Source: Cryomorphaceae bacterium
GTDB lineage: Bacteria > Bacteroidota > Bacteroidia > Flavobacteriales_D > Crocinitomicaceae
Direction of reading: 5' to 3'
DNA: 64,000 bases
NCBI GenBank assembly: GCA_027490665.1
Contig: JAIXXP010000021.1
Location: forward strand, 1-64,000
Every line of letters begins with the position of its first letter. Within the stretch, counting starts at the first letter, position 1. This document shows positions 1 to 64,000 of the stretch, in pieces. The notes under the pieces are model-generated. The model had not been told where the DNA came from. It ran no database searches and worked only from the letters and a program-made list of their open reading frames with translations. The position numbers and the translations under genes were made by a program.

Positions 1-162
1 AAGCGCATTCAAAATAAATTCCTCAAAGAAATCAAACTCAAAATCGAACGCGGCGCACCAGACAAAAAAGTCAAGGCCAGAATCTTACAAGACCTCGATG
101 TATTTTATCAAAATGTAAGTTTCAAAGGGATCCAAATTAGTATTGATGTCGATCCGATGTAA
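1..162 (+). CDS. priA: Primosomal protein N' (PriA helicase), C-terminal end only
   Basis: An open frame enters from the left edge and gives 53 residues before a TAA at 160-162. The tail ends in IQISIDVDPM, which resembles the conserved C-terminus of PriA, where a strand ending in a V-D-V-D-P-like motif closes the protein. PriA is the DNA helicase that reloads the replisome at stalled forks. Everything else, including helicase motifs and zinc-binding cysteines, lies outside the window, so the call rests on this short tail. A bidirectional terminator follows directly and separates it from the convergent rpoD. Confidence 0.7.
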   Translation, partial: KRIQNKFLKEIKLKIERGAPDKKVKARILQDLDVFYQNVSFKGIQISIDVDPM

Positions 163-166
163 AACA

Positions 167-193
167 AAAAAGGAACCTTTCGGTTCCTTTTTT
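167..193. terminator. Bidirectional intrinsic terminator between priA and rpoD
   Basis: An A-rich arm with AAAGGAACC, a short loop and GGTTCCTTTTTT form a hairpin with T-runs on both strands. It lies between two convergent genes and can end transcription of both. Confidence 0.85.
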
Positions 194-195
194 AT

Positions 196-1065
196 TTATC
201 CTAAGTAGCTTTTCAGCACTTTGTTTTTGTTGGTGTGTTTAAGGCGGCGGATAGCCTTCTCTTTGATCTGGCGCACGCGCTCACGGGTGAGTTCGAATTT
301 GTCGCCGATTTCTTCTAAGGAAAGCGGTGCTTTGCCGTCGAGGCCGTAGAACATGCTAATAACTTCGCTTTCGCGAGGTGTGAGGCTTGTGAGTGAACGG
401 CGGATATCTGAACGCAAGGACTCTAATGTAAGACTAGCCTCAGGGCCAGGAAGTGAGTCTCCTTGCATGACGTCGTACATTGTAGAAGTGGAGTCGTCGC
501 CTTCAATTAAAGGCGCATCCATAGAGATGTGACGGCCGTTTTGAGAAAGCGTTTGCTTTACTTCTTCTGGCGTGACATTCAAGAACTCTGCAAGTTCGTC
601 TGCAGATGGCGGACGCTCAAATTTTTGCTCGAGTTCTGAGTAGGCACGGTTGATTTTGTTGATGTTGCCAATTTTGTTCAAAGGCAAACGCACGATACGC
701 GCTTGCTCGGCCAAAGCCTGAAGAATAGACTGACGGATCCACCAAACAGCGTAGGAAATGAACTTGAAACCACGGGTTTCGTCAAAACGTTCTGCGGCTT
801 TGATGAGGCCTAGATTACCCTCGTTGATCAAGTCTGGCAAAGCCAAACCTTGATTTTGATATTGTTTAGCTACTGATACTACAAAACGAAGATTGGCTTT
901 GGTCAGGCGTTCGAGCGCAATGCGGTCTCCTGCTTTGATTTTGCGAGCGAGCTCAACCTCTTCATCAGCGGTGATGAGGTCAACTCGACCAATTTCTTGT
1001 AAGTACTTGTCTAACGATGCGGTCTCTCTGTTGGTGACCTGTTTTGCGATTTTTAACTGCCTCAT
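196..1065 (-). CDS. rpoD: Primary RNA polymerase sigma factor (RpoD/SigA type)
   Basis: A 289-residue sigma-70 protein. Region 1.2 is near residues 17-48 ([10 protein letters not shown]). Region 2 follows ([30 protein letters not shown], and the -10 reading helix [10 protein letters not shown]). Region 3 is next, and the region 4.2 helix-turn-helix ([20 protein letters not shown]) is near the C-terminus. Region 1.1 and the large non-conserved insert of E. coli RpoD are absent, which is normal for primary sigma factors of Bacteroidota, whose promoters read TTTG / TAnnTTTG. Promoters of that kind are seen elsewhere in the window. It is transcribed alone, with a terminator just after the stop. 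Confidence 0.97.
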
Positions 1066-1278
1066 ATTTTCTAATTGCCTTCCCTTGTACTGATAAAATG
1101 CAGAAAGGTTCGACTTGAACGCATTTTTTTTTCAAGCGTTACAAAGTTTCGAGCAAATACCCTGTTTTACTGCATATTTTACGGAATCTGGTGAAGATTT
1201 TTTGCAAACTGCAAAAGAAAAAAATGCTTTTCCATCCGCACCACATACAAAGAACCCTTGAAGTTGCGTTTGGTTCGT

Positions 1279-1647
1279 ATGGATTCATTTATTTCTCAAC
1301 GATTTTGTCAGGAATGTGGCAGCCCACTGAAAGGCCGAAGCGATCAAAAATTTTGCTCCGACCAGTGCCGCAATCAGTTCAACAACCGCAGTTATGCGCA
1401 AAAATTGACGCAGCAGCGCCAAATCAATCGGATTCTCATGCAGAACCATCAGATTTTGGCACAATACCTTTTGATCGATAAAAAAAGAAGGGTTCAGGAG
1501 CTCGACCTCCGGGTGAAGGGTTATAATTTCGATTTTCATACCCACCAAAAACAAGCAAAAAATGGCCAGATCTACATCTTTTGTTATGATTTTGGCTACC
1601 TTCGACTGGCCTCTAATCAGTTGTTATTGGTCCAAGGATCTTGTTAA
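1279..1647 (+). CDS. Small zinc-ribbon protein of unknown function
   Basis: A 122-residue protein starting at the ATG at 1279; an in-frame TTG seven codons upstream is less likely. Near the N-terminus are four cysteines in a C-x2-C-x12-C-x3-C pattern (CQECGSPL...KFCSDQC), a treble-clef or zinc-ribbon site of the DUF2116-like type. A basic helix rich in Q, R and N follows (NNRSYAQKLTQQRQINR). The C-terminal half is hydrophobic and aromatic (YIFCYDFGYLRLASNQLLLV), suggesting a small beta domain. The hydrolase gene begins two bases after its stop, so the two are probably co-transcribed. Nucleic-acid binding is an inference from the zinc site and the basic helix. Confidence 0.7.
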   Translation: MDSFISQRFCQECGSPLKGRSDQKFCSDQCRNQFNNRSYAQKLTQQRQINRILMQNHQILAQYLLIDKKRRVQELDLRVKGYNFDFHTHQKQAKNGQIYIFCYDFGYLRLASNQLLLVQGSC

Positions 1648-1649
1648 CA

Positions 1650-2471
1650 ATGACACCAACCCAACGACATACCTACACCGGCGCAAATGGGCGCAAGAGT
1701 TTATATGAACTCACAACCAGTTCTTCACACCAAGAATTAGTAGTTTTTGTACACGGCTTTATGGGCTTCATGGATTGGGGCGCCTGGCATTTGGTACGCG
1801 ACTTTTTTACGAATGCTGGTTTTGATTTCTGTCGGTTCAATCTTTCTCACAATGGTGGCACACCTACAGAGCCAATTGATTTTCCCGATACCGAAGCTTT
1901 TGGTCAGAATACTTATTCAAAAGAACTTTTTGATATTTCGTCAGTACTAAATCATATAGAATCCTGGCACAGGACTTTCCAAAAAATCCATTTGATAGGA
2001 CATTCCAGAGGTGGCGGAATGGTGCTTTTAGCTGCTCAGCAATGGCAACAAGTAAGCCCACTCGGGCAGGTGTGTACTTGGGCTGCCATCTGCGACATTG
2101 CCAGGCGTTTTCCGAATGGACAAGAACTCACGCAATGGCAAGAAACAGGCATTCGATTTGTAAAAAATGGTAGAACTCACCAAGAGCTTCCTCAAGCATT
2201 TGAACTTTATGCCGATTATGAAAGGAATAAAATGAAGCTTGATATCAAAGCTGCTGCCAAAGCAATTGGCAAACGTCTTCATATTTTTCACGGAGATCAG
2301 GATGCAGCTGTGCCAATTTCCGAAGCGTTTGAATTACGCGATGCGTCAGGTGCAGAGGTCAGTGCAATAATGGGGGCTGATCATGTTTTTGGAGCTGTGC
2401 ATCCTTGGGATAAACAACAAATGCCTGCGCAATTGCGTGAGTTGTGCGAGAAGACTTTAGAGAATTTGTAA
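1650..2471 (+). CDS. Alpha/beta hydrolase (serine hydrolase/esterase-like)
   Basis: A 273-residue alpha/beta hydrolase. The oxyanion-hole strand is VVFVHGFMGFMDWGAW. The nucleophile elbow is GHSRGG (Ser between His and Arg). The acidic residue lies in FHGDQDAAVP and the catalytic His in GADHVFGAVHPW, so the triad order Ser-Asp-His is complete. There is no signal peptide, so it is cytoplasmic. The ATG at 1650 is preferred over the TTG at 1641, which would overlap the previous gene. The substrate cannot be told; carboxylesterase or acyl-peptidase-like enzymes are the nearest relatives by motif. A strong terminator follows. Confidence 0.85.
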   Translation: MTPTQRHTYTGANGRKSLYELTTSSSHQELVVFVHGFMGFMDWGAWHLVRDFFTNAGFDFCRFNLSHNGGTPTEPIDFPDTEAFGQNTYSKELFDISSVLNHIESWHRTFQKIHLIGHSRGGGMVLLAAQQWQQVSPLGQVCTWAAICDIARRFPNGQELTQWQETGIRFVKNGRTHQELPQAFELYADYERNKMKLDIKAAAKAIGKRLHIFHGDQDAAVPISEAFELRDASGAEVSAIMGADHVFGAVHPWDKQQMPAQLRELCEKTLENL

Positions 2472-2473
2472 AC

Positions 2474-2502
2474 AAAAAAGCCAGTATTTCTACTGGCTTT
2501 TT
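2474..2502. terminator. Bidirectional terminator between the hydrolase gene and tRNA-His
   Basis: AAAAAAGCCAGTA, a four-base loop and TACTGGCTTTTT form a near-perfect hairpin with a T-run on each strand. It can serve the plus-strand hydrolase gene and the minus-strand tRNA. Confidence 0.88.
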
Positions 2503-2505
2503 GTT

Positions 2506-2583
<78 letters not shown>

Positions 2584-2660
2584 ATTTTGGTGGGTGCAAA
2601 TATACAAAATCTTCTTGATATTTAAAATGTGCTTTTAGAAAATGGCAATTAATCTATGCG

Positions 2661-2668
2661 TAATTTTG
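2661..2668 (+). promoter_or_regulatory. -7 promoter element (TAATTTTG) of the thioredoxin-like gene
   Basis: TAATTTTG matches the Bacteroidota -7 consensus TAnnTTTG and lies 29 bases before the ATG at 2698. The -33 element is poor (a TTTT near 2633-2636). Confidence 0.5.
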
Positions 2669-2697
2669 CAAGAAAATAACTCAAGACCATAGCTTAT

Positions 2698-3303
2698 ATG
2701 CAATCTCAAGATCTCTTTACAAGCGAATTATTGGCCCAAGCCATGAACTACGACGGCTACATGCAACTTTCAGAACTCCTCGTTACAGAAGAACGCACTA
2801 GCGGCCCTAACCAAAGTGCACCCTACATACACTTCACAAAGCTCAACTTTCAGCGCATGAAGCGCCTTAATAAAACGGTAGAAATACCTGCCCATCTTAC
2901 TGAACTCTTGAAGCAAAAGTCTAACAACTGGAGGTGGATTACCATTACCGAACCATGGTGTGGTGATGCCGCACAGTGTGTGCCAGTAATTGAAAAATTA
3001 GCCTTAGCGGCTGGCGCCATAAAAACCTATTACATCTTGCGCGACGAGCACCTAGATGTCATGGATGCCTACCTCACCAATGGCGGTAGAGCTATCCCAA
3101 AATTGATTTGCCTAGATGAAAACGGTGCAGAAGTATTCACTTGGGGGCCAAGACCAGCTGTTATTCAAGAAGTCATGAACCAATTGAAAGCAGACGGTGT
3201 AACCGAGATTGCTGAAATCGTTGAGGCCATCCAAAAAGCATACAATGCCGACCATCAGGCCGGCATGTACACAGAATTTGAAACCCTTTTAAAAGGATTG
3301 TAA
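2698..3303 (+). CDS. Thioredoxin-like family protein
   Basis: A 201-residue cytoplasmic protein of the thioredoxin fold (Thioredoxin_9-like). The active-site region is ITITEPWCGDAAQCVPVIEKLA. A WCGD motif with a second Cys four residues later (C-x4-C) replaces the classical CGPC. The cis-proline loop is GRAIPKLICLDENG, followed by the usual final helix. About 75 helical residues precede the fold. It stands alone between tRNA-His and the homogentisate genes. Members of this family are common in Bacteroidota and poorly studied; a redox role is probable, but the partner is unknown. Confidence 0.82.
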   Translation: MQSQDLFTSELLAQAMNYDGYMQLSELLVTEERTSGPNQSAPYIHFTKLNFQRMKRLNKTVEIPAHLTELLKQKSNNWRWITITEPWCGDAAQCVPVIEKLALAAGAIKTYYILRDEHLDVMDAYLTNGGRAIPKLICLDENGAEVFTWGPRPAVIQEVMNQLKADGVTEIAEIVEAIQKAYNADHQAGMYTEFETLLKGL

Positions 3304-3319
3304 TTTAAAATATAGCGCT

Positions 3320-4480
3320 TTAGAGTGTGCCGCGGTTTTCTTGCTCGCGCTCTATAGCTTCAAATAAAGCCTTAAAGTTGCCTTTTCCGAAAGACTGCGC
3401 ACCTTTTCTTTGAATAATTTCAAAGAACATAGTTGGGCGGTCGACAACTGGCTTGGTGAAAAGTTGCAATAAGTAACCTTCGTCGTCGCGGTCAATTAAA
3501 ATGCCATGAGATTTCAAGAGCTCGACGTCTTCGTCTATAGCTCCAACACGTTCGAGTAAGTCTTCGTAATACGTTTCAGGTACATATAAAAACTCTACTC
3601 CACGGTCGCGCATGGCAGATACAGTGGCAACAATATCGTTGGTTGCAACGGCGATATGCTGTACGCCAGGGCCGTTATAAAAATCGATATATTCCTCAAT
3701 TTGCGATTTTTTCTTGCCCTCTGCAGGCTCGTTGATCGGGAATTTGATGCGGCCATTTCCGTTGGACATTACTTTGGACATAAGGGCCGTATACTCGGTA
3801 GAGATATCGTTGTCGTCGAAAGAAACAATTTGGGCAAAGCCCATCACCTTTCCGTAAAACTCAACCCAATCATTCATTTCGTTCCAACCGACATTTCCCA
3901 CCATGTGGTCAATGAATTTGAGGCCAACAGGCTCTGGGTTGTAATGCGATTCCCATTTTTTATAGCCCGGCAAAAAGATGCCTTCGTAGTTGTGGCGCTC
4001 TACAAAAATATGGACGGTTTCACCATATGTGTATATTCCGGAGCGCACCACCCAACCATTCGCGTCTTCTTCGCGAGTGGGTTCCATGTAAGGCTTTGCA
4101 CCTCTTTTGGTGGTTTCTTCAAAAGCCTTGGTGGCGTCTTCAACCCAAAGAGCAACTACTTTGACGCCGTCGCCATGTTTGTCGATGTGCGCATTGAGCT
4201 CGCCCCCTTCAGTTAATGGCGTAGTGAGTACCAAACGGATTTTATCTTGTTTGAGCACATAAGAAACGCGGTCTTTGACGCCGGTTTCTAAACCTGCATA
4301 GGCCTCGGATTGAAAACCAAATGCTGTTTTGTAATAATGGGCGCTTTGTTTGGCATTGCCGACATAAAGTTCGACGTAGTCGGTACCTAAAAGCGGAAGG
4401 AAGTCTTCGGCGTCGTGAAATATTTTTTCGAGACTGTAGTCGGTGTTTTGGATATCTTTTAAATTTTTGATCTCTGCCAT
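3320..4480 (-). CDS. hpd: 4-hydroxyphenylpyruvate dioxygenase
   Basis: A 386-residue non-haem Fe(II) dioxygenase that converts 4-hydroxyphenylpyruvate to homogentisate in tyrosine degradation. Two vicinal-oxygen-chelate (glyoxalase-fold) halves are visible. The iron ligands sit in IDHMVGNV (His), VQHIAVATNDI (His) and FFEIIQR (Glu), and the C-terminal gate helix carries GNFKALFEAIEREQ. The ATG at 4480 (MAEIKNLK) is chosen over a TTG six codons upstream. It lies 38 bases downstream of hmgA, which encodes the next enzyme of the pathway, so both should be on one mRNA. Confidence 0.96.
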   Translation of the reverse strand: MAEIKNLKDIQNTDYSLEKIFHDAEDFLPLLGTDYVELYVGNAKQSAHYYKTAFGFQSEAYAGLETGVKDRVSYVLKQDKIRLVLTTPLTEGGELNAHIDKHGDGVKVVALWVEDATKAFEETTKRGAKPYMEPTREEDANGWVVRSGIYTYGETVHIFVERHNYEGIFLPGYKKWESHYNPEPVGLKFIDHMVGNVGWNEMNDWVEFYGKVMGFAQIVSFDDNDISTEYTALMSKVMSNGNGRIKFPINEPAEGKKKSQIEEYIDFYNGPGVQHIAVATNDIVATVSAMRDRGVEFLYVPETYYEDLLERVGAIDEDVELLKSHGILIDRDDEGYLLQLFTKPVVDRPTMFFEIIQRKGAQSFGKGNFKALFEAIEREQENRGTL

Positions 4481-4518
4481 GGTAATGATTTTGGTCAAAA
4501 TTAGGGATTAATGCCGAG

Positions 4519-5676
4519 TTAGTGCTGCCAAGAGAACATGTAGTCTGGCAATTCCATCTCTAAAGCGCGTTTGGTGAGGGAGAGCGGCTTAAAGGTATCG
4601 ACCATAACAGCCAATTCTTCAGTTTCTTTTTTGCCAATACTGCGCTCGTAGGCTCCTGGATGAGGGCCGTGCGGAATTCCTGCCGGATGCAAGGTAATCT
4701 GACCTTTTTCGATGTTATTTCGGCTCATGAAGTCTCCGTCTACGTAATACAATACCTCATCAGAATCGATGTTGGAGTGATTGTATGGTGCCGGAATGGA
4801 ATCTGGATGGTAGTCGTAGAGGCGCGGTACGAAAGAACAGACAACAAACGCGGCTGTCTCGAAAGTTTGATGCACGGGAGGTGGTTGATGCACACGGCCA
4901 GTAATCGGTTCAAAATCGTGGATAGAAAAAGCATACGGATAGTTGTAGCCATCCCAACCTACGACATTAAACGGATGATGCGCATAAGTATAGTCGTAGA
5001 GTACATCTTGCTTTTTAATGCGAATCAGAAAGTCACCTTCTTTGTTATGTGTTTCGAGTTCGTGCGGTGGGCGGATGTCGCGCTCGCAATAAGGGGAATG
5101 TTCCAACAACTGACCAAACCAATTGCGGTAGCGCTTCGGTGTGTAGACCGGATGAAAAGACTGGATGATAAACAAGCGATTGTTTTCATCGTTGAATTCA
5201 AGTTGATAAATCATGCCGCGCGGAATAACGAGGTAGTCTCCGTAGGCAAAATCGATATTGCCCATTTGGGTGCGCAATTTGCCAGAGCCTTTGTGGATAA
5301 AAATGATTTCGTCGGCATCGGCATTCTTGTAGAAATAGTCTTTCATGCTCTCAGAAGGAGCAGCAAGCTCTAGATACACATCGGAATTGACCAAAACAGG
5401 AACTCTACTTTCTACATAGTCTGCAGCAGGCTTGAGGTCAAAACCTCTGAAACTGCGCATGAGCATGTTTTTTTGGATACCAATTTCGGGAGCAATATTT
5501 TTTTGTCCGCCAATTGACTTCACAACAGTCGGTGGCTGCACATGATAGAGCAAAGCAGACATGCCATCAAAGCCGATGGTGCCAAAAAGTTGCTCGTGAT
5601 AAAGAGAGCCATCTGGCTGGCGAAAAACAGTGTGGCGCTTGTGCGGTATCTGTCCTAGTTTCTGATAAAAAGGCAT
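4519..5676 (-). CDS. hmgA: Homogentisate 1,2-dioxygenase
   Basis: A 385-residue cupin-type iron dioxygenase that opens homogentisate to maleylacetoacetate. Conserved stretches include the double-psi cupin loop GDYLVIPRGMIYQLEF, the iron-site region YNHSNIDSDEVLYYVDGDF (His and Glu), and the final metal His in HPAGIPHGPHPG. Its length fits the bacterial form found in Bacteroidota. It is the first gene of the hmgA-hpd pair, and its product consumes the product of the second gene. Genes for maleylacetoacetate isomerase and fumarylacetoacetase are not in the window. An inverted repeat lies in the leader. Confidence 0.95.
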   Translation of the reverse strand: MPFYQKLGQIPHKRHTVFRQPDGSLYHEQLFGTIGFDGMSALLYHVQPPTVVKSIGGQKNIAPEIGIQKNMLMRSFRGFDLKPAADYVESRVPVLVNSDVYLELAAPSESMKDYFYKNADADEIIFIHKGSGKLRTQMGNIDFAYGDYLVIPRGMIYQLEFNDENNRLFIIQSFHPVYTPKRYRNWFGQLLEHSPYCERDIRPPHELETHNKEGDFLIRIKKQDVLYDYTYAHHPFNVVGWDGYNYPYAFSIHDFEPITGRVHQPPPVHQTFETAAFVVCSFVPRLYDYHPDSIPAPYNHSNIDSDEVLYYVDGDFMSRNNIEKGQITLHPAGIPHGPHPGAYERSIGKKETEELAVMVDTFKPLSLTKRALEMELPDYMFSWQH

Positions 5677-5681
5677 GTTTC

Positions 5682-5705
5682 TTAGTTTTATAAGTTCAAA
5701 ACTAA
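5682..5705 (-). promoter_or_regulatory. Inverted repeat overlapping the hmgA promoter
   Basis: TTAGTTTT (5682-5689) and AAAACTAA (5698-5705) form an 8-8-8 inverted repeat. On the minus strand the distal arm overlaps TAGTTTTG (5704-5697), which matches the -7 consensus TAnnTTTG, and the proximal arm ends five bases before the hmgA ATG. It could be an operator of a tyrosine-degradation regulator or a leader hairpin; which one cannot be decided from sequence. Confidence 0.5.
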
Positions 5706-5746
5706 TTCAAAAGCGCAAGAGAAGAAATGATTTTGGTCAGTTTTGT

Positions 5747-5754
5747 TACTTTTG
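5747..5754 (+). promoter_or_regulatory. -7 element (TACTTTTG) of the threonine dehydrogenase gene
   Basis: TACTTTTG fits TAnnTTTG and lies 21 bases upstream of the ATG at 5776. No well-spaced -33 TTTG was found; the TTTG at 5732-5735 is only 11 bases away. Confidence 0.4.
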
Positions 5755-5775
5755 TTGCAACATCAAAACAACTTT

Positions 5776-6711
5776 ATGTCAAAAATATTGGTACTTGGTT
5801 CTTGTGGCCAAATTGGAACCGAACTCGTTTTAGCACTTCGTGCCAAATTTGGAAACACAGCAGTTGTTGCTGCCGACCTCCGAGATGAGTGCCCTATCAT
5901 TCTCAATAATGGACCATATATCAAACTCGATGCCCTCGACAAAGAAAATGTGCGTGCATATATTATTGAACAAGACATCAAAGAAGTTTACTTATTAGCT
6001 GCACTACTATCTGCAACTGCCGAGAAAAACCCCGATTTCGCGTGGAAACTCAATATGGAAGGTTTGTTTACCATCCTTGACCTCGCCAAAGAAGGGCAGC
6101 TTCAAAAAATATTTTGGCCGAGCTCAATTGCCGTTTTCGGACCTACAACACCTGCTGACCAAACACCACAGCATACTGTTATGGAACCTACTACCGTTTA
6201 TGGTATTTCCAAACAAGCCGGTGAGCGCTGGTGCGAATACTACCACAACAAATTTGGCGTCGATGTACGCAGTATCCGCTACCCTGGCCTTATCTCCTAT
6301 AAAAGCTTGCCGGGTGGCGGCACCACTGATTACGCTGTCGATATTTTTTACAAAGCAAAAGCGGAAGGTAAATTCACTTGCTTTCTGAGTCAAGACACCA
6401 TGCTGCCGATGATGTTTATGGACGACGCCATTCGCGCTACCATAGAACTCATGGAAGCACCAGCAGAACAAATCAAGATCAGATCGGCCTATAATTTAGC
6501 TGGCTGCAGCTTTACTCCTGCCGAATTGGCAAAAGAAATTCAAGTATTACAACCAAATTTTACAATAGACTACGCCCCAGATTTCCGTCAGGCCATTGCA
6601 GACAGCTGGCCCAATTCTATAGACGACAGCGCTGCCCAAAAGGACTGGAGTTGGAAAGCTCAATTTGACACCAAAGCCATGGTGAAAGTGATGCTCGAAA
6701 ACGTTCAATAG
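5776..6711 (+). CDS. tdh: L-threonine 3-dehydrogenase, short-chain (SDR) type
   Basis: A 311-residue extended SDR enzyme. The NAD-binding motif is GSCGQIG near residue 8, the catalytic YxxxK is YGISKQ, and the substrate loop includes FWPSSIAVFGPTTP and RYPGLISYKSLPGGGTTDYA. The latter is typical of the epimerase-like L-threonine dehydrogenases of Bacteroidota, which oxidise threonine to 2-amino-3-ketobutyrate. The family as a whole is close to nucleotide-sugar epimerases, but the PGG-GTTDYA segment favours Tdh. The ATG at 5776 is chosen over a TTG eleven codons upstream. It is divergent from hmgA, placing two amino-acid catabolic units back to back. Confidence 0.87.
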   Translation: MSKILVLGSCGQIGTELVLALRAKFGNTAVVAADLRDECPIILNNGPYIKLDALDKENVRAYIIEQDIKEVYLLAALLSATAEKNPDFAWKLNMEGLFTILDLAKEGQLQKIFWPSSIAVFGPTTPADQTPQHTVMEPTTVYGISKQAGERWCEYYHNKFGVDVRSIRYPGLISYKSLPGGGTTDYAVDIFYKAKAEGKFTCFLSQDTMLPMMFMDDAIRATIELMEAPAEQIKIRSAYNLAGCSFTPAELAKEIQVLQPNFTIDYAPDFRQAIADSWPNSIDDSAAQKDWSWKAQFDTKAMVKVMLENVQ

Positions 6712-6750
6712 ATATTATCTATAGTCGATATAGATAAAAATATTTGTTTT

Positions 6751-6815
6751 GTTTAAACTTTTTCTTGTTTTGTTAAACAAATAATGTTTAACTTTAACTC
6801 GTAATTGTTAAACAA
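6751..6815 (+). promoter_or_regulatory. Cluster of four TGTT/AACA palindromes before the ECF sigma gene
   Basis: Four related sites lie between tdh and the ECF sigma gene. They are GTTTAAAC (6751-6758); a perfect TTTGTT-A-AACAAA (6769-6781); a weaker TGTT-T-AAC (6785-6792); and TTGTT-A-AACAA (6805-6815), which ends 12 bases before the ATG. Centres are about 20, 14 and 21 bases apart, i.e. roughly 1.5 to 2 helical turns. This looks like an operator array for a dimeric repressor or activator controlling the downstream operon. No regulator gene lies next to it. Confidence 0.65.
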
Positions 6816-6826
6816 AACAACGCACT

Positions 6827-7339
6827 ATGTCTACAATCGAATTCAATGAAGCATTAATTGGTCTAGAAAACAATCTGCAATCTTTTGCACTTTCATTTAC
6901 AAGAAACCGAGAAGACGCAAGGGATTTAACCCAAGAAACCATGCTCAAAGCGATCACGTATCGCAACTATTACACGCCACAGACAAACTTTAAGGCGTGG
7001 GTTTTCACAATTATGCGTAACTTGTTCATCAATCAGTACCGCAGAAGAGTAAAATCGGGTGCCATTTTCGATCACAGCAAAGAAGTTTTCTTGATCGGTA
7101 ACATCCATAGCCACGAAGACAGCGCAATAGAAAAGATTGGTGTAAAAGACATCAACAGACAAATTAACTTATTAGGAGAGGAGTACCAAACGCCTTTTGA
7201 AATGCATTTTCAAGGCTTCAAATACAAAGAGATCGCAGACAAACTAGGTATTCCGATCGGAACCGTGAAAAGCCGGATTTTCATCGCCAGAAAAAAACTG
7301 ATGGAAGCGCTACCGGAATTCGCATTTTCGGCAAATTAA
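6827..7339 (+). CDS. ECF-type RNA polymerase sigma factor heading the carotenoid operon
   Basis: A 170-residue sigma-70 family protein with only regions 2 and 4. Region 2 contains FALSFTRNREDARDLTQETMLKA and FKAWVFTIMRNLFINQYRR. Region 4 contains FEMHFQGFKYKEIADKLGIPIGTVKSRIFIARKKL, a typical helix-turn-helix. No anti-sigma gene lies beside it. It is the first gene of a seven-gene run, with crtI starting three bases after its stop. This fits the known pattern in Bacteroidota of ECF genes leading crtI-crtB operons. Autoregulation through the palindrome cluster upstream is an inference. Confidence 0.92.
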   Translation: MSTIEFNEALIGLENNLQSFALSFTRNREDARDLTQETMLKAITYRNYYTPQTNFKAWVFTIMRNLFINQYRRRVKSGAIFDHSKEVFLIGNIHSHEDSAIEKIGVKDINRQINLLGEEYQTPFEMHFQGFKYKEIADKLGIPIGTVKSRIFIARKKLMEALPEFAFSAN

Positions 7340-7342
7340 TTT

Positions 7343-8812
7343 ATGACAAAAAAAGTACACGTAATAGGCTCGGGTATTTCGAGCCTCTCCACCGCTTCAT
7401 TTCTTGCAAAAGCAGGCTATGACGTCCAAATTTTTGAAAAAAACGCATCAATCGGAGGGCGCGCGCGTCAGTTCGAAACACAAGGTTTTACATTTGACAT
7501 GGGCCCGTCTTGGTACTGGATGCCCGATGTCTTCGAAAAATTCTATCAGCAATTTGGCTACACCACTTCTGATTTTTACGAACTCAAACGCTTAGACCCA
7601 TCTTATCGCGTTTATTGGCCGGATCTAACCTACACCAATGTGCCGGCCAACATGACAGCGCTCGAGGCGTGGTTTGAGTCCTTGGAGCCCGGCAGTGCCA
7701 AAAATCTTCAAGCTTTTTTAAAAGACGCCGCCTATAAATACAAAGTAGGCATGGAGGATCTCGTTTACAAACCAAGTTTGAGCCTCACTGAATTCATTGA
7801 CAGCCGTGTGCTTGGTGGCTTGTTCAAAATGCATTTGTTTTCGTCCTTTTCTGCATTTATCAGAAAGTATTTCAAGCATCCAAAAATATTATCCCTTCTA
7901 GAATTTCCGGTGTTGTTTCTGGGAGCTATGCCCAACGAAACGCCCGCGCTTTATTCCTTAATGAACTACGCGGATATCCAGTTAGGTACATGGTATCCAA
8001 TGAACGGCATGCACGAATTCATCAAAGCTTTTGCGCGCATCGCACAAGAACAAGGCGTCCAAATTCAGACCTCAGCCAATGTGGAGCGCATTGTTATTGA
8101 AAACGGAAAAGCGGTCGGAACCATCGTGAATGGAACCCTTCACCACGCTGACATCGTCATTTCTGGCGCAGACTACGCGCACACCGATCAAAAATTATTG
8201 CAAAAAGATGCCAACTATTCAGACGCTTACTGGGACAAACGCACCATGGCGCCTTCTAGCCTCTTGTTTTATGTAGGCGTCAATAAAAAACTCAACAATT
8301 TAGAGCACCACAACCTCTTTTTTGATGAATCGTTAACCGAACACGGCAAGACCATCTACAAAGACCCAAGTTGGCCTGAAAAACCGCTTTTTTACCTCAG
8401 TGCGCCATCCATGACCGACCCATCGGTTGCGCCCGAAGGTTCGGAAAACTTATTCTTTCTGATTCCTTTAGCCCCAGACCTCAAAGACGACGAAGCCACC
8501 CGTGACAAATACTTCGATATTTTAGTCAAAAGGCTCAAAGATTTAACCGGCAACGACATCAAAGACCATATCGTTTACAAAAAAAGTTTCTGTGTTTCCG
8601 ATTTCAAAAGTGACTACAACGCTTTCAAAGGAAATGCCTACGGTTTAGCGAATACGCTGCTTCAGACTGCCATTCTCAAACCGCGAATGCAACACAAAAA
8701 AATCAAGAACCTATATTATACTGGGCAACTTACCGTACCAGGCCCAGGCGTTCCTCCCTCTATTGTTTCAGGAGAGGTTGTCGCCAAACACATCATTGCA
8801 AAGCACCACTAA
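7343..8812 (+). CDS. crtI: Phytoene desaturase (CrtI family)
   Basis: A 489-residue FAD-dependent carotenoid desaturase. The N-terminal dinucleotide fold is GSGISSLSTASFLAKAGYDV followed by GGRARQFETQGFTFDMGPSWYWMPDVFE. The C-terminal family signature is YYTGQLTVPGPGVPPSIVSG. It introduces double bases of conjugation into phytoene to yield neurosporene or lycopene; the number of steps cannot be read from sequence. It starts three bases after the ECF sigma stop and nine bases before crtB. No lycopene cyclase, hydroxylase or ketolase gene is present in the window, so later pathway steps must be encoded elsewhere if they exist. Confidence 0.95.
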   Translation: MTKKVHVIGSGISSLSTASFLAKAGYDVQIFEKNASIGGRARQFETQGFTFDMGPSWYWMPDVFEKFYQQFGYTTSDFYELKRLDPSYRVYWPDLTYTNVPANMTALEAWFESLEPGSAKNLQAFLKDAAYKYKVGMEDLVYKPSLSLTEFIDSRVLGGLFKMHLFSSFSAFIRKYFKHPKILSLLEFPVLFLGAMPNETPALYSLMNYADIQLGTWYPMNGMHEFIKAFARIAQEQGVQIQTSANVERIVIENGKAVGTIVNGTLHHADIVISGADYAHTDQKLLQKDANYSDAYWDKRTMAPSSLLFYVGVNKKLNNLEHHNLFFDESLTEHGKTIYKDPSWPEKPLFYLSAPSMTDPSVAPEGSENLFFLIPLAPDLKDDEATRDKYFDILVKRLKDLTGNDIKDHIVYKKSFCVSDFKSDYNAFKGNAYGLANTLLQTAILKPRMQHKKIKNLYYTGQLTVPGPGVPPSIVSGEVVAKHIIAKHH

Positions 8813-8821
8813 ACCCATACT

Positions 8822-9658
8822 ATGAAAGCTTTATTCGACAACGTCTGCCAAGAAATGAGCGAGCTCACAACCAAAAGGTACAGCACTTCTTTTTCACTAG
8901 GCATCAGCTTTTTGCACAAAGATTTGCAAAAGCCTATTTATTCGATTTATGGTTTTGTGCGCTTTGCCGATGAAATTGTAGACACCTTCCATGGTTTTGA
9001 CAAAGAAAAATTACTGGCAGACTTCAAAGCACAAACCTATGAAGCGATTGCAGCTGGTATTTCCCTCAACCCAATTTTGAATAGTTTTCAATGGGCGGTT
9101 AATAAATACCAAATTCCGATGGAACTCATCGACACCTTCCTCGATTCCATGGAAATGGACCTTCAAAAACAAACCTACGATCAAGGAAAATACGAAACTT
9201 ACATTTTAGGATCTGCCGAAGTAGTGGGGCTCATGTGTTTGAAAGTTTTTGTCGAAGGCGATCAAACAGCCTACGAAGAGCTCAAACCCTACGCCATGAA
9301 ATTAGGTGCGGCCTTCCAAAAAATCAATTTCTTGCGCGACCTCAAAGCAGATTACCAAGAACTCGGCCGCACATATTTTCCGGGTATCAACTTATCAGAA
9401 TTCAATACTGCACTCAAAAAAGAAATTGAAGCAGATATCGCACTTGATTTCCAAAAAGGCTACGAAGGCATTTTGTTATTGCCGAGAAGTGCGCGTTTTG
9501 GTGTCTATATGGCTTACAAATATTATTTCAAGCTCTTTAATAAGATCAAGCAAACGCCAGCTGAAAACGTGCTCAATGAGCGCATTCGCATTCCAAATTA
9601 CCGCAAAATGCGCATTTTACTCACCTCATATGTGCGCCATAACCTCAATTTGCTTTAA
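8822..9658 (+). CDS. crtB: Phytoene synthase (CrtB family)
   Basis: A 278-residue squalene/phytoene synthase that joins two geranylgeranyl diphosphates to phytoene. The first aspartate-rich motif is RFADEIVD (D50 and D54). The second lies in NFLRDLKADYQELGRTYFPG, matching the family signature. A YSTSFSLG stretch near residue 20 is the usual N-terminal motif. Its TAA stop overlaps the start of idi by one base (TAATG), implying translational coupling. Substrate supply by idi and desaturation by crtI give a complete route from isopentenyl diphosphate building blocks to a coloured polyene, provided a prenyltransferase is supplied elsewhere. Confidence 0.95.
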   Translation: MKALFDNVCQEMSELTTKRYSTSFSLGISFLHKDLQKPIYSIYGFVRFADEIVDTFHGFDKEKLLADFKAQTYEAIAAGISLNPILNSFQWAVNKYQIPMELIDTFLDSMEMDLQKQTYDQGKYETYILGSAEVVGLMCLKVFVEGDQTAYEELKPYAMKLGAAFQKINFLRDLKADYQELGRTYFPGINLSEFNTALKKEIEADIALDFQKGYEGILLLPRSARFGVYMAYKYYFKLFNKIKQTPAENVLNERIRIPNYRKMRILLTSYVRHNLNLL

Positions 9659-10194
9659 TGGCCGAAGAATACGTTATATTAGTCAATAACGACGACGACG
9701 AAATTGGTCAGCTCGAAAAAATGGAGGCCCACAGAAGGGGCGAACTCCATCGCGCATTTTCTGTATTGATCTTTAATGCAGCCGGTGAACTCCTACTCCA
9801 ACAGCGCGCCGCTCACAAATACCACTCTCCTATGCTCTGGACCAACGCTTGTTGCAGCCACCAACGCCCTGGAGAAACAACTTTAATGGCCGCCGAACGC
9901 AGACTACAAGAAGAAATGGGCATGTCAGCACAATTGAAAGCAGCCTTTCATTTCATTTACAAGGCCAAACTCGATCAAGGACTTACCGAACACGAGCTCG
10001 ATCATGTCGTTTTTGGTTATTCTGATCAAGCACCTCAAATCAATACCGAAGAAGTAGCCGCCTATAAATGGATTGGCCTTTCAGAACTCCTTCAAGACCT
10101 AGAAAATAATCCACAAGACTACACCGCTTGGTTTCAAATTCTATTGAACCAGCATGTAGACGCAATTGCAAAAGCAGCAAATGAAAGTATGTAG
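9658..10194 (+). CDS. idi: Isopentenyl-diphosphate delta-isomerase, type 1
   Basis: A 178-residue Nudix-fold isomerase that interconverts isopentenyl and dimethylallyl diphosphate. Visible sites are the metal histidines H25, H31 and H68, the catalytic cysteine in TNACCSHQRPGE (C65), the Nudix-like helix ERRLQEEMGM, and ELDHVVFGY with the catalytic Glu. The start overlaps the crtB stop by one base, and the end overlaps the pterin synthase gene by 14 bases. Its presence in this operon suggests that isoprenoid flux is raised together with carotenoid synthesis. Confidence 0.96.
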   Translation: MAEEYVILVNNDDDEIGQLEKMEAHRRGELHRAFSVLIFNAAGELLLQQRAAHKYHSPMLWTNACCSHQRPGETTLMAAERRLQEEMGMSAQLKAAFHFIYKAKLDQGLTEHELDHVVFGYSDQAPQINTEEVAAYKWIGLSELLQDLENNPQDYTAWFQILLNQHVDAIAKAANESM

Positions 10195-10585
10195 AAGAGC
10201 GACCTTCAATGCGGCGCATCGCTTGTTCAGACCTGATTGGTCCGACGAAAAAAACAATGCCATTTTTGGCAAATGCAACAATCCTAACTTTCATGGTCAC
10301 AACTACACTTTAGAAGTGTGGATAGACGGTGAAATTGACCCAGAAACAGGCTACCTCATCGACCTCAAGTTGGTCAAAGACCTCATCGGGTCAGAAGTTC
10401 AAGACCGTTTTGACCACCGAAATTTGAACTTAGATTGTCCTGAGTTCGCCAACTTGAACCCAACTGCTGAAAACATCGCGGTGGTTATTTGGAATCTACT
10501 CCGAGACAAACTAGATGCAAAATATGGCCTAAGTGTCAAGCTCTGGGAAACCCAAAACAACATCATTGAATACGACGGCAAATGA
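10181..10585 (+). CDS. 6-pyruvoyl-tetrahydropterin synthase-like protein (biopterin type)
   Basis: A 134-residue PTPS/QueD-fold protein starting at the ATG at 10181, inside the end of idi. Zinc ligands are H13 (FNAAH), H38 and H40, with the catalytic Cys at C32. The motif is CNNPNFHGHNY, i.e. C-x5-HGH. That spacing matches animal PTPS, which makes 6-pyruvoyl-tetrahydropterin on the way to tetrahydrobiopterin; QueD enzymes have a shorter C-x3-HGH. The stop overlaps the photolyase start (ATGA). A pterin product could serve as antenna or cofactor for the photolyase or as cofactor for an aromatic amino-acid hydroxylase; both are inferences. A QueD-like role cannot be excluded. Confidence 0.82.
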   Translation: MKVCRRATFNAAHRLFRPDWSDEKNNAIFGKCNNPNFHGHNYTLEVWIDGEIDPETGYLIDLKLVKDLIGSEVQDRFDHRNLNLDCPEFANLNPTAENIAVVIWNLLRDKLDAKYGLSVKLWETQNNIIEYDGK

Positions 10586-11880
10586 GTACTGCCCTTTTTT
10601 GGCACCGCCGCGACCTCAGAATAAGCGACAACGCCGGCCTCTATAAAGCACTGAAGCAAAGCGCTCAGGTTATTCCTGTTTTTGTTTTTGACAGCACCAT
10701 TTTAGGTTTGCTACCTAAAAACGACCAGCGCGTTTTGTTTATCCATCAAGAAATCCAAAAATTAAAGGCAAGCTATCGCGCCTTGGGTTCCGATTTAGCA
10801 GTAACTTACGGTGATCCCAAAGCAGAAATTCTGAGCTTGGCCAAAAAGTTTGGGGTCAGTAGGGTTTATACCAACAGAGATTACGAACCCAATGCCATCG
10901 CCCGCGATCAATATCTTTTTGACCAGCTTCAAAAGGAGCAAATAGAATTTATTGGGGCAAAAGACCAAGTGATTTTCGAAAAAAATGAAATCACTAAAGA
11001 CGACGGCCTTCCCTACACTATTTATACGCCTTATGCCCGCAAGTGGAAGGCCAAACTCACCGACTACCATTTCAAAGCATATCCGACAGAAAAATACTTT
11101 TCCAATTTACATGCGTTCCAAACTGAGCCTCTTATTTCACTTCAAGAAATGGGTTTTGAGCAGCAACACTTTCAGCCTTTTCCAGCGAGCGAAACACCAA
11201 GTGTAATCATTCAGAAATACCATGAGCAGCGCGATATACCAGCTGTATTAGGGACATCTCGACTGAGTTTGCACCTGCGTTTTGGTACAATTTCTATACG
11301 TTCATTAGCAAAAGAAGCCAAGGCGCTCAATGAAAAATACCTCAATGAACTCATTTGGCGCGACTTCTACCAAGCCATTTTGTTTCATTTTCCACAGACC
11401 GTTGGGCACGCCTTCAAACCAGCATACGACCGCATTATTTGGGAGAACAACGAAGCAGATTTTACTGCTTGGTGCGAGGGCAAAACGGGTTACCCGCTGG
11501 TAGACGCCGGTATGCGTGAGCTCAATGAAACAGGCTTTATGCACAACCGCGTCAGAATGGTGGTGGCGAGTTTTTTAACCAAACATTTACTCATCGACTG
11601 GCGCTGGGGAGAACGCTATTTTGCCGAAAAACTCCTCGACTTTGAACTCGCAAGCAATATTGGTGGCTGGCAATGGGCCGCAGGCTGCGGTTGTGACGCC
11701 GCACCATATTTTCGTGTGTTTAACCCCGAGGCCCAACAAAAGAAATTCGATCCAAAGTTTACATACATTAAAAAATGGGTGCCCGAATACGGAACACCAA
11801 CCTACGCCCAGCCTATTGTCGACCACAAAATGGCACGCGAACGCGTCCTTTCTCGATTCAAAACCGCCTTACAACCATGA
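10582..11880 (+). CDS. phr: Deoxyribodipyrimidine photolyase / cryptochrome family (class I CPD-like)
   Basis: A 432-residue flavoprotein. The N-terminal antenna domain begins ALFWHRRDLRISDNAGL. The C-terminal FAD domain contains TSRLSLHLRFGTIS, WRDFY, TGYPLVDAGMRELNETGFMHNR and NIGGWQWAAGCGCDAAPYFR. The electron-transfer tryptophans equivalent to E. coli W306, W359 and W382 are W287, W340 and W363, and the flavin-N5 asparagine (E. coli N378) is N359. A repair enzyme that reverses cyclobutane pyrimidine dimers with blue light is therefore the best call. It shares ATGA overlaps with both neighbours. Pairing with carotenoid genes fits a light-protection operon. Confidence 0.93.
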   Translation: MSTALFWHRRDLRISDNAGLYKALKQSAQVIPVFVFDSTILGLLPKNDQRVLFIHQEIQKLKASYRALGSDLAVTYGDPKAEILSLAKKFGVSRVYTNRDYEPNAIARDQYLFDQLQKEQIEFIGAKDQVIFEKNEITKDDGLPYTIYTPYARKWKAKLTDYHFKAYPTEKYFSNLHAFQTEPLISLQEMGFEQQHFQPFPASETPSVIIQKYHEQRDIPAVLGTSRLSLHLRFGTISIRSLAKEAKALNEKYLNELIWRDFYQAILFHFPQTVGHAFKPAYDRIIWENNEADFTAWCEGKTGYPLVDAGMRELNETGFMHNRVRMVVASFLTKHLLIDWRWGERYFAEKLLDFELASNIGGWQWAAGCGCDAAPYFRVFNPEAQQKKFDPKFTYIKKWVPEYGTPTYAQPIVDHKMARERVLSRFKTALQP

Positions 11881-12347
11881 GCCAAGCCATTCAAATCGGG
11901 GACAACTGCCCTACGTTTAGTCTTCCTGATAGTCAGGGAAAGCAAATTCAAATTACCGATTACCTCGGACAAAGAATCTTAGTCCTCTTTTTTTATCCAA
12001 AAGACGACACACCAGGCTGCACTAAAGAGGCTTGTGCTTTTCGCGATGCGTACGCCGATTTTGTGGAGCTCGGTTGCGAAGTTTTTGGGATTTCATCTGA
12101 TGCAGCGGCCGCCCATGAGGCTTTTCAACAAAAATACAAGTTGCCGTATCCATTGCTCTCAGATACACAAAAAAAGGTACGCCAACAATTTGGCGTACCT
12201 ACTTCTTTATTTGGGCTCATTCCAGGTAGGGTAACGTATGTCGTTGACCTCAATGGAAAAGTAGCCGGTATTTTCAATTCTCAAACCAATCCGGTTGGGC
12301 ACATCACTGAAGCCCTCAAGGTCGTTCGGAACTTACTTACTGCTTAA
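11877..12347 (+). CDS. bcp: Peroxiredoxin of the BCP/PrxQ type
   Basis: A 156-residue thiol peroxidase. The ATG at 11877 overlaps the photolyase stop by four bases. The motif DDTPGCTKEACAFRD places the peroxidatic cysteine at C48 and the resolving cysteine at C53, the spacing typical of PrxQ enzymes that form an intramolecular disulfide. It reduces hydrogen peroxide and organic hydroperoxides, using thioredoxin. There is no signal peptide. As the last gene of the light operon, it would remove peroxides formed under photo-oxidative stress. Its 3' end overlaps the convergent yceI gene by 11 bases, and no terminator is visible. Confidence 0.95.
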   Translation: MSQAIQIGDNCPTFSLPDSQGKQIQITDYLGQRILVLFFYPKDDTPGCTKEACAFRDAYADFVELGCEVFGISSDAAAAHEAFQQKYKLPYPLLSDTQKKVRQQFGVPTSLFGLIPGRVTYVVDLNGKVAGIFNSQTNPVGHITEALKVVRNLLTA

Positions 12348-12864
12348 CAAACTGAAGTTCTGCAGCTAATTTGATGTCGTCGCTTAAAACAACGTGACCA
12401 GCTTCTGTAACTGCGCTCCAAGTGAGGCCAAACTCACTTCTTTTGATGCTGCCAGAAAGTGTCATGCCAGCTTTGGTTTGTCCGTATGGGTCTACTGCAA
12501 TACCTGCGTAATCAGCTTTCAATACAACTGGTTGTGTATGACCTTTGATTTCCATGTTGCCAGCAATTTCGAGGGTGTCGTCGCTGATTTTCTTTACAGA
12601 TGTTGAAGTAAAAGTGAGTGACGGATGGTTTTCTGCATCAAAGAAATCTGCTGATTTCAAGTGGCCATCGCGGTCTGCTACGCCAGTATTGATTGATGCG
12701 ATGTCTGCATTGAAGCTAAATTGAGCTGTGGTGAAATCATCTCCTTCTGTTGCTACATTGGCATCGAAGGTGCCAAAAGAACCACTAACATTAGAGATCA
12801 TCATGTGGCGCACTTTGAAGCCTACTTCACTGTGCATTGTGTCTACTTTCCAAGTTGTTTCCAT
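12337..12864 (-). CDS. YceI family protein (polyisoprenoid-binding-like lipocalin fold)
   Basis: A 175-residue YceI protein recognised by WKVDTMHSEVGFKVRHMMISNVSGSFGTFD at the N-terminus and by FFDAENHPSLTFTST and IKRSEFGLTW further on. The family forms a lipocalin-like barrel that binds polyisoprenoid or amphiphilic ligands. Unlike E. coli YceI, this copy has no signal peptide and should be cytoplasmic. A -7 element TAACTTTG (minus strand, 12897-12890) lies upstream. It converges on the carotenoid/photolyase operon and overlaps its end, so read-through would produce antisense RNA for either unit. A functional tie to isoprenoids is only suggested by location. Confidence 0.9.
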   Translation of the reverse strand: METTWKVDTMHSEVGFKVRHMMISNVSGSFGTFDANVATEGDDFTTAQFSFNADIASINTGVADRDGHLKSADFFDAENHPSLTFTSTSVKKISDDTLEIAGNMEIKGHTQPVVLKADYAGIAVDPYGQTKAGMTLSGSIKRSEFGLTWSAVTEAGHVVLSDDIKLAAELQFVKQ

Positions 12865-12960
12865 ATTTTATCTTATTTTGAATTGGATGCAAAGTTAGGG
12901 CTCATTGGACACCCTTTTTCTTGACCTGCATCAAGACTTTTCGAAGCCGCTCAAAAAGTG

Positions 12961-12968
12961 TATTTTTG
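12961..12968 (+). promoter_or_regulatory. -7 element (TATTTTTG) four bases from a start codon
   Basis: TATTTTTG matches TAnnTTTG. A TTTT at 12938-12941 lies 19 bases upstream in the -33 position. Only four bases separate the -7 element from the ATG at 12973, so the mRNA would be leaderless or nearly so. Confidence 0.5.
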
Positions 12969-12972
12969 AACC

Positions 12973-13671
12973 ATGAAGCACCTAGTTTTCCTCCTTCTCA
13001 TGACGCCCGCTTTTACAGGATTTGCTCAACTCCTGAATAAAGACGTCAAAAGCAACTACCCCACGCGCTATTACTTTGAAAGCCAACGCATGGAAATGTT
13101 CCGTAGTTTGGTTTCTAATGATGCCTTTTTACCAACGCCTCTTGGGACGCGTGCAGATGAAATCGCACAAAAAGCTTGGTCGCATCAAATAGGCATTTGT
13201 ATGGGTTTGTCCAAAAATTTCTACCTAGACGGTGCAGTTTCCTGGATGCAAAACGCAGAAGCGTATACCTTTACAGCACAAGATTCCGACTCCACTTTTG
13301 CCTACCAAACACGTTACCGCTACTTAGCACTTCCACTCCAGTTGAAAGTAACTTTTGGTGATAAAATTAAATTTTACAGCGGCTTAGGTCTCGTTCCTGC
13401 ACTGTATCAAGGGTATCGGCAAGATCAACAATGGTCCAACCCTTTGGGCGCTAAATACGACGACCAAATCAAGGTCAACAATACCATGAATAGCTTTACA
13501 CTTTCCTGGCTTTGCTCCGCTGGCTTTGAAGCAAACTTAGACAACGACTACTCGCTTCGAATAGGTGTACTCTACAGATCCCAACTGAATAATTCTTACA
13601 GCCCTTATGAAGACTACATTCATAAAAGTATGGGTTGGGGGCTCAATTTTGGTGTTTCTAAAAATCTTTAA
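12973..13671 (+). CDS. Outer-membrane beta-barrel protein, function unknown
   Basis: A 232-residue exported protein with signal peptide MKHLVFLLLMTPAFTGFAQ. The mature part is made of alternating amphipathic strands (FYLDGAVSWMQNAEAYTFTA, RYRYLALPLQLKVTFGDKIKFYSGLGLVPALY, SLRIGVLYRSQLNNSY). It ends in a strand-like GLNFGVSKNL, as in small OmpA- or PorT-like barrels. No catalytic motif is seen. The stop is immediately followed by the start of the Nif3-like gene, so the three plus-strand genes from here to 15546 probably form one operon. The role is unknown. Confidence 0.72.
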   Translation: MKHLVFLLLMTPAFTGFAQLLNKDVKSNYPTRYYFESQRMEMFRSLVSNDAFLPTPLGTRADEIAQKAWSHQIGICMGLSKNFYLDGAVSWMQNAEAYTFTAQDSDSTFAYQTRYRYLALPLQLKVTFGDKIKFYSGLGLVPALYQGYRQDQQWSNPLGAKYDDQIKVNNTMNSFTLSWLCSAGFEANLDNDYSLRIGVLYRSQLNNSYSPYEDYIHKSMGWGLNFGVSKNL

Positions 13672-14766
13672 ATGCAACTACAAGACATTAGCCGCTTTTT
13701 AGAGGCGCACTACCCGCTTCAACTGCAAGAAAGCTACGACAACGCAGGGCTTATCTACGGGCGGCACAACCTTGAAATCACGGGGGCAATCATTTCGCTT
13801 GACGTTACAGAAGCCATTGTGGCCGAGGCCATCCAATCAAATTGCAATTTAATCATTGCGCATCACCCAATTGTTTTCAAAGGACTCAAGCGACTCAATG
13901 GCAAAAACTATGTTGAGCGCGTTGTTGAGCTTTGCATTCAAAATAACATAGCGCTTTACGCCATACACACCAACCTCGACAACCATTCAAGCGGGGTCAA
14001 TGCCAAAATCGCAGCAAAGCTAGGCTTGCAAAATTGTCGGATACTAAGGCCGATGAGTGGTTTGTTACACAAACTTGAAGTGTATGTTCCCGAAACCCAT
14101 TTTTTAAAAGTGGACCAAGCCATCCTCAATGCAGGTGCAGGGCAAATAGGCAATTATAAAGACTGTCATTTCAGGACTGCTGGCACAGGAACATTTACCC
14201 CGACCGGAAAAGCACAGCCGCATATCGGCAAAATTGACATCAGAGAAGAAGTTCAGGAGTTGAAACTAGAATATGTAGTGGAAAGCCACTTGCGCTCAGC
14301 CGTATTGAAAGCAATGGATGCAGCTCATCCGTATGAAGAAGTTGCTTACCACCTCCTCCCTACGCAAAATGTACACCAAGAGCGCGGTGCTGGGCTAGTT
14401 GGAACACTCGCTGAACCTATGGAAGCCGTTGCATTTTTGGCGCAAATCAAAGAAACATTCGGTTGTGGCTGCGTTAAACATACTGATATCGTTCAGCCCT
14501 TTATTCAAAAGGTTGCTTTGTGTGGAGGAGCCGGAAGCTTTTTACTCCCCGATGCAATTAGCGCTAAGGCAGACATATACATCTCTTCGGACTTCAAATA
14601 CCACGAATTCTTTGACGCCGACGGCCACCTAGTTATAGCCGATATCGGACACTACGAAAGCGAGCAATTCACAAGTGAACTTTTAGCTGAACAACTTACA
14701 GAAAATTTTCCTAACTTTGCGGTCCGTTTAACTAAGTTGAATACGAATCCCGTTAACTATCTATAG
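13672..14766 (+). CDS. Nif3-like dinuclear metal centre protein (YqfO/YbgI family)
   Basis: A 364-residue member of the NIF3 family. Conserved metal-binding segments are SYDNAGLIYG, LIIAHHPIVFKGLK, HTNLDNHSSGVNAKIA and DIGHYESEQF, which together supply the histidines, aspartates and glutamate of a two-metal site. The central region (about residues 125-230) holds the PII/CutA-like insert seen in the long, YqfO-type members (ELKLEYVVESHLRSAVLKAMDAAHPYEE). The family is often labelled GTP cyclohydrolase I type 2, but the activity is not firmly established. It is coupled to the barrel gene upstream and lies three bases before the zinc-ribbon gene, a pairing often seen in Bacteroidota. Confidence 0.92.
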   Translation: MQLQDISRFLEAHYPLQLQESYDNAGLIYGRHNLEITGAIISLDVTEAIVAEAIQSNCNLIIAHHPIVFKGLKRLNGKNYVERVVELCIQNNIALYAIHTNLDNHSSGVNAKIAAKLGLQNCRILRPMSGLLHKLEVYVPETHFLKVDQAILNAGAGQIGNYKDCHFRTAGTGTFTPTGKAQPHIGKIDIREEVQELKLEYVVESHLRSAVLKAMDAAHPYEEVAYHLLPTQNVHQERGAGLVGTLAEPMEAVAFLAQIKETFGCGCVKHTDIVQPFIQKVALCGGAGSFLLPDAISAKADIYISSDFKYHEFFDADGHLVIADIGHYESEQFTSELLAEQLTENFPNFAVRLTKLNTNPVNYL

Positions 14767-14769
14767 CAC

Positions 14770-15546
14770 ATGGCAGCAGCAACCAAAAAAGAAGGTACCA
14801 TCGCAGAAAAATTGGATGCGCTTTTTGAACTCCAGAAAATCGACTCTGAAATCGACCGCATTCGCACCATCCGTGGTGAACTTCCATTAGAAGTGCAAAG
14901 TCTAGAAGACGAAATCATTGGACTCAACACACGCGTCTCTAAAATCAACGACGAAATCAAAGAAATCGAAACCGAAATCTCTGATCGCAAAATCGCCGTT
15001 AAAGAAGCCGAAGGCGCAATTACCAAATACAAAGAGCAACAAAACAACGTGCGCAACAACCGCGAGTTTGAATCTCTTTCTAAAGAAATCGAATTCCAAG
15101 AACTCGAAATCAAACTTCACGACAAAAAATCAAAAGAGGCCAAATACAAAATTGACCTCAAAAAAGAAACACTTGCAGAGGCAGTTGAGCGCGTTGAAAT
15201 GAAACAAGGCGACCTCGACAGCAAAAAAGCTGAACTAGAAGCTATCATTAGCGAAACACAGAAAGATGAAGAAAAACTCATCAAAGCATCTGATGCCGCC
15301 AAGAAAAACATCGATAGCCGTTTGGTTTTTGCTTATGAGCGCTTGCGCACTAACGCCAAAAACGGCCTAGCTGTAGTTCAAGTTATTCGTGCCTCAGAAA
15401 CGCAAGAAAAGAAAGGTAATTCTTGTGGAGGCTGTTTCAACAAAATTCCACCTCAGCGTCAGCTTGATATCGTTACCAAAAAGAAAATCATTGTTTGTGA
15501 GCACTGCGGACGCATTCTTGTACCGCAAGAAACCACAGAAATCTAA
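14770..15546 (+). CDS. Coiled-coil protein with C-terminal C4 zinc ribbon
   Basis: A 258-residue protein. Residues of about 10 to 180 form a long, highly charged coiled coil (repeated E, K, I and L heptads such as NDEIKEIETEIS). The C-terminus is a zinc ribbon with two Cys pairs, CGGC (followed by FNKIPPQRQLDI) and CEHCGRILV. This architecture is that of the CT398-like family (zf-RING_7), believed to act as adaptor or chaperone proteins; the molecular role is not settled. It ends the operon with the Nif3-like gene and is followed by a strong hairpin terminator. Confidence 0.88.
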   Translation: MAAATKKEGTIAEKLDALFELQKIDSEIDRIRTIRGELPLEVQSLEDEIIGLNTRVSKINDEIKEIETEISDRKIAVKEAEGAITKYKEQQNNVRNNREFESLSKEIEFQELEIKLHDKKSKEAKYKIDLKKETLAEAVERVEMKQGDLDSKKAELEAIISETQKDEEKLIKASDAAKKNIDSRLVFAYERLRTNAKNGLAVVQVIRASETQEKKGNSCGGCFNKIPPQRQLDIVTKKKIIVCEHCGRILVPQETTEI

Positions 15547-15566
15547 GATTCTATCTTTAATATCAT

Positions 15567-15595
15567 AAAAAACGCTCCTCAAGGGAGCGTTTTTT
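15567..15595. terminator. Bidirectional terminator between the zinc-ribbon gene and dnaE
   Basis: AAAAAACGCTCC, a short loop and GGAGCGTTTTTT form a strong hairpin with T-runs in both directions between convergent genes. Confidence 0.9.
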
Positions 15596-15619
15596 GTTTC
15601 ATTCAGTTTTGTATTTTCT

Positions 15620-18600
15620 TTAATTCAATTTGAATTGGATGTCCATCTTGGCCAACTCTTTAAACAGCTGACTAGAAGGCTGCACCTTAACACTTCTAGA
15701 TGGCAGCGATACTTCTATGCCATCTAAGGGGTCAAAGACCGTAAAGTGCAGCTGACACGCCCCTGGATTGGCTTCAAAGAGGTCGTGGAGTTGCTCAATA
15801 ACGATTTGATCAAGTTGTTTGGCGGTAAAGCGCAATTTGAGCATTTTGGCGCGTTTGTCTCGGAGTTCTTGAAGCAACTCAATGTGATGAACTACAAATT
15901 CAGGGTATTGTCTGAAGCGCGGCACTTCAATGCGCCCTTTAATGGCAACAAAAGTGCCGGGTTCCATAAAATGCTTGAATTTCAAATAAGATTCATTGAA
16001 TAAATTCAGCTTGAAAGCCTCTTGGTAATCTTCAATAACCAATGAACCAAATGCATCTCCGCGTTTGGTAATGCGGTGCTCTGCAGTGGTAATGATGGCG
16101 GCAATGAGGAGGTCTCGGCCCATAAAGGCCGCTGGATCGTTGAGCATGGCTACCGTACCTGTACAAAATGAAGAGATTTCTACTTTGTAGTCGTCTAGTG
16201 GATGGCCAGAAATAAAGATGCCTACTACTTCTTTTTCTCGATTGAGCTTATAAATAGCCGGCCATTCTTCAGCGCGCGGTATAGTTGGCGCAGGCATGGT
16301 GGTTCCGGTTGCCTCTCCAAACATGTTGTGTTGAGAAGATTGCGCTTGCTCTTGTACGCTCGCTCCAAAGCGAATGGCTGCATCTAAAAAAGTGCGGCCA
16401 TTGGCATCGGCTACAAAATATTGTGCGCGGTGGGTATCTTTAAATGAATCGAAACCACCGGCATAAACCAAGCTTTCAAAAGAACGCCTATTGCAAAGGC
16501 GTAGATTAATGCGCTTAGTGACATCAAAAATGGATACGAACGGGCCATTGTTTTTCCTTTCTTCTAGAATAGCCTCTACTGGCCCACTACCCATTCCACG
16601 AATGGCACCCAGACCAAAGCGAATGGCCCCTGATGTATTGACGGCGAAAGTAAAGCCTGACTCGTTGATGTCTGGACCTAACACTTCTATGCCCATACGG
16701 CGGCATTCTTCCATAAAAAAGGAAACCTGCTTGATATCAGACATGTTGTTGCTGAGTACCGAAGCCATGTATTCGGCCGGATAATTGGCTTTTAAGAAAG
16801 CAGTTTGATACGCCACCCAAGCATAGCAGGTGGAGTGTGATTTGTTGAACGCATAGGAAGCGAATGCTTCCCAGTCTTTCCAGACTTTTTCTAAGGTAGG
16901 CGCAGGGTGGCCTTTTGCCGATGCACGTTCAATGAAGGTTGGTTTCATTTTGTCGAGAACCTTGCGGTCTTTCTTACCCATGGCCTTGCGCAGGGTATCG
17001 GCCTCACCTTTGGTGAAATCAGCAAGCTTTTGAGACAAAAGCATGACCTGTTCTTGATAAACCGTAATGCCGTAGGTTTCGTTGAGGTATTCTTCACAGT
17101 CGGGTAAGTCATAGACGATGGGTTCATCGCCGTGCTTGCGCTTGCAATAGGATGGTATGTATTCCATTGGACCCGGTCTGTAAAGCGCGTTCATGGCAAT
17201 GAGATCAGCAAAAACAGTGGGCTTCAACTCCTTAAGGTGTTTTTGCATTCCGGGCGATTCATACTGGAATATCCCAACGGTTTCGCCGCGCTGAAAAAGG
17301 GCATAGGTGGCTTCGTCGTCTATAGGAAATTCATCGGGGTCGAGCTCTATACCGCGGTTCTCTTTAACCAAACGAACTGCGTCTTTGATGAGCGTAAGGG
17401 TTTTGAGGCCTAAGAAATCCATTTTGAGCAAACCTGCGGATTCCGCCACCGAGTTGTCGTATTGGGTACAGACCATGTCGGAATCTTTGGCAGTGGCAAC
17501 GGGCACAAAGTTGGTGAGGTCGTCGGGTGTGATGATGACGCCACAAGCATGGATACCGGTATTGCGCACTGAACCTTCGATTTCCATCGCTTTTTGCAGC
17601 ACTTGCGCTTGGAGGTCGATGCCTTGGTAAATGCGGCGGAGTTCTTTGGCATTGGTTACAGCCTCTTGATTGCGGAGTTTGTCGATGAGTTCAGACTCAG
17701 TAAGTGTAAAGAGTTTGCGCAAAGATAAATCCGGAATGAGTTTCGCCAAGCGATCCGCCTCGGGCAAAGGAAGGTTCATGACCCTTGAGGTATCGCGAAT
17801 GGCCGATTTGGCAGCCATGGTACCGTAAGTAATGATTTGGGCCACTTGATTGGCACCGTACTTATTGATGACGTAGTCGATGACACGGCCACGACCTTCG
17901 TCGTCGAAGTCGATATCGATATCAGGCATGGAGACGCGGTCAGGGTTGAGGAAGCGCTCAAAGAGGAGGTCGTACTTGATAGGGTCTACGTTAGTGATGC
18001 CGATGCAGTAAGCTACAGCCGAACCTGCAGCTGAACCCCTACCCGGCCCGACGGATACGCCCATTTTGCGAGCGGCATTACAGAAATCTTGGACAATTAA
18101 GAAATAGCCTGGATAGCCTGTTTTTTCGATAGTGGCCAACTCGAAATCGATGCGTTCTGTGATTTCGTCGGTGAGTGTTGTGTAGCGCTTTTTGGCGCCT
18201 TCATAAGTAAGGTATCGCAAAAAGGCGTTTTCTCCACGCTTTCCACCGTCAAGGCTATCCTGTGCATCGACAAACTCAGACGGGATATCAAAAGCTGGAA
18301 GAAGTACTTCACGGGCCAAACCATAGGGCTCACACTTTCCAATGATTTCAGCTATATTGGCAATTGCATCTGGTACATCAGAAAAAAGCGCCAGCATTTC
18401 TTGGGTGCTGCGCATGTAATAAGAATCGTTCTCTAGGCCATAGCGAAAACCACGGCCGCGGCCTTTGGGAGTTTCTACCAACTCGTTGTCCTTGACGCAC
18501 AACAAAACATCGTGGGCAACGGCATCTTTTTGTTCGACGTAGTACGTATTGTTGGTGGCGATGAGCTTCACCTCGTGCTTCTGGGCGAGGTCTTGGAGCA

Positions 18601-19975
18601 ACGGATTGAGTCTTTCTTCTACTTCTAAACCGTGACGACCAATTTCAATGTAGAAGTCTGATCCAAATTGCTCTTTCCACCAAAGCAATGCTTCCTCAGC
18701 CTGTCGCTCTCCAACATTGAGTAATAAACTTGGAATTTCTCCGTATATGTTTCCGCTCAGTATAATGAGCTCTTCTTTGTATTTTGACAAGACTTCTTTG
18801 TCGATGCGCGGCACGTAATACATGCCCTGCGTATAGGCAATAGAGGCGAGTTTGATCAGGTTTTGATACCCGCTTTTATTCTTGGCCAAACAAACAATTT
18901 GGTAACCGTTGTCTTTGACAGTTTTATCTTGGTGATTGCGACACACATTGAATTCGCAACCAATTATTGGAAGTATCTCTTGTCCATCGAATGCTTCTCC
19001 CTTTTCTTCGGCTTCAGCCCGAGCTGCTTTGATTTTTGCATTATGCGCAGCGGCCATTTTTTCGAACTGAAAAGCGGCCATCATGTTGCCGGTATCGGTG
19101 AGTGCAACTGCAGGTTGCCCCAAGGCAACCGCTTTTTGAATGAGTGCGCCTACCTCAGCGGTAGATTGCAAAATGGAGTACTGGGTATGGTTGTGTAAGT
19201 GCGCAAAAACCAAACCTGTGGTATCTAAATCTTGAATTGGCTTAGAAACGGGTGGGCTTTGCGCTGGCTTTTTAGCAGCTCGAATTTTGTCACTTTCAGC
19301 TTTTAAATTGACATGCTGAAGACCGATTTTTTGAATGGGTTCCGGATTGAGCGTCTGAAAGGACTCAAAATAGCCCGGCTCTTGTAGGATTTCTTCTAAC
19401 GTGTAATGCTCTTTGCGCAGTAATTCTAAAAAGCAACGCGTTGTTGCCTCGACATCGGCGGTGGCATTATGTGCCTCATTGAATGGTTCTCCAAATAAAT
19501 GCTGGTGTATTTCGGTGAGGGTAGGCAATTTGAATTTGCCACCACGGCCTCCTGGAATCTGACAAAGCAAAGCACTGCGCTCCGTACAGGTGTCGAGCAC
19601 AGGCTTAACGAGTGGGGTTTCCTGACCCAAACGAACAAACTCGCAACCCATTACATTGACATCGAATTTGAGGTTGTGACCCACCATAAAGTTGGCTTTT
19701 TGGAGGTCTTTTTGAAAGAGTTCGAGAACAGCTTGGAGTTCTTCACCTACAGCATTCGCTAATTCTGTGGAAATACCGTGTACGCGCTCAGACTCGAATG
19801 GAATATTGAAACCATCTGGACGAATAATGAAATCTTTTTGAGAAACGAGCTCACCGGCTTCGTCGTGGAGTTGCCACGCGAGCTGAACCACTCGCGGCCA
19901 GTTGTCTGTAGCGGTAATGGGCGCGTTGAAATCGCGCGGAAGGCCGGTGGTTTCGGTATCAAAAACAAGGTACAT
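15620..19975 (-). CDS. dnaE: DNA polymerase III alpha subunit with fused N-terminal DnaQ-like exonuclease
   Basis: A 1451-residue replicative polymerase. Residues 1 to about 188 form a DEDDh 3'-5' exonuclease: FDTETTGL (D6, E8), VGHNLKFDVN (D105) and HNATADVEA (H169, D174) are all present, so proofreading should be active. After a linker, the PHP domain starts near residue 257 (HLHNHTQYS). The polymerase carries catalytic D685 and D687 in PDIDIDF and D853 in KMDFLGLKT. A clamp-binding-like QHNMF lies near residue 1215, and a C-terminal OB fold follows. Most bacteria encode the exonuclease as a separate DnaQ, and PolC inserts it inside the PHP domain; here it precedes the PHP domain. It lies downstream of the aminotransferase gene. 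Confidence 0.96.
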   Translation of the reverse strand: MYLVFDTETTGLPRDFNAPITATDNWPRVVQLAWQLHDEAGELVSQKDFIIRPDGFNIPFESERVHGISTELANAVGEELQAVLELFQKDLQKANFMVGHNLKFDVNVMGCEFVRLGQETPLVKPVLDTCTERSALLCQIPGGRGGKFKLPTLTEIHQHLFGEPFNEAHNATADVEATTRCFLELLRKEHYTLEEILQEPGYFESFQTLNPEPIQKIGLQHVNLKAESDKIRAAKKPAQSPPVSKPIQDLDTTGLVFAHLHNHTQYSILQSTAEVGALIQKAVALGQPAVALTDTGNMMAAFQFEKMAAAHNAKIKAARAEAEEKGEAFDGQEILPIIGCEFNVCRNHQDKTVKDNGYQIVCLAKNKSGYQNLIKLASIAYTQGMYYVPRIDKEVLSKYKEELIILSGNIYGEIPSLLLNVGERQAEEALLWWKEQFGSDFYIEIGRHGLEVEERLNPLLQDLAQKHEVKLIATNNTYYVEQKDAVAHDVLLCVKDNELVETPKGRGRGFRYGLENDSYYMRSTQEMLALFSDVPDAIANIAEIIGKCEPYGLAREVLLPAFDIPSEFVDAQDSLDGGKRGENAFLRYLTYEGAKKRYTTLTDEITERIDFELATIEKTGYPGYFLIVQDFCNAARKMGVSVGPGRGSAAGSAVAYCIGITNVDPIKYDLLFERFLNPDRVSMPDIDIDFDDEGRGRVIDYVINKYGANQVAQIITYGTMAAKSAIRDTSRVMNLPLPEADRLAKLIPDLSLRKLFTLTESELIDKLRNQEAVTNAKELRRIYQGIDLQAQVLQKAMEIEGSVRNTGIHACGVIITPDDLTNFVPVATAKDSDMVCTQYDNSVAESAGLLKMDFLGLKTLTLIKDAVRLVKENRGIELDPDEFPIDDEATYALFQRGETVGIFQYESPGMQKHLKELKPTVFADLIAMNALYRPGPMEYIPSYCKRKHGDEPIVYDLPDCEEYLNETYGITVYQEQVMLLSQKLADFTKGEADTLRKAMGKKDRKVLDKMKPTFIERASAKGHPAPTLEKVWKDWEAFASYAFNKSHSTCYAWVAYQTAFLKANYPAEYMASVLSNNMSDIKQVSFFMEECRRMGIEVLGPDINESGFTFAVNTSGAIRFGLGAIRGMGSGPVEAILEERKNNGPFVSIFDVTKRINLRLCNRRSFESLVYAGGFDSFKDTHRAQYFVADANGRTFLDAAIRFGASVQEQAQSSQHNMFGEATGTTMPAPTIPRAEEWPAIYKLNREKEVVGIFISGHPLDDYKVEISSFCTGTVAMLNDPAAFMGRDLLIAAIITTAEHRITKRGDAFGSLVIEDYQEAFKLNLFNESYLKFKHFMEPGTFVAIKGRIEVPRFRQYPEFVVHHIELLQELRDKRAKMLKLRFTAKQLDQIVIEQLHDLFEANPGACQLHFTVFDPLDGIEVSLPSRSVKVQPSSQLFKELAKMDIQFKLN

Positions 19976-20041
19976 GACTGCAGTAAAAAGGGAACTTTAA
20001 ATTTAGGGATTTCTGCTGCAGCACCCTTCAATTGTTGAAAA

Positions 20042-20893
20042 CTATTGTGTGGCTTTTTCCCAATAATCATTGAGGAGCACCACTAATTTGCGCGCGATAT
20101 TGTTCTGGTAACGCTTGGTGCGGTAGCCTCCCACCCAATTAACGCCGCGAATGGCATTGGTTAAAAATATTTCGTCGGCTGCGAGTAAATGCTGCGGGAG
20201 CAAAGCACTTTCGTAAACCTTAATGCCATTTGCCAAAGCTAAATTTATGATTTGCATCCGCATGGTACCTGCCAAGCAACCTTCTTCGAGGCCAGGTGTG
20301 TACAGCACGCCATTGCTAATGATGAATACATTGCAAGATGAAGATTCGAGGATCTGGCCACGGTAATCAGTTAGGAACATATCGTCTAGACTTTTTGATT
20401 TGGCATCAAGCGCGGCCATGACATAAGGCAAACCCATTTTGGTTTTGAAATTAGACAAGAGATTTTTTTGGAGTTTCATCTCATGATAAATGTCGAGTTC
20501 CAGACCGCGCGCATTGAGTTCAAAATGATTGACCTCATACGGATAAACCTCAATATAGTAAGTGGCATCGTTGGCATCTGGTAAATAAGCGCCACCACTA
20601 ATGCGGTCTAGCGACAAACGGCAGCGTCCGCCTTCGGTGATGCCAGATTGTGCACAAAGTTCCAAAATTTTAGACTCAAAAAAAGCAGTTGTATAACTTG
20701 CAGAAGGGCGCATATGTATAGCGCGAGCACCAGCAAGTAAACGCAAAATGTGATTTTCGAGATTGAGTGGTTGGCCGTTGATGATGCGGATGCTTTCAAA
20801 CACGCCATCGCCATAGAGGTGAGCGCGATTGCCCGGCAAGATGGTGGGTGCATCTCCGGCTAATATGGATCCGTTATTGTTAACGTAAAGCAT
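20042..20893 (-). CDS. PLP-dependent class IV aminotransferase (PabC/IlvE-like)
   Basis: A 283-residue fold-type IV PLP enzyme. The N-terminus LYGDGVFESIRIINGQPLNLENHILRL and the Schiff-base lysine region NFKTKMGLPYVMA are typical. So are DDMFLTDYRGQILESSSCNVFI and TPGLEEGCLAGTMR with the phosphate-binding loop. The class includes branched-chain aminotransferase, D-amino-acid transaminase and aminodeoxychorismate lyase. Its small size and the absence of other ilv genes lean slightly towards a PabC-like role in folate synthesis, but this is not decided. The ATG at 20893 is preferred over a TTG three codons earlier. It lies 14 bases after the rhomboid gene. Confidence 0.85.
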   Translation of the reverse strand: MLYVNNNGSILAGDAPTILPGNRAHLYGDGVFESIRIINGQPLNLENHILRLLAGARAIHMRPSASYTTAFFESKILELCAQSGITEGGRCRLSLDRISGGAYLPDANDATYYIEVYPYEVNHFELNARGLELDIYHEMKLQKNLLSNFKTKMGLPYVMAALDAKSKSLDDMFLTDYRGQILESSSCNVFIISNGVLYTPGLEEGCLAGTMRMQIINLALANGIKVYESALLPQHLLAADEIFLTNAIRGVNWVGGYRTKRYQNNIARKLVVLLNDYWEKATQ

Positions 20894-20907
20894 TGGCAAC
20901 AAAACTT

Positions 20908-21513
20908 CTAATGGAACAAAGATGCAAAAAATTGAGCATAGCCCGGTATAAAAAATAATACAAACAAAATACCTACAAGAGCCCCTGAAATATGGGCGTC
21001 ATGCGCAATACCCGTATTGCCTTTTCGAAAAGCGTAATATTCAATCAATAAGTAAACTGGACCAAAAATGTAAGCTGGGATAGGAATCGGGATGAACATG
21101 AGCATAAGGCCCTGGGTAGGATGCGCAGCAATAAATGCAAAAAGCACGGCAGTAACTGCGCCAGAAGCACCTAGACTGCGATAACCCTGCTGATCTTGAT
21201 GTTTGTAATATGAATAAAGCGTGGCAAATAAGCCTCCCATGAGATACAGCGCAAAGAAATAATAAACCCCTTTGATTGGACCAAAAAGCAAGCTGTATTC
21301 TTGAAAAAGATAGTCACCAATAAAATAGAGCGTCATCATGTTGAAAATCAAATGCGACCAATCTAAATGCACAGCCATATGCGTAAAAAAGCGAGGCCAC
21401 TCCCCGTTATGCTTGATGCGATATGGATTAAAAAGCATGCGATCGAGAAAGGCAGGATTTTGAAAACCTTGCCAAGAAATAACTGCGGTGAATAATATGA
21501 GGCCTATAACCAT
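20908..21513 (-). CDS. Rhomboid family intramembrane serine protease
   Basis: A 201-residue membrane protein from the ATG at 21513; an open frame extends further upstream but would run into the divergent L,D-transpeptidase gene. Six hydrophobic segments are visible. The signature HLDWSHLIFNMMTLYFIGD supplies the oxyanion His and Asn, SLGASGAV holds the catalytic serine (S117), and AHDAHISG the catalytic histidine (H174). Both catalytic residues are intact, so an active protease is expected in the inner membrane. Substrates are unknown. It shares a 46-base divergent promoter region with the L,D-transpeptidase gene and leads the run to the aminotransferase and dnaE. Confidence 0.93.
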   Translation of the reverse strand: MVIGLILFTAVISWQGFQNPAFLDRMLFNPYRIKHNGEWPRFFTHMAVHLDWSHLIFNMMTLYFIGDYLFQEYSLLFGPIKGVYYFFALYLMGGLFATLYSYYKHQDQQGYRSLGASGAVTAVLFAFIAAHPTQGLMLMFIPIPIPAYIFGPVYLLIEYYAFRKGNTGIAHDAHISGALVGILFVLFFIPGYAQFFASLFH

Positions 21514-21559
21514 GGTTGAATACAAAGTTTTAAGTACATTCAACGAAAATAAGCATAAT

Positions 21560-23149
21560 ATGAAGGCGTCCATTCGTTTGCTGTCCGCGATCATTACATT
21601 AAGCGCTTTCTTTTTGAGTTGTGCACCCACCAAAACTACATCTGCGAAAAAAGACTTCTTGTCTAGCAAAAGCCTTTCTGCCTCAAAAAAAATGAAGCTA
21701 CTGCTTGAAAACGGGCACCCAACACTGCCTTTAACTACAGCGGAACGCAAAAAACTCTACAATTCCTATCAGTTAAAAGGATTTCAACCCTTCTTCAATC
21801 GAACAAGTACCAGCGAGCAAATCAAAAATAATTGGACGCGCACCTTAACAAAAGCGGCTCATTTTGGCTTGCCCTCATCGAGATTAATTTCATTCAAGGA
21901 AGGCCATCCACTGATTCAAGAACTTTTGATTTATTATCAAATTAGCACCACTCTTCATGACCTCGACAGTGGGTTTATTGATTTTCAATACCGAAAATTC
22001 AAACCGAAAAAATGCTCGTCTTTTCCGTCGAATTGGCTTACCAGTAAGCAAAATACGGATTCAATTCTCTTGGCGCGTGGCCCTGCGGATACCAACTATC
22101 ATTATTTTGCACAACACCTTTACCATTTTTGCGATACTGCAAAACTCGATACCCTTTCTTACCAACTAACTACAGAAAAAGACAATAAATTACAGGCGTG
22201 GGAACAACTTCAAAAAGCGCTCATTGGACTCGGTTATTGCGATGAAAGCACCGATAGTTTAGGTCTCAGGGCTGCCTTAAAGTTGTATCAAAAAAAACAA
22301 GGGCTCAATGCCGACGGGCGCATTGGTTCGGCAACCGTTCTGTCATTTGCACAATCAAAACAAGATCAATTATACCAAGCACAAATTTCACTCGACCGAC
22401 TCCGACAGGCTGCCCAAAAACCAACAACCTTTGTTGGCATAAACCTTCCCTCCTTCAGCTTGCAATTTGTTGCCGACGACACACTCCGTGCACAGCGGCG
22501 CATCATCATAGGTAAAATGGACCACCCTACCCCTGAATTGGTTTCGAGAATATATCAAATTGTTGCATTGCCCTATTGGCGTGTCCCGAGTTCTATCGCG
22601 AGAAAAGAAATTTTGCCGGCACTCAAACGCAATTCGGGCTACCTCCAAAAAGAACACATGCGCATTTATGGCGCTGGAAAGAAAGAGATTGATCCGCAAA
22701 ACGTCAAATGGAAAAAAATCAAAAACAATACATTTCCCTACCAGATTGAACAAGATCCTGGGCCTTGGAATAGCTTGGGCCTAATCAAATTTGAATTTGC
22801 CAATCAATTTTCTGTCTACGTCCACGATACCCCAAATAGGTATCTTTTTGGGCAAAATTTCCGCAGCTTCTCGCATGGCTGTATGCGTGCTGACGACCCT
22901 ATTGAACTAGGTAAACTGATGCTAACCTACGATAAAAAAGGTGATAAAATCAATAAAGTCAATGCCGACTCATTGCAAGTTTTGATTGACCAAAAAATTC
23001 ATCAGAGGATACCTTTACTTCAGCATATTCCAATTTTTATCATGTATCATACAGTTACTTCAGATAGAGATGGTTTGTATTTTCATTTAGACCTTTATCA
23101 AAGAGAACAAGACTTAATTGCATTGTTTCGTTCGGGAAATAATGGCTAA
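21560..23149 (+). CDS. L,D-transpeptidase (YcbB/LdtD-like) lipoprotein
   Basis: A 529-residue envelope protein from the ATG at 21560. The signal peptide ends in a lipobox (FFLSCAPTK), predicting a lipid anchor. A peptidoglycan-binding domain follows in the middle (LIGLGYCDESTDSLGLRAALKLYQKKQGLNADGRIG). The YkuD domain carries the catalytic motif SHGCMR with nucleophile C441 and an upstream VHDTPNRYLFGQ. The large N-terminal domain and overall layout match the LdtD type. It forms 3-3 cross-links in peptidoglycan or attaches proteins to it. It is divergent from the rhomboid gene. Confidence 0.93.
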   Translation: MKASIRLLSAIITLSAFFLSCAPTKTTSAKKDFLSSKSLSASKKMKLLLENGHPTLPLTTAERKKLYNSYQLKGFQPFFNRTSTSEQIKNNWTRTLTKAAHFGLPSSRLISFKEGHPLIQELLIYYQISTTLHDLDSGFIDFQYRKFKPKKCSSFPSNWLTSKQNTDSILLARGPADTNYHYFAQHLYHFCDTAKLDTLSYQLTTEKDNKLQAWEQLQKALIGLGYCDESTDSLGLRAALKLYQKKQGLNADGRIGSATVLSFAQSKQDQLYQAQISLDRLRQAAQKPTTFVGINLPSFSLQFVADDTLRAQRRIIIGKMDHPTPELVSRIYQIVALPYWRVPSSIARKEILPALKRNSGYLQKEHMRIYGAGKKEIDPQNVKWKKIKNNTFPYQIEQDPGPWNSLGLIKFEFANQFSVYVHDTPNRYLFGQNFRSFSHGCMRADDPIELGKLMLTYDKKGDKINKVNADSLQVLIDQKIHQRIPLLQHIPIFIMYHTVTSDRDGLYFHLDLYQREQDLIALFRSGNNG

Positions 23150-23169
23150 TTTTACCAAAAATTTTGACC

Positions 23170-23814
23170 ATGCTCGTTTCCCCATCTGTACTTTCCTGTG
23201 ATTTCGGCAATATCCAACGCGATACCCAAATGCTCCACAACTCCAGCGCAGATTGGCTGCATATCGATGTCATGGATGGCGTTTTTGTACCCAATATTTC
23301 TTTCGGTTTTCCGGTTTTACAAGCCATCAGAAAACACACCGATAAAATACTTGATGTGCACCTCATGATTGCAAATCCTGATGCCTACTTAGAAGAGTTC
23401 AAAAAAGCGGGTGCCGACATCCTTACAGTACATTACGAAGTCTGCCCTCACTTGCACCGCACCATTGGCCGCATTCAAGAATTAGGCATGAAAGCGGGCG
23501 TTGCCCTCAACCCTCACACACCAATTGAAGTACTGTCTGAGGTAGCGCCTATGCTAGATTTAGTACTCATCATGAGTGTCAACCCAGGTTTCGGAGGTCA
23601 AAAATTTATTGCGGCTGCCAACGACAAAGTCGCACGCCTCAAATCCCTGCGTCAAAGTACCAATTCGCATTTTTTAATTGAAGTAGATGGTGGTGTAAAT
23701 TTAGAAACGGGTGCACAACTCGCACAAGCTGGCGCAGATGCTTTGGTTGCCGGCAGTTTTGTTTTTGGCGCAAGCGATCCTGTTGCTACAATTGCTGCTT
23801 TAAAAAGCCTCTAA
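23170..23814 (+). CDS. rpe: Ribulose-phosphate 3-epimerase
   Basis: A 214-residue TIM-barrel enzyme of the pentose phosphate pathway that interconverts ribulose 5-phosphate and xylulose 5-phosphate. Motifs are SPSVLSCDFGNIQRD, WLHIDVMDGVFVPNISFG (metal His and catalytic Asp), DVHLMIANPD, SVNPGFGGQKF and LIEVDGGVNLETG (second catalytic Asp), and the phosphate-binding GADALVAGSFVFG. The ATG at 23170 is used; a TTG two codons upstream is less likely. It starts 20 bases after the L,D-transpeptidase stop. Confidence 0.97.
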   Translation: MLVSPSVLSCDFGNIQRDTQMLHNSSADWLHIDVMDGVFVPNISFGFPVLQAIRKHTDKILDVHLMIANPDAYLEEFKKAGADILTVHYEVCPHLHRTIGRIQELGMKAGVALNPHTPIEVLSEVAPMLDLVLIMSVNPGFGGQKFIAAANDKVARLKSLRQSTNSHFLIEVDGGVNLETGAQLAQAGADALVAGSFVFGASDPVATIAALKSL

Positions 23815-23852
23815 TTACGTAACTAAACTGCAATTTGGACGTTAAACGCCAC

Positions 23853-24911
23853 ATGAAGCACCTTATTGCTTTTTTCCTAGTTTCTTTCTTGCTTTTTCCG
23901 TTGGTTGGTCTGACGCAAGGCCTAGTGCAAAAAGAACAAGTTGCCGCTAAACTTTTAAACGAACTTCGTTCGAGCACAGACGACGACCAAACCCTTCGCA
24001 TTCATACCGAATTTAAAAAAGCGATGTCTGAACTCGTACGCACCAAAGATTTCTTTGATACACCGCTTCAGGCCCTCAAAATTGCAGACATCAAAAGCAA
24101 TGACCAAAACGTTCGGCTTCTGACCTGGAACGTCGAGTTTTCAGACCTCTCCTATACCTATGGCGGCTATGTATTGCGAAAAGAAGAAGGCCGTGATCGC
24201 GTTTCTGTTTTTGAACTCAGTGACATCCTCGATCCGTATAGTACCAAACCAGAAAACGTGATTGACCACAAAAACTGGTATGGCGCTGTTTATTACAAAA
24301 TCATAGATTTTTCCTTTCAAGGTAAAACACAGTACCTTTTATTCGGCTATGACGGAGGCACCACCATGAGTAATTATAAGGTCCTGGATATCCTGAGCTT
24401 CGCTGGGCAAAGCGCTAAATTTGGCAGTCCGGTATTCAAAGATGCAAAGGGCATCAAAAAACGCGTCGTCTTTGAATATTCCAATATGGCCAGCATGTCT
24501 TTGGAGTTTGAACCCAAGCGTGCACGCATTGTTTTTGATCATCTCTCGCCAGAAGCCCCAGCGCTAGAAGGCGTTGCCTCGTATTACTTTCCAGATATGT
24601 CTTATGATGCTTATGTCTACGACTACGACCGTGAAATTTGGAATCTAGAGTCAGATGTAGTTGCCACCAACCCCGAAGATGTAGGCGAGCGTTTTTATTA
24701 TGCACTCAACACCAAATCAGGCCAAGTAGAAAAGAACCGTATGCGCGCCGACTGGATGAACCCCTCAGATCAGCAAAATCCGGAAAACGGCACGCACATA
24801 GCCACACTTCCAACCCCAGAAAACAACCAAGAATTGGCACAACTCAAAACGCATAAAAAACGTTTCAAGTTGTTCAGAAAACCTACTAACCCTGAATCTT
24901 TACAAGAATAA
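23853..24911 (+). CDS. Secreted protein of unknown function
   Basis: A 352-residue protein from the ATG at 23853, with signal peptide MKHLIAFFLVSFLLFPLVGLTQG. The mature part contains NVRLLTWNVEFSDLSYTYGGYVLR, KNWYGAVYYKIIDF, YLLFGYDGGTTMSNYKVLDIL and a Tyr/Asp-rich SYYFPDMSYDAYVYDYDREI, which suggests a beta-rich fold. A polar, basic tail (KTHKKRFKLFRKP) ends the protein. No catalytic signature is recognised. It lies between rpe and cvfB, with only five bases before the latter, so co-transcription is likely. Proteins of this kind appear to be restricted to Bacteroidota, but I cannot assign a function. Confidence 0.7.
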   Translation: MKHLIAFFLVSFLLFPLVGLTQGLVQKEQVAAKLLNELRSSTDDDQTLRIHTEFKKAMSELVRTKDFFDTPLQALKIADIKSNDQNVRLLTWNVEFSDLSYTYGGYVLRKEEGRDRVSVFELSDILDPYSTKPENVIDHKNWYGAVYYKIIDFSFQGKTQYLLFGYDGGTTMSNYKVLDILSFAGQSAKFGSPVFKDAKGIKKRVVFEYSNMASMSLEFEPKRARIVFDHLSPEAPALEGVASYYFPDMSYDAYVYDYDREIWNLESDVVATNPEDVGERFYYALNTKSGQVEKNRMRADWMNPSDQQNPENGTHIATLPTPENNQELAQLKTHKKRFKLFRKPTNPESLQE

Positions 24912-24916
24912 GCCCT

Positions 24917-25759
24917 ATGCAACTCGGAAAAATTAACAAACTTACTATTAAGCGCTTTGCACCTCCAGGAGCTTATCTGATTGACCTTCAAGAAAACGAA
25001 GTGTTGCTACCCAATAAATACCTCACTCCAGATATGGAAGAAGGAACTGAAGTAGAAGTTTTTGTAATGAAGGATTCTTCTGAAAGATTGGTTTGTGTTA
25101 CGGAGAAACCTTATATCTTACTTGGAGACTGCGTTTATCTGGATGTTGTGGAGGTCAATCCGTTCGGTGCTTTCGTCGATTGGGGTTTAGATAAAGATTT
25201 ATTTGTTCCGTTTGCCGAACAACGCACCCGTTTAGAAATTGGCGACCGCTATTTATTTACGTTGCTTTACGATTTTGAAACCGACCGCCTCTTCGGGAGC
25301 ATGAAGATCAAAAAAGTATTGATCCCTTGCACCGACCTCAGTATGGAAGGTCAAGAAGTCGATTTGTTAATATGCGACGAAGGTAAACTTGGCCGCAATG
25401 TCATTGTCAACAAACGCTATGAAGGACTTATTTTTAAGGATCAACAAAACCAACCTTTACAGCGCGAACAAGAATGCAAAGGATATATAGCTAAAGTGCG
25501 CGAAGACGGTAAATTAGATATTCGTTTGGAAGTACCCAACGATAGCCGCTACGACGCAGCCGAACAAAAAATTCTCGATACACTGACGGCTCAAGAAGGA
25601 TTTCTTGCCCTTACAGACAAGAGTGATCCAGACGAAGTGCGCGCCGTACTAGGCCTCAGTAAAAAAACCTTTAAGCAAGCAATTGGCAAGTTGTACAAAC
25701 ACCGTCGAATTGCTTTAGAAGCCGACGGCATTCGCTCCTTAAACAACCCTAGAGTTTAG
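24917..25759 (+). CDS. cvfB: S1-domain RNA-binding protein, CvfB/YitL family
   Basis: A 280-residue protein made of consecutive OB/S1-like domains ending in a winged helix. The second S1 domain is clear (YLDVVEVNPFGAFVDWGLDKDLFVPFAEQ). The C-terminal winged helix is LTDKSDPDEVRAVLGLSKKTFKQAIGKLYKHRRI, characteristic of CvfB. In Firmicutes the family affects virulence-factor expression through RNA binding; the role in Bacteroidota is less clear. Its stop overlaps the stop of the convergent AIM24-like gene by four bases, with no terminator between. Confidence 0.93.
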   Translation: MQLGKINKLTIKRFAPPGAYLIDLQENEVLLPNKYLTPDMEEGTEVEVFVMKDSSERLVCVTEKPYILLGDCVYLDVVEVNPFGAFVDWGLDKDLFVPFAEQRTRLEIGDRYLFTLLYDFETDRLFGSMKIKKVLIPCTDLSMEGQEVDLLICDEGKLGRNVIVNKRYEGLIFKDQQNQPLQREQECKGYIAKVREDGKLDIRLEVPNDSRYDAAEQKILDTLTAQEGFLALTDKSDPDEVRAVLGLSKKTFKQAIGKLYKHRRIALEADGIRSLNNPRV

Positions 25760-26544
25760 CGGCCGTCGCCATCTAAGATATTGCCTAAGCCTCCGAGAAT
25801 GCCTCCTTCTTCTTTGCGGGTAGTAGTTCCGTAAGCTAAAATTCTGGCGGCTAATCTAGAAATCGGCAAACTTTGCAGCCATACTTTTCCTGGGCCTTTG
25901 AGCGTAGCAAAAAACAAGCCCTCACCTCCAAAAACAGTATTTTTGATACCTCCAACAAATTGGATGTCGTAATCGACGTCTTGGGTATAAGCGACAATAC
26001 AACCGGTATCTACGCGCAATACTTCTCCAGGCATAAGGGTTCTTTCGGTAATGTATCCGCCCGCATGACAAAAAGCAAGGCCATCGCCTTCTAATTTTTG
26101 CATGATGAAACCTTCACCTCCAAAAAGGCCCGTACCTAACTTCCGCTGAAATTCAATACCTACACTCACACCTTTCGCCGCGCACAAAAACGCATCTTTT
26201 TGACATACAATTTTACCGTTGTATTGCAATAAATCAAAAGCGATGATCTTGCCCGGATACGGTGATGCAAATGCTACGCGTGCCTTTCCAAAGCCTTGAT
26301 TGGTAAAAGCGGTCATGAATAGGCTTTCGCCGGTTAGTAAACGTTTTCCAGCACTGAAGAGCTTACCCATAAAACCAGTTTGAGCCGAACCATCTCCAAA
26401 AATAGTTTGCATTTCGATGGCTTGATCCATGTACATAAATGCACCCGCTTCGGCAATTGCGGTTTCTTGTGGGTCGAGCTCAATTTCGATGAGCTGCATT
26501 TCTTCTCCTTTGATGAAGTAGTCGATTTCGTGGTTGTTGCGCAT
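25756..26544 (-). CDS. AIM24/TIGR00266 family protein
   Basis: A 262-residue protein from the ATG at 26544 (MRNNHEIDYFIKG). It has the repeated beta-strand pattern of the AIM24 family: QLIEIELDPQETAIAEAGAFMYMD, GEGFIMQKLEGDGLAFCHAGG, GEVLRVDTGCIVAY and GGEGLFFATLKGPGKVWLQSLP. The C-terminus is glycine-rich (EEGGILGGLGNILDGDGR). Bacterial members are soluble trimer-like barrels of unknown function; the yeast homologue acts in mitochondrial membrane organisation. It is divergent from gpsA across a 59-base spacer. Confidence 0.9.
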   Translation of the reverse strand: MRNNHEIDYFIKGEEMQLIEIELDPQETAIAEAGAFMYMDQAIEMQTIFGDGSAQTGFMGKLFSAGKRLLTGESLFMTAFTNQGFGKARVAFASPYPGKIIAFDLLQYNGKIVCQKDAFLCAAKGVSVGIEFQRKLGTGLFGGEGFIMQKLEGDGLAFCHAGGYITERTLMPGEVLRVDTGCIVAYTQDVDYDIQFVGGIKNTVFGGEGLFFATLKGPGKVWLQSLPISRLAARILAYGTTTRKEEGGILGGLGNILDGDGR

Positions 26545-26591
26545 ATTTTTTTCTTGTAAAATTAGCAACAAAGTAGTTGCCGAGGATTGCT

Positions 26592-26599
26592 TAACTTTG
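26592..26599 (+). promoter_or_regulatory. -7 element (TAACTTTG) four bases from the gpsA start
   Basis: TAACTTTG matches TAnnTTTG and is followed by four bases and the gpsA ATG at 26604, implying a leaderless transcript. No well-spaced -33 TTTG is seen. Confidence 0.5.
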
Positions 26600-26603
26600 T
26601 CAA

Positions 26604-27602
26604 ATGGAAACAGCACAAAAAATTGCGGTTATCGGTGGAGGCAGTTGGGCCACAGCTTTAGTCAAAATTCTTTGCACAAATTACGCGCAGGTACATTGGT
26701 GGATGCGCAGCGAAGAAGCAATTGCCCATATTGAGCAGTTTGGACACAATCCAAAATACTTGCAGTCCGTCTCTTTTGACACCAACCAATTGGTCTTGAG
26801 TTCAAATTTAGAACAAACGTTAAACGCTGTGGACTGGGTCGTAATTGCAACACCTGCCGCTTTTCTCGAAGAAGCTTTTGCCGGAATTAACGAAGCTCAT
26901 TTTGCCAACAAAGTGGTATTCTCAGCAGTAAAAGGTATTATCCCTTCCTACAACGCCATTCCAGCGCGGTTTATCCACAAAAGTTTTGGCGTGCCTTACG
27001 ACCACATCGGTATCATTTCAGGGCCTTGTCATGCCGAAGAAGTAGCTATGGAAAGACTCTCATACCTTACTTTAGCGTGTTCGAACACCACTTATGCCCA
27101 ACAAATGGCTAACTCTTTAAGCTGTCGGTACATCAAAACCACCACCAGCGACGACCTCTTCGGTACTGAATTTTCCGCGGTCCTTAAAAATGTCTACGCT
27201 TTAGCAGCAGGTATTTGCCACGGATTGGGTTACGGCGATAACTTTCAAGCGGTTTTGGTTTCCAATGCCATTCAAGAAATTGAACGCTTCATCGATGTGA
27301 TACATCCAGTACACCGCGACACCAAAACCAGTGCTTACCTCGGCGACCTGCTTGTTACTGCTTATTCCAACTTTTCGCGCAACAGAACATTTGGCTTCAT
27401 GATTGGGAAAGGTTATTCCGTAAAAAGCGCCCAACTCGAAATGAATATGGTAGCAGAAGGCTATTACGCCACCAAAAGCTTACATGAAATCAATCAAAAA
27501 TTTGGGGTAGATATGCCCATCCTAAGTGCGGTTTATCATATCATTTATGAAAAAATTTCGCCTGCAATTGAAATGAAACTTTTAGCTGAAAAACTTGCCT
27601 AA
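26604..27602 (+). CDS. gpsA: NAD(P)-dependent glycerol-3-phosphate dehydrogenase
   Basis: A 332-residue enzyme that reduces dihydroxyacetone phosphate to sn-glycerol 3-phosphate for phospholipid synthesis. The nucleotide-binding loop is VIGGGSWATALVKIL; Ala takes the place of the more common second Gly after Trp. Later motifs are SAVKGIIP, SGPCHAEEV (substrate site), GTEFSAVLKNVYALAAGICHGLGYGDN with the catalytic Lys, and RNRTFGFMIGKG. It is followed one base later by the aspartate kinase gene, which makes an operon likely even though the pathways differ. Confidence 0.95.
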   Translation: METAQKIAVIGGGSWATALVKILCTNYAQVHWWMRSEEAIAHIEQFGHNPKYLQSVSFDTNQLVLSSNLEQTLNAVDWVVIATPAAFLEEAFAGINEAHFANKVVFSAVKGIIPSYNAIPARFIHKSFGVPYDHIGIISGPCHAEEVAMERLSYLTLACSNTTYAQQMANSLSCRYIKTTTSDDLFGTEFSAVLKNVYALAAGICHGLGYGDNFQAVLVSNAIQEIERFIDVIHPVHRDTKTSAYLGDLLVTAYSNFSRNRTFGFMIGKGYSVKSAQLEMNMVAEGYYATKSLHEINQKFGVDMPILSAVYHIIYEKISPAIEMKLLAEKLA

Positions 27603-27603
27603 C

Positions 27604-28890
27604 ATGAAGGTTTTTAAATTTGGAGGTGCCTCTGTCAAGGACGCAGCTGCTGTCAAAAACGTGAGCGCTATCCTAGCGCGTTTTCCTAACCAAAAATTAG
27701 TGGTCGTTGTATCGGCAATGGGCAAAACTACCAATAAACTCGAAGAACTCATCGAGGCCTTGTACGCTCAGGATCATCGTATTTACGCCGGGCTTCTAGA
27801 TGATATCAAAGCGTATCACTACGAAATAGCTGCCGGTTTATTCGCCGAAAAACATTTCCATATTTACAAAGAGCTCGAAGATATTTTTGAGCATTTGTCA
27901 CAATTGTTTTTCAAACCATTAGCCGACAATCGTTCATTTCAATACGATCAAATTATTGCATTTGGCGAACTCATTTCGAGTAAAATGTTGGCGGCCTTTC
28001 TCAAAGACCAAGGCTACAGCGCAACATGGCTAGATGCCAAATCAATTATTCGCACCGACAACCAATATCAAGAGGCGCAGGTAGACTGGTCTAAGACCAA
28101 AGAATTGTGCGCACAAAAAGTATTGCCGTTATTGCATAGCACAGCAATCGCCATTACACAAGGATTCATCGGGCACACTTCCGAAGGCTTCACTACTACA
28201 CTAGGTAGAGAAGGCTCCGATTACAGCGCAGGCATCCTCGCCTACTGCTGCGAGGCAGAGAGTGTCACTATTTGGAAAGATGTACCGGGTATGCTCAATG
28301 CCGATCCTAAATATTTTGAAAAAACCCAATTGCTCTCCCAAATTTCTTTCAAAGAAGCAATTGAGTTGTCTTATTATGGCGCAAGCGTAATCCATCCCAA
28401 AACCGTACAACCACTTCAACAAAAAAATATCCCGTTGTATGTGCGTTCGTTTGTAGATCCAGAAGCACCCGGCACCACCATTTCTGCCAATGCGGAGCGA
28501 GATGCTCAAATTCCGTCTTACATTGTCAAATTCAATCAAGTGCTCGTAACTTTTAGCACTAAGGATTTTTCATTTATTGCCGAAAAACAACTTTCTGAAA
28601 TTTTTGCTGCTCTTGCAAAAATGCAAGCGCACATTAATGTCATGCAAAATTCAGCGCTCAACTTTTCGGTGCTGCTAGATCGTAAGAAAATAGATGTTGA
28701 CCAATTGCAAAAGCTACTTGGTGATACATACCACATGCGTTACAACGAAAACCTAGAACTCGTCACCATTCGTCATTACAACGAAGCTATACTTGCCGAA
28801 ATGTGCCGAAATAAAACCAGTTTGGTAAGTCAGCAAACACGCACCACTGCCCGCTTGGTTTTACAACCAAAACAAGACGGACTTATTTAG
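27604..28890 (+). CDS. lysC: Aspartate kinase, monofunctional
   Basis: A 428-residue amino-acid kinase fold enzyme starting at the ATG at 27604. The N-terminal KFGGASVKDAAAVKNV corresponds to the KFGGTSV signature with Ala for Thr. Catalytic and substrate regions are FITQGFIGHTSEGFTTTLGREGSDYSAG and VTIWKDVPGMLNADPK. The C-terminal third is an ACT regulatory region. It phosphorylates aspartate for lysine, threonine, methionine and diaminopimelate synthesis. There is no homoserine dehydrogenase domain. It starts one base after the gpsA stop. The iron-uptake genes downstream have their own promoter region. Confidence 0.93.
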   Translation: MKVFKFGGASVKDAAAVKNVSAILARFPNQKLVVVVSAMGKTTNKLEELIEALYAQDHRIYAGLLDDIKAYHYEIAAGLFAEKHFHIYKELEDIFEHLSQLFFKPLADNRSFQYDQIIAFGELISSKMLAAFLKDQGYSATWLDAKSIIRTDNQYQEAQVDWSKTKELCAQKVLPLLHSTAIAITQGFIGHTSEGFTTTLGREGSDYSAGILAYCCEAESVTIWKDVPGMLNADPKYFEKTQLLSQISFKEAIELSYYGASVIHPKTVQPLQQKNIPLYVRSFVDPEAPGTTISANAERDAQIPSYIVKFNQVLVTFSTKDFSFIAEKQLSEIFAALAKMQAHINVMQNSALNFSVLLDRKKIDVDQLQKLLGDTYHMRYNENLELVTIRHYNEAILAEMCRNKTSLVSQQTRTTARLVLQPKQDGLI

Positions 28891-28901
28891 ATTGATTCAA
28901 A

Positions 28902-28919
28902 ATACCACTTTTGTGGTAT
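28902..28919. promoter_or_regulatory. Perfect palindrome upstream of feoA (candidate metal-responsive operator)
   Basis: ATACCAC-TTTT-GTGGTAT is a perfect 7-4-7 inverted repeat between lysC and feoA, 23 bases before the feoA -7 element. No T-run follows, so it is unlikely to be a terminator. It does not fit the usual Fur-box sequence closely. Confidence 0.55.
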
Positions 28920-28941
28920 ATAAAAATTCGATAATCGGTCA

Positions 28942-28949
28942 TATATTTG
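28942..28949 (+). promoter_or_regulatory. -7 element (TATATTTG) three bases from the feoA start
   Basis: TATATTTG is an exact TAnnTTTG match. Only three bases lie between it and the feoA ATG at 28953, implying a leaderless transcript. No TTTG is found at the ideal -33 distance, which would be consistent with dependence on an activator or with a regulated promoter. Confidence 0.6.
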
Positions 28950-28952
28950 CAT

Positions 28953-29180
28953 ATGTCTCAGACACTCGATTCTATTTCGTTGCATCAGCTCGTAGAAATT
29001 TCTGCCATCGCAAGTTCGGCAATTGCCCCAAAACTTTCTGAAATGGGCCTCACCAAAGGGCAAAAAATCAAAGCCATCTTTAAAGCACCCTTCGGAGACC
29101 CTATCGCCTATGAAATCAATGGCAATATCATATCGATGCGCAAAGAAGAGGCCATGCAAGTAGAAGTCCAAATGGCTTAA
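28953..29180 (+). CDS. feoA: FeoA domain protein (ferrous iron transport accessory)
   Basis: A 75-residue SH3-like FeoA protein from the ATG at 28953. Typical features are LVEISAIASSAIAPKLSEMGLTKGQKIK and FGDPIAYEINGNIISMRKEEAMQVEV, which match the fold up to the end of the domain. FeoA is a cytoplasmic partner of the FeoB iron permease. It begins the feo cluster, with feoB starting 26 bases downstream. Confidence 0.93.
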   Translation: MSQTLDSISLHQLVEISAIASSAIAPKLSEMGLTKGQKIKAIFKAPFGDPIAYEINGNIISMRKEEAMQVEVQMA

Positions 29181-29206
29181 AGCAAATTTCTTTAGCTTTG
29201 TAAGTC

Positions 29207-31147
29207 ATGAAAATCGCACTACTCGGCAATCCCAATACTGGCAAGAGCACAGTTTTCAATATGCTCACGGGTTTGCGCCAGCAAGTAGGTAATTTCCCCG
29301 GCGTAACTGTCGATAAAAAGCAAGGCAGCGTCAAAACGCCCAAACACACCCAACAACTTCTTGATTTTCCGGGCACCTACAGCATATTTGCGCGCGCTCT
29401 AGACGAACAAGTTGTGCAGGACGTCCTGACCAACAAACAACACCCAGACTTTCCGGATGCCGTTATTTATGTTGCTGACGCCGCGAATTTAGAACGAAAC
29501 CTCTTGTTTTTTAGTCAGTTATACGACTTAGGTTTTCCTATACTTTTAGTACTCAATATGTGGGATCGCGCACAACGCAAAGGCCTACGCATAAATGTTG
29601 AACTTCTTCAAAAACAGTTTCCTGCAGCGGCAATTGTTACCGCAAACGCTAGGGTTGCCATAGGTAAAGACCGCATTCTTCAAGCGCTTGATGCGCTTCC
29701 TAGCCAAGATAGAACCGCCTTTCATGACCTCGACCTCTCTGTGCTACTAACGGACAGCGCACAAACTGAAAACACCAACGCGCGTCTCGATAAATTGCGC
29801 AACCTAGGCCTTGTCCAAAGCGCGTCAACAACTACCGTAAATAACTCCATGCGCCTAGATCGGATTTTGACACACCGCATCTACGGCTACCTTATTTTTA
29901 CAGCCGTCTTACTGGTCATCTTTCAATTTATATTCAGTTTTGCGAGTATCCCCATGGATTTCATCGATGCACAGTTTGTACGTCTTAGTGCTTGGGTTGC
30001 GGACAGCCTTCCAGAAGGCCTGCTCAGCAAACTCATCTCTCAAGGACTCATTCCCGGCATAGGCGGCGTATTCGTTTTTGTGCCCCAAATAGCCATCTTA
30101 TTTTTCTTTATTGCACTCCTAGAAGAAAGTGGCTATTTGTCAAGAGTTGTATTTATCATGGACCGCATCATGCGACCTTTTGGTCTCAATGGCAAGAGTG
30201 TAGTGCCTTTACTTTCTAGTGTTGCTTGTGCCATTCCTGGCATTATGTCCGCTAGAACCATTTCCGATTGGAAAGAGCGCCTCATCACTATTTTAGTGGC
30301 TCCCTTTATGAGTTGCTCTGCCCGAATTCCCGTATATACTTTACTTATTAGTTTGGTGATTCCCAAGAGCTATATCGGCGGCATTATCAACCTCCAAGGT
30401 CTCGTGCTCTTTGGCTTGTATGCACTTGGCATCCTCTTTGCACTCGGCACCGCCTTCATCCTCAGATTTCTTGTCAGGAGCGGCAAACCAGGTTTCCATT
30501 TAATGGAATTGCCCGAATACAAAGCCCCTCGGATTTACAACGTAGGCATTGCTGTTTATGAAAAAGTAAAGATTTTTATTTTTGATGCCGGTAAAATCAT
30601 TGTTGCCATTTCAATTTTACTTTGGGCATTGGCAACCTATGGTCCAAGCTCTAGAGATCAAAAATTAAAAGACCTTCAGCAGCAAACTATTTATATTCAA
30701 GCAACAAGTCTAGAACAACAAGAGCAAGAGAATTCACTTTTGCTATCACAATCATATATCGGGCATTTTGGCAAATGGATGGAACCTGCTATTGCACCAC
30801 TCGGCTACGACTGGAAAATAGGCATTGCCCTTCTCAGTTCTTTTGCTGCTCGAGAAGTATTTGTAGGATCGCTTGCCACTATCTACGCCGTTGGCGACGA
30901 CACCAATATCAACAAGCGTCTGGTTCAAAAACTACGCGCCGAAAAAAACGAAAGCGGACAGGTTGTGTATAGTTTAGCTACTGGAGCTTCGCTACTCGTC
31001 TTTTATGTTTTTGCCATGCAATGTATGGCCACATTAGCCGTGGTGAAACGCGAAACCAATTCTTGGAAATGGCCTTTACTCCAACTGGTATTCATGGGTT
31101 GCGTTGCCTATTTAAGTGCATTTTTTGTATATCAGCTCCTGATATAA
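29207..31147 (+). CDS. feoB: Ferrous iron transport protein B (GTPase permease)
   Basis: A 646-residue inner-membrane iron(II) transporter. The N-terminal G domain has G1 GNPNTGKST, G3 DFPGTYS and G4 NMWD, followed by a helical insert. From about residue 220 there are multiple membrane segments with the Gate motifs (GLNGKSVVPLLSSVACAIPGIMSART and SSFAAREVFVGSLATIYAVG). It is somewhat shorter than the E. coli protein. A TAGCTTTG at 29193-29200 could be an internal promoter. It is followed 24 bases later by a short Cys-rich gene of the known FeoB-associated type. Confidence 0.97.
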   Translation: MKIALLGNPNTGKSTVFNMLTGLRQQVGNFPGVTVDKKQGSVKTPKHTQQLLDFPGTYSIFARALDEQVVQDVLTNKQHPDFPDAVIYVADAANLERNLLFFSQLYDLGFPILLVLNMWDRAQRKGLRINVELLQKQFPAAAIVTANARVAIGKDRILQALDALPSQDRTAFHDLDLSVLLTDSAQTENTNARLDKLRNLGLVQSASTTTVNNSMRLDRILTHRIYGYLIFTAVLLVIFQFIFSFASIPMDFIDAQFVRLSAWVADSLPEGLLSKLISQGLIPGIGGVFVFVPQIAILFFFIALLEESGYLSRVVFIMDRIMRPFGLNGKSVVPLLSSVACAIPGIMSARTISDWKERLITILVAPFMSCSARIPVYTLLISLVIPKSYIGGIINLQGLVLFGLYALGILFALGTAFILRFLVRSGKPGFHLMELPEYKAPRIYNVGIAVYEKVKIFIFDAGKIIVAISILLWALATYGPSSRDQKLKDLQQQTIYIQATSLEQQEQENSLLLSQSYIGHFGKWMEPAIAPLGYDWKIGIALLSSFAAREVFVGSLATIYAVGDDTNINKRLVQKLRAEKNESGQVVYSLATGASLLVFYVFAMQCMATLAVVKRETNSWKWPLLQLVFMGCVAYLSAFFVYQLLI

Positions 31148-31171
31148 GTACAATTTCATTAACTTTCGATT

Positions 31172-31315
31172 ATGCAACAATTGTTGGTCATATCTATAGT
31201 TCTAATCGCAGTTATTTACTTACTGCGTCACTACTACCAATTGTTTTTTGCACAGCAAACTAATTGTAAAGGTTGTGGACTCACGCCAAAGCATTCCAAT
31301 GAAACTCAAACATAA
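31172..31315 (+). CDS. FeoB-associated Cys-rich small membrane protein
   Basis: A 47-residue protein that is easily missed. Residues 3-18 form one hydrophobic membrane helix (LLVISIVLIAVIYLL), then basic and aromatic residues, then a short tail with NCKGCG. A single membrane span followed by a Cys-x2-Cys tail immediately after feoB is the hallmark of the FeoB-associated small proteins of Bacteroidota, which may act like FeoC or deliver iron. The stop lies inside the start of corA (17-base overlap), linking it to both neighbours. Confidence 0.82.
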   Translation: MQQLLVISIVLIAVIYLLRHYYQLFFAQQTNCKGCGLTPKHSNETQT

Positions 31316-32306
31316 GGCACAAGCCTATCAATATGGCCAAGATTTCTTTTCAGTCAAAACAGCTGAGGCTTCTGATTTTGCAAACGAATTCAATCCTGAT
31401 TTAATAGATGCAGATAACGTCTATTGGCTCAATTTTCACAACCTCGACGACCGCACTAGCATAGAAAAACTCTGTCAGAAAATTGGCCTCGATAAACTCA
31501 GCACAGAAAGTATCTTCTTGCCACTCAGACGTGCTAAAGTTGAAGAATACCCTACTTATTTGTTTTTCCAATTACATACGCTTCATAACAATAGCAAAGA
31601 TACCGAGCTAACAGATCAAATTACTTTTGTTTTAGGCGCTCATTACTTGCTATCGTTTCAAACAAATGAAGGACAACATTTTAGCGAGGTTCGTGAGCGT
31701 ATTGAAAAATCTAAAGGAAAAATTCGCAATCAAAAAGCTGACTTTTTGTTATTTCGTTTGCTCGATACTTTACTAGATGAACTTTTTCAATTCACAACTG
31801 AAGTCTCTGATGAGATAGATCGCATAGACAAACGCATCCATTCTCAAATGCAGTCTGACTTATTGCGTGAAATCGAACTCCAAAAAAGACAGCTCATTAA
31901 TTTGAGAAAAATAGTTCAACCAATTAAGGATCTTCTTGCAGTGCTAGAATCCATGGACAATGCCCTTATTGAAAGCAGCAATAAGCATTATTATAAAAAT
32001 CTTCGCAATAGTTGCGTGAGTCTAATTGAGGATATCGAAGCGCACAAACAAATTCTAGACGGTCTAGCCAATTTGTATTATGCTGTTCAAGGGCAACGCA
32101 TGAACCACATCATGAAAGTATTAACCGTGGTAAGTAGTATTTTTATTCCACTCACATTTATCGTTGGTGTGTACGGCATGAATTTCAAACACATGCCAGA
32201 ATTAGGTTATCGATATGGTTATTACACCGTTGTCGGAGTCATGTTTGTAATGAGTTTAACCTTGCTACTGTTCTTCATGAAGCGCGGGTGGCTCAAGCGT
32301 GACTAG
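31299..32306 (+). CDS. corA: CorA family magnesium/divalent cation transporter
   Basis: A 335-residue protein beginning at the ATG at 31299. A large N-terminal cytoplasmic domain and long helices (DRIDKRIHSQMQSDLLREIELQKRQL) lead to two C-terminal membrane helices. The selectivity motif YGMN (FIVGVYGMNFKHMPELGY) sits between them, and a positively charged tail (MKRGWLKRD) ends the protein. The family forms pentameric Mg2+ (or Co2+/Ni2+) channels. Its start overlaps the FeoB-associated gene, so it should be expressed with the iron system. Confidence 0.95.
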   Translation: MKLKHKAQAYQYGQDFFSVKTAEASDFANEFNPDLIDADNVYWLNFHNLDDRTSIEKLCQKIGLDKLSTESIFLPLRRAKVEEYPTYLFFQLHTLHNNSKDTELTDQITFVLGAHYLLSFQTNEGQHFSEVRERIEKSKGKIRNQKADFLLFRLLDTLLDELFQFTTEVSDEIDRIDKRIHSQMQSDLLREIELQKRQLINLRKIVQPIKDLLAVLESMDNALIESSNKHYYKNLRNSCVSLIEDIEAHKQILDGLANLYYAVQGQRMNHIMKVLTVVSSIFIPLTFIVGVYGMNFKHMPELGYRYGYYTVVGVMFVMSLTLLLFFMKRGWLKRD

Positions 32307-32329
32307 ATGTTAATGAAGTGTTAAATACC

Positions 32330-32359
32330 TTGAACTCGAAAATAAGCTCCTTATCTTTC
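32330..32359 (+). promoter_or_regulatory. Promoter of the DUF1573 gene
   Basis: TTG at 32330-32332 and TATCTTTC at 32352-32359 are 19 bases apart, close to the Bacteroidota -33/-7 arrangement; the last base of the -7 element deviates (C for G). The ATG at 32380 follows after 20 bases. Confidence 0.6.
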
Positions 32360-32379
32360 GGAAAGTTAAACTGATACAT

Positions 32380-32823
32380 ATGAAAAAATTATTGCTTTCT
32401 TTTGGTGTTGTTTTCATGGCTGTACTTGGCCTTAACAGCGTCAATGCACAAATTGAAAAAGGTGCTAAAATTGAATTCAACAAAGAAGTACACGACTACG
32501 GTAACATCAAATATGGTGGTGAGCCTTATTGTTCTTTTGAGTTCAAAAACACTGGTGACGAACCGTTAATTATCTCTAACGCCAAAGGATCTTGTGGTTG
32601 TACAGTTCCTGAGTGGCCGAAAGAGCCAATTGCTCCAGGAGCAAAAGGAACTATCCGTGTGAAATACGACACGAATCGTCCAGGCCCGATCAACAAAAGC
32701 GTTACCATTACTTCAAATGCGCTCAATGAGCCAAATAAAGTAATCCGCATCAAAGGTGAAGTTGGCCCTGCTCCAGAGAGCGGCATGCCAGTAAACAATA
32801 CAGGTGCACCTACAAACAACTAA
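32380..32823 (+). CDS. DUF1573 domain protein, exported
   Basis: A 147-residue protein with signal peptide MKKLLLSFGVVFMAVLGLNSVNAQ. The mature part is a single immunoglobulin-like DUF1573 domain (EVHDYGNIKYGGEPYCSFEFKNTGDEPLIISNAKGSCGCTVPEWP and GTIRVKYDTNRPGPINKSVTITSN). The paired cysteines of GSCGCT are typical of this family. It is monocistronic, with its own promoter and terminator. The family is abundant in Bacteroidota envelopes and its role is unknown; a structural or carrier-like role is possible. Confidence 0.92.
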   Translation: MKKLLLSFGVVFMAVLGLNSVNAQIEKGAKIEFNKEVHDYGNIKYGGEPYCSFEFKNTGDEPLIISNAKGSCGCTVPEWPKEPIAPGAKGTIRVKYDTNRPGPINKSVTITSNALNEPNKVIRIKGEVGPAPESGMPVNNTGAPTNN

Positions 32824-32840
32824 ACTAAACAACCGTTTAT

Positions 32841-32872
32841 AAAAAAAGCCACTCTTAGGAGTGGCTTTTTTT
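32841..32872. terminator. Bidirectional terminator between the DUF1573 gene and mtnC
   Basis: AAAAAAAGCCACTC, loop TTAG and GAGTGGCTTTTTTT form a strong hairpin. On the minus strand it would end the long dcw-mtn transcript. Confidence 0.9.
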
Positions 32873-32888
32873 GTTTATGTCAATTGAA

Positions 32889-33572
32889 TTAAATCTCTAA
32901 AAAAGTAGTTGCTGTATGCGGCCAACTCACTTGGGTACCTGGCCTTAACAACTGGATGGTTTGCATTCCTGCCGCCCCTGCGGCCTCTAGTTCAGCTGAA
33001 ATATCTGACAAAAATAAAATCTGCTCTGCTTCAAAACCTAAAAACTGTGTGATTTTTTGATAGGTTGCCAGCTCTTTTTTACTACCTGTTGTAGTGTCAA
33101 AATGATTGGAAAAATGACCTGATAAATCACCAAAATCGCTGAACTGAAAAAGTAACTTTTGAGCAGCAATAGATCCTGAGGAGAATACGCCAATCTTTAA
33201 GCCCAAAGTTCGCCATTGATTGAGTGCAGTGGGTACGTCATCGTATACATGCCCTGTTATAGCGCCCGTTTCATAGGCATTTTTCCAAATGATGCCTTGC
33301 AAGGCTTTCAATGGCGTAAGTTTTCTATCTTCCTCGCTCCATTTATGCAGACAAGCAAGTACCTCTTCAGTAGTTGTGAGGTGGCGACCATCTTCTTGGG
33401 CGGCAATTTCAATCACTTCAGAAAATGCTTGTTTCACCTCATTGATTTGTGCATGTTTGGTGAGGTCGTTGAGATGTGTTCTGAAATACGGAAACAAGAC
33501 TTCGTATACAAAATGTACAGAGCTAGTGGTGCCCTCGATATCCGTTAAAATATATTTGATGCGCTTATCCAA
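32889..33572 (-). CDS. mtnC: Acireductone synthase (enolase-phosphatase E1)
   Basis: A 227-residue HAD-superfamily enzyme of methionine salvage that converts 2,3-diketo-5-methylthiopentyl 1-phosphate to the acireductone. The nucleophile motif is ILTDIEGTTSSVHFVYEVLFPYF, in which the HAD DxD is replaced by DIEGT as in all E1 enzymes. Later motifs are IGVFSSGSIAAQKLLF and ILFLSDISAELEAAGAAGM. Its start overlaps the end of mtnD by eight bases. It is the last gene of the long minus-strand run and is followed by a terminator. Confidence 0.95.
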   Translation of the reverse strand: MDKRIKYILTDIEGTTSSVHFVYEVLFPYFRTHLNDLTKHAQINEVKQAFSEVIEIAAQEDGRHLTTTEEVLACLHKWSEEDRKLTPLKALQGIIWKNAYETGAITGHVYDDVPTALNQWRTLGLKIGVFSSGSIAAQKLLFQFSDFGDLSGHFSNHFDTTTGSKKELATYQKITQFLGFEAEQILFLSDISAELEAAGAAGMQTIQLLRPGTQVSWPHTATTFLEI

Positions 33573-34110
33573 CAGTTGGTGCTTTAAAATTTTCGTATTT
33601 GGTTTCTACACCTGATTGGGTATAGTGTGGTGTCCAACCGGTCATGTCCGTGAAAATGCGTATGGCTTTCACAAAAGGTGCTGTGGCTCCGGCATCAAAC
33701 CAATGTTTAGTTCCGGTAGGCACACTAATGAGGTCTCCTCTTTGACACAACACATTGAATATTGGAGCATCTTGAAGATGGAACCAAAACAAGCCCTGTC
33801 CGTCGACAAAAAATCTAATTTCATCTTCGTCGTGGGTGTGTTCGGCAAGGAATTTCGCTCGAATTTGGTCATAATTTGGGGTGAGTGCATGAATGGAAAT
33901 GACATCTGCACTTTGGTAACCACCATTTTCCATGAATGGTTTGAGATCTTTGGCGTATGCAGCTAGAATTTCTTCTTGACTTGCGTCATCGTTGAATTGA
34001 ACACTGCAGGTCCATTGATCAAAAAAAACGCCGTATTGCGCTAAATAGTTCTTGATTTGAAGCGGGTCTTGGATTTGAACGGCTTCATCGGGAATAGAAA
34101 GAATGGCCAT
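33565..34110 (-). CDS. mtnD: Acireductone dioxygenase
   Basis: A 181-residue cupin metalloenzyme that cleaves acireductone to the keto-acid precursor of methionine and formate. Metal ligands are visible in HTHDEDEIRFFVDG (two His and a Glu) and in the later GTKHWFDAG (His). The product depends on the metal (Fe or Ni), which sequence does not reveal. It lies between mtnB (three-base gap) and mtnC (eight-base overlap). Confidence 0.95.
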   Translation of the reverse strand: MAILSIPDEAVQIQDPLQIKNYLAQYGVFFDQWTCSVQFNDDASQEEILAAYAKDLKPFMENGGYQSADVISIHALTPNYDQIRAKFLAEHTHDEDEIRFFVDGQGLFWFHLQDAPIFNVLCQRGDLISVPTGTKHWFDAGATAPFVKAIRIFTDMTGWTPHYTQSGVETKYENFKAPTVG

Positions 34111-34113
34111 TTG

Positions 34114-34695
34114 CTATAATAAAAATTCACATTCACAAAGGTAATCGAGGGTCTCGAGGTGCCGTTGCGCTTCAAAAAGTGTGGCACCCCATGCGTAGGT
34201 GCCGTGCCCAGCAATAATAAAGCAATGCTGCTGAATGGAAGAGACGCGTTCGTCTAATTGCTGACAAAGCAAAGTCATGTCTTGTTGGTTATCGACGATC
34301 GGAATTGCTAGGCTATCAAGATGACTATGGCAGCCTTTGAATCCTTTTTGGATTTCATAGCCCTGAACAGGAAAGAAATCTTCGTTGAACTGGGAGATCA
34401 GTACAGGATATTTTCCATGGCTGTGCAACACTACCTGCGCTTCAGGGAAGTTTTTGTAAATCCAAAGGTGAATTTGAGTTTCATCCGAAGGCTTGGTACC
34501 ATGGAACATCCCTGTCCCTATTCCAGCTGAATCTATGGTCATGAAGTCTTGCTCCGTGAAATCTGATTTATGCACTCCAGATCTAGAAACCCAACATTGT
34601 TGGTGTTCATCTATAAATGAATAATTGGTGGAGGTGGCAGGCGACCAACCTCTCGCATTTAAAGTGCGTATAAGTTGTGCGAATGCGGCTTTCAT
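34114..34695 (-). CDS. mtnB: Methylthioribulose-1-phosphate dehydratase
   Basis: A 193-residue class II aldolase-fold enzyme of methionine salvage. The zinc histidines are in VVLHSHGKYPVLIS and in FIIAGHGTYAWGATL, and the catalytic Glu region is HKSDFTEQDFMTID. Its ATG overlaps the yqeY stop by one base (TAATG). mtnB, mtnD and mtnC catalyse consecutive steps; the earlier steps (MTA nucleosidase/phosphorylase and MtnA) are not in the window. Confidence 0.94.
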   Translation of the reverse strand: MKAAFAQLIRTLNARGWSPATSTNYSFIDEHQQCWVSRSGVHKSDFTEQDFMTIDSAGIGTGMFHGTKPSDETQIHLWIYKNFPEAQVVLHSHGKYPVLISQFNEDFFPVQGYEIQKGFKGCHSHLDSLAIPIVDNQQDMTLLCQQLDERVSSIQQHCFIIAGHGTYAWGATLFEAQRHLETLDYLCECEFLL

Positions 34696-35147
34696 TAGTT
34701 GGCGAGGGTCTCTTTGACAAGTGCAGCAATAACTTTTCCGTCAGCTTTCCCTGCTAATTTTCCCGATAAAACACCCATGACCTTTCCCATATCTTGAGGG
34801 CCAGCTGCACCTGTTTGGTTGATTGCAGCTTGAACCTCGGTGCGAATTTCATCTTCAGTAAGCATTTTTGGTAAATAGGCTTCTATAACTTGTGCTTGAT
34901 AAAGTTCTTCGGCTGCGAGGTCGGGACGCTCTTGTTGATTATAGAGGGTATAGGTCTCCATGCGCTGTTTATGCAGCTTCATGCAAATTTTAATGGCGGT
35001 TTCTTCCGATACTTCAGCGTCTGCACCAGAGGTTGCCTCTAACAATAATTTAGATTTGATATCGCGCAAGGCAGCAAGCTTCTCCTTTTCTTTGGCAAGC
35101 ATTGCATTTTTGATATCTAGGTTGATGCGCTCTGTGAATGTCATCAT
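34695..35147 (-). CDS. yqeY: GatB/YqeY domain protein
   Basis: A 150-residue all-helical YqeY protein: TERINLDIKNAMLAKEKEKLAALRDIKSKLL at the N-terminus, the middle EAYLPKMLTEDEI, and the C-terminal GPQDMGKVMGVLSGKLAGKADGKVIAALVKETL. This C-terminal domain resembles the tRNA-binding tail of GatB, and the family may aid tRNA amidation or ribosome-related processes; the role is not established. Two adjacent ATGs exist; the one at 35147 overlaps the ftsZ stop by one base, so it is translationally coupled to ftsZ. Confidence 0.93.
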   Translation of the reverse strand: MMTFTERINLDIKNAMLAKEKEKLAALRDIKSKLLLEATSGADAEVSEETAIKICMKLHKQRMETYTLYNQQERPDLAAEELYQAQVIEAYLPKMLTEDEIRTEVQAAINQTGAAGPQDMGKVMGVLSGKLAGKADGKVIAALVKETLAN

Positions 35148-36838
35148 TAATCTACGTTATCGTGCAAAAAATTATTTCCATTGCGCAATGTTGGTTGGCC
35201 ATTCGCATCGGTGCTTACGCCAAAACGAGAGATGTTATCTTGTGTGCTTGGCGCTTGTTGTTGCAAATGAATGTTTCTGCGCACAAATGCAGGTTCGTTT
35301 TCGAATTCCAAAAGACCATCTGGTTTTTGAAGTTTAGAAGTAAACTCTTGAATGCGAGAAACACGCTCTTGGACCTTGCGTTGTTGTTCTTCAGGGCTCA
35401 AAATGCGCTTTGGTTGCTCCATTTCGACGCGTTGAATACTGTCGTCTTCAAGTACATGCTTTACAACATGTTGCTGAACTGGAGTTGTTTGCACTGGAGT
35501 TGCTTGAACAGGAGTTGCTTGAACAGGAGCTGTGAATTCTACTGGTTGAATAGGCTCTGGTTGCACGTCAAAAACCTCCCAACTCATAGAAGCTTGGCTG
35601 TTAGAGGCAACTTCTTCTTGCTCGTCGTAGAGATTAAAAGTCGTTTTGGCGCTTGCTGCAACAGCATCTATAGGTTGCTCTTGCACTTGAAATGGATTCA
35701 CGAGAGGCGCTTCAACTTGTTTCATGAAGGGTTCTGGCGTGCTCGTTTCAATTGGTGCAGCTGCAATTGTCTCAAAAGGAGAAGTTAAGGGAGCTGTGAT
35801 TTCTTGCTTCTTTTCTTCTTCGAGAACGACAACAGTTCGCTCTGGGCTTTTTTCAAAACCAGTAAGTGGAGAAGCTGTAAAACCTGTAGCGATAATAGTG
35901 AGACTGAGTTGATCGCCTAAAGAAGCATCGTAACCATGACCCCAAATAACGTCGGCTGTAGAACCAGCAGCTTCTTGAATGTAATCAGTAATATCGGTGA
36001 TTTCGTCCATCATGACTTCGCGGTCACCATAGGTAATGTTGAGCAATACATAACGAGCACCGTTGATGTCGTTGTCGTAGAGCAATGGGGATGTGAGCGC
36101 ATTTTTAACAGCAACAACTGCGCGGTCTTCACCTGCTGCAATTGCACTACCCATGATCGCATGACCTGAATTGCGCATCACTGTATTGACGTCGTTGAAA
36201 TCGACGTTGATGGCGCCTGTCACGGAAATGACTTCCGCAATGCCTTTTGCAGCAACGGTTAGTACATCGTCGGCATGAGAAAACGCCTCTGACAAAGACA
36301 TGTTTTTGCCGAATTCACGCAAACGCTCGTTGTTGATAATGAGAAGTGTATCAACGTTCTGACGCATGCGCTCCAGTCCTTCTTCAGCTTGTTGGCGTCT
36401 TTTACGACCTTCAAAATTAAAAGGAACTGTGACGATACCAACGGTAAGGATGCCGAGGTCTTTGGCAACTTGTGCGATGACTGGGGCAGCACCTGTGCCG
36501 GTTCCACCACCCATACCAGCGGTTACAAACACCATTTTGGTGTCTTTGGACAGAAGCTCGCGAATTTCTTGGATGTTCTCCATGGCGGCATTCATGCCTA
36601 CATCTGGAATCATGCCAGCACCGCGTCCTTCGGTAAGAGTTGGGCCTAGTTGAATTTTATGCGGAACTGGTGAAAGCTCCAATGCTTGGCAATCGGTGTT
36701 GCATACGATGAAGTCCACGCCTGCAATTCCTTGCAAGTACATGTGGTTCACGGCATTTGAACCGCCTCCGCCAACTCCGATCACTTTGATGATAGAAGCG
36801 GATTGTGGTGTTTCGTGTTTGGGTAGATCAAATTCCAT
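35147..36838 (-). CDS. ftsZ: Cell division GTPase FtsZ with long C-terminal linker
   Basis: A 563-residue tubulin homologue that forms the division ring. The GTP-binding signature is GMGGGTGTGAAP, and the synergy (T7) loop lies in NVDFNDVNTVM. The conserved core ends near residue 330. A long acidic, proline- and glutamine-rich linker follows, with four near-identical five-residue repeats (TPVQA type). The protein-binding peptide appears as NEPAFVRRNI and is followed by about 38 more residues, so it is not at the extreme end. It is the last classical gene of the dcw cluster. Its stop overlaps yqeY. Confidence 0.97.
   Translation of the reverse strand: MEFDLPKHETPQSASIIKVIGVGGGGSNAVNHMYLQGIAGVDFIVCNTDCQALELSPVPHKIQLGPTLTEGRGAGMIPDVGMNAAMENIQEIRELLSKDTKMVFVTAGMGGGTGTGAAPVIAQVAKDLGILTVGIVTVPFNFEGRKRRQQAEEGLERMRQNVDTLLIINNERLREFGKNMSLSEAFSHADDVLTVAAKGIAEVISVTGAINVDFNDVNTVMRNSGHAIMGSAIAAGEDRAVVAVKNALTSPLLYDNDINGARYVLLNITYGDREVMMDEITDITDYIQEAAGSTADVIWGHGYDASLGDQLSLTIIATGFTASPLTGFEKSPERTVVVLEEEKKQEITAPLTSPFETIAAAPIETSTPEPFMKQVEAPLVNPFQVQEQPIDAVAASAKTTFNLYDEQEEVASNSQASMSWEVFDVQPEPIQPVEFTAPVQATPVQATPVQTTPVQQHVVKHVLEDDSIQRVEMEQPKRILSPEEQQRKVQERVSRIQEFTSKLQKPDGLLEFENEPAFVRRNIHLQQQAPSTQDNISRFGVSTDANGQPTLRNGNNFLHDNVD
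35471..35530 (-). repeat. Four 15-bp tandem repeats in the ftsZ linker
   Basis: A 15-base unit (minus-strand meaning T/A-P-V-Q-A/T) is repeated about four times in frame; two copies are identical. Being multiples of three, changes in number would keep the frame and alter only linker length. Confidence 0.75.
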
Positions 36839-36874
36839 AATACTGCTGTGTATAACCTAGTTTGTCAAAATATT

Positions 36875-38257
36875 TTAATCTTCAGAATCGTCAAAGAATT
36901 TTTTAACCGGACCTAATATTCGTTCAAAAAAATCACCGCGACGCTCTACGTTTGAATGTGTTTTTATCTTTTCTTGTTTCTCTACGACTTGTTGCTCACG
37001 CGTTACTTCGTCTTGTTGTACCACTGCCGCTTGCTCCCAAGGCTGAACAGCCTCTAAGCTTTCAAAACCTTTGAGAACCAGCCCGATTCCAGTAGCAAAC
37101 ATTGGGCTTGATAAAGACTCGATGTCGTTGGAATTAGCAAGGTGTTCCGTTGGGTAACCAATGCGGGCATCCATACCCGTGAGGTATTCGATGAGTTGGG
37201 TAAGGTGCTTAAGTTGTGAACCACCACCAGTAACGACAATACCACCGATGAGTTTTTTCTCGTAACCTGAGTTTTTGATTTCGAGGTTAACAAGCTCGAT
37301 GATTTCTTCCATTCTGGCTTGAATGATACTCGCTAGGTTGCGCAAGGTGATTTCCTTTGGATCACGACCGCGAAGACCTGGAATACAAACTACTTCGTTT
37401 TCTTTGCTTTCAGAGGCCAAGGCACTACCAAACTTCACTTTCAACATTTCGGCCTGGCGCTGCATAATGCGGCAACCTTCTTTGATGTCTTGCGTGATGA
37501 CATTACCACCGAAAGGAATAACTGCGGTATGACGAATAAGGCTATCATGGAAAATAGCGACGTCGGTTGTACCACCACCGATATCGACAAGTACTACTCC
37601 TGCTTCTTTCTCTTCGTCGGAGAGCACGGCCTCAGCTGAGGCAATAGGCTCTAAAATGATGTCTTTCACACTAAGGCCCGAACGATCAACGCAACGCGTA
37701 ATGTTCTGTACGTTTGTGACCTGCCCACTGATAATGTGGAAATTAGCTTCTAAACGCACACCACCCATACCAATTGGGTCTTTGATTTCAGGTTCGCCAT
37801 CGACGATATATTCTTGAGGGATCACGGTAATGATTTCTTCACCTGGGTTCATGACCATTTGGTACATGTCGTCGACAAAAGCGTCGATATCAACTTGGGA
37901 GATTTCACCGTTGGTGGTGCGGCGGGTGTAAATGCCGCGGTGCTGCATGCTCTTGATGTGTTGGCCTGCGATGCCTACGTGTACATTTTTGATTTTGAGG
38001 TTGCCTTCGACAGCATTTTGAGTTGCTTCTACTGCTGAGTTGATGGATTGAACTGTGCGTTCGATATTGGAAACCACGCCACGCATCACGCCTAAAGACT
38101 CGCTTTTACCCATAGCGATGATTTCAATTTTGTTGTGTTCATTTTTACGACCAACAAAACATGCAATTTTGGTAGTGCCGATGTCCAAACCAACAACTAC
38201 GCGTGTGCGTTTCACTTCGGTGTTGTTATTTTTTTCTGCAAACGATTTGTCCTTCAT
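36875..38257 (-). CDS. ftsA: Cell division protein FtsA
   Basis: A 460-residue actin-like protein that anchors FtsZ to the membrane. The phosphate loop is VGLDIGTTKIACFVG, the second is VVLVDIGGGTTDVAIF, and the adenosine motif IGGIVVTGGGSQLKHL is near residue 340. The 1C subdomain unique to FtsA is present between them. The C-terminus ends in a short amphipathic stretch (FFERILGPVKKFFDD) that fits the membrane-targeting helix. The ATG at 38257 is preferred over a GTG three codons upstream and gives a 32-base overlap with ftsQ. A 36-base gap separates it from ftsZ. Confidence 0.97.
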   Translation of the reverse strand: MKDKSFAEKNNNTEVKRTRVVVGLDIGTTKIACFVGRKNEHNKIEIIAMGKSESLGVMRGVVSNIERTVQSINSAVEATQNAVEGNLKIKNVHVGIAGQHIKSMQHRGIYTRRTTNGEISQVDIDAFVDDMYQMVMNPGEEIITVIPQEYIVDGEPEIKDPIGMGGVRLEANFHIISGQVTNVQNITRCVDRSGLSVKDIILEPIASAEAVLSDEEKEAGVVLVDIGGGTTDVAIFHDSLIRHTAVIPFGGNVITQDIKEGCRIMQRQAEMLKVKFGSALASESKENEVVCIPGLRGRDPKEITLRNLASIIQARMEEIIELVNLEIKNSGYEKKLIGGIVVTGGGSQLKHLTQLIEYLTGMDARIGYPTEHLANSNDIESLSSPMFATGIGLVLKGFESLEAVQPWEQAAVVQQDEVTREQQVVEKQEKIKTHSNVERRGDFFERILGPVKKFFDDSED

Positions 38258-39020
38258 ACTTGACACTTATTTCTTTGTATTTATTCCAGCCTTCGTGAGG
38301 CAGGGCTTCTTTGTAAAAATGGGTCAGACGTTCAAATTTGTCCGAAACTTCTTTGGTGCTGCGCGCAGGACCAAAGACAATTTGTTGCTCTCCGACCAAC
38401 GGAATGAGGATGAAATCGCCGTTGGATTGAAGGTAAACTTGACCGATTAATTTGTGCATTAATGGATCGTTACAAACATAATTTGAAATGCGGTAGATTT
38501 GACTAATTTTTTGAGAACTTTTCAAATTTGGATTGTTAATAAAATCGCAGTTCAGATGAGGGTTGTAGACGTCTCTAATTGCACCAGAAAAAACCAAAAC
38601 TCGGGCCGTGTGTAGGGTCGATCTGTACATCATAAAGCCGTCTTGATCAAGGTAATAGCTTTGGCCGCTTGTATTAAAGATGCGGGCAATTGGTTTTCTG
38701 AGCGCCAATTTGATTTCCCATTTATCGCCCAAATGCTTATAAACATTAACTTCCTTGACCTCAGCCATTGCAGAAATAGCACGCTCAATAGAGTGCACAT
38801 TGAGCTCGTTTGCCAACATTTTTTTTCTAAATAACTTGCGCAGTTGCAATCTGTCCTTCAACTCTTGATCAGTCAAAAAAGTGTTCTCGTCTTCGGCATG
38901 AATGGAAATGAGCGGTGTTCGCAATACTTTATTTTGTTCTGCTTGACCCGCAAAATAAAAAACCACTACAACCCCAATAAATAAGAGCAGCCAAAAAATT
39001 CTTAAAAGCCAAATTTTCAT
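38226..39020 (-). CDS. ftsQ: Cell division protein FtsQ/DivIB
   Basis: A 264-residue bitopic membrane protein. One N-terminal membrane helix (LLRIFWLLLFIGVVVVFYFAG) is followed by a POTRA-like periplasmic part (FLTDQELKDRLQLRKLF; SAMAEVKEVNVYKHLGDKWEIKLALRKPIARIF) and a beta domain. Sequence conservation is low, as usual for FtsQ, but position between murC and ftsA together with topology makes the call firm. Its start overlaps murC by four bases, and its end lies within the ftsA start. Confidence 0.9.
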   Translation of the reverse strand: MKIWLLRIFWLLLFIGVVVVFYFAGQAEQNKVLRTPLISIHAEDENTFLTDQELKDRLQLRKLFRKKMLANELNVHSIERAISAMAEVKEVNVYKHLGDKWEIKLALRKPIARIFNTSGQSYYLDQDGFMMYRSTLHTARVLVFSGAIRDVYNPHLNCDFINNPNLKSSQKISQIYRISNYVCNDPLMHKLIGQVYLQSNGDFILIPLVGEQQIVFGPARSTKEVSDKFERLTHFYKEALPHEGWNKYKEISVKYEGQIVCRKK

Positions 39021-40396
39021 GGTTGTGTGATTTGCATTTTTAGTAATTCAGTTAGTGGCGCCACCAAACGATCAATATCGCCTGCGCCGATGGTAAGCAC
39101 TACTCCTTTTTTTATGGTTCTTAAAGCCATTAATACCTCATGTGCTTGCAAGACCGCCTTCGTTTCCATTGGGGTTATATCCCTTAGCCACTCGCTGGTC
39201 ACACCAGGAATAGGAAGTTCTCGCGCTGGATATATTGGCAATAAAAAAAGCTGGTCTAGGGCAGCCAAAGAGACGGCAAATTCTTGGGCAAAATCTTTGG
39301 TCCGCGAAAACAAATGCGGCTGAAAAACACCGATAATAGGCCAGCCTGGATACATAGACCGAACCGAAGAAATCAGTGCATTGATTTCGGTCGGATGATG
39401 CGCGTAATCATCGATATATACCAATTCTTCGGACCGAAGCTGGTACTCGAAACGACGTTTGACACCCTTAAAACTTTTCAGCGCGGGCCGTAAGTCAGCG
39501 ACTTCAAAAGCTAAAAGATGTAGTAAGGCAATACACCCTAAAGCGTTTTCTGCATTGTGAATACCTGGTAAACCCAATTCTATATTTGGGAAAATCTCTT
39601 GACCAATTCGTAAATCGGCCACCTGAAAACCGTGCGCATACCTCAAATTCGCAAGGCTATAATTTGCTGTTGAAGAATCAACTGCGTAGGTAAACACTTT
39701 GGCTAAGCTCGCAAGTGCTAGTCCTTCTTTTTGAACACAAAAGCCTTTTGGATCAATGCGCAAAGAAAATTGTCTGAAGCCTTCTACAAAGGAATCGGTG
39801 CTCCCGTAAATATCGAGGTGATCAGGGTCTGCGGCAGTAATGATGGCTGCAAAAGGAGAAAGCTGTAAAAAACTTCGGTCAAATTCATCAGCCTCAATAA
39901 CTGCATAGGGGCTTTGGGCATGCAGGACCAAATTGGATTCAAAATTACTCGCAATTCCGCCCAAAAATGCGGTACAACCTACTCCCAACTCTGTTAAAAG
40001 ATGAGCGAGTAACGAACTTGTTGTTGTTTTGCCGTGGGTACCTGCCACACAAAGCCCTTGAAAAGTTTTGGTAAGCACACCAAGGACTTCTGCCCTCTTC
40101 AAAATTTGAAAATTGTTGGCCTGAAAAAATGCCAACTCACCCAACGACTTAATTGCTGGTGTGTACACCACTAATGTTGTTTCTGGATTTTGAAAACCAG
40201 TTGGAATATCATCGTGTAAATCTTCGTGATGTATGGCAATGCCCTCTTGTATAAGTTGCTGAGTAAGCGCAGTTTCTACTTTATCGTAGCCCGCTACCTC
40301 TTTACCACTGAATTTAAAAAAGCGCGCTAAGGCACTCATACCAATGCCACCAATACCAACAAAATATACCTGCTCGAATTGCTGAATTGACCTCAT
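39017..40396 (-). CDS. murC: UDP-N-acetylmuramate--L-alanine ligase
   Basis: A 459-residue Mur ligase that adds the first amino acid to UDP-MurNAc. The N-terminal nucleotide fold has VYFVGIGGIGMSALARFF, the ATP loop is VAGTHGKTTTSSLLAHL, and the central domain contains VIEADEFDRSFLQLSPFAAIITAADPDHLD and GIHNAENALGCIALL. The C-terminal domain carries YIDDYAHHPTEI, the MurC/Mpl hallmark. It overlaps murG by four bases at its start and ftsQ by four at its end. Confidence 0.97.
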   Translation of the reverse strand: MRSIQQFEQVYFVGIGGIGMSALARFFKFSGKEVAGYDKVETALTQQLIQEGIAIHHEDLHDDIPTGFQNPETTLVVYTPAIKSLGELAFFQANNFQILKRAEVLGVLTKTFQGLCVAGTHGKTTTSSLLAHLLTELGVGCTAFLGGIASNFESNLVLHAQSPYAVIEADEFDRSFLQLSPFAAIITAADPDHLDIYGSTDSFVEGFRQFSLRIDPKGFCVQKEGLALASLAKVFTYAVDSSTANYSLANLRYAHGFQVADLRIGQEIFPNIELGLPGIHNAENALGCIALLHLLAFEVADLRPALKSFKGVKRRFEYQLRSEELVYIDDYAHHPTEINALISSVRSMYPGWPIIGVFQPHLFSRTKDFAQEFAVSLAALDQLFLLPIYPARELPIPGVTSEWLRDITPMETKAVLQAHEVLMALRTIKKGVVLTIGAGDIDRLVAPLTELLKMQITQP

Positions 40397-41496
40397 AACT
40401 TTGCGCTATTTAGACATACTTCAACAATTGCCTTTGTAGCGTTCGGAAGTGCAAAGGACGTTAATTCGGTTGCCAACTGCTGTTGTTGAGCAAGATCTGA
40501 AAATAAATCAAGTGCGGTTGCTACTAATTTTTCAGAAGCTTCCGCATCGCCTACTAAAATAGCAGCTGAACGGTTAACAAGGGCAAGGGCATTTTTAGTT
40601 TGATGGTCTTCAGCTACATTTGGAGATGGAACTAAAATAGTAGGTTTCGCTACAAGTGCTAACTCACTTACTGAAAGCGCACCAGCACGAGAAATAATGA
40701 CGGTAGAAAGCGCATAAGCGAGGTCCATTCTCTGGATAAATGGGAAAACCTTCACATTGGCAGGTAAATTTGCTTCAAATTGAGCTAATTCTTGCTCATA
40801 CGACTTTCCACATTGCCACAATACTTGTATTGTTCCTGTTTCTAATGTAGGTAGCGCTGCACGGAGTGCCTTATTCAATGTTTTAGCACCTAGACTCCCG
40901 CCCATGACAAATAGGGTGGCCTTATTTGGATCAAGGCCAAAATGTTCGGCTGCTTCGGCTTTAAGCACTGAGAGGTCTTGCAGTAAATATGCCCGCACCG
41001 GATTACCAGTAAGCTTGATTTTTTTTGGATCAAAGAATTTATCCATGTTTGGATAGGCTACACAAATTGCCTTCGCTTTTCGGGCTAATATTTGGTTGGT
41101 TTTACCAGGAAAGGAATTTTGTTCTTGTAATAAAGTTGGAACACCAAGCAATTGCGCCATTTGCAAGGTTGGTCCGCTGGCATAACCACCCACGCCAATC
41201 ACCAATTCTGGCTTGAAGCGACGGATGACAAAAAATGCCTTGACCAAACTTTGTACAATTTTAAAGGGCAACAATAAGTTTTTCAAAGTCAGTTTGCGCT
41301 GCAAGCCCATGATGGGCAAGCCTACAATCGGATAACCAGCTTGTGGAACTTTTTCCATTTCCATTTTTCCTTCGGCGCCAATAAACAAAATGTCTGCATT
41401 GCTATTGCAGCGTTTGATTTCATCGGCAATGGCCAAAGCTGGAAAAATATGGCCTCCTGTGCCACCTCCTGAGATGATTACTTTAGTCAATTTCAT
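40393..41496 (-). CDS. murG: UDP-GlcNAc:lipid I GlcNAc transferase MurG
   Basis: A 367-residue GT28 glycosyltransferase that makes lipid II on the cytoplasmic face of the inner membrane. The first glycine-rich loop is ISGGGTGGHIFPALAIADEI, the second is VGVGGYASGPTLQMA, and the donor-site motif is VMGGSLGAKTLNKAL. The membrane-associated VPSPNVAEDHQTKNALALV is near the C-terminus. The ATG at 41496 is chosen (MKLTKVIISGG); it overlaps the ftsW end by 14 bases. It ends with a four-base overlap with murC. Confidence 0.96.
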   Translation of the reverse strand: MKLTKVIISGGGTGGHIFPALAIADEIKRCNSNADILFIGAEGKMEMEKVPQAGYPIVGLPIMGLQRKLTLKNLLLPFKIVQSLVKAFFVIRRFKPELVIGVGGYASGPTLQMAQLLGVPTLLQEQNSFPGKTNQILARKAKAICVAYPNMDKFFDPKKIKLTGNPVRAYLLQDLSVLKAEAAEHFGLDPNKATLFVMGGSLGAKTLNKALRAALPTLETGTIQVLWQCGKSYEQELAQFEANLPANVKVFPFIQRMDLAYALSTVIISRAGALSVSELALVAKPTILVPSPNVAEDHQTKNALALVNRSAAILVGDAEASEKLVATALDLFSDLAQQQQLATELTSFALPNATKAIVEVCLNSAKL

Positions 41497-42676
41497 TTTC
41501 TTGAGGACTTGCAAATTGATTCTCTTGCTCATTCTTGGGAAGTTCTTTGGCAAAAGACTGCACCACACCAATGGAGACACAAGCCATGACCAACGCAGAA
41601 CCTCCCATCGCCAAAAAAGGCATGTTTTGACCTGTTACAGGAAAAACACCTGTACAAACCAACATATTGATACTCGCTTGGGTAAGCAAGTGAATTCCAA
41701 TGCCAAGCGCCACATAACTTTGAAATAAATCGGTGGTCTTGAGCGCAAAACGGATCATGCGAAAAAGTAAAATCAGGTACATGAGCACTAAAAAGAAAGC
41801 TGATGCAAAACCAAATTCTTCAACAAATGTTGCATAGTAAAAATCGGCATAGGCTTCAGGAAGAAACTCTTTAAGCTTACCATCACCCACGCCTTGTCCG
41901 AATAAGGATCCTACCGAGATAGCCAACTTTGCATTGTTGGCCTGCTGATTGGCTTGCAAACTCTCCACACTTTGTTCGGCGGTCTCTACGCGGTTATTGA
42001 TACGGTTCATCCAAGTATCGTAGCGCGGTAAAATTTCAGCCTCTGGCAAGGCTAAATGTGCACCCACAATTAACAATACGACAACTATTCCAGCTCCTGC
42101 AAGCGTAAGCAATTTTAATATAGGTACCCGACCTATATACAGCATGATCATGCTCAACATAAATAGCATGGCTGAAGTCGAGAAATTATCCTTGAGAATA
42201 AGGACACAAGTTGCACCAATTGGCAATAATAAAGGCACGATACCGTCTTTCCAGCTATCGAGTTTTTGCTGCTTCCTCACCAATAATTTACTAACGTATA
42301 TGATGAGAGCCAACTTGGCGAAATCTGAAGATTGAAAGGTCAAATTGATAAACGGAATGCGGATCCAGCGTCCTGCACCATTGACCTCCGCACCAAAAAA
42401 CCAAGTAAACAACAAGAGAGCTAAACCCAAATAATAAGCGAACTTAGCGGTTTGGCTAATATACTTTGCTGGCACCCTATGAATGCCGTACATTGCACCA
42501 AAACCTAGCACGACATAAACAAGATGTTTGAATAAATAAAAAAATGGAGAACCCCCCTCAATCTTAATCAAGATAGGTACGAAACTATACACCGTGACCA
42601 ACGAAAAAGCCATCATTAGCAAAGTAATGATCCAAATGACGGGGTCGCCTTTAAGATAAGAAAGGTAAGTTCTCAT
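41483..42676 (-). CDS. ftsW: Peptidoglycan polymerase FtsW (SEDS family)
   Basis: A 397-residue polytopic membrane protein with about ten hydrophobic segments. It has the SEDS-family motifs GAGRWIRIPFINLTFQSSDFAKLALII, FLPEAYADFYYATFVEEFGF and the C-terminal GVFPVTGQNMPFLAMGGSALVMACVSIGVV. FtsW polymerises lipid II into septal glycan together with its transpeptidase partner, encoded four genes upstream (ftsI). It starts nine bases after the murD stop and overlaps murG. Confidence 0.96.
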   Translation of the reverse strand: MRTYLSYLKGDPVIWIITLLMMAFSLVTVYSFVPILIKIEGGSPFFYLFKHLVYVVLGFGAMYGIHRVPAKYISQTAKFAYYLGLALLLFTWFFGAEVNGAGRWIRIPFINLTFQSSDFAKLALIIYVSKLLVRKQQKLDSWKDGIVPLLLPIGATCVLILKDNFSTSAMLFMLSMIMLYIGRVPILKLLTLAGAGIVVVLLIVGAHLALPEAEILPRYDTWMNRINNRVETAEQSVESLQANQQANNAKLAISVGSLFGQGVGDGKLKEFLPEAYADFYYATFVEEFGFASAFFLVLMYLILLFRMIRFALKTTDLFQSYVALGIGIHLLTQASINMLVCTGVFPVTGQNMPFLAMGGSALVMACVSIGVVQSFAKELPKNEQENQFASPQENEID

Positions 42677-42685
42677 TTCACCAAA

Positions 42686-44032
42686 TTATAACATGCGAAC
42701 AGCTTGTTTAAATTGCTGACCTCTGTCCTCGTAGTTTGCGAATAAGTCAAAACTTGCACAAGCCGGAGACAAAAGAACGGTTTCCTCTTTTCTAGCTAAT
42801 TGATAGGCAAAAGCAACTGCTTCGTGCGCGGTTTTGGCCTCTACAATCACCTCGACTTTACCGGTAAATGCTTCGATGATTTTTTGGTTATCTACACCAA
42901 GGCAAACAATTGACTTCACTTTTTGAGAAACGAGTTCCTCTAATTCACTGTAGTCATTGCCTTTGTCTACACCACCGACAATCCAAACCGTTGGCTTGTC
43001 CATAGATTCAAGTGCAAACCAAGCTGCATTGACATTGGTAGCTTTAGAGTCATTGATGAATTCAATCCCGTTGACTTTTGCCACAAATTCCATGCGGTGC
43101 TCGACATTTGTAAAATCTTGTAAACTTTCGCGAACGGAATCCGTACGGATTTCTACAAGCCTTGCTGCAATACCTGCTGCAAGCGCATTTTGGGTGTTGT
43201 GCTTTCCTTTGAGAGCTAAATCGTGAATAGACATGGTGAGTTGTTGTTTGTTTATGTTGATGTATAGTTGTTGCTGGTCTGCGTAGCCGCCGTTTTCTTG
43301 AACTGTTGTAAGTGAAAAAGGTGCTAATTGGGCATTGGTTGCTATTCCTTTTAAATAGGAATTGATCGTGGCATCATCAGCATTATAGATGAAATGATCC
43401 GCGGCTGTTTGATTTTGAAGAATGCGGAATTTCGAACGCACGTAGTTGTCCATTTGGTAGTCGTAGCGGTCGAGGTGGTCCGGAGTAATGTTGGTGAGTA
43501 TAGCGATATCTGCTCGAAAGGTAAACATGTCGTCTAGCTGAAAAGAGCTGAGCTCCAAAACATAGATATCGAAATCTTCAGTGGCGATTTGCTTGGCAAA
43601 ACTTTGTCCGACATTGCCTGCTAAACCGACTTTTAAACCTGCCTTTTTGAGCATATGGTAACACCACATTGTAGTAGTGGTTTTGCCGTTGCTTCCTGTA
43701 ATACAAATATGCTTTGCTTTGGAGTAATAAGCGCCAAACTCAATTTCTGAAATGACTTGAATGCCCTTTTGGCGAATGGCCTGCATGATTGCGGCACTTT
43801 CTGGAATTCCTGGAGATTTAATAATTAAATCGGCGCAAAGAATTCGAGATAAATCATGTGAACCTGACTCAAAAGCAATGCACTGTTCGTTTAATTCTTG
43901 TTGAAATGAAGGTTTGATGACTGCGCCGTCCGAAACAAACACGCGCCATCCTTTCGCCTGCGCCAAAATAGCTGCTCCAACGCCAGATTCACCAGCGCCT
44001 AAAATAACAAGCAAGCGATTTTGAGCCTCCAT
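42686..44032 (-). CDS. murD: UDP-N-acetylmuramoylalanine--D-glutamate ligase
   Basis: A 448-residue Mur ligase adding D-glutamate. The ATP loop is CITGSNGKTTTTMWCYHML, the substrate region is VLELSSFQLDDM, and NITPDHLDRYDYQMDNYVRSKFRIL and KHNTQNALAAGIAARL belong to the central domain. FINDSKATNVNAAWFALESM marks the C-terminal domain. The N-terminal ILGAGESGVGAAILAQAKG binds the UDP moiety. It lies two bases after the mraY stop. Confidence 0.97.
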   Translation of the reverse strand: MEAQNRLLVILGAGESGVGAAILAQAKGWRVFVSDGAVIKPSFQQELNEQCIAFESGSHDLSRILCADLIIKSPGIPESAAIMQAIRQKGIQVISEIEFGAYYSKAKHICITGSNGKTTTTMWCYHMLKKAGLKVGLAGNVGQSFAKQIATEDFDIYVLELSSFQLDDMFTFRADIAILTNITPDHLDRYDYQMDNYVRSKFRILQNQTAADHFIYNADDATINSYLKGIATNAQLAPFSLTTVQENGGYADQQQLYININKQQLTMSIHDLALKGKHNTQNALAAGIAARLVEIRTDSVRESLQDFTNVEHRMEFVAKVNGIEFINDSKATNVNAAWFALESMDKPTVWIVGGVDKGNDYSELEELVSQKVKSIVCLGVDNQKIIEAFTGKVEVIVEAKTAHEAVAFAYQLARKEETVLLSPACASFDLFANYEDRGQQFKQAVRML

Positions 44033-44033
44033 T

Positions 44034-45278
44034 TTAGCGTAATTTGAGCGTTACAATTGTGATCACTGCTAATAAAACAGCTACAATCCAGAAGCGCGCT
44101 ACAATTTTAGCTTCGTGAATCCCTTGTTTTTGGTAGTGGTGATGCAGAGGCGCCATTAACAGAACCCGCCTACCCTCTCCGTAGCGCTTTTTGGTGTATT
44201 TGAAATACCCCACTTGTAGCATCACCGATACATTTTCAATAAGAAAAATGCCGCACAAAACCGGAATGAGCAATTCCTTGCGAATGGCAATAGCAAAAAC
44301 AGCGATGATGCCGCCTAGTGCAAGGCTACCTGTATCGCCCATGAAAACTTGTGCTGGAAAGGCGTTGTACCATAGAAACCCAACGCATGCACCCACAAAG
44401 GCAGCGATGAAAATAACTAACTCCTCTGCTTCTGGGATATACATTACATTGAGGTAATCGGCGAATTTGGCGTGAGAACTCACGTAAGCCAAGACCGCCA
44501 AGGCAATTCCGATAATAGCTGAGGTACCAGTGGCCAAACCATCCAGACCGTCGGTCATGTTGGCGCCATTTGAAACAGCAATGACGATAAAAATAACGAT
44601 CGGAATAAAAATGAGCCAACCGTAAGATTTATTGATGTCGCCAATGAGCCAGTTGTAATTGAATTCATTTCCTTTGAAAAAAGGAATGGTAGTGGTCATG
44701 TCGTCGGTGCGGATCCATTTGTAATTTTCGCCGGCATTCTGCGCGTGCTCATGGGTTACAAAAGTTTCATCGGCTTGAAGTTTATAGTTAGCGGAAACTC
44801 TTTTATGCACCACAACGTCGTCAGAGAAATATAAAATTCCGCCTACGATCAGCCCCACACCAATTTGACCAATAATTTTGGAGGTGCCTTTTAAGCCTTC
44901 TTTGTTCTTCTTGAAAACTTTAATGTAGTCGTCGAGAAAGCCAATTAAACCCAGCCAAATAGTGGCGATAACCATTGTAATGACGTAGACATTTTGGAGT
45001 TTGGCAAAAAGCAATGTTGGAATGAGGATAGCAGCTAGAATGATGAGGCCACCCATGGTAGGTGTCCCAGATTTTTCTAATTGCCCGGCCAATCCGAGGT
45101 CGCGAACGGTTTCGCCAATTTGTTGGTAACGAAGGCGGGCAATGATACGCTTTCCGATCACCACCGAAACAATCAATGACGTAATAAGCGCCAGTGAGGC
45201 TCTAAAAGAAATAAACTGGAACAAGCCTGCACCAGGGAAATTGATTTGATCGAGCCAGGAAAATAAATAATACAACAT
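44034..45278 (-). CDS. mraY: Phospho-MurNAc-pentapeptide transferase MraY
   Basis: A 414-residue integral membrane enzyme that forms lipid I on undecaprenyl phosphate. Family motifs are [27 protein letters not shown] (catalytic aspartates), [16 protein letters not shown] and [24 protein letters not shown] soluble insert of about 70 residues between membrane segments (around residues 165-235, with [14 protein letters not shown] and [14 protein letters not shown]) makes it longer than the 360-residue E. coli enzyme; similar inserts occur in other Bacteroidota. The ATG at 45278 is chosen because it lies one base after the murE stop. Confidence 0.97.
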
Positions 45279-45279
45279 G

Positions 45280-46737
45280 TTACTTATCGAGTTGGTTAAA
45301 AAGTGCTTTTGTGATAGCGACGTCGTCAAAATCGGTACGAACGCCGTTGATTTCTTGGTAGGTCTCGTGACCCTTGCCCGCTATGAGCAGGATATCGCCA
45401 GGGCTTGCTAAGAGCAAGGCGGTTTTTATTGCTTGCTTACGGTCGAGGACGGCCAAAGTGCGGCTTGCAGCTGCGGCATCCAAGCCTGCTTCCATATCGG
45501 CAATAATTTGCTGCGGATCTTCGGTGCGCGGATTATCAGAAGTAAGTACTACTTGCTGACTGCGCGCTGCGGCAATGGCCGCCATTTTAGGACGTTTCTC
45601 TTTGTCGCGGTCTCCGCCACAGCCAACCACCGTAATAACTTTATTGTTTTTCTGAAAAGCAGCAATTGTTGCAAGCACGTTTTCGAGGGCATCGGGTGTA
45701 TGCGCATAATCGACTATGGCAGTAATGCCTTTTGGGCTCGTGAGGTGCTCAAAGCGCCCCGCCACATGTGTGAGCTGACTCAAAACGCGCAATACTTCCA
45801 TTGGCTCTTGACCTAAAGCAGTAGCCAAACCATAGACTAAAAGTAAGTTGGCTGCATTGAAAGCGCCCACCAATCGTGTATGCACTTCGTTGCCGTTTAT
45901 TTGTAGTACTAAACCACCCAAGCTGTTTTCGATGATCTTTCCTTTGAAATCTGCAGGAGTCTTGAGCGCGTAAGTCATTTTTTGGGCGCGGGTGTTTTGC
46001 AGCATCACCAAACCATTTTTATCGTCGGCATTGACGAGTGCAATGGCTTGAGCAGTTAGCCCATCAAAAAATGCTTTTTTCACGCGCAAATATTCAGCGA
46101 AGGTGTGATGGTAGTCGAGGTGGTCGTGGGTAATATTTGTAAAACCCGCTGCGGCAAACTGCAAACCACCAATTCGGCCCTGATCAATGGCATGCGAACT
46201 CACCTCCATGAAGCAATACTGACAACCCGCACTCACCATTTCGCTGAGTAAGGCATTGAGTGCTACAGGGTCGGGCGTGGTATGAGTTGCCGCAATTGCT
46301 TGCGTACCTATCTTATTGACAACAGTGGAAAGCAAACCACAGAAAAATCCCAATTGAGTGAATAAATCATGGAGTAAAGTGGCCGTGGTGGTTTTGCCAT
46401 TTGTTCCGGTAACACCGACAAGCGTTAGTTGCTGTGAAGGATTACCATAAAAAGCGCAAGCTAACTCGGCTAATGCAAAATTGGTATTGGTTACTTTTAC
46501 AATTGTGGCATCTTGAGGTAAATCAATGGTTTGTTGAACCACAAACACGCGACAACCTTGTTGATAAGCCTGCTGCGCATACTGATGACCATCTGTTTGT
46601 GTGCCCACAATACAACAAAACAAAGCACCTTCTTTAGCTTTTCTCGAATCAAAAACGAGTTCAGTAATGGTTTGCTCCAAGTTTCCTTGTTGCAATGTAT
46701 GCGGAAGTGCTACCAATAACTGTTTGAACTGATGCAT
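45280..46737 (-). CDS. murE: UDP-MurNAc-tripeptide synthetase MurE (meso-DAP adding)
   Basis: A 485-residue Mur ligase. The ATP loop is [20 protein letters not shown], the carbamylated-Lys region is [18 protein letters not shown], and the C-terminal domain has [16 protein letters not shown]. The specificity motif DNPR ([13 protein letters not shown]) indicates meso-diaminopimelate rather than lysine as the added amino acid, consistent with a Gram-negative cell wall. It starts one base before the ftsI stop region and ends one base before mraY. Confidence 0.97.
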
Positions 46738-46738
46738 T

Positions 46739-48850
46739 TTAATTTAATTTGATATGAATCAATTGCCCCTTCACGAGAGCTGAACCCGGAGACAATGATT
46801 GATTAACGACTTTTCCTTTACCGCTGAGGCGAACAATTAAACCTCTCGACTCTAGCAAGTAAACCGCATCTTTGGCGCTCATGCCACTGACATTCGGCAC
46901 TTTTTTATCCAGGATCGCTTTGCGTTGAATTTGCAGGCGTTGGTCTGTTGTATCCGACTGCACCCATTCACTGGCTGAGTTTTGTTGGTAGCGGACATTG
47001 AGTTGCTTGAGTAGGTAAGTCAGGTCTTTGTTATTGCCACTTTTAAAAGAAGGCACATCGGTAGCCATAGGATTTCGGGGGTCGTTAATGGCGCGGTGGT
47101 ATTGCAAAGAAGACGCATAAATTTTATTGGCAATTTCTGCAAAAACAGTCCCGGAAACAGCAGCGCCATAGTAAGCACGTACTGGACGAGCAATCACGAC
47201 AATACAGGAATAAATGGGTTTTTTAGCAGGAAAATAGCCCACAAAAGAAGCTTGGTAAGCCTTTGATTCGGTGTTGTTGCGATAGCCACCATCGCCTCGC
47301 AATACGGCAGTCCCAGTTTTTCCCGCGATGGTAAACAATGAGCTTTTCAATTGTTTGCCGGTTCCGCGGATCATGACACCTTCCAAACAACGCTGTAAAA
47401 TTTGGAGTGTATGGCTCGAACAAATTTCAGGGTTGAGCACAACCGGATTGAAGGTTTTGATGACTTGGCCGTGTCTTTTGATTTTCTCGACAAATAACGG
47501 ACGAACCAATTTTCCTTTGTTGGCAACTGCATTGTAAAAAGCCAAGGTTTGAAGCGGGGTTTGCATGACTTCGTAACCAACTGATTGCCAAGGTAAAGAA
47601 AGTGCAGACCAATTGGAGTCGCCCGGCTTAGTTACCTTCGGACGTGGCTCACCTTCTAAGTCAATACCTAATTTTTCGGTGAGCCCAAATTGCTCTAAGC
47701 GTTTGATAAAAACTTCAGGGTCATTTTTATAAGAGCGGTTGATCAATTGCAAAATCACGTTCGACGATTTTTCAAAGGCTTTTTGAATGGTAATAACGCC
47801 GTAACCCATGCCGTGATTAGAATCAGACATGCCGTCGCCACCTACATTATAACGGCCCGATGCATTGACTTTATCAGTAATCTGAAAGCGCTCGTCTTCG
47901 AGCCCTGCCATAATGGAAGCCAATTTAAAAGTAGAGCCAGGAACCTCAAGATGCCCAATTGCATAATTGAAATTTTCGGCATATTTACCCTTGCTGATTT
48001 TAGTTAGGTTTGCGATCGCTCTCACATAACCTGTTTTCACTTCCATCAGGATTACGCTTCCATGCTGCGCATCCATATAGATCATTTGCTTTTCGAGCTC
48101 GGAGTGCGCCACCTCTTGAATTTCTTTATCGATGGTAGTCACGACATCGGCGCCCTCTACTGCATCTTTGATAATTTTACCCGTGCGTTTCCAGCCTGAA
48201 GAAATGCGTTGCTCAATTTCTTTTCCTTCTTCACCTTTCAAGTAATTGTAATATGCGCCTTCAATACCTACACGGAGTGTATCGGCATCATCGTTGATTT
48301 TAAAATAACCGAGTGTTCTATTTAAAAGGTTGCCAAATGGCTTTTTGCGCATAATAACCTCAACGTTGTCAATGATGCCACCTTTCATTTGCCCAAGGTC
48401 AAAAATGGGCAAATTGCGTAATTTCTTACGCGCTTCATTGGTTACTTTTCTACGAATCAGGAGGTAGCGCACTCCATTGGCTCTGGCTTTCCTTATTTGA
48501 CTTTCGTATTCATACGCAGGTTTATCTGGATACAAGCGATGTAATCCTTGGCTCAACGCTCCGACTTTTTCGTCAAAAATGTCGTCTTCAACGACTGTTG
48601 GGTCCATGTAGATGTCGTAAAAAGTAATACTCGTAACGAGTGGAACTTCATTGTGATCTAGAATTTGACCCATGCGTGGTATGCGGTCGGCAACGCGTGT
48701 AGGAAGTTCACCTTCTTTGGTTTCAAATGCCACACCCGGACCATTCAATTGCAGGTTAATGGTAGAGTACAAGACAGCCACCATCAGGAAGACAAACCCA
48801 AAATAAATCAGGTAAGCACGGTAATAGAGGTATTTTCTATCCTTACTCAT
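46739..48850 (-). CDS. ftsI: Septal peptidoglycan transpeptidase FtsI (PBP3) with PASTA domain
   Basis: A 703-residue class B penicillin-binding protein. An N-terminal membrane anchor (AYLIYFGFVFLMVAVLYSTI) and dimerisation domain precede the transpeptidase domain. That domain has active-site PGSTFKLAS (SxxK), KSSNV (SxN) and GKTGTA (KTG). A single C-terminal PASTA domain (KKVPNVSGMSAKDAVYLLESRGLIVRL) ends the protein; E. coli FtsI lacks it. It overlaps ftsL by eight bases. Confidence 0.97.
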   Translation of the reverse strand: MSKDRKYLYYRAYLIYFGFVFLMVAVLYSTINLQLNGPGVAFETKEGELPTRVADRIPRMGQILDHNEVPLVTSITFYDIYMDPTVVEDDIFDEKVGALSQGLHRLYPDKPAYEYESQIRKARANGVRYLLIRRKVTNEARKKLRNLPIFDLGQMKGGIIDNVEVIMRKKPFGNLLNRTLGYFKINDDADTLRVGIEGAYYNYLKGEEGKEIEQRISSGWKRTGKIIKDAVEGADVVTTIDKEIQEVAHSELEKQMIYMDAQHGSVILMEVKTGYVRAIANLTKISKGKYAENFNYAIGHLEVPGSTFKLASIMAGLEDERFQITDKVNASGRYNVGGDGMSDSNHGMGYGVITIQKAFEKSSNVILQLINRSYKNDPEVFIKRLEQFGLTEKLGIDLEGEPRPKVTKPGDSNWSALSLPWQSVGYEVMQTPLQTLAFYNAVANKGKLVRPLFVEKIKRHGQVIKTFNPVVLNPEICSSHTLQILQRCLEGVMIRGTGKQLKSSLFTIAGKTGTAVLRGDGGYRNNTESKAYQASFVGYFPAKKPIYSCIVVIARPVRAYYGAAVSGTVFAEIANKIYASSLQYHRAINDPRNPMATDVPSFKSGNNKDLTYLLKQLNVRYQQNSASEWVQSDTTDQRLQIQRKAILDKKVPNVSGMSAKDAVYLLESRGLIVRLSGKGKVVNQSLSPGSALVKGQLIHIKLN

Positions 48851-49211
48851 TGATTTTTTCTTTGATGCGAATCACTTTAGTTGCGTTCTGGGTTTCTTTG
48901 AGCTCACGTGAGGCCAGCCTTTCCGCCATTTTAAAGCGGCGTGTCACCAATTCCAATCTTGCTTTGGCTTCTATGAACTCTGCAGCGTGTTGGTCTAGGT
49001 TGCGCTGTGCGGCTTCGGTGTCTTTGTTGAGTTGTTTGCCGTAGTATCCCTTTGAAATAAGAACCAAAAGCAAAAACATGATGAAAAAGATATAATTGAG
49101 GTTGTCTAAAACGAATGACTTGGTCAGGAAATCTCCATTCAGGATTTGTGCAAAAGCATTTGCCTTTTTCACTTTGCGACCTTTCGTTGTAGATTCCTGT
49201 GTTTTAGCCAT
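48843..49211 (-). CDS. ftsL: FtsL-like division protein
   Basis: A 122-residue bitopic protein from the ATG at 49211. A basic cytoplasmic N-terminus (TTKGRKVKKANAF) leads to one membrane helix (NYIFFIMFLLLVLISKGYYG) and a periplasmic coiled coil (NKDTEAAQRNLDQHAAEFIEAKARLELV). This topology, together with its place between rsmH and ftsI, identifies it as the FtsL partner of the divisome even though the sequence is poorly conserved. It overlaps rsmH and ftsI by eight bases each. Confidence 0.87.
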   Translation of the reverse strand: MAKTQESTTKGRKVKKANAFAQILNGDFLTKSFVLDNLNYIFFIMFLLLVLISKGYYGKQLNKDTEAAQRNLDQHAAEFIEAKARLELVTRRFKMAERLASRELKETQNATKVIRIKEKINE

Positions 49212-50118
49212 TTTTCTTTGCAATTCTAAGTTTGGCACTTCGGGCTCTGGAGTTGCGCTCGCACTCCGTTGCATCGGCAATGATCGGATGGCGGTTCACT
49301 TCAGTAAGCGGCTTTTGAACATTACCGAAAAAATCTTTTTCGATTTCACCAGAAAAACTGCCTCTTTTCATGAAATTCTTCACTAAGCGGTCTTCGAGAG
49401 AGTGGTAAGACATCACTACCAAGCGACCATCTGGCTTGAGTATTTGCGCAGCTTGCTCCAAAAAATCTTTGAGCACCTGCATTTCTTGATTGACTTCTAT
49501 GCGAAAAGCTTGAAAAACCTGCGCATAAAATTTATGGTCTTTGAATTTGGGAGCAAAGCGGGCCAAAGCTTTGATCAAATCAAAAGTGGTTAGAATAGCT
49601 GCGTTGTCGCGCTGGCGAACGAGGGCAGCCGCTAAAGCTCTTGAGTTCCGGAGCTCTCCGTATTCATATAAAATAGAAGCAAGCTTTTGTTCGTCGGCAC
49701 TTGCAATAAGCTCCGCTGCCGTTTGGCCGCCTTTGCGGTTCATACGCATGTCTAGAGGCGCATCTTCGCGGATGCTAAAACCGCGCTGTGCGGTATCAAA
49801 CTGATGAGAAGATACCCCGAGGTCGGCTATGATACCATCTACTTGCGGCATAGCTAGAGCGCGCAAGTGATTGCGCAGAAAAGCAAAATTAGCCGGTATA
49901 AAATGAAAATTGGGTGCCTCCCAAGCGTTATTTAGCGCATCTGGGTCTTGATCAAAGACAACTAATTTTCCTTTTGGCGAAAGTTGTTCAAAAATAGCAC
50001 GAGAATGACCGCCTCCACCAAAGGTGACATCAACATAAATACCGTTGGCCTGAAGAGCTAAGCCTTCTAGGCAAGGTTGCAGCATGACGGGAATGTGGTA
50101 GTCGGTATTAATCTTCAT
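49204..50118 (-). CDS. rsmH: 16S rRNA (cytosine1402-N4)-methyltransferase
   Basis: A 304-residue SAM-dependent methyltransferase. Motifs are HIPVMLQPCLEGL, YVDVTFGGGGHSRAIFEQL (SAM binding), VVFDQDPDALNNAW, GIIADLGVSSHQFDTAQRGFSIREDAPLDMRMNR and the C-terminal VVMSYHSLEDRLVKNFMK. It methylates C1402 in the ribosomal decoding centre. It overlaps mraZ by 11 bases, as is typical at the head of dcw clusters. Confidence 0.97.
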   Translation of the reverse strand: MKINTDYHIPVMLQPCLEGLALQANGIYVDVTFGGGGHSRAIFEQLSPKGKLVVFDQDPDALNNAWEAPNFHFIPANFAFLRNHLRALAMPQVDGIIADLGVSSHQFDTAQRGFSIREDAPLDMRMNRKGGQTAAELIASADEQKLASILYEYGELRNSRALAAALVRQRDNAAILTTFDLIKALARFAPKFKDHKFYAQVFQAFRIEVNQEMQVLKDFLEQAAQILKPDGRLVVMSYHSLEDRLVKNFMKRGSFSGEIEKDFFGNVQKPLTEVNRHPIIADATECERNSRARSAKLRIAKKNG

Positions 50119-50566
50119 TGTCTAAATCACCCATTACTTCATCCGCTAAATCAGCGAAATCTGCCATGTTGCCTTCGATCATTTCGAAGTACTTAGACTT
50201 ATCCCAGATTTCAATGCGGTCATTGTAGGCAATAAGCATTACCTCAGCAACCAACCCTACCCGCTCCATTAAAGCAGCAGGAACCAAAATACGACCAGCG
50301 TTATCAAGAGCAACCTGCTTGGCGCCTTGATGAAACAACCTGTAGAACATTCGGTTTTTGGGTTTAAACAAGTTCATTTTTGAAAGCTTCTGACTGATGC
50401 GTTCCCAATCTGAAAGTGGGAATAAGGTCAAGCAATCTTCAAAACCCTTGTTGAGCATGAAATCGCGTTGAGAAACAGCAGGCAATTGTTTGCGCAAACC
50501 AGATGGAAAGAGGAAGCGCCCCTTATCATCCATTTTTACCTCAAATTCACCTACTAGTCCTGACAT
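50108..50566 (-). CDS. mraZ: MraZ transcriptional regulator of the dcw cluster
   Basis: A 152-residue protein with two SpoVT-AbrB repeats: GEFEVKMDDKGRFLFPSGLRKQL and VALDNAGRILVPAALMERVGL. In E. coli it binds TGGG-type direct repeats upstream of its own gene and represses the dcw genes. Repeats of this style with a 10-base period lie just upstream here (50597-50615). It is the first gene of the cluster. An acidic C-terminal tail follows the second repeat (DLADEVMGDLDNED). Confidence 0.96.
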   Translation of the reverse strand: MSGLVGEFEVKMDDKGRFLFPSGLRKQLPAVSQRDFMLNKGFEDCLTLFPLSDWERISQKLSKMNLFKPKNRMFYRLFHQGAKQVALDNAGRILVPAALMERVGLVAEVMLIAYNDRIEIWDKSKYFEMIEGNMADFADLADEVMGDLDNED

Positions 50567-50596
50567 AGCGTTATAATGGGTAAAATTAGTGGATTC

Positions 50597-50615
50597 TTAC
50601 CACTTTTTACCACTG
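50597..50615 (-). promoter_or_regulatory. MraZ-box-like direct repeat upstream of mraZ
   Basis: On the minus strand AGTGGTAA occurs twice with a 10-base period, 31 to 47 bases before the mraZ ATG and in the same orientation as the gene. The spacing equals that of the E. coli MraZ sites (five-base box, five-base spacer). Confidence 0.65.
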
Positions 50616-50722
50616 CTCTTTTGTATTGTTGATAACTTCTAACGTATAGAGCCAATAAAGGTTACATATTAACAATTATTAACAAGCTAATTTCCTTGTT
50701 TTACAATACTTTAACCCTATTA

Positions 50723-50740
50723 AGTGGGAATTTGTGGGAG
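50723..50740 (+). promoter_or_regulatory. Second MraZ-box-like pair, opposite orientation
   Basis: GTGGG at 50724-50728 and again at 50734-50738, also with a 10-base period, on the plus strand about 75 bases before the EamA gene. It closely resembles the TGGG core of known MraZ boxes. Confidence 0.5.
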
Positions 50741-50778
50741 TTTTTTCAACAATTTGTTAACATCCGATTTTGAACCCG

Positions 50779-50808
50779 TTTGTTCACACCGCATTTACAC
50801 TAAATTTG
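50779..50808 (+). promoter_or_regulatory. Promoter of the EamA transporter gene
   Basis: TTTG (50779-50782), an 18-base spacer and TAAATTTG (50801-50808) match the Bacteroidota promoter well. Only three bases separate the -7 element from the ATG at 50812, so the transcript is probably leaderless. Confidence 0.7.
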
Positions 50809-50811
50809 CAT

Positions 50812-51723
50812 ATGCAAAAGAAACAACTCAGCTACCTGCTTATTCCTCTTCTAGCATGCATCTGGGGCAGCTCATTTATCCTAATGAAACGCGGGATGTT
50901 TAGCGCCGAAGGACACAGCGTTTTCGACTCCGCCCAAGTTGCCAGCATCCGGATCTTTCTTGCCAGTGTTGTTTTTCTACCCTTCCTCCCCAAATTACTG
51001 CGTAAGCTCAATAAAAAACGCGACCTTCTTTTCTTCGCAATTGTTGGCCTCGGAGGCAACCTTATTCCAGCGTATTTATTTACCTATGCCGAACAAACTC
51101 TAGACTCCGGAATAGCCGGCATCATGAACAGCTTCACGCCTATTTTTACCATTATTGTTGGCATGCTGTTTTTTCAAACAAAAATCAATTCGCAGCAAAT
51201 CATCGGAACACTGATCGGTTTCAGCGGCATATCGTGGCTCATTATGTTGAGTAGCCCTGTAAATGGCAATTTTCATCTAGGGCCTGCCTTAGCCATTTTA
51301 CTCGCCACCTTACTCTACGGCTTCAGCTTAAATACCATCAAGCATAAACTCAGTGAATACAATGCTGTGCAGGTTGCAACGGGCGGATTCAGCATGGCCT
51401 TCTTGCCCGCTTTTATAGGCCTATTTGTTTTTGGCGCGCCACAAGTTTTAACCACAAAAGCAACAGCATTAACGAGTTTTGGCTATATCGCCATTCTAGG
51501 CCTTATCGGCACCGCTTTTGCCGTTATCCTTTTCAACCGCATCATTGCACAAACAACAGCAATTGCCGCAAGTACCGTGACTTACTTCATTCCTATTATT
51601 GCAGTCGGAATCGGTATTTGGACAGGCGAGCGCTTCATCTGGCAGCAGTTGTTAGCCATGCTCGTCATCATTACAGGAGTGCTTTTAGTCAATATAAATT
51701 GGCGTAAAAGCAACAAAAAATGA
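50812..51723 (+). CDS. EamA/DMT-superfamily transporter
   Basis: A 303-residue protein with ten predicted membrane helices in two EamA repeats. The first begins LSYLLIPLLACIWGSSFILMKRG and the second near LGPALAILLATLLYGFSLNTIKHKL. Typical features are TYAEQTLDSGIAGIMNSFTPIFTIIVGMLFF and the C-terminal IAASTVTYFIPIIAVGIGIWTGE. Family members export amino acids, metabolites or nucleotide sugars; the substrate cannot be deduced. The ATG at 50812 is chosen because the promoter lies immediately before it, although the frame is open for 14 more codons upstream. Confidence 0.92.
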   Translation: MQKKQLSYLLIPLLACIWGSSFILMKRGMFSAEGHSVFDSAQVASIRIFLASVVFLPFLPKLLRKLNKKRDLLFFAIVGLGGNLIPAYLFTYAEQTLDSGIAGIMNSFTPIFTIIVGMLFFQTKINSQQIIGTLIGFSGISWLIMLSSPVNGNFHLGPALAILLATLLYGFSLNTIKHKLSEYNAVQVATGGFSMAFLPAFIGLFVFGAPQVLTTKATALTSFGYIAILGLIGTAFAVILFNRIIAQTTAIAASTVTYFIPIIAVGIGIWTGERFIWQQLLAMLVIITGVLLVNINWRKSNKK

Positions 51724-51752
51724 GAAAAGGCGTAAGAAAAGCTCGATAAATC

Positions 51753-51783
51753 TTTGGAGTACACGTTTAAAACACTATATTTG
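51753..51783 (+). promoter_or_regulatory. Promoter of rplU-rpmA
   Basis: TTTG (51753-51756), exactly 19 bases, then TATATTTG (51776-51783): a textbook Bacteroidota primary-sigma promoter. The leader to the rplU ATG is about 36 to 40 bases. Confidence 0.8.
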
Positions 51784-51823
51784 CACTCCAATTTTGGATT
51801 ATTTAACAATTAAATAAAGCTAT

Positions 51824-52135
51824 ATGTACGCAATTGTAGAGATAGCAGGGCAGCAGTTCAAAGTGCAAAAAGACCAAAAGGTTTTTGTACACCGTCTAGA
51901 CGCCGAAGCAGGTCAGAAATTAGAATTTGACCGTGTTTTATTGATCGAAGACTCTGGCAAAGTAACCCTTGGCGCCCCAGCTATAGAAGGTGCTAAAATC
52001 ACCGCAGAAGTTATTGACCACGTGAAAGGTGACAAAGTCATTGTTTTCAAGAAAAAACGTCGCAAAGGTTACCGTGTTAAAAACGGACACCGTCAGCAAT
52101 TTACTGCAATCACAATCAAAAGTATCAAAGCATAA
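51824..52135 (+). CDS. rplU: 50S ribosomal protein L21
   Basis: A 103-residue ribosomal protein. Its signature [30 protein letters not shown] opens the sequence, and the RNA-binding [23 protein letters not shown] lies near the C-terminus. It binds 23S rRNA in the large subunit. Its strong promoter and the following rpmA gene (32 bases after the stop) give the usual L21-L27 operon. Confidence 0.98.
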
Positions 52136-52167
52136 TTTCCTAGCACAGGAACTAAATAGAAGAAACC

Positions 52168-52437
52168 ATGGCACACAAGAAAGGAGTCGGTAGTTCGAAA
52201 AACGGTCGTGAATCGCATAGCAAGCGCTTAGGTGTTAAAATCTTTGGTGGTCAAGCTGCCATTGCAGGTAACATCATCGTGCGTCAACGTGGTACACAAC
52301 ACCACCCAGGCAACAACGTAGGTATTGGTAAAGACCACACCTTGTTTGCGCTTTCAGACGGTCTTGTCGAATTCCGCAAAAAGAAAGACAATCGTTCATT
52401 TGTATCAGTTGTTCCTTTTGAGGCAACACAAGCTTAA
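52168..52437 (+). CDS. rpmA: 50S ribosomal protein L27
   Basis: An 89-residue ribosomal protein with the N-terminus [20 protein letters not shown], which reaches the peptidyl-transferase centre. The family core is [22 protein letters not shown]. No N-terminal extension needing protease removal (as in Firmicutes) is present. A strong terminator follows. Confidence 0.98.
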
Positions 52438-52456
52438 TACAAATAACAACACATTG

Positions 52457-52484
52457 AAAAGCTCCCCAACAGGGAGCTTTTTTT
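52457..52484 (+). terminator. Terminator after rpmA
   Basis: AAAAGCTCCC, a short loop, GGGAGCTTTT and further Ts form a strong intrinsic terminator for the ribosomal protein operon. Confidence 0.9.
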
Positions 52485-52536
52485 ATGCCTTCCTTTTTCT
52501 CAGTTGAAAAGCAAGCCCGATTCTCAGTATATTCCT

Positions 52537-52544
52537 TAATTTTG
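52537..52544 (+). promoter_or_regulatory. -7 element (TAATTTTG) of the lnt operon
   Basis: TAATTTTG matches TAnnTTTG and lies 17 bases before the lnt ATG at 52562. A clear -33 TTTG is not found at the usual distance. Confidence 0.5.
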
Positions 52545-52561
52545 AACAGACGCTTCCTTGA

Positions 52562-54211
52562 ATGAAAAATTACCTCCTCGCACTCCTATCAAGTACACTG
52601 CTCATTTTAAGCTTTCCCTATACAGGTAGTTTTACACCTTTCGTATTTATTGGCTTTGTACCACTTTTGTTATTGCGACAACAATTTTTGGCGAGTGGTA
52701 AAAAACCATGGAAACTTGGGCTCTGGACCTATTCTTCATTCTTGCTCTGGAATATAGGTACCACTTGGTGGGTAGCCAACGCGTCCATTAGCGGTGGCAT
52801 TTTAGCCTTCACCGTGAACGCGCTACTCATGACCCTTGTGTTTGGTTCTTGGAGTTTCATCGACCGCAAAATTAGTACACGCTACTCCTTTTTCATGCTC
52901 ATTCCTATTTGGATCTTATTTGAATTTGGACACCACCGCTGGGATCTTTCTTGGCCTTGGTTAACGCTCGGCAATTACTTCTCTGTGCGCACAGGTTGGG
53001 TGCAATGGTACGAATGGACCGGCACGCTCGGTGGCAGTGCCTGGATACTATTAGTCAATCTTTTGGTCTTTCGTTTATTTCATATATATCGAGAGGTAGC
53101 CAAAAGAAACCAATATATATTTACCATTCTAGGCGTGTTGCTACTACCAATTGTGGTCAGTCAAATACTGATTCCCTTTGCCACATTATCTGACATCGTT
53201 AAAAAACCTACCTCTTTAAATGCTGTAGTGCTCCAACCCAATATTGATCCGTACACTGAAAAATTTGCAGCTAGTGCAAGTAACGAAGCTTTCACCGATT
53301 CTTTGATTAATCTTGCCAATAGACACGTCACCTTAGAAACAAACCTCGTTATAGCCCCTGAAACAGCTTTGCCACTTTCTTTTCAAGAAGACCGCCTCCA
53401 CGCATATAAATTTGGTCAAAGCCTCCTTAGTCAGGTTCAAAAATGGCCCCGTGCCAACTTACTCATTGGTGCTTCAACCGTAGGTATCTTTGATCACGAA
53501 CAATCTGTTGCAAGCACACCCATACCAAATACAAGCGAATGGTACGAAAGCTATAATTCTTCATTGTTAATCACCAAAAATGAAGAGCTGCAGTATGTGC
53601 ATAAATCCAAATTAGTACCCGGCGTAGAACTCGTTCCTTTTTCCGCTTACCTTCCGTTTCTTTCCGCTATCGCCATTGAAAATGGTGGCACTTCAGGAAC
53701 ACTTGGTGTAGAAAAAGAACCTAGAACTTTACAAATTCCTATCCCAACTCACGGCTCTGGAAAGTCATTTACAGGAACCAAGCACAACGAAATATTTTCG
53801 CTAGCACCTATCATTTGCTATGAATCCATTTACGGCGATTTCGTGCGCCAGCAAGTTCAAAAAGGTGCGGAATTACTTTGCATCATTACCAACGATGGTT
53901 GGTGGGGTAATACACCTGGTTACAAACAACACTTTTCGTTTGCCCGACTGCGCGCCATTGAAACGCGCCGCTGGGTTTTACGCAGCGCCAATACCGGCAC
54001 AAGTGGCAGTATTGATCCAAGGGGTAAGATCATCAAGAAAACAGCCTACTGGACTAAAACTTCCTTCGCGCAAACAGTAACCTTGCAATCATTTAAAACT
54101 TTTTATACCAAATATGGTGACTGGCCTGCAGGGCTTTCTTTATCTTGGATTCTATTTGCATTCAGTATGTTTTTCATGAATAAAGCTAAGAATTTCCGTA
54201 AATTGCAATAA
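52562..54211 (+). CDS. lnt: Apolipoprotein N-acyltransferase
   Basis: A 549-residue inner-membrane enzyme that adds the third acyl chain to lipoproteins. Six or so membrane helices occupy the N-terminal 210 residues (with FGHHRWDLSWPWLTLGNYF, a family motif). The nitrilase-like periplasmic domain has the catalytic triad visible as APETALPL (Glu), HKSKLVPGVELVPF (Lys) and PIICYESIYGDF (Cys). A last membrane helix is at the C-terminus. Its stop overlaps the CotH gene start by one base (TAATG), so the following envelope genes are coupled to it. Confidence 0.95.
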   Translation: MKNYLLALLSSTLLILSFPYTGSFTPFVFIGFVPLLLLRQQFLASGKKPWKLGLWTYSSFLLWNIGTTWWVANASISGGILAFTVNALLMTLVFGSWSFIDRKISTRYSFFMLIPIWILFEFGHHRWDLSWPWLTLGNYFSVRTGWVQWYEWTGTLGGSAWILLVNLLVFRLFHIYREVAKRNQYIFTILGVLLLPIVVSQILIPFATLSDIVKKPTSLNAVVLQPNIDPYTEKFAASASNEAFTDSLINLANRHVTLETNLVIAPETALPLSFQEDRLHAYKFGQSLLSQVQKWPRANLLIGASTVGIFDHEQSVASTPIPNTSEWYESYNSSLLITKNEELQYVHKSKLVPGVELVPFSAYLPFLSAIAIENGGTSGTLGVEKEPRTLQIPIPTHGSGKSFTGTKHNEIFSLAPIICYESIYGDFVRQQVQKGAELLCIITNDGWWGNTPGYKQHFSFARLRAIETRRWVLRSANTGTSGSIDPRGKIIKKTAYWTKTSFAQTVTLQSFKTFYTKYGDWPAGLSLSWILFAFSMFFMNKAKNFRKLQ

Positions 54212-56379
54212 TGATGCGCTTAAGCCTAATTTTACTATTCTGTTTGTTCAACTTAGTCAACGGCTTTGCTCAACTCAATCACTGGGAAACCATTCTTTAC
54301 GATTCCACCACTTGGAAATACCAAATTCCAAATGTAAATACGCCCACCAACTGGCAAAGTAGTAATTTCAACGACGCTTCTTGGATCAGCGCAAAAGGCG
54401 GCTTTGGCTATGGTGACAACGATGATTTTACAATTCTACCCAACAACGCTTCAGCGGTTTTTTTACGCAAATCCTTCACAATAAACAACCTCAGCTCCAT
54501 TCTATCGCTGGCTCTTCACATGGACTATGACGACGGCTACATTGCTTATCTAAATGGTACAGAAATAGCCCGAAACGGTATTCCAACAGGTGTTCCTAGC
54601 TCTTCTACATTAGCTAATATCTCACACGAAGCACAATTGTATCAAAATGGACAACCTGAACTTTGTTTACTAGCTCCGAGCCAATTTCAGAATATCTTGC
54701 TGTCCGGAAACAACACGCTTTGCATTGCCGTTTTCAATCAAACGGCTAACTCTTCAGACTTCACATGTAGGCCATTTTTGAGTATTGGCACATCCAACAC
54801 AAATCAAACTTTTTATACAACGCCTTCTTGGTTTGTGGCACCTACTATTTTTGATAGCTCAACGCTGCCTATTGTTGTCATCGATACCGACGGTATTGCC
54901 ATTCCGGATGAACCAAAAATTGATGCAATGATGGGCATTATTTATAACGGCCCTGGGCAAGTCAATCAAATCAATGACAACTTCAATGAGTTTTACGGGC
55001 AAATCGCTATTGAAAAACGCGGTTCGTCTTCTGGTGGCTTTCCACAGCAATCATATGGCTTAGAAACCCGCGGGCCCGACTCCGTCAATTATAATGTTTC
55101 TCTTTTTGATTGGCCCTCAGACAACGACTGGATTTTATATGCGCCTTACACCGACAAAGCACTCATGCGCAACGTATTAACCTATAAACTTGGCAATGAA
55201 TTAGGACGATGGACGCCTCGCACGCAGTTCTGCGAAGTAGTGCTCAATGGCAACTATATTGGCATTTATGTATTAATGGAACGCATCAAGACCAATCCTG
55301 GGCGCGTAAACATTGATCCCCTCATCTACAACGATACCCTCGACAACCATCTAACTGGCGGATACATCGTCAAGGTAGACAAAACAACAGCTGGTGGGGT
55401 CATCGCCTGGACCTCACCTTACACCTGCCAAGCACCAAGCACTGGTCCTATTCATTATCAGCTTCACGATCCAGAAATAGACAGCCTACATCCTGCACAA
55501 AAAGCATACATTCAAGATTACATTACAGACTGGGAGATCGCACTCAAGAGCCCAAACTTCACAAATCCAGTTACTGGTTACAAACCATTTATCGATGTTG
55601 GTTCTTTTATTGACTACTTTTTGATCACCGAACTATCCAAAAACGTAGACGGCTACCGCATCTCAACTTTTTTACACAAGCAGCGCTTTAGCGAAGGTGG
55701 CAAACTAGTTGCGGGCCCATTATGGGATTACAATATCGCTTGGGGCAACGCTAATTACTGTCAAGGAGGCAACACTTCTGGTTGGGAAATCAACTTTAAC
55801 AGTGTTTGTGGCGGAAGCGGCGCACTTCAAAATCCATTTTGGTGGAACCGCTTGCTAGAAGACACACTTTATGCCAATGAAGTCAAGTGCCGCTGGACAA
55901 GCCTGAGGCAGACTATTTTAAGTGATTCTTCTTTACTGAACTACATAGATTCAATGGCAATACTCTTGGAAGTTCCGGCTCAAAGACATTATCAAAAATG
56001 GCCTATTTTAGGCAACTATGTTTGGCCCAATAATTTCATTGGTCAAACCTATCAAGAAGAGGTCAATTACCTCAAAACTTGGATTCAGAACCGAACTGCC
56101 TGGATGGACGCCAATATGTTTGGAACGTGCATTGCCAGTATTTCTGAGTTCGATAATAACGTAATTAACTTGTTTCCCAACCCAACTTCATCTGTCGTTA
56201 CAATTTCTGGTTTACCTAACCAAGGAGAATTGCATTTAATTGATTTGTTCGGTAAAAAAATCTTAACGCTACCTTACCATTCTCATTCCATTGATTTGGA
56301 TATAAGTTCACTCAAAAACGGAATATATTTTATTTCAGAACCCAACAAAGGCATTCATGAAAAAATTAGTAAACAATAG
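54211..56379 (+). CDS. CotH kinase family protein with type IX secretion sorting domain
   Basis: A 722-residue secreted protein. The signal peptide is MMRLSLILLFCLFNLVNGFAQ; a second ATG one codon later is possible. Residues of about 25-200 form a beta-sandwich (WKYQIPNVNTPTNWQSSNFNDASW, typical of PA14/galactose-binding-like modules). A CotH kinase-like domain follows (ETRGPDSVNYNVSLFDWPSDNDWILYAPYTDKALMRN; GGYIVKVDKT; AGPLWDYNIAWGN). The last 75 residues form a type A T9SS sorting domain (NVINLFPNPTSSVVTI). It is probably displayed on or released from the cell surface. Spore-coat CotH phosphorylates proteins; the substrate here is unknown. Confidence 0.9.
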   Translation: MMRLSLILLFCLFNLVNGFAQLNHWETILYDSTTWKYQIPNVNTPTNWQSSNFNDASWISAKGGFGYGDNDDFTILPNNASAVFLRKSFTINNLSSILSLALHMDYDDGYIAYLNGTEIARNGIPTGVPSSSTLANISHEAQLYQNGQPELCLLAPSQFQNILLSGNNTLCIAVFNQTANSSDFTCRPFLSIGTSNTNQTFYTTPSWFVAPTIFDSSTLPIVVIDTDGIAIPDEPKIDAMMGIIYNGPGQVNQINDNFNEFYGQIAIEKRGSSSGGFPQQSYGLETRGPDSVNYNVSLFDWPSDNDWILYAPYTDKALMRNVLTYKLGNELGRWTPRTQFCEVVLNGNYIGIYVLMERIKTNPGRVNIDPLIYNDTLDNHLTGGYIVKVDKTTAGGVIAWTSPYTCQAPSTGPIHYQLHDPEIDSLHPAQKAYIQDYITDWEIALKSPNFTNPVTGYKPFIDVGSFIDYFLITELSKNVDGYRISTFLHKQRFSEGGKLVAGPLWDYNIAWGNANYCQGGNTSGWEINFNSVCGGSGALQNPFWWNRLLEDTLYANEVKCRWTSLRQTILSDSSLLNYIDSMAILLEVPAQRHYQKWPILGNYVWPNNFIGQTYQEEVNYLKTWIQNRTAWMDANMFGTCIASISEFDNNVINLFPNPTSSVVTISGLPNQGELHLIDLFGKKILTLPYHSHSIDLDISSLKNGIYFISEPNKGIHEKISKQ

Positions 56380-57136
56380 CTTCATTGCGCTATTCAGCAT
56401 CCTATTACTGACCAACACTACATCTTGTATAAAGAAAAATCCAGGTCCTGGCGGAACATCGGCTATTAAGGGTAAAGTCATTGGGCAAGAATTTATCCCT
56501 GGCGAAGTCGAAATCCAGCAACTTATTTTTACGGGAGGAGAGCAACTCGAACACGGTGATTATTTCTTACTCAATAAAGTGAGTAACAACGACAACTATT
56601 ACATTTATTTTAAAAACCCCAATTGGGTTTCTGCTGCTGATCCCGGACTTGCAGGAAGAATCGGTCTTGAAGTTGTATTTAATTACAGCGACTCTAATTT
56701 AGAAATTGCGCAAGCTGTCAAAAACAAACTCGCTACAATTAGTCCCTTGAATTTCAATATGAACTTGAGTCAAGATATGCTCACTTTGGTATACAAGCAA
56801 GTCAACGACATTGCTGATCTCGATAACGGAACAACCAATTTTGCAACAGATGTTGTCAATCAAGGCAGTGCAAATTTTTTGAGCACAACGCTTGTGCCAA
56901 TGGCCGAAAAACGCGTTTATATCTGCTATGGAGACGACACCAATCCAAGTGCAGATGTTAGGACAAATTCAAATGGAGAATTTATTTTTGAAAATCTCCA
57001 AGTCGGAAACTATAAGGTATATGTTGTGGGTGATCAAGCCAATAGCTCCAATATGCCTGAAGAAGTGAGTCAAAATGTACTCATCGAAGTAAAAGAAAGT
57101 ATCAAAGATATTGGCATACTTCAAATTTACTTTTAA
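56357..57136 (+). CDS. Lipoprotein with C-terminal carboxypeptidase-regulatory-like fold, unknown function
   Basis: A 259-residue protein whose start lies 23 bases inside the end of the CotH gene. The signal peptide ends at LLLTNTTSCIKKNPGPGG, a lipobox, so it is probably lipid-anchored. Near the N-terminus is AIKGKVIGQEFIPGEVEIQ, and near the C-terminus VRTNSNGEFIFENLQVGNYKVYVVGDQ, the pattern of a CarboxypepD_reg-like beta-sandwich. The middle contains no known catalytic motif. Its stop overlaps the next gene by one base. Confidence 0.75.
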   Translation: MKKLVNNSFIALFSILLLTNTTSCIKKNPGPGGTSAIKGKVIGQEFIPGEVEIQQLIFTGGEQLEHGDYFLLNKVSNNDNYYIYFKNPNWVSAADPGLAGRIGLEVVFNYSDSNLEIAQAVKNKLATISPLNFNMNLSQDMLTLVYKQVNDIADLDNGTTNFATDVVNQGSANFLSTTLVPMAEKRVYICYGDDTNPSADVRTNSNGEFIFENLQVGNYKVYVVGDQANSSNMPEEVSQNVLIEVKESIKDIGILQIYF

Positions 57137-57813
57137 TGAAAAAATTACTCCTTCCCATCCTTTTGTATGGCCACATTGCGAGTGCACAAACCGGTCTTTG
57201 GTTTGACGCAAGTATCACAAAAAAATGGAATAAATCGTTCAAGACCTCCTTTGAAATTGGCGAACGTCAAAATATAGGAGTCGGATTTGACAGGCTTTAT
57301 ATTGAAGTTGGCCCTGCTTATCAAGTGCTAGACGGAATAAAAATTGCTGGAGCCTATCGTTTGGTGAGCAATGAAAAAGGAGATCAATTTGTACTCCAAG
57401 CCGATCGTCTATCTCAAAGATTTCAAATTGGCACTGACATCTCTATACTTGATGCTTTTAACTTTGGTCCTAAACGCCTTGACCTTTCTTGGAGCTCTAC
57501 GCAACAGTGGAGCATACAAACTGGAAAACAGATGAGTAGTATTTGGCGCAATAAACTCAGCCTGAGCTACGATATCAAAAAATCTCCTTTTACTCCTACT
57601 TTAAGCGCTGAACATTTTTACCGCTGGAATGCCAATGTCGAATACACTCCAACTGAGGTTTTAATAAGCGGTGCAACCGTTCAATGGCGCTATTTTGTCG
57701 GGACACAAATTGATCTACCCAAAAAACAAAGCCTCAAATTACAAGTTGGATTGAGAGCGCGTTCAAGTGGCATCCAACCTTTAGGAAGGATTTCTTATGG
57801 CATACAGCTATAG
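57136..57813 (+). CDS. DUF2490 outer-membrane protein
   Basis: A 225-residue exported protein with signal peptide MKKLLLPILLYGHIASAQ. The mature part has the DUF2490 layout: TGLWFDASITKKWNKSFKTSFEIGERQNIG, VGPAYQVLDGIKIAGAYRLVSN, and repeated strands such as RLDLSWSSTQQWSIQTG and LSYDIKKSPFTPTLSAEHFYRW up to a C-terminal GRISYGIQL. It is probably a beta-barrel in the outer membrane. It is the last gene of the lnt-CotH-lipoprotein operon, with TAATG coupling to the gene before it. Confidence 0.85.
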   Translation: MKKLLLPILLYGHIASAQTGLWFDASITKKWNKSFKTSFEIGERQNIGVGFDRLYIEVGPAYQVLDGIKIAGAYRLVSNEKGDQFVLQADRLSQRFQIGTDISILDAFNFGPKRLDLSWSSTQQWSIQTGKQMSSIWRNKLSLSYDIKKSPFTPTLSAEHFYRWNANVEYTPTEVLISGATVQWRYFVGTQIDLPKKQSLKLQVGLRARSSGIQPLGRISYGIQL

Positions 57814-57833
57814 TCTATTCTATTTTCCTGCAT

Positions 57834-57866
57834 AAAAAAAGGGAGAGTTCGAAAACTCCCCCCTTT
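57834..57866. terminator. Terminator between DUF2490 gene and susD
   Basis: Seven A residues, GGG-A-GAGTT, loop, AACTC-C-CCC and Ts form a hairpin with one mismatch. On the minus strand the run of T after it makes a proper terminator for the sus operon; on the plus strand the T-run is short. Confidence 0.7.
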
Positions 57867-57888
57867 CCATCAATCAACATTTTAAATA

Positions 57889-59457
57889 TTAGAAGCCCGG
57901 ATTCTGTTGTAAATTCGGATTGAGTACGATATCTGAGGTTGGGATTGGGTAAAGGTTATATTTGTCGTCTACAGCCGTTCCTGCAGCGTCGCCACCTTTG
58001 AAAGGCCAAACATAAGCACCACTTGTAAACAATCCAAAACGAATGAGGTCGGTGCGGCGTGTACACTCCCAGTTCAATTCGCGGGCACGTTCATCTAAGA
58101 AATCCAATTCTACGAGGCTTGTGTAGTTGTGTGTTTGGTCGCCATAAGCACGCTCACGGATTTTGTTCATGTAAGTAAGTGCAGTGGCTTCATCGCCAGT
58201 TCTAAACTTGGCTTCAGCATACATCAAGAAGACGTCAGCCAAGCGGAACATTGGGAAATCTACGTCGACATGCGCAGAAGTAGCGTTGTTAGAGCCATTC
58301 AAACCATCTTTGGTTTTGTTTTTGTATTTCGGATTCGCATAACCTTGCGTAAAGGTGCTCATAGACGTGATATCTATTTGCTGACCAGTGGTATAGAACA
58401 TCCAGCGGGAATCTTCAGTAGAATCAGTGAATTTCTCGATGAACGGACGTGTAGCGCGGTTACCAGCCCACTTGCCGTTTACGCCGTAGTCTGCGGCAAC
58501 CATTGAACCACCAAGTGCAGAACAGATCATAAAGGTGGTACCTCCCCAAGTTTGAGCGTAAAGACCGTCATAAACAATAGGGAAGATAATTTCTGGAGAT
58601 GTGTTGTTGTCTGCCAAGAATATATCCTGATAAACGTCGTCTAGTTGGAACTGGTTAGAGTTGATGATTTTCTCGCAATAGGTAGCACATTCTGCATTGC
58701 GAGCTGTACCTGTATAGACCTCAGCATTAAGGTACATTTTAGCCATAAGTGCGTGAGCTGCACTGCGCGACGCACGGCCGTAGTCTACGCTTGAAGCAGG
58801 TGTTAGCTCGTCTTCAATAGCTTTAATTTCAGATTCGATGTAAGCAAATAAATCGGCACGCATGATTTGTTCGGGCATGAATGCACCTACGCGGTCTTCT
58901 TCGGTTACAAATGGAACGTTACCAAAGAGGTCCATGGCGTGGTAATAAGCCAAGGCACGTAAAAAACGTGCTTCGTTGCGCATTGTGACGATTTGTTCTA
59001 CCTGAGCAGCAGTGAAGCCACGCTCATTGAGTTTTTCGTCTCGTGCTTGCCAAATGAACTCGTTACAAAGTGTAATTTGGTAAAAAATGCGGTAATACAT
59101 TCCTTTTACCCAAACGTTGTCGGCATTCCATTGCGACTTATTGAGATCAGGAATACCTGGATCGTTCCAGCCACAAATAGCTTCATCGGTAGGTAATTCT
59201 TGCATGTTCCATAATACGCGAACATAAGCAGAGAAACCTTCGTCAATACCAGCGATATCAGCTTGGCCAGCAGGGCCTTGATTGCCCGTCATGGACATTC
59301 CTGAATACAACTTAGCAAGTACTTTGATGTAGTTGTTTGGGTCGCTATAAACAGCCTCAGCATTGAGACCATATTTTGGCGATTGGTTGAGATTTTTGCC
59401 ACAAGCAGCTAATAATAGCGTGCTGGCAAGAAGGGTGTATGTTACTAATCTTTTCAT
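57889..59457 (-). CDS. SusD/RagB family outer-membrane glycan-binding lipoprotein
   Basis: A 522-residue lipoprotein with the lipobox in LLASTLLLAACGKNLNQSP. The TPR-like helices of SusD are seen in FLRALAYYHAMDLFGNVPFVTEEDRVGAFMPEQ. So is the family C-terminus MFRLADVFLMYAEAKFRTGDEATALTYMNKIRERAYG and DFLDERARELNWECTRRTDLIRFG, ending in LYPIPTSDIVLNPNLQQNPGF. SusD proteins close over SusC like a lid and bind oligosaccharides or peptides. It starts ten bases after susC. The GH31 gene upstream suggests an alpha-linked glucan or related sugar as ligand. Confidence 0.96.
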   Translation of the reverse strand: MKRLVTYTLLASTLLLAACGKNLNQSPKYGLNAEAVYSDPNNYIKVLAKLYSGMSMTGNQGPAGQADIAGIDEGFSAYVRVLWNMQELPTDEAICGWNDPGIPDLNKSQWNADNVWVKGMYYRIFYQITLCNEFIWQARDEKLNERGFTAAQVEQIVTMRNEARFLRALAYYHAMDLFGNVPFVTEEDRVGAFMPEQIMRADLFAYIESEIKAIEDELTPASSVDYGRASRSAAHALMAKMYLNAEVYTGTARNAECATYCEKIINSNQFQLDDVYQDIFLADNNTSPEIIFPIVYDGLYAQTWGGTTFMICSALGGSMVAADYGVNGKWAGNRATRPFIEKFTDSTEDSRWMFYTTGQQIDITSMSTFTQGYANPKYKNKTKDGLNGSNNATSAHVDVDFPMFRLADVFLMYAEAKFRTGDEATALTYMNKIRERAYGDQTHNYTSLVELDFLDERARELNWECTRRTDLIRFGLFTSGAYVWPFKGGDAAGTAVDDKYNLYPIPTSDIVLNPNLQQNPGF

Positions 59458-59467
59458 CGGTCAAAAA

Positions 59468-62400
59468 TTAGAAATTAAAGGTGAGGTTAACTGAATACAC
59501 GCGTGGACGTGGGTAAAAATTATTGTCGATTCCGCCGCCAATTTCAGGATCTTGACCTGAATATTTGGTGATTACAAAAGCGTTTTGAACCACGAAGCTC
59601 GCATTGAGCGCTACTTTTTCTTTTGCAAAACCAAGTTTTCCAAAGTTATAACCAACATTGATGAAGTCCATGCGCAAGAAATTTGCTTTCTCGAGGTAGT
59701 GGTTACTCATCAACTGATTTGGCGTAACGCGCTGAACTTCGTCTTGGTAGTACAAAGAACTGATGTTGTTGAGGTATTTCTTCGTACCATCAATAGTTTG
59801 GAAAACCGCACTGTTAGAGTGAATGTTGTTATAGATTGTGGCACCAAGCTCTGCACGTGCTGAAAAGCCTGCATACCATTTTTTATATTGGAAGTTGAGC
59901 GCTGTTCCGAAGAACATTTTTGGCGCAGCCTGACCAGCGTAGTAGCGGTCTTTTACGTTGATGATACCATCGCCGTTTTGGTCTACAAATGCATTTGTAT
60001 CTTTCCATTTGTCGGCAGCAGTAATGTTGCCATCGCCGTTCATGTCGATTTCAGCTTGTGAACCTACTTCGATCACACGACCTTGCGAATCGTATTGTTG
60101 TTCCAATACGAAAAATGTAAATGTTGGGTAACCAATTTGTTGTGCTTGGATGGTATTGCCAATACCGCCGCCAATACCGCCTACGAGTACACCTGGAGAA
60201 GTTGTATCTACCACTTGTGACAACTTAACAACTTTATTGACGTTGTAGGTGCCATTAACGGTCCAATCCAAACGCATGTCTTTTTTAGCAATGATACCAG
60301 TATTAATAGAAACTTCAATACCACGATTTTGCATGGCACCAACATTGGTCAAAATTTCGTTGGTGAAGTTAGTTCCGGCTGGTACAGGCACGGTTGCCAA
60401 TAGATCTCTGGTATCTTTTTGGTAAACATCAACGCTACCCGAGAAACGGTCGTTTTTGAAACCGAAGTCTAGACCAAGGTTGTAAGATGTTGTGGTTTCC
60501 CATTTGAGATTGGCATCGAAACCAGCTGGGCGCAATACTTGGTAGTACTGACCTCCAAATGCATACTGTGCTGTTGTTGCACCTTGGAAATAGTTGCCGA
60601 TGTAGGCGTAGTCACCAATACCATCTTGCTGTCCTGTAACACCCCAACCTGCACGCAATTTGAGCATATTGATGCTCTTGCTATTCTTCAAGAAGTCTTC
60701 TTCTGAAATAAGCCAAGCTGCCGAAGCTGCAGGGAAAATACCCCAACGTGTGTCTGGACTAAAACGCGAAGAACCATCTCGGCGAACAGAAACGTTTAAT
60801 ACATATTTGCCAGCATAGTTGTAGATAGCACGTCCGTAGTAAGACATGAGTACATTACGCGTGTAAAATGGAAATGCGGCTTCAGGAGCAATAACGCTGT
60901 CTTGTTCCTCGTTTAGTGTTGGGTTATTTGGGCTGTAGGTATCCCAATCTTGGTAAGAATATCCCGCAACAACTTCTAAGGTTTGTTTTTCCCATTTAGC
61001 ACCTGAATTATAGCTCAAATAAGATTCAAACAGTTTGTTGGTTTTGGTAGTGCGGTAATTTGTATAACGACCTTGCGTGTAAAAACCTGCAGCAGAAGAA
61101 GCAGGTGTAATAGTGAAGCCCGTACCTTCTGAGAAGTCGCCACCAACGTTTACAGTTGCTTTGAGAGCAGGCAATGAAGGTAGGTTGTAAGTGAGTTTCG
61201 CATTAGCAATGGCACGGTTCACTTTACTTTGGTCTGTTGATTGTTCAATCAAACCTAAAGGGTTGCGTGCAGATAATGTATTTGGTTTGTTGTTGTCAAT
61301 CCATTCGAAATAGCCGCCGTAAGCTTCATTGCCAGAGTAGATCGGTTGTGTTGGATCAAAGAAGGCTGCTCCTAAAGCACCTCTATTGGCAAAGAACGAT
61401 GCCGTCTGGACATATTTCATATTTGCCTCGATTTGCAATGTTTTGTCCAGCAAACTTGGATTCATATTCAAGCTTACAGAAGTACGTGCAAATTGATCTC
61501 TTTTTAAAATTCCGTTGTCTATGCGATTACCGACAGACAAGCGATAAGGAAAGTTTTTTATTCCACCTGTGATAGAAACGTTGTTGTCGGTCACAACTGC
61601 GGTGCGAAACACTTGCTTTTGCCAATCTGTGCTGGAATCACCGAGTAATGCTTTTTGAGCAGCGGTACCTCTTGCATTGACGAGATTGCGAAGGGAGTCG
61701 GCACTGAGGACATCAAAATATTTTGCAATAGTCGATACAGATGTTTTTGAATCAAAGACGACTTTAACATCGTTTGAAGCTGAGCCGCGTTTAGTTGTGA
61801 TCAAGATTACACCGTTAGCTGCTCTTGAACCATAGATAGCGGTAGCGGAAGCATCTTTCAAGACTACAAAAGAAGCGATGTCGTTAGGGTTTATCAAAGA
61901 CAATGGATTGGCAGCACCTGCAATACCACCATTGTCTAAAGGAACTCCATCTACAACGATAAGCGGGTCGTTTGAAGCATTGATGGAAGTTCCACCACGC
62001 AAACGCAAAGTGCTGCCTGAACCAGGCGCGCCATCATTTGATGTAACTTTAAGACCAGCCACTTTACCCATAACGAGTTGTTCTGGAGAGGCAAGTGAAC
62101 CCTGTACGAAATTCTTTTCATTGATCACTGTTGCTGAACCTGTGAGGTCTTTGGTGCGTTGTGTTCCGTAACCAATAACAACAACATCGCTGACATCTTG
62201 TGTTTTAGAGGCAAATTGAAAATCGTTGTTTACCATTTGGTTGGCAACAATGGTGACTTCATCAGACTGAGGTGAAAAGCCCATAAACTTGTAGACAAGT
62301 TTATAGGTCCCTGCCTTAAGGCCTGTAATTTCATAATATCCTTTGTCGTTGGATACAGCGCCCTTACCCTGGCCTTCTACCAATACCGAAGCATTGAACA

Positions 62401-62518
62401 AAGGAATTCCAGCGGCATCTGTGATGGTTCCACGGACTCCGGTTTGCGCAAGCGCAACTACCGAAAACCCAAAAAACATCAAGAAGGCAAAAAAACTTGT
62501 AGTAGTTTTCTTTTGCAT
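59468..62518 (-). CDS. SusC/RagA family TonB-dependent outer-membrane transporter
   Basis: A 1016-residue transporter. After the signal peptide comes a carboxypeptidase-regulatory-like domain (GVRGTITDAAGIPLFNASVLVEGQG). The TonB box/plug region follows (VVVIGYGTQRTKDLTGSATVI and RLRGGTSINASNDPLIVVDGVPLD), then the 22-strand barrel ending in PRVYSVNLTFNF. Two calcium-loop-like segments (DMNGDGNITAADK and DQNGDGIINVKDR) occur in a row near residue 835; one is usual for this family. It imports sugars bound by SusD using TonB energy. A clear promoter with palindromes lies upstream. Confidence 0.96.
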   Translation of the reverse strand: MQKKTTTSFFAFLMFFGFSVVALAQTGVRGTITDAAGIPLFNASVLVEGQGKGAVSNDKGYYEITGLKAGTYKLVYKFMGFSPQSDEVTIVANQMVNNDFQFASKTQDVSDVVVIGYGTQRTKDLTGSATVINEKNFVQGSLASPEQLVMGKVAGLKVTSNDGAPGSGSTLRLRGGTSINASNDPLIVVDGVPLDNGGIAGAANPLSLINPNDIASFVVLKDASATAIYGSRAANGVILITTKRGSASNDVKVVFDSKTSVSTIAKYFDVLSADSLRNLVNARGTAAQKALLGDSSTDWQKQVFRTAVVTDNNVSITGGIKNFPYRLSVGNRIDNGILKRDQFARTSVSLNMNPSLLDKTLQIEANMKYVQTASFFANRGALGAAFFDPTQPIYSGNEAYGGYFEWIDNNKPNTLSARNPLGLIEQSTDQSKVNRAIANAKLTYNLPSLPALKATVNVGGDFSEGTGFTITPASSAAGFYTQGRYTNYRTTKTNKLFESYLSYNSGAKWEKQTLEVVAGYSYQDWDTYSPNNPTLNEEQDSVIAPEAAFPFYTRNVLMSYYGRAIYNYAGKYVLNVSVRRDGSSRFSPDTRWGIFPAASAAWLISEEDFLKNSKSINMLKLRAGWGVTGQQDGIGDYAYIGNYFQGATTAQYAFGGQYYQVLRPAGFDANLKWETTTSYNLGLDFGFKNDRFSGSVDVYQKDTRDLLATVPVPAGTNFTNEILTNVGAMQNRGIEVSINTGIIAKKDMRLDWTVNGTYNVNKVVKLSQVVDTTSPGVLVGGIGGGIGNTIQAQQIGYPTFTFFVLEQQYDSQGRVIEVGSQAEIDMNGDGNITAADKWKDTNAFVDQNGDGIINVKDRYYAGQAAPKMFFGTALNFQYKKWYAGFSARAELGATIYNNIHSNSAVFQTIDGTKKYLNNISSLYYQDEVQRVTPNQLMSNHYLEKANFLRMDFINVGYNFGKLGFAKEKVALNASFVVQNAFVITKYSGQDPEIGGGIDNNFYPRPRVYSVNLTFNF

Positions 62519-62540
62519 AGTTTTCGTTTTAGCGTTTATA

Positions 62541-62554
62541 ACAGATTAATCTGT
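62541..62554. promoter_or_regulatory. Perfect palindrome at the susC transcription start region
   Basis: ACAGATT-AATCTGT is a perfect 14-base palindrome that begins one base after the -7 element on the minus strand, i.e. at the expected transcription start. A protein bound here would block initiation. Confidence 0.6.
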
Positions 62555-62584
62555 CAAATATATTTTATTTTTTGTTAATGTCAA
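62555..62584 (-). promoter_or_regulatory. Promoter of the susCD operon
   Basis: On the minus strand TTG (62584-62582), 19 bases, then TATATTTG (62562-62555) fits the Bacteroidota consensus exactly in spacing and -7 sequence. The leader to the susC ATG at 62518 is about 30 bases. Confidence 0.78.
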
Positions 62585-62591
62585 GTTGACA
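62579..62591. promoter_or_regulatory. Second palindrome overlapping the -33 element of susC
   Basis: TGTCAA-G-TTGACA is a perfect 6-1-6 inverted repeat that covers the -33 TTG. Together with the palindrome at 62541-62554 it brackets the core promoter. Confidence 0.6.
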
Positions 62592-62606
62592 CAAAGAAAA
62601 AGTTAT

Positions 62607-64000
62607 TCACCATTTAAGTTCCAGTTGCTGTGGAGAGGAGACCTTAAGTTTAGAAATTTCCTTGAATTGCAGCGTTTGTTTTTCTTTATCAAACTTGAAA
62701 GCTACTTTTTGACCGTTTAGAAGTACTTCTTTAGGTGAGACCGGCGTATGGACAAGAAAGGCAAACTGAAAATATTTCTCCCAAAGATTTGCACCTATTT
62801 CCGGTGTAAATGTAAGCGAACAACTTTTGCTTTGGGTAGAGGAAGCACAGTATAGCTTTTTAGCCAAACCCTTTGCTTCAGCATTGTAGGTAGCACCGTC
62901 GTCGTCGTACCAAACAAACGAAGTCGAATCAGCACCTGCATTTGGATCGATATAAAAATGTAAAATTGCGGCTGAATCTCGGTATTGCTCTGTACTTTGA
63001 ATAATTGGACTCATCGGAACAAAAGAACCAGAGCGCACGAAAACAGGGATGTGATGGATCGTTTTTGGCGTAGTAACCACATTATAGTTTCCATCATTGG
63101 TCATAATGACTTTAGACTTCACAACCAAGCGGCCCGTAGAAAGTTCGAACCAAGATGCATTCGATGGGAGTTTTGTTTGATAGACCTTTTCCTTTGTTGA
63201 ACTCATTGAATCCGTAATGGCATGCACCAAAAATGCGTTGCCCCACATATACGATTCGGTTTCAGCAAACGACCATTTCGCTTCGGGAAACTCCATGAAG
63301 ATAGGTCTGAGCAGCGGCGTGCCAACTTGGTGGTTTTCGTAGGCAATACTGTAATTGTAAGGCAATAATTGATAGCGCAATTCTATTGCAGCTTTGGCCA
63401 AAGCTTTGGTTTGGTCATCTTTGAAAATAGCTTCACTCGGCTCTTCTTGCTGCGCATGTGGTCTGAAAATCGGCTGAAAAACCCCGTATTGCAACCAACG
63501 CACATAGAGTTCTGGGTCTTTGTTGGCACCTGCAAAACCACCTAAGTCGGAATGCATATAGGCCATTCCTTGCAGACCCATTTGAAGTGAAATTTCCATC
63601 TGTGGTTTGAGGCCACCCCAAGTTCTACTGACATCTCCGGACCACGGAACCATTCCGTATTGCTGCGACCCAGAATAACCTGCGCGCATTAAAATGAAGG
63701 GTCTTTCTGTGGGGTAGTCTTTTCTGTAGCCTTCATAAAGCAAACGCGCCCAGTCGTGGCCGTAAATATTATGGACTTCATCGGCCCATTTGTTGCCATG
63801 CTTTAATTTGGTCGGATGTACTTCCGGCTCGCCGAGGTCTCCCCAAAAACCAGCTGCACCATAAGCGTGAAACTGTTTGTAAATTTCCCAAAACCAAACG
63901 CGTGCTTCCGGCTTGTACAAATCAACAAGACCTGTGTTTCCAAAATAAAAATCATAGCGGTATGAATTACCAAGGGTATCGGTACCGAGTAACTTCATGC
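62607..64000 (-). CDS. GH31 family glycosidase (alpha-glucosidase/transglucosylase-like), N-terminus beyond window
   Basis: 464 residues of a glycoside hydrolase family 31 protein, running off the right edge; the first in-frame Met near 63998 is internal, and roughly 350 residues should be missing. The catalytic nucleophile lies in GFWGDLGEPEVHP (Asp near 63839) and the acid/base in PWSGDVSRTWGGL. The C-terminal beta domains (VPVFVRSGSFVPMSP and DDGATYNAEAKG, DUF5110-like) are complete. The GDLGEPE form is close to that of alpha-glucosidases and 4-alpha-glucosyltransferases. It lies just upstream of susC and is separated from it by the sus promoter, so it may be co-regulated or read through into sus. 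Confidence 0.93.
   Translation of the reverse strand, partial: MKLLGTDTLGNSYRYDFYFGNTGLVDLYKPEARVWFWEIYKQFHAYGAAGFWGDLGEPEVHPTKLKHGNKWADEVHNIYGHDWARLLYEGYRKDYPTERPFILMRAGYSGSQQYGMVPWSGDVSRTWGGLKPQMEISLQMGLQGMAYMHSDLGGFAGANKDPELYVRWLQYGVFQPIFRPHAQQEEPSEAIFKDDQTKALAKAAIELRYQLLPYNYSIAYENHQVGTPLLRPIFMEFPEAKWSFAETESYMWGNAFLVHAITDSMSSTKEKVYQTKLPSNASWFELSTGRLVVKSKVIMTNDGNYNVVTTPKTIHHIPVFVRSGSFVPMSPIIQSTEQYRDSAAILHFYIDPNAGADSTSFVWYDDDGATYNAEAKGLAKKLYCASSTQSKSCSLTFTPEIGANLWEKYFQFAFLVHTPVSPKEVLLNGQKVAFKFDKEKQTLQFKEISKLKVSSPQQLELKW

Follow-up and report, generated by a model that had tools for sequence, protein, structure and literature searches.

Two interrupted dyads in front of an ECF sigma factor-crtI operon as a candidate operator of a CarH/LitR-type photoreceptor in a Cryomorphaceae bacterium

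The array that precedes the ECF-type sigma factor gene of a putative light-induced carotenoid operon in Cryomorphaceae bacterium (assembly GCA_027490665.1) is made of two copies of a 30-bp interrupted dyad, TGTTTAA-N16-TTAAACA, and the four short palindromes described earlier at this place are the half-sites of these two copies. We consider it probable, at odds of roughly four to one, that the array is the doubled operator of a CarH/LitR-type regulator encoded in the same genome, which would act as an adenosylcobalamin (AdoCbl)-bound repressor in the dark and would be released by light. The stretch analyzed, from here on the window, comprises 64,000 nucleotides; labels with G, C, and L are our own for genomes (G000 is the genome under study), contigs, and loci.

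Two interrupted dyads in front of the ECF gene

The original prediction, made from the window alone, had described four separate, helically phased palindromes with centers about 20, 14, and 21 bases apart. All four elements are present where they had been placed (GTTTAAAC at 6751-6758, TTTGTTAAACAAA at 6769-6781, TGTTTAAC at 6785-6792, and TTGTTAAACAA at 6805-6815), with centers 20.5, 13.5, and 21.5 bases apart, but the division into four phased palindromes had to be given up. The 14-base step does not correspond to an integral number of helical turns, and conservation among relatives revealed directed half-sites, TGTTTAA (F) and TTAAACA (R), which follow each other in the array in the order F-R-F-R. 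Because the F-to-R distance is fixed while the dyad-to-dyad distance varies, the unit is a 30-bp dyad, present in two copies (dyads A and B, 35 bp apart and 65 bp in all; Table 1). Further, R-type sites in relatives, including the TGTTAAACA-type sites of same-genus promoters, often lose the outer TGT and keep TTAAACA as well as the F-R distance, which argues against four separate palindromes. The TnnACA core is found in the array at 6774 and 6809 (plus strand), and TGTnnA is found at 6750, 6771, 6785, and 6806.

Two exact dyads within 115 nt are not expected by chance: when the 115-nt intergenic stretch was dinucleotide-shuffled 20,000 times, an exact dyad arose in one shuffle and two in none, and the observed three copies of GTTWAAC were likewise reached in none. 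The original prediction that the window holds no other such array was borne out, as no dyad with up to one mismatch besides A and B was detected in the window; a site with two mismatches lies at 50341. In the whole genome it is only the spaced dyad that is enriched. Pairs of GTTWAAC 6-36 nt apart occur at 4 places (two of them this array) versus 31 for the reversed-pattern control, and TGTTTAACAA occurs 9 times versus 28; both were rejected as enriched patterns.

Table 1. Features of the operon, the dyads, and the candidate regulator (window positions unless a contig or locus is named)
Feature	Position	Strand	Remarks
Dyad A, TGTTTAA-N16-TTAAACA	6750..6779		exact; half-sites 6750-6756 and 6773-6779
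Dyad B, TGTTTAA-N16-TTAAACA	6785..6814		exact; half-sites 6785-6791 and 6808-6814; closest to ECF gene
ECF-type sigma factor gene	6827..7339	+	first gene of the putative light-induced operon
crtI, phytoene desaturase/3,4-desaturase	7343..8812	+	NCBIfam CrtID above cut-off
crtB-like squalene/phytoene synthase gene	8822..9658	+	
idi, isopentenyl-diphosphate isomerase (Nudix)	9658..10194	+	
6-Pyruvoyl-tetrahydropterin synthase (PTPS) family gene	10166..10585	+	listed start TTG; true start may lie further in
DNA photolyase/cryptochrome family gene	10582..11880	+	
Candidate regulator gene	G000:C29:11238-12104		contig other than the window's
Dyad before fasciclin-domain gene	L130 1205-1234 (G000:C28)		gene identified by Pfam

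We compared the DNA upstream of ECF orthologues (E <= 1e-30), which were present in 46 of 60 genomes, the one under study included, and mapped half-sites with up to one mismatch per half and with TGT and ACA kept intact. A start-to-start F-R distance of exactly 23 was present at least once in all 46 ECF promoters, so the conservation upstream of orthologous operons on which the original prediction had staked itself was indeed seen. Thirty-three of the 35 same-genus promoters have two dyads, 33-35 bases apart, and the two with a single dyad are L030, where the contig ends, and L028, which has a second pair at distance 24; among the 11 promoters from other families, seven have one dyad and four have two, at varied distances. 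Other F-R distances were scattered, and the commonest of them, 37 (in 16 same-genus promoters), arises because the half-sites belong to different dyads. Across the 60 genomes, the exact dyad occurs in 107 copies in 49 genomes (the sum for the forward pattern, in which two copies in G007 are probably one place on two contig ends), compared with 6 for the reversed pattern and 5, in 5 genomes, for an N15 spacer, the only alternative spacer compared genome-wide. Two inverted half-sites at a fixed spacing, as in MerR-type operators, are thus found here.

The candidate regulator and its association with the dyad

A MerR_1 family search of the genome, which is 92% complete, gave two matches, one of which has both MerR_1 and B12-binding_2 above cut-off, and its B12-binding domain (30.4 bits, E 4e-7) falls just below the Pfam cut-off of 32.1. 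The top solved-structure matches of this candidate regulator are 3whp (E 6e-19) and CarH 5c8d (E 7e-19), and, when aligned with 3whp, it keeps W-x9-E-H and D-x-H-x-x-G. We take W-x9-E-H together with (D/E)-x-H-x-x-G to be the CarH-type photosensor signature. The genome also has a cob(I)alamin adenosyltransferase gene for cofactor supply. In the regulators at L122 1541-2434 and L127 3108-4001, the E-H pair reads E-R, which may alter their photochemistry.

The gene order around the dyad differs between groups. In none of the 35 same-genus ECF-positive genomes do the ECF and regulator genes adjoin (three of these genomes have no regulator match), and no operator was detected on the regulator gene itself in 30 of 30 own-genus loci, whereas relatives do have one. 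In 10 of the 11 ECF-positive genomes from other families, the regulator gene directly precedes the ECF gene and shares its strand; in the remaining one (G045) the two are on different contigs. In four genomes that have no ECF orthologue, the order is regulator, dyad, and crtI, with an exact dyad at L122 and L126 and one mismatch at L127 and L141; in 4 of the 8 loci fetched from ECF-less or unlinked genomes (L125, L138, L139, and L140) no dyad was found at the regulator locus.

We also examined 80 loci from named records, mostly from flavobacteria, which were chosen by the regulator protein as the best 80 of at least 571 matches to alignment A2. A2 consists of 11 sequences, some of which were first met beside dyads; the query is hence not fully independent of the motif, unlike the choice of loci. 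In these best 80 of at least 571, crtI is the next gene after merR in 78, and none was found in the other two. We then applied a weight matrix trained solely on the 61 distinct ECF dyads of the own genus, with the outer 12 columns of each side. The top match fell before merR in 48 of the best 80 of at least 571 loci and between merR and crtI in 28, i.e. in 76 of 80 versus 3.8 expected from length; 32 of the 76 top matches score at least as high as the weakest training site and the others lower, with negative scores at L219 and L242. When one mismatch per half was allowed, the exact spacing was found within 150 nt behind merR in 34 of the best 80 of at least 571 (0.22 in shuffles) and spacing 24 in 5; upstream of merR in the same best 80 of at least 571, an F-R distance of 23 was found in 17 loci and one of 33 in 18.

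Some side observations concern these loci. At many sites upstream of merR (L193, L197, L201, L217, L231, and others), the right half-site reads ATGAACA, 9 nt before the match start. As ATGAACA is the merR start codon with the next bases (Met-Asn), the conservation of the right half may be partly coding, and in many named loci the operator seems to extend into merR as far as its start codon and first residues. By eye, the merR promoters of L217, L231, and L233 have a second element, AAATTTTAAC, whose start lies 46 nt ahead of the dyad's TTTGTTTAAC. Two flavobacterial-type merR loci, L202 and L220, are in records titled as Rhizobium and Bifidobacterium MAGs, which are probably mislabeled or contaminated bins.

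The position of the dyad relative to promoter elements bears on what it might be. In 29 of the 34 named merR-crtI dyads (among the best 80 of at least 571 loci), the right half overlaps TAnnTTTG, which is described as the Bacteroidetes -7 box (PMC7366714). The same overlap is seen in 4 of the 11 other-family ECF promoters and in none of the 35 own-genus ECF promoters. The ECF sigma factor itself could, in principle, recognize the dyads in an autoregulated promoter, as they lie just upstream of its gene in all 46 promoters and crtI follows that gene immediately. We regard this as very unlikely: dyads also precede crtI in genomes that have no ECF orthologue and where merR directly precedes crtI, they are symmetric whereas a sigma factor site need not be, and the overlap in 29 of 34 (best 80 of at least 571) is with a housekeeping -7 box. 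Still less credible is an RNA attenuator in the ECF mRNA leader. Inverted repeats near a start codon are what such an element would look like, but the arms are short and A/U-rich, and in relatives the dyad spans the -7 box and reaches or enters the start codon of crtI or merR, so that much of it would not be transcribed.

We next considered co-occurrence in 395 genomes sampled from the phylum, in which the regulator was called with A2 at E <= 1e-30. The exact dyad is present in 67 genomes (58 of them from the window's class) and the regulator in 84; 60 genomes have both, 7 have the dyad alone, and 24 have the regulator alone. Regulator-positive genomes contain 168 dyad sites and the 311 regulator-negative genomes contain 7, whereas the reversed control gave 15 and 11 sites, respectively, at one site per genome. 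The Fisher p-value is no fair measure of this comparison, given the kinship among the genomes and their unequal base composition. That another conserved regulator (e.g. of the AraC, CRP, or two-component type) reads the dyad and merely shares the targets of the MerR protein would fit the absence of this protein from 7 of the 67 dyad-positive genomes. However, 7 sites in 311 regulator-negative genomes do not exceed the 11 of the reversed control, the top matrix match falls on the merR promoter or merR-crtI gap in 76 of the best 80 of at least 571 loci, and the half-site is the published CarH core; we therefore see very little likelihood in it. Against the CarH-type regulator itself counts that 24 of the 84 regulator-positive genomes have no exact dyad, as do the four fetched regulator loci without a dyad, the F-R distance of 33 that is as frequent as 23 upstream of merR (best 80 of at least 571 loci), and, in the own genus, the regulator gene without an operator and the ECF promoters without TAnnTTTG on the right half. 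Overall, the original proposal of a MerR/LitR-type light regulator is well supported by gene order, by the loci chosen by protein (best 80 of at least 571), by the co-occurrence in 395 genomes, and by the other candidate targets described below.

Other candidate target genes

For the longer pattern TTTGTTTAA-N16-TTAAACAAA, the best sites in the genome under study lie in front of the ECF operon (0 and 2 mismatches) and of genes for a fasciclin-domain protein (no mismatch), GTP cyclohydrolase I (1 mismatch), a YceI-like protein (2), and a rhodopsin (2). The rhodopsin site is a degenerate dyad (L146 1503-1532, G000:C91) 86 nt upstream of the gene. With up to three mismatches, the longer pattern gave 10 sites versus 17 for the reversed control (counts not split by mismatch number); sites with three mismatches were thus treated as chance, and, because the total of 10 does not exceed 17, those with two rest on their neighbors and on relatives and not on statistics.

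Of ten fetched same-genus sites away from the ECF gene, a subset, eight precede fasciclin-type genes, and the remaining two lie before a rhodopsin gene (L134) and a folE-type gene (L135). The eight fasciclin-type products are secreted (L128-L133, L136, and L137; L130 was assigned by Pfam and the others by eye) and might be light-induced carotenoid-binding or adhesion proteins. The fasciclin domains of algal AstaP bind carotenoids and a cyanobacterial homologue did not (PMC10147662), and for this reason a pigment role of the fasciclin genes here is no more than a guess. Rhodopsin genes with an exact dyad in front of them are found in L134, L158, L161, and L165.

A scan of the phylum provided 30 loci, one per genome. 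Twenty-two of them have neighboring ECF (9), merR-crtI (4), rhodopsin (3), fasciclin (5), or pterin (1) genes, named by similarity to a small reference set; five more have a photolyase-related second gene (L180), phytochrome/heme oxygenase (L179), or, by eye, dehydrogenase-type genes (L173, L176, and L177); and the neighbors in L152, L168, and L172 look unrelated. The dyad marks a common set of putative light-response genes (pigment, rhodopsin, pterin, and fasciclin) in many Bacteroidota. Two further arrangements, with genes named by eye, are unusual. At L124 2942-3025 (G052:C49), an exact dyad and one with a mismatch lie between a pnp-like gene and the gene for an rpoD-like sigma factor, which suggests that a sigma factor of the primary type is controlled by light in G052. 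At L156 and L157, a MutY-like gene takes the place of crtI behind the ECF gene and its dyad, as if the ECF gene were uncoupled from the carotenoid genes.

Proposed mechanism and comparison with known operators

In the mechanism we favor, the AdoCbl-loaded regulator would occupy each 30-bp dyad, an inverted repeat of TnnACA half-sites, in the dark, and, with the dyads 35 bp apart, two dimers or one tetramer could lie side by side. The bound regulator would block the promoter of the ECF-crtI-crtB-idi-PTPS-photolyase operon; light would break the cobalt-carbon bond, the regulator would leave, and the operon would be expressed. The ECF sigma factor could form a second step that relays the signal further, and the doubling of the dyad, the rule in the genus, may provide cooperative, tighter repression. 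We consider it unlikely that the MerR protein binds the dyad and activates, in the manner of classical MerR proteins, or that it is independent of B12, as CarA is, and senses light via another partner. MerR proteins are often activators (PMC9478572) and bind palindromic sites as dimers (PMC8156234), and CarA binds its operator, of proposed inverted repeats, with or without B12 (PMC9304148); further, R replaces the H of the E-H pair in L122 and L127. Against this, the regulator of the genome under study keeps the aligned residues, the adenosyltransferase gene is present, and the coverage of the -7 box in 29 of 34 merR-crtI dyads (best 80 of at least 571 loci) suits repression.

More broadly, we lean toward a B12 photoreceptor regulon that is widespread in this genome's class of Bacteroidota and has one inverted-repeat operator for carotenoid, rhodopsin, pterin/photolyase, and fasciclin genes, often with an ECF relay, in which CarH-type proteins would bind inverted half-sites, whereas the solved CarH binds tandem repeats. 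CarH serves as a model photoreceptor and in optogenetics, and a specific 30-bp site makes the DNA-binding plasticity of its family directly testable. The same site would give lists of likely light-regulated genes in Bacteroidota genomes, and dyads before rhodopsin genes predict that rhodopsin is controlled by light and vitamin B12. In the literature as far as it was accessible, operators of the family are described for Thermus, Bacillus, myxobacteria, and Pseudomonas, and a search that left most subscription papers and bioRxiv outside returned none from Bacteroidota and no mention of this motif; an earlier description is possible. A study of a Chryseobacterium with light-induced carotenoids and crt genes (Chryseobacterium lacus YLOS41) reports that genes of a car or lit operon were not detected and postulates a new light regulator (PMC7064467).

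We compared the arrangement of TnnACA cores with that in known operators. Inverted cores at distance 24 are found in 46 of 46 ECF promoters and, in the best 80 of at least 571 loci, in 73 regions upstream of merR and 31 behind it. Direct repeats of the core at 11 bp are rare (4 of 46 ECF promoters; one region upstream of merR and one behind it in the best 80 of at least 571), and tandem 11-bp CarH repeats were rejected as the operator unit of the ECF promoters. Direct repeats 21 bases apart are frequent (37 of 46 ECF promoters; 15 regions upstream of merR and 21 behind it in the best 80 of at least 571), since R sites written TGTTAAACA hold the core in both directions.

In Thermus thermophilus and Bacillus megaterium, the CarH/LitR operators consist of 11-bp direct repeats in tandem, nnnnTnnACAn (PMC9304148). 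They share with the present system a regulator family with MerR and B12-binding domains, the TnnACA core, a carotenoid target, and, in many relatives here, an operator that would overlap the promoter; unlike those direct repeats, the half-sites here are inverted, as TGTnnA-N18-TnnACA at distance 24 (PMC9304148). The original suggestion of an undescribed motif unlike known operators hence stands well for the geometry and fails for the half-site, which agrees with the published CarH core TnnACA (PMC9304148). The CarA/CarH operator of Myxococcus xanthus is described as about 55 bp with two inverted repeats for two CarA dimers, and an ECF sigma factor, CarQ, takes part in the light response (PMC8156234 and PMC9304148). 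The side-by-side arrangement of two inverted repeats (65 bp here) and the carotenoid operon are alike; unlike here, the M. xanthus operator has also been read as direct repeats, and the gene layout differs. Photolyase is among the Pseudomonas targets of class II LitR proteins. The sites of two of these, PplR1 and PmlR2, are given as T(G/A)TACA-N12-TGTA(C/T)A, i.e. as paired TnnACA-type half-sites, and the pterin gene folM is light-induced there (PMC9758184). They differ from the dyad in that the half-sites face the opposite way (TnnACA first), the spacer is 12, the half-site is TGTACA, and PmlR2 uses a LOV partner (PMC9758184). Judged from its sequence, the array would thus act like a CarH operator with a CarH half-site, but one whose half-sites are not direct repeats.
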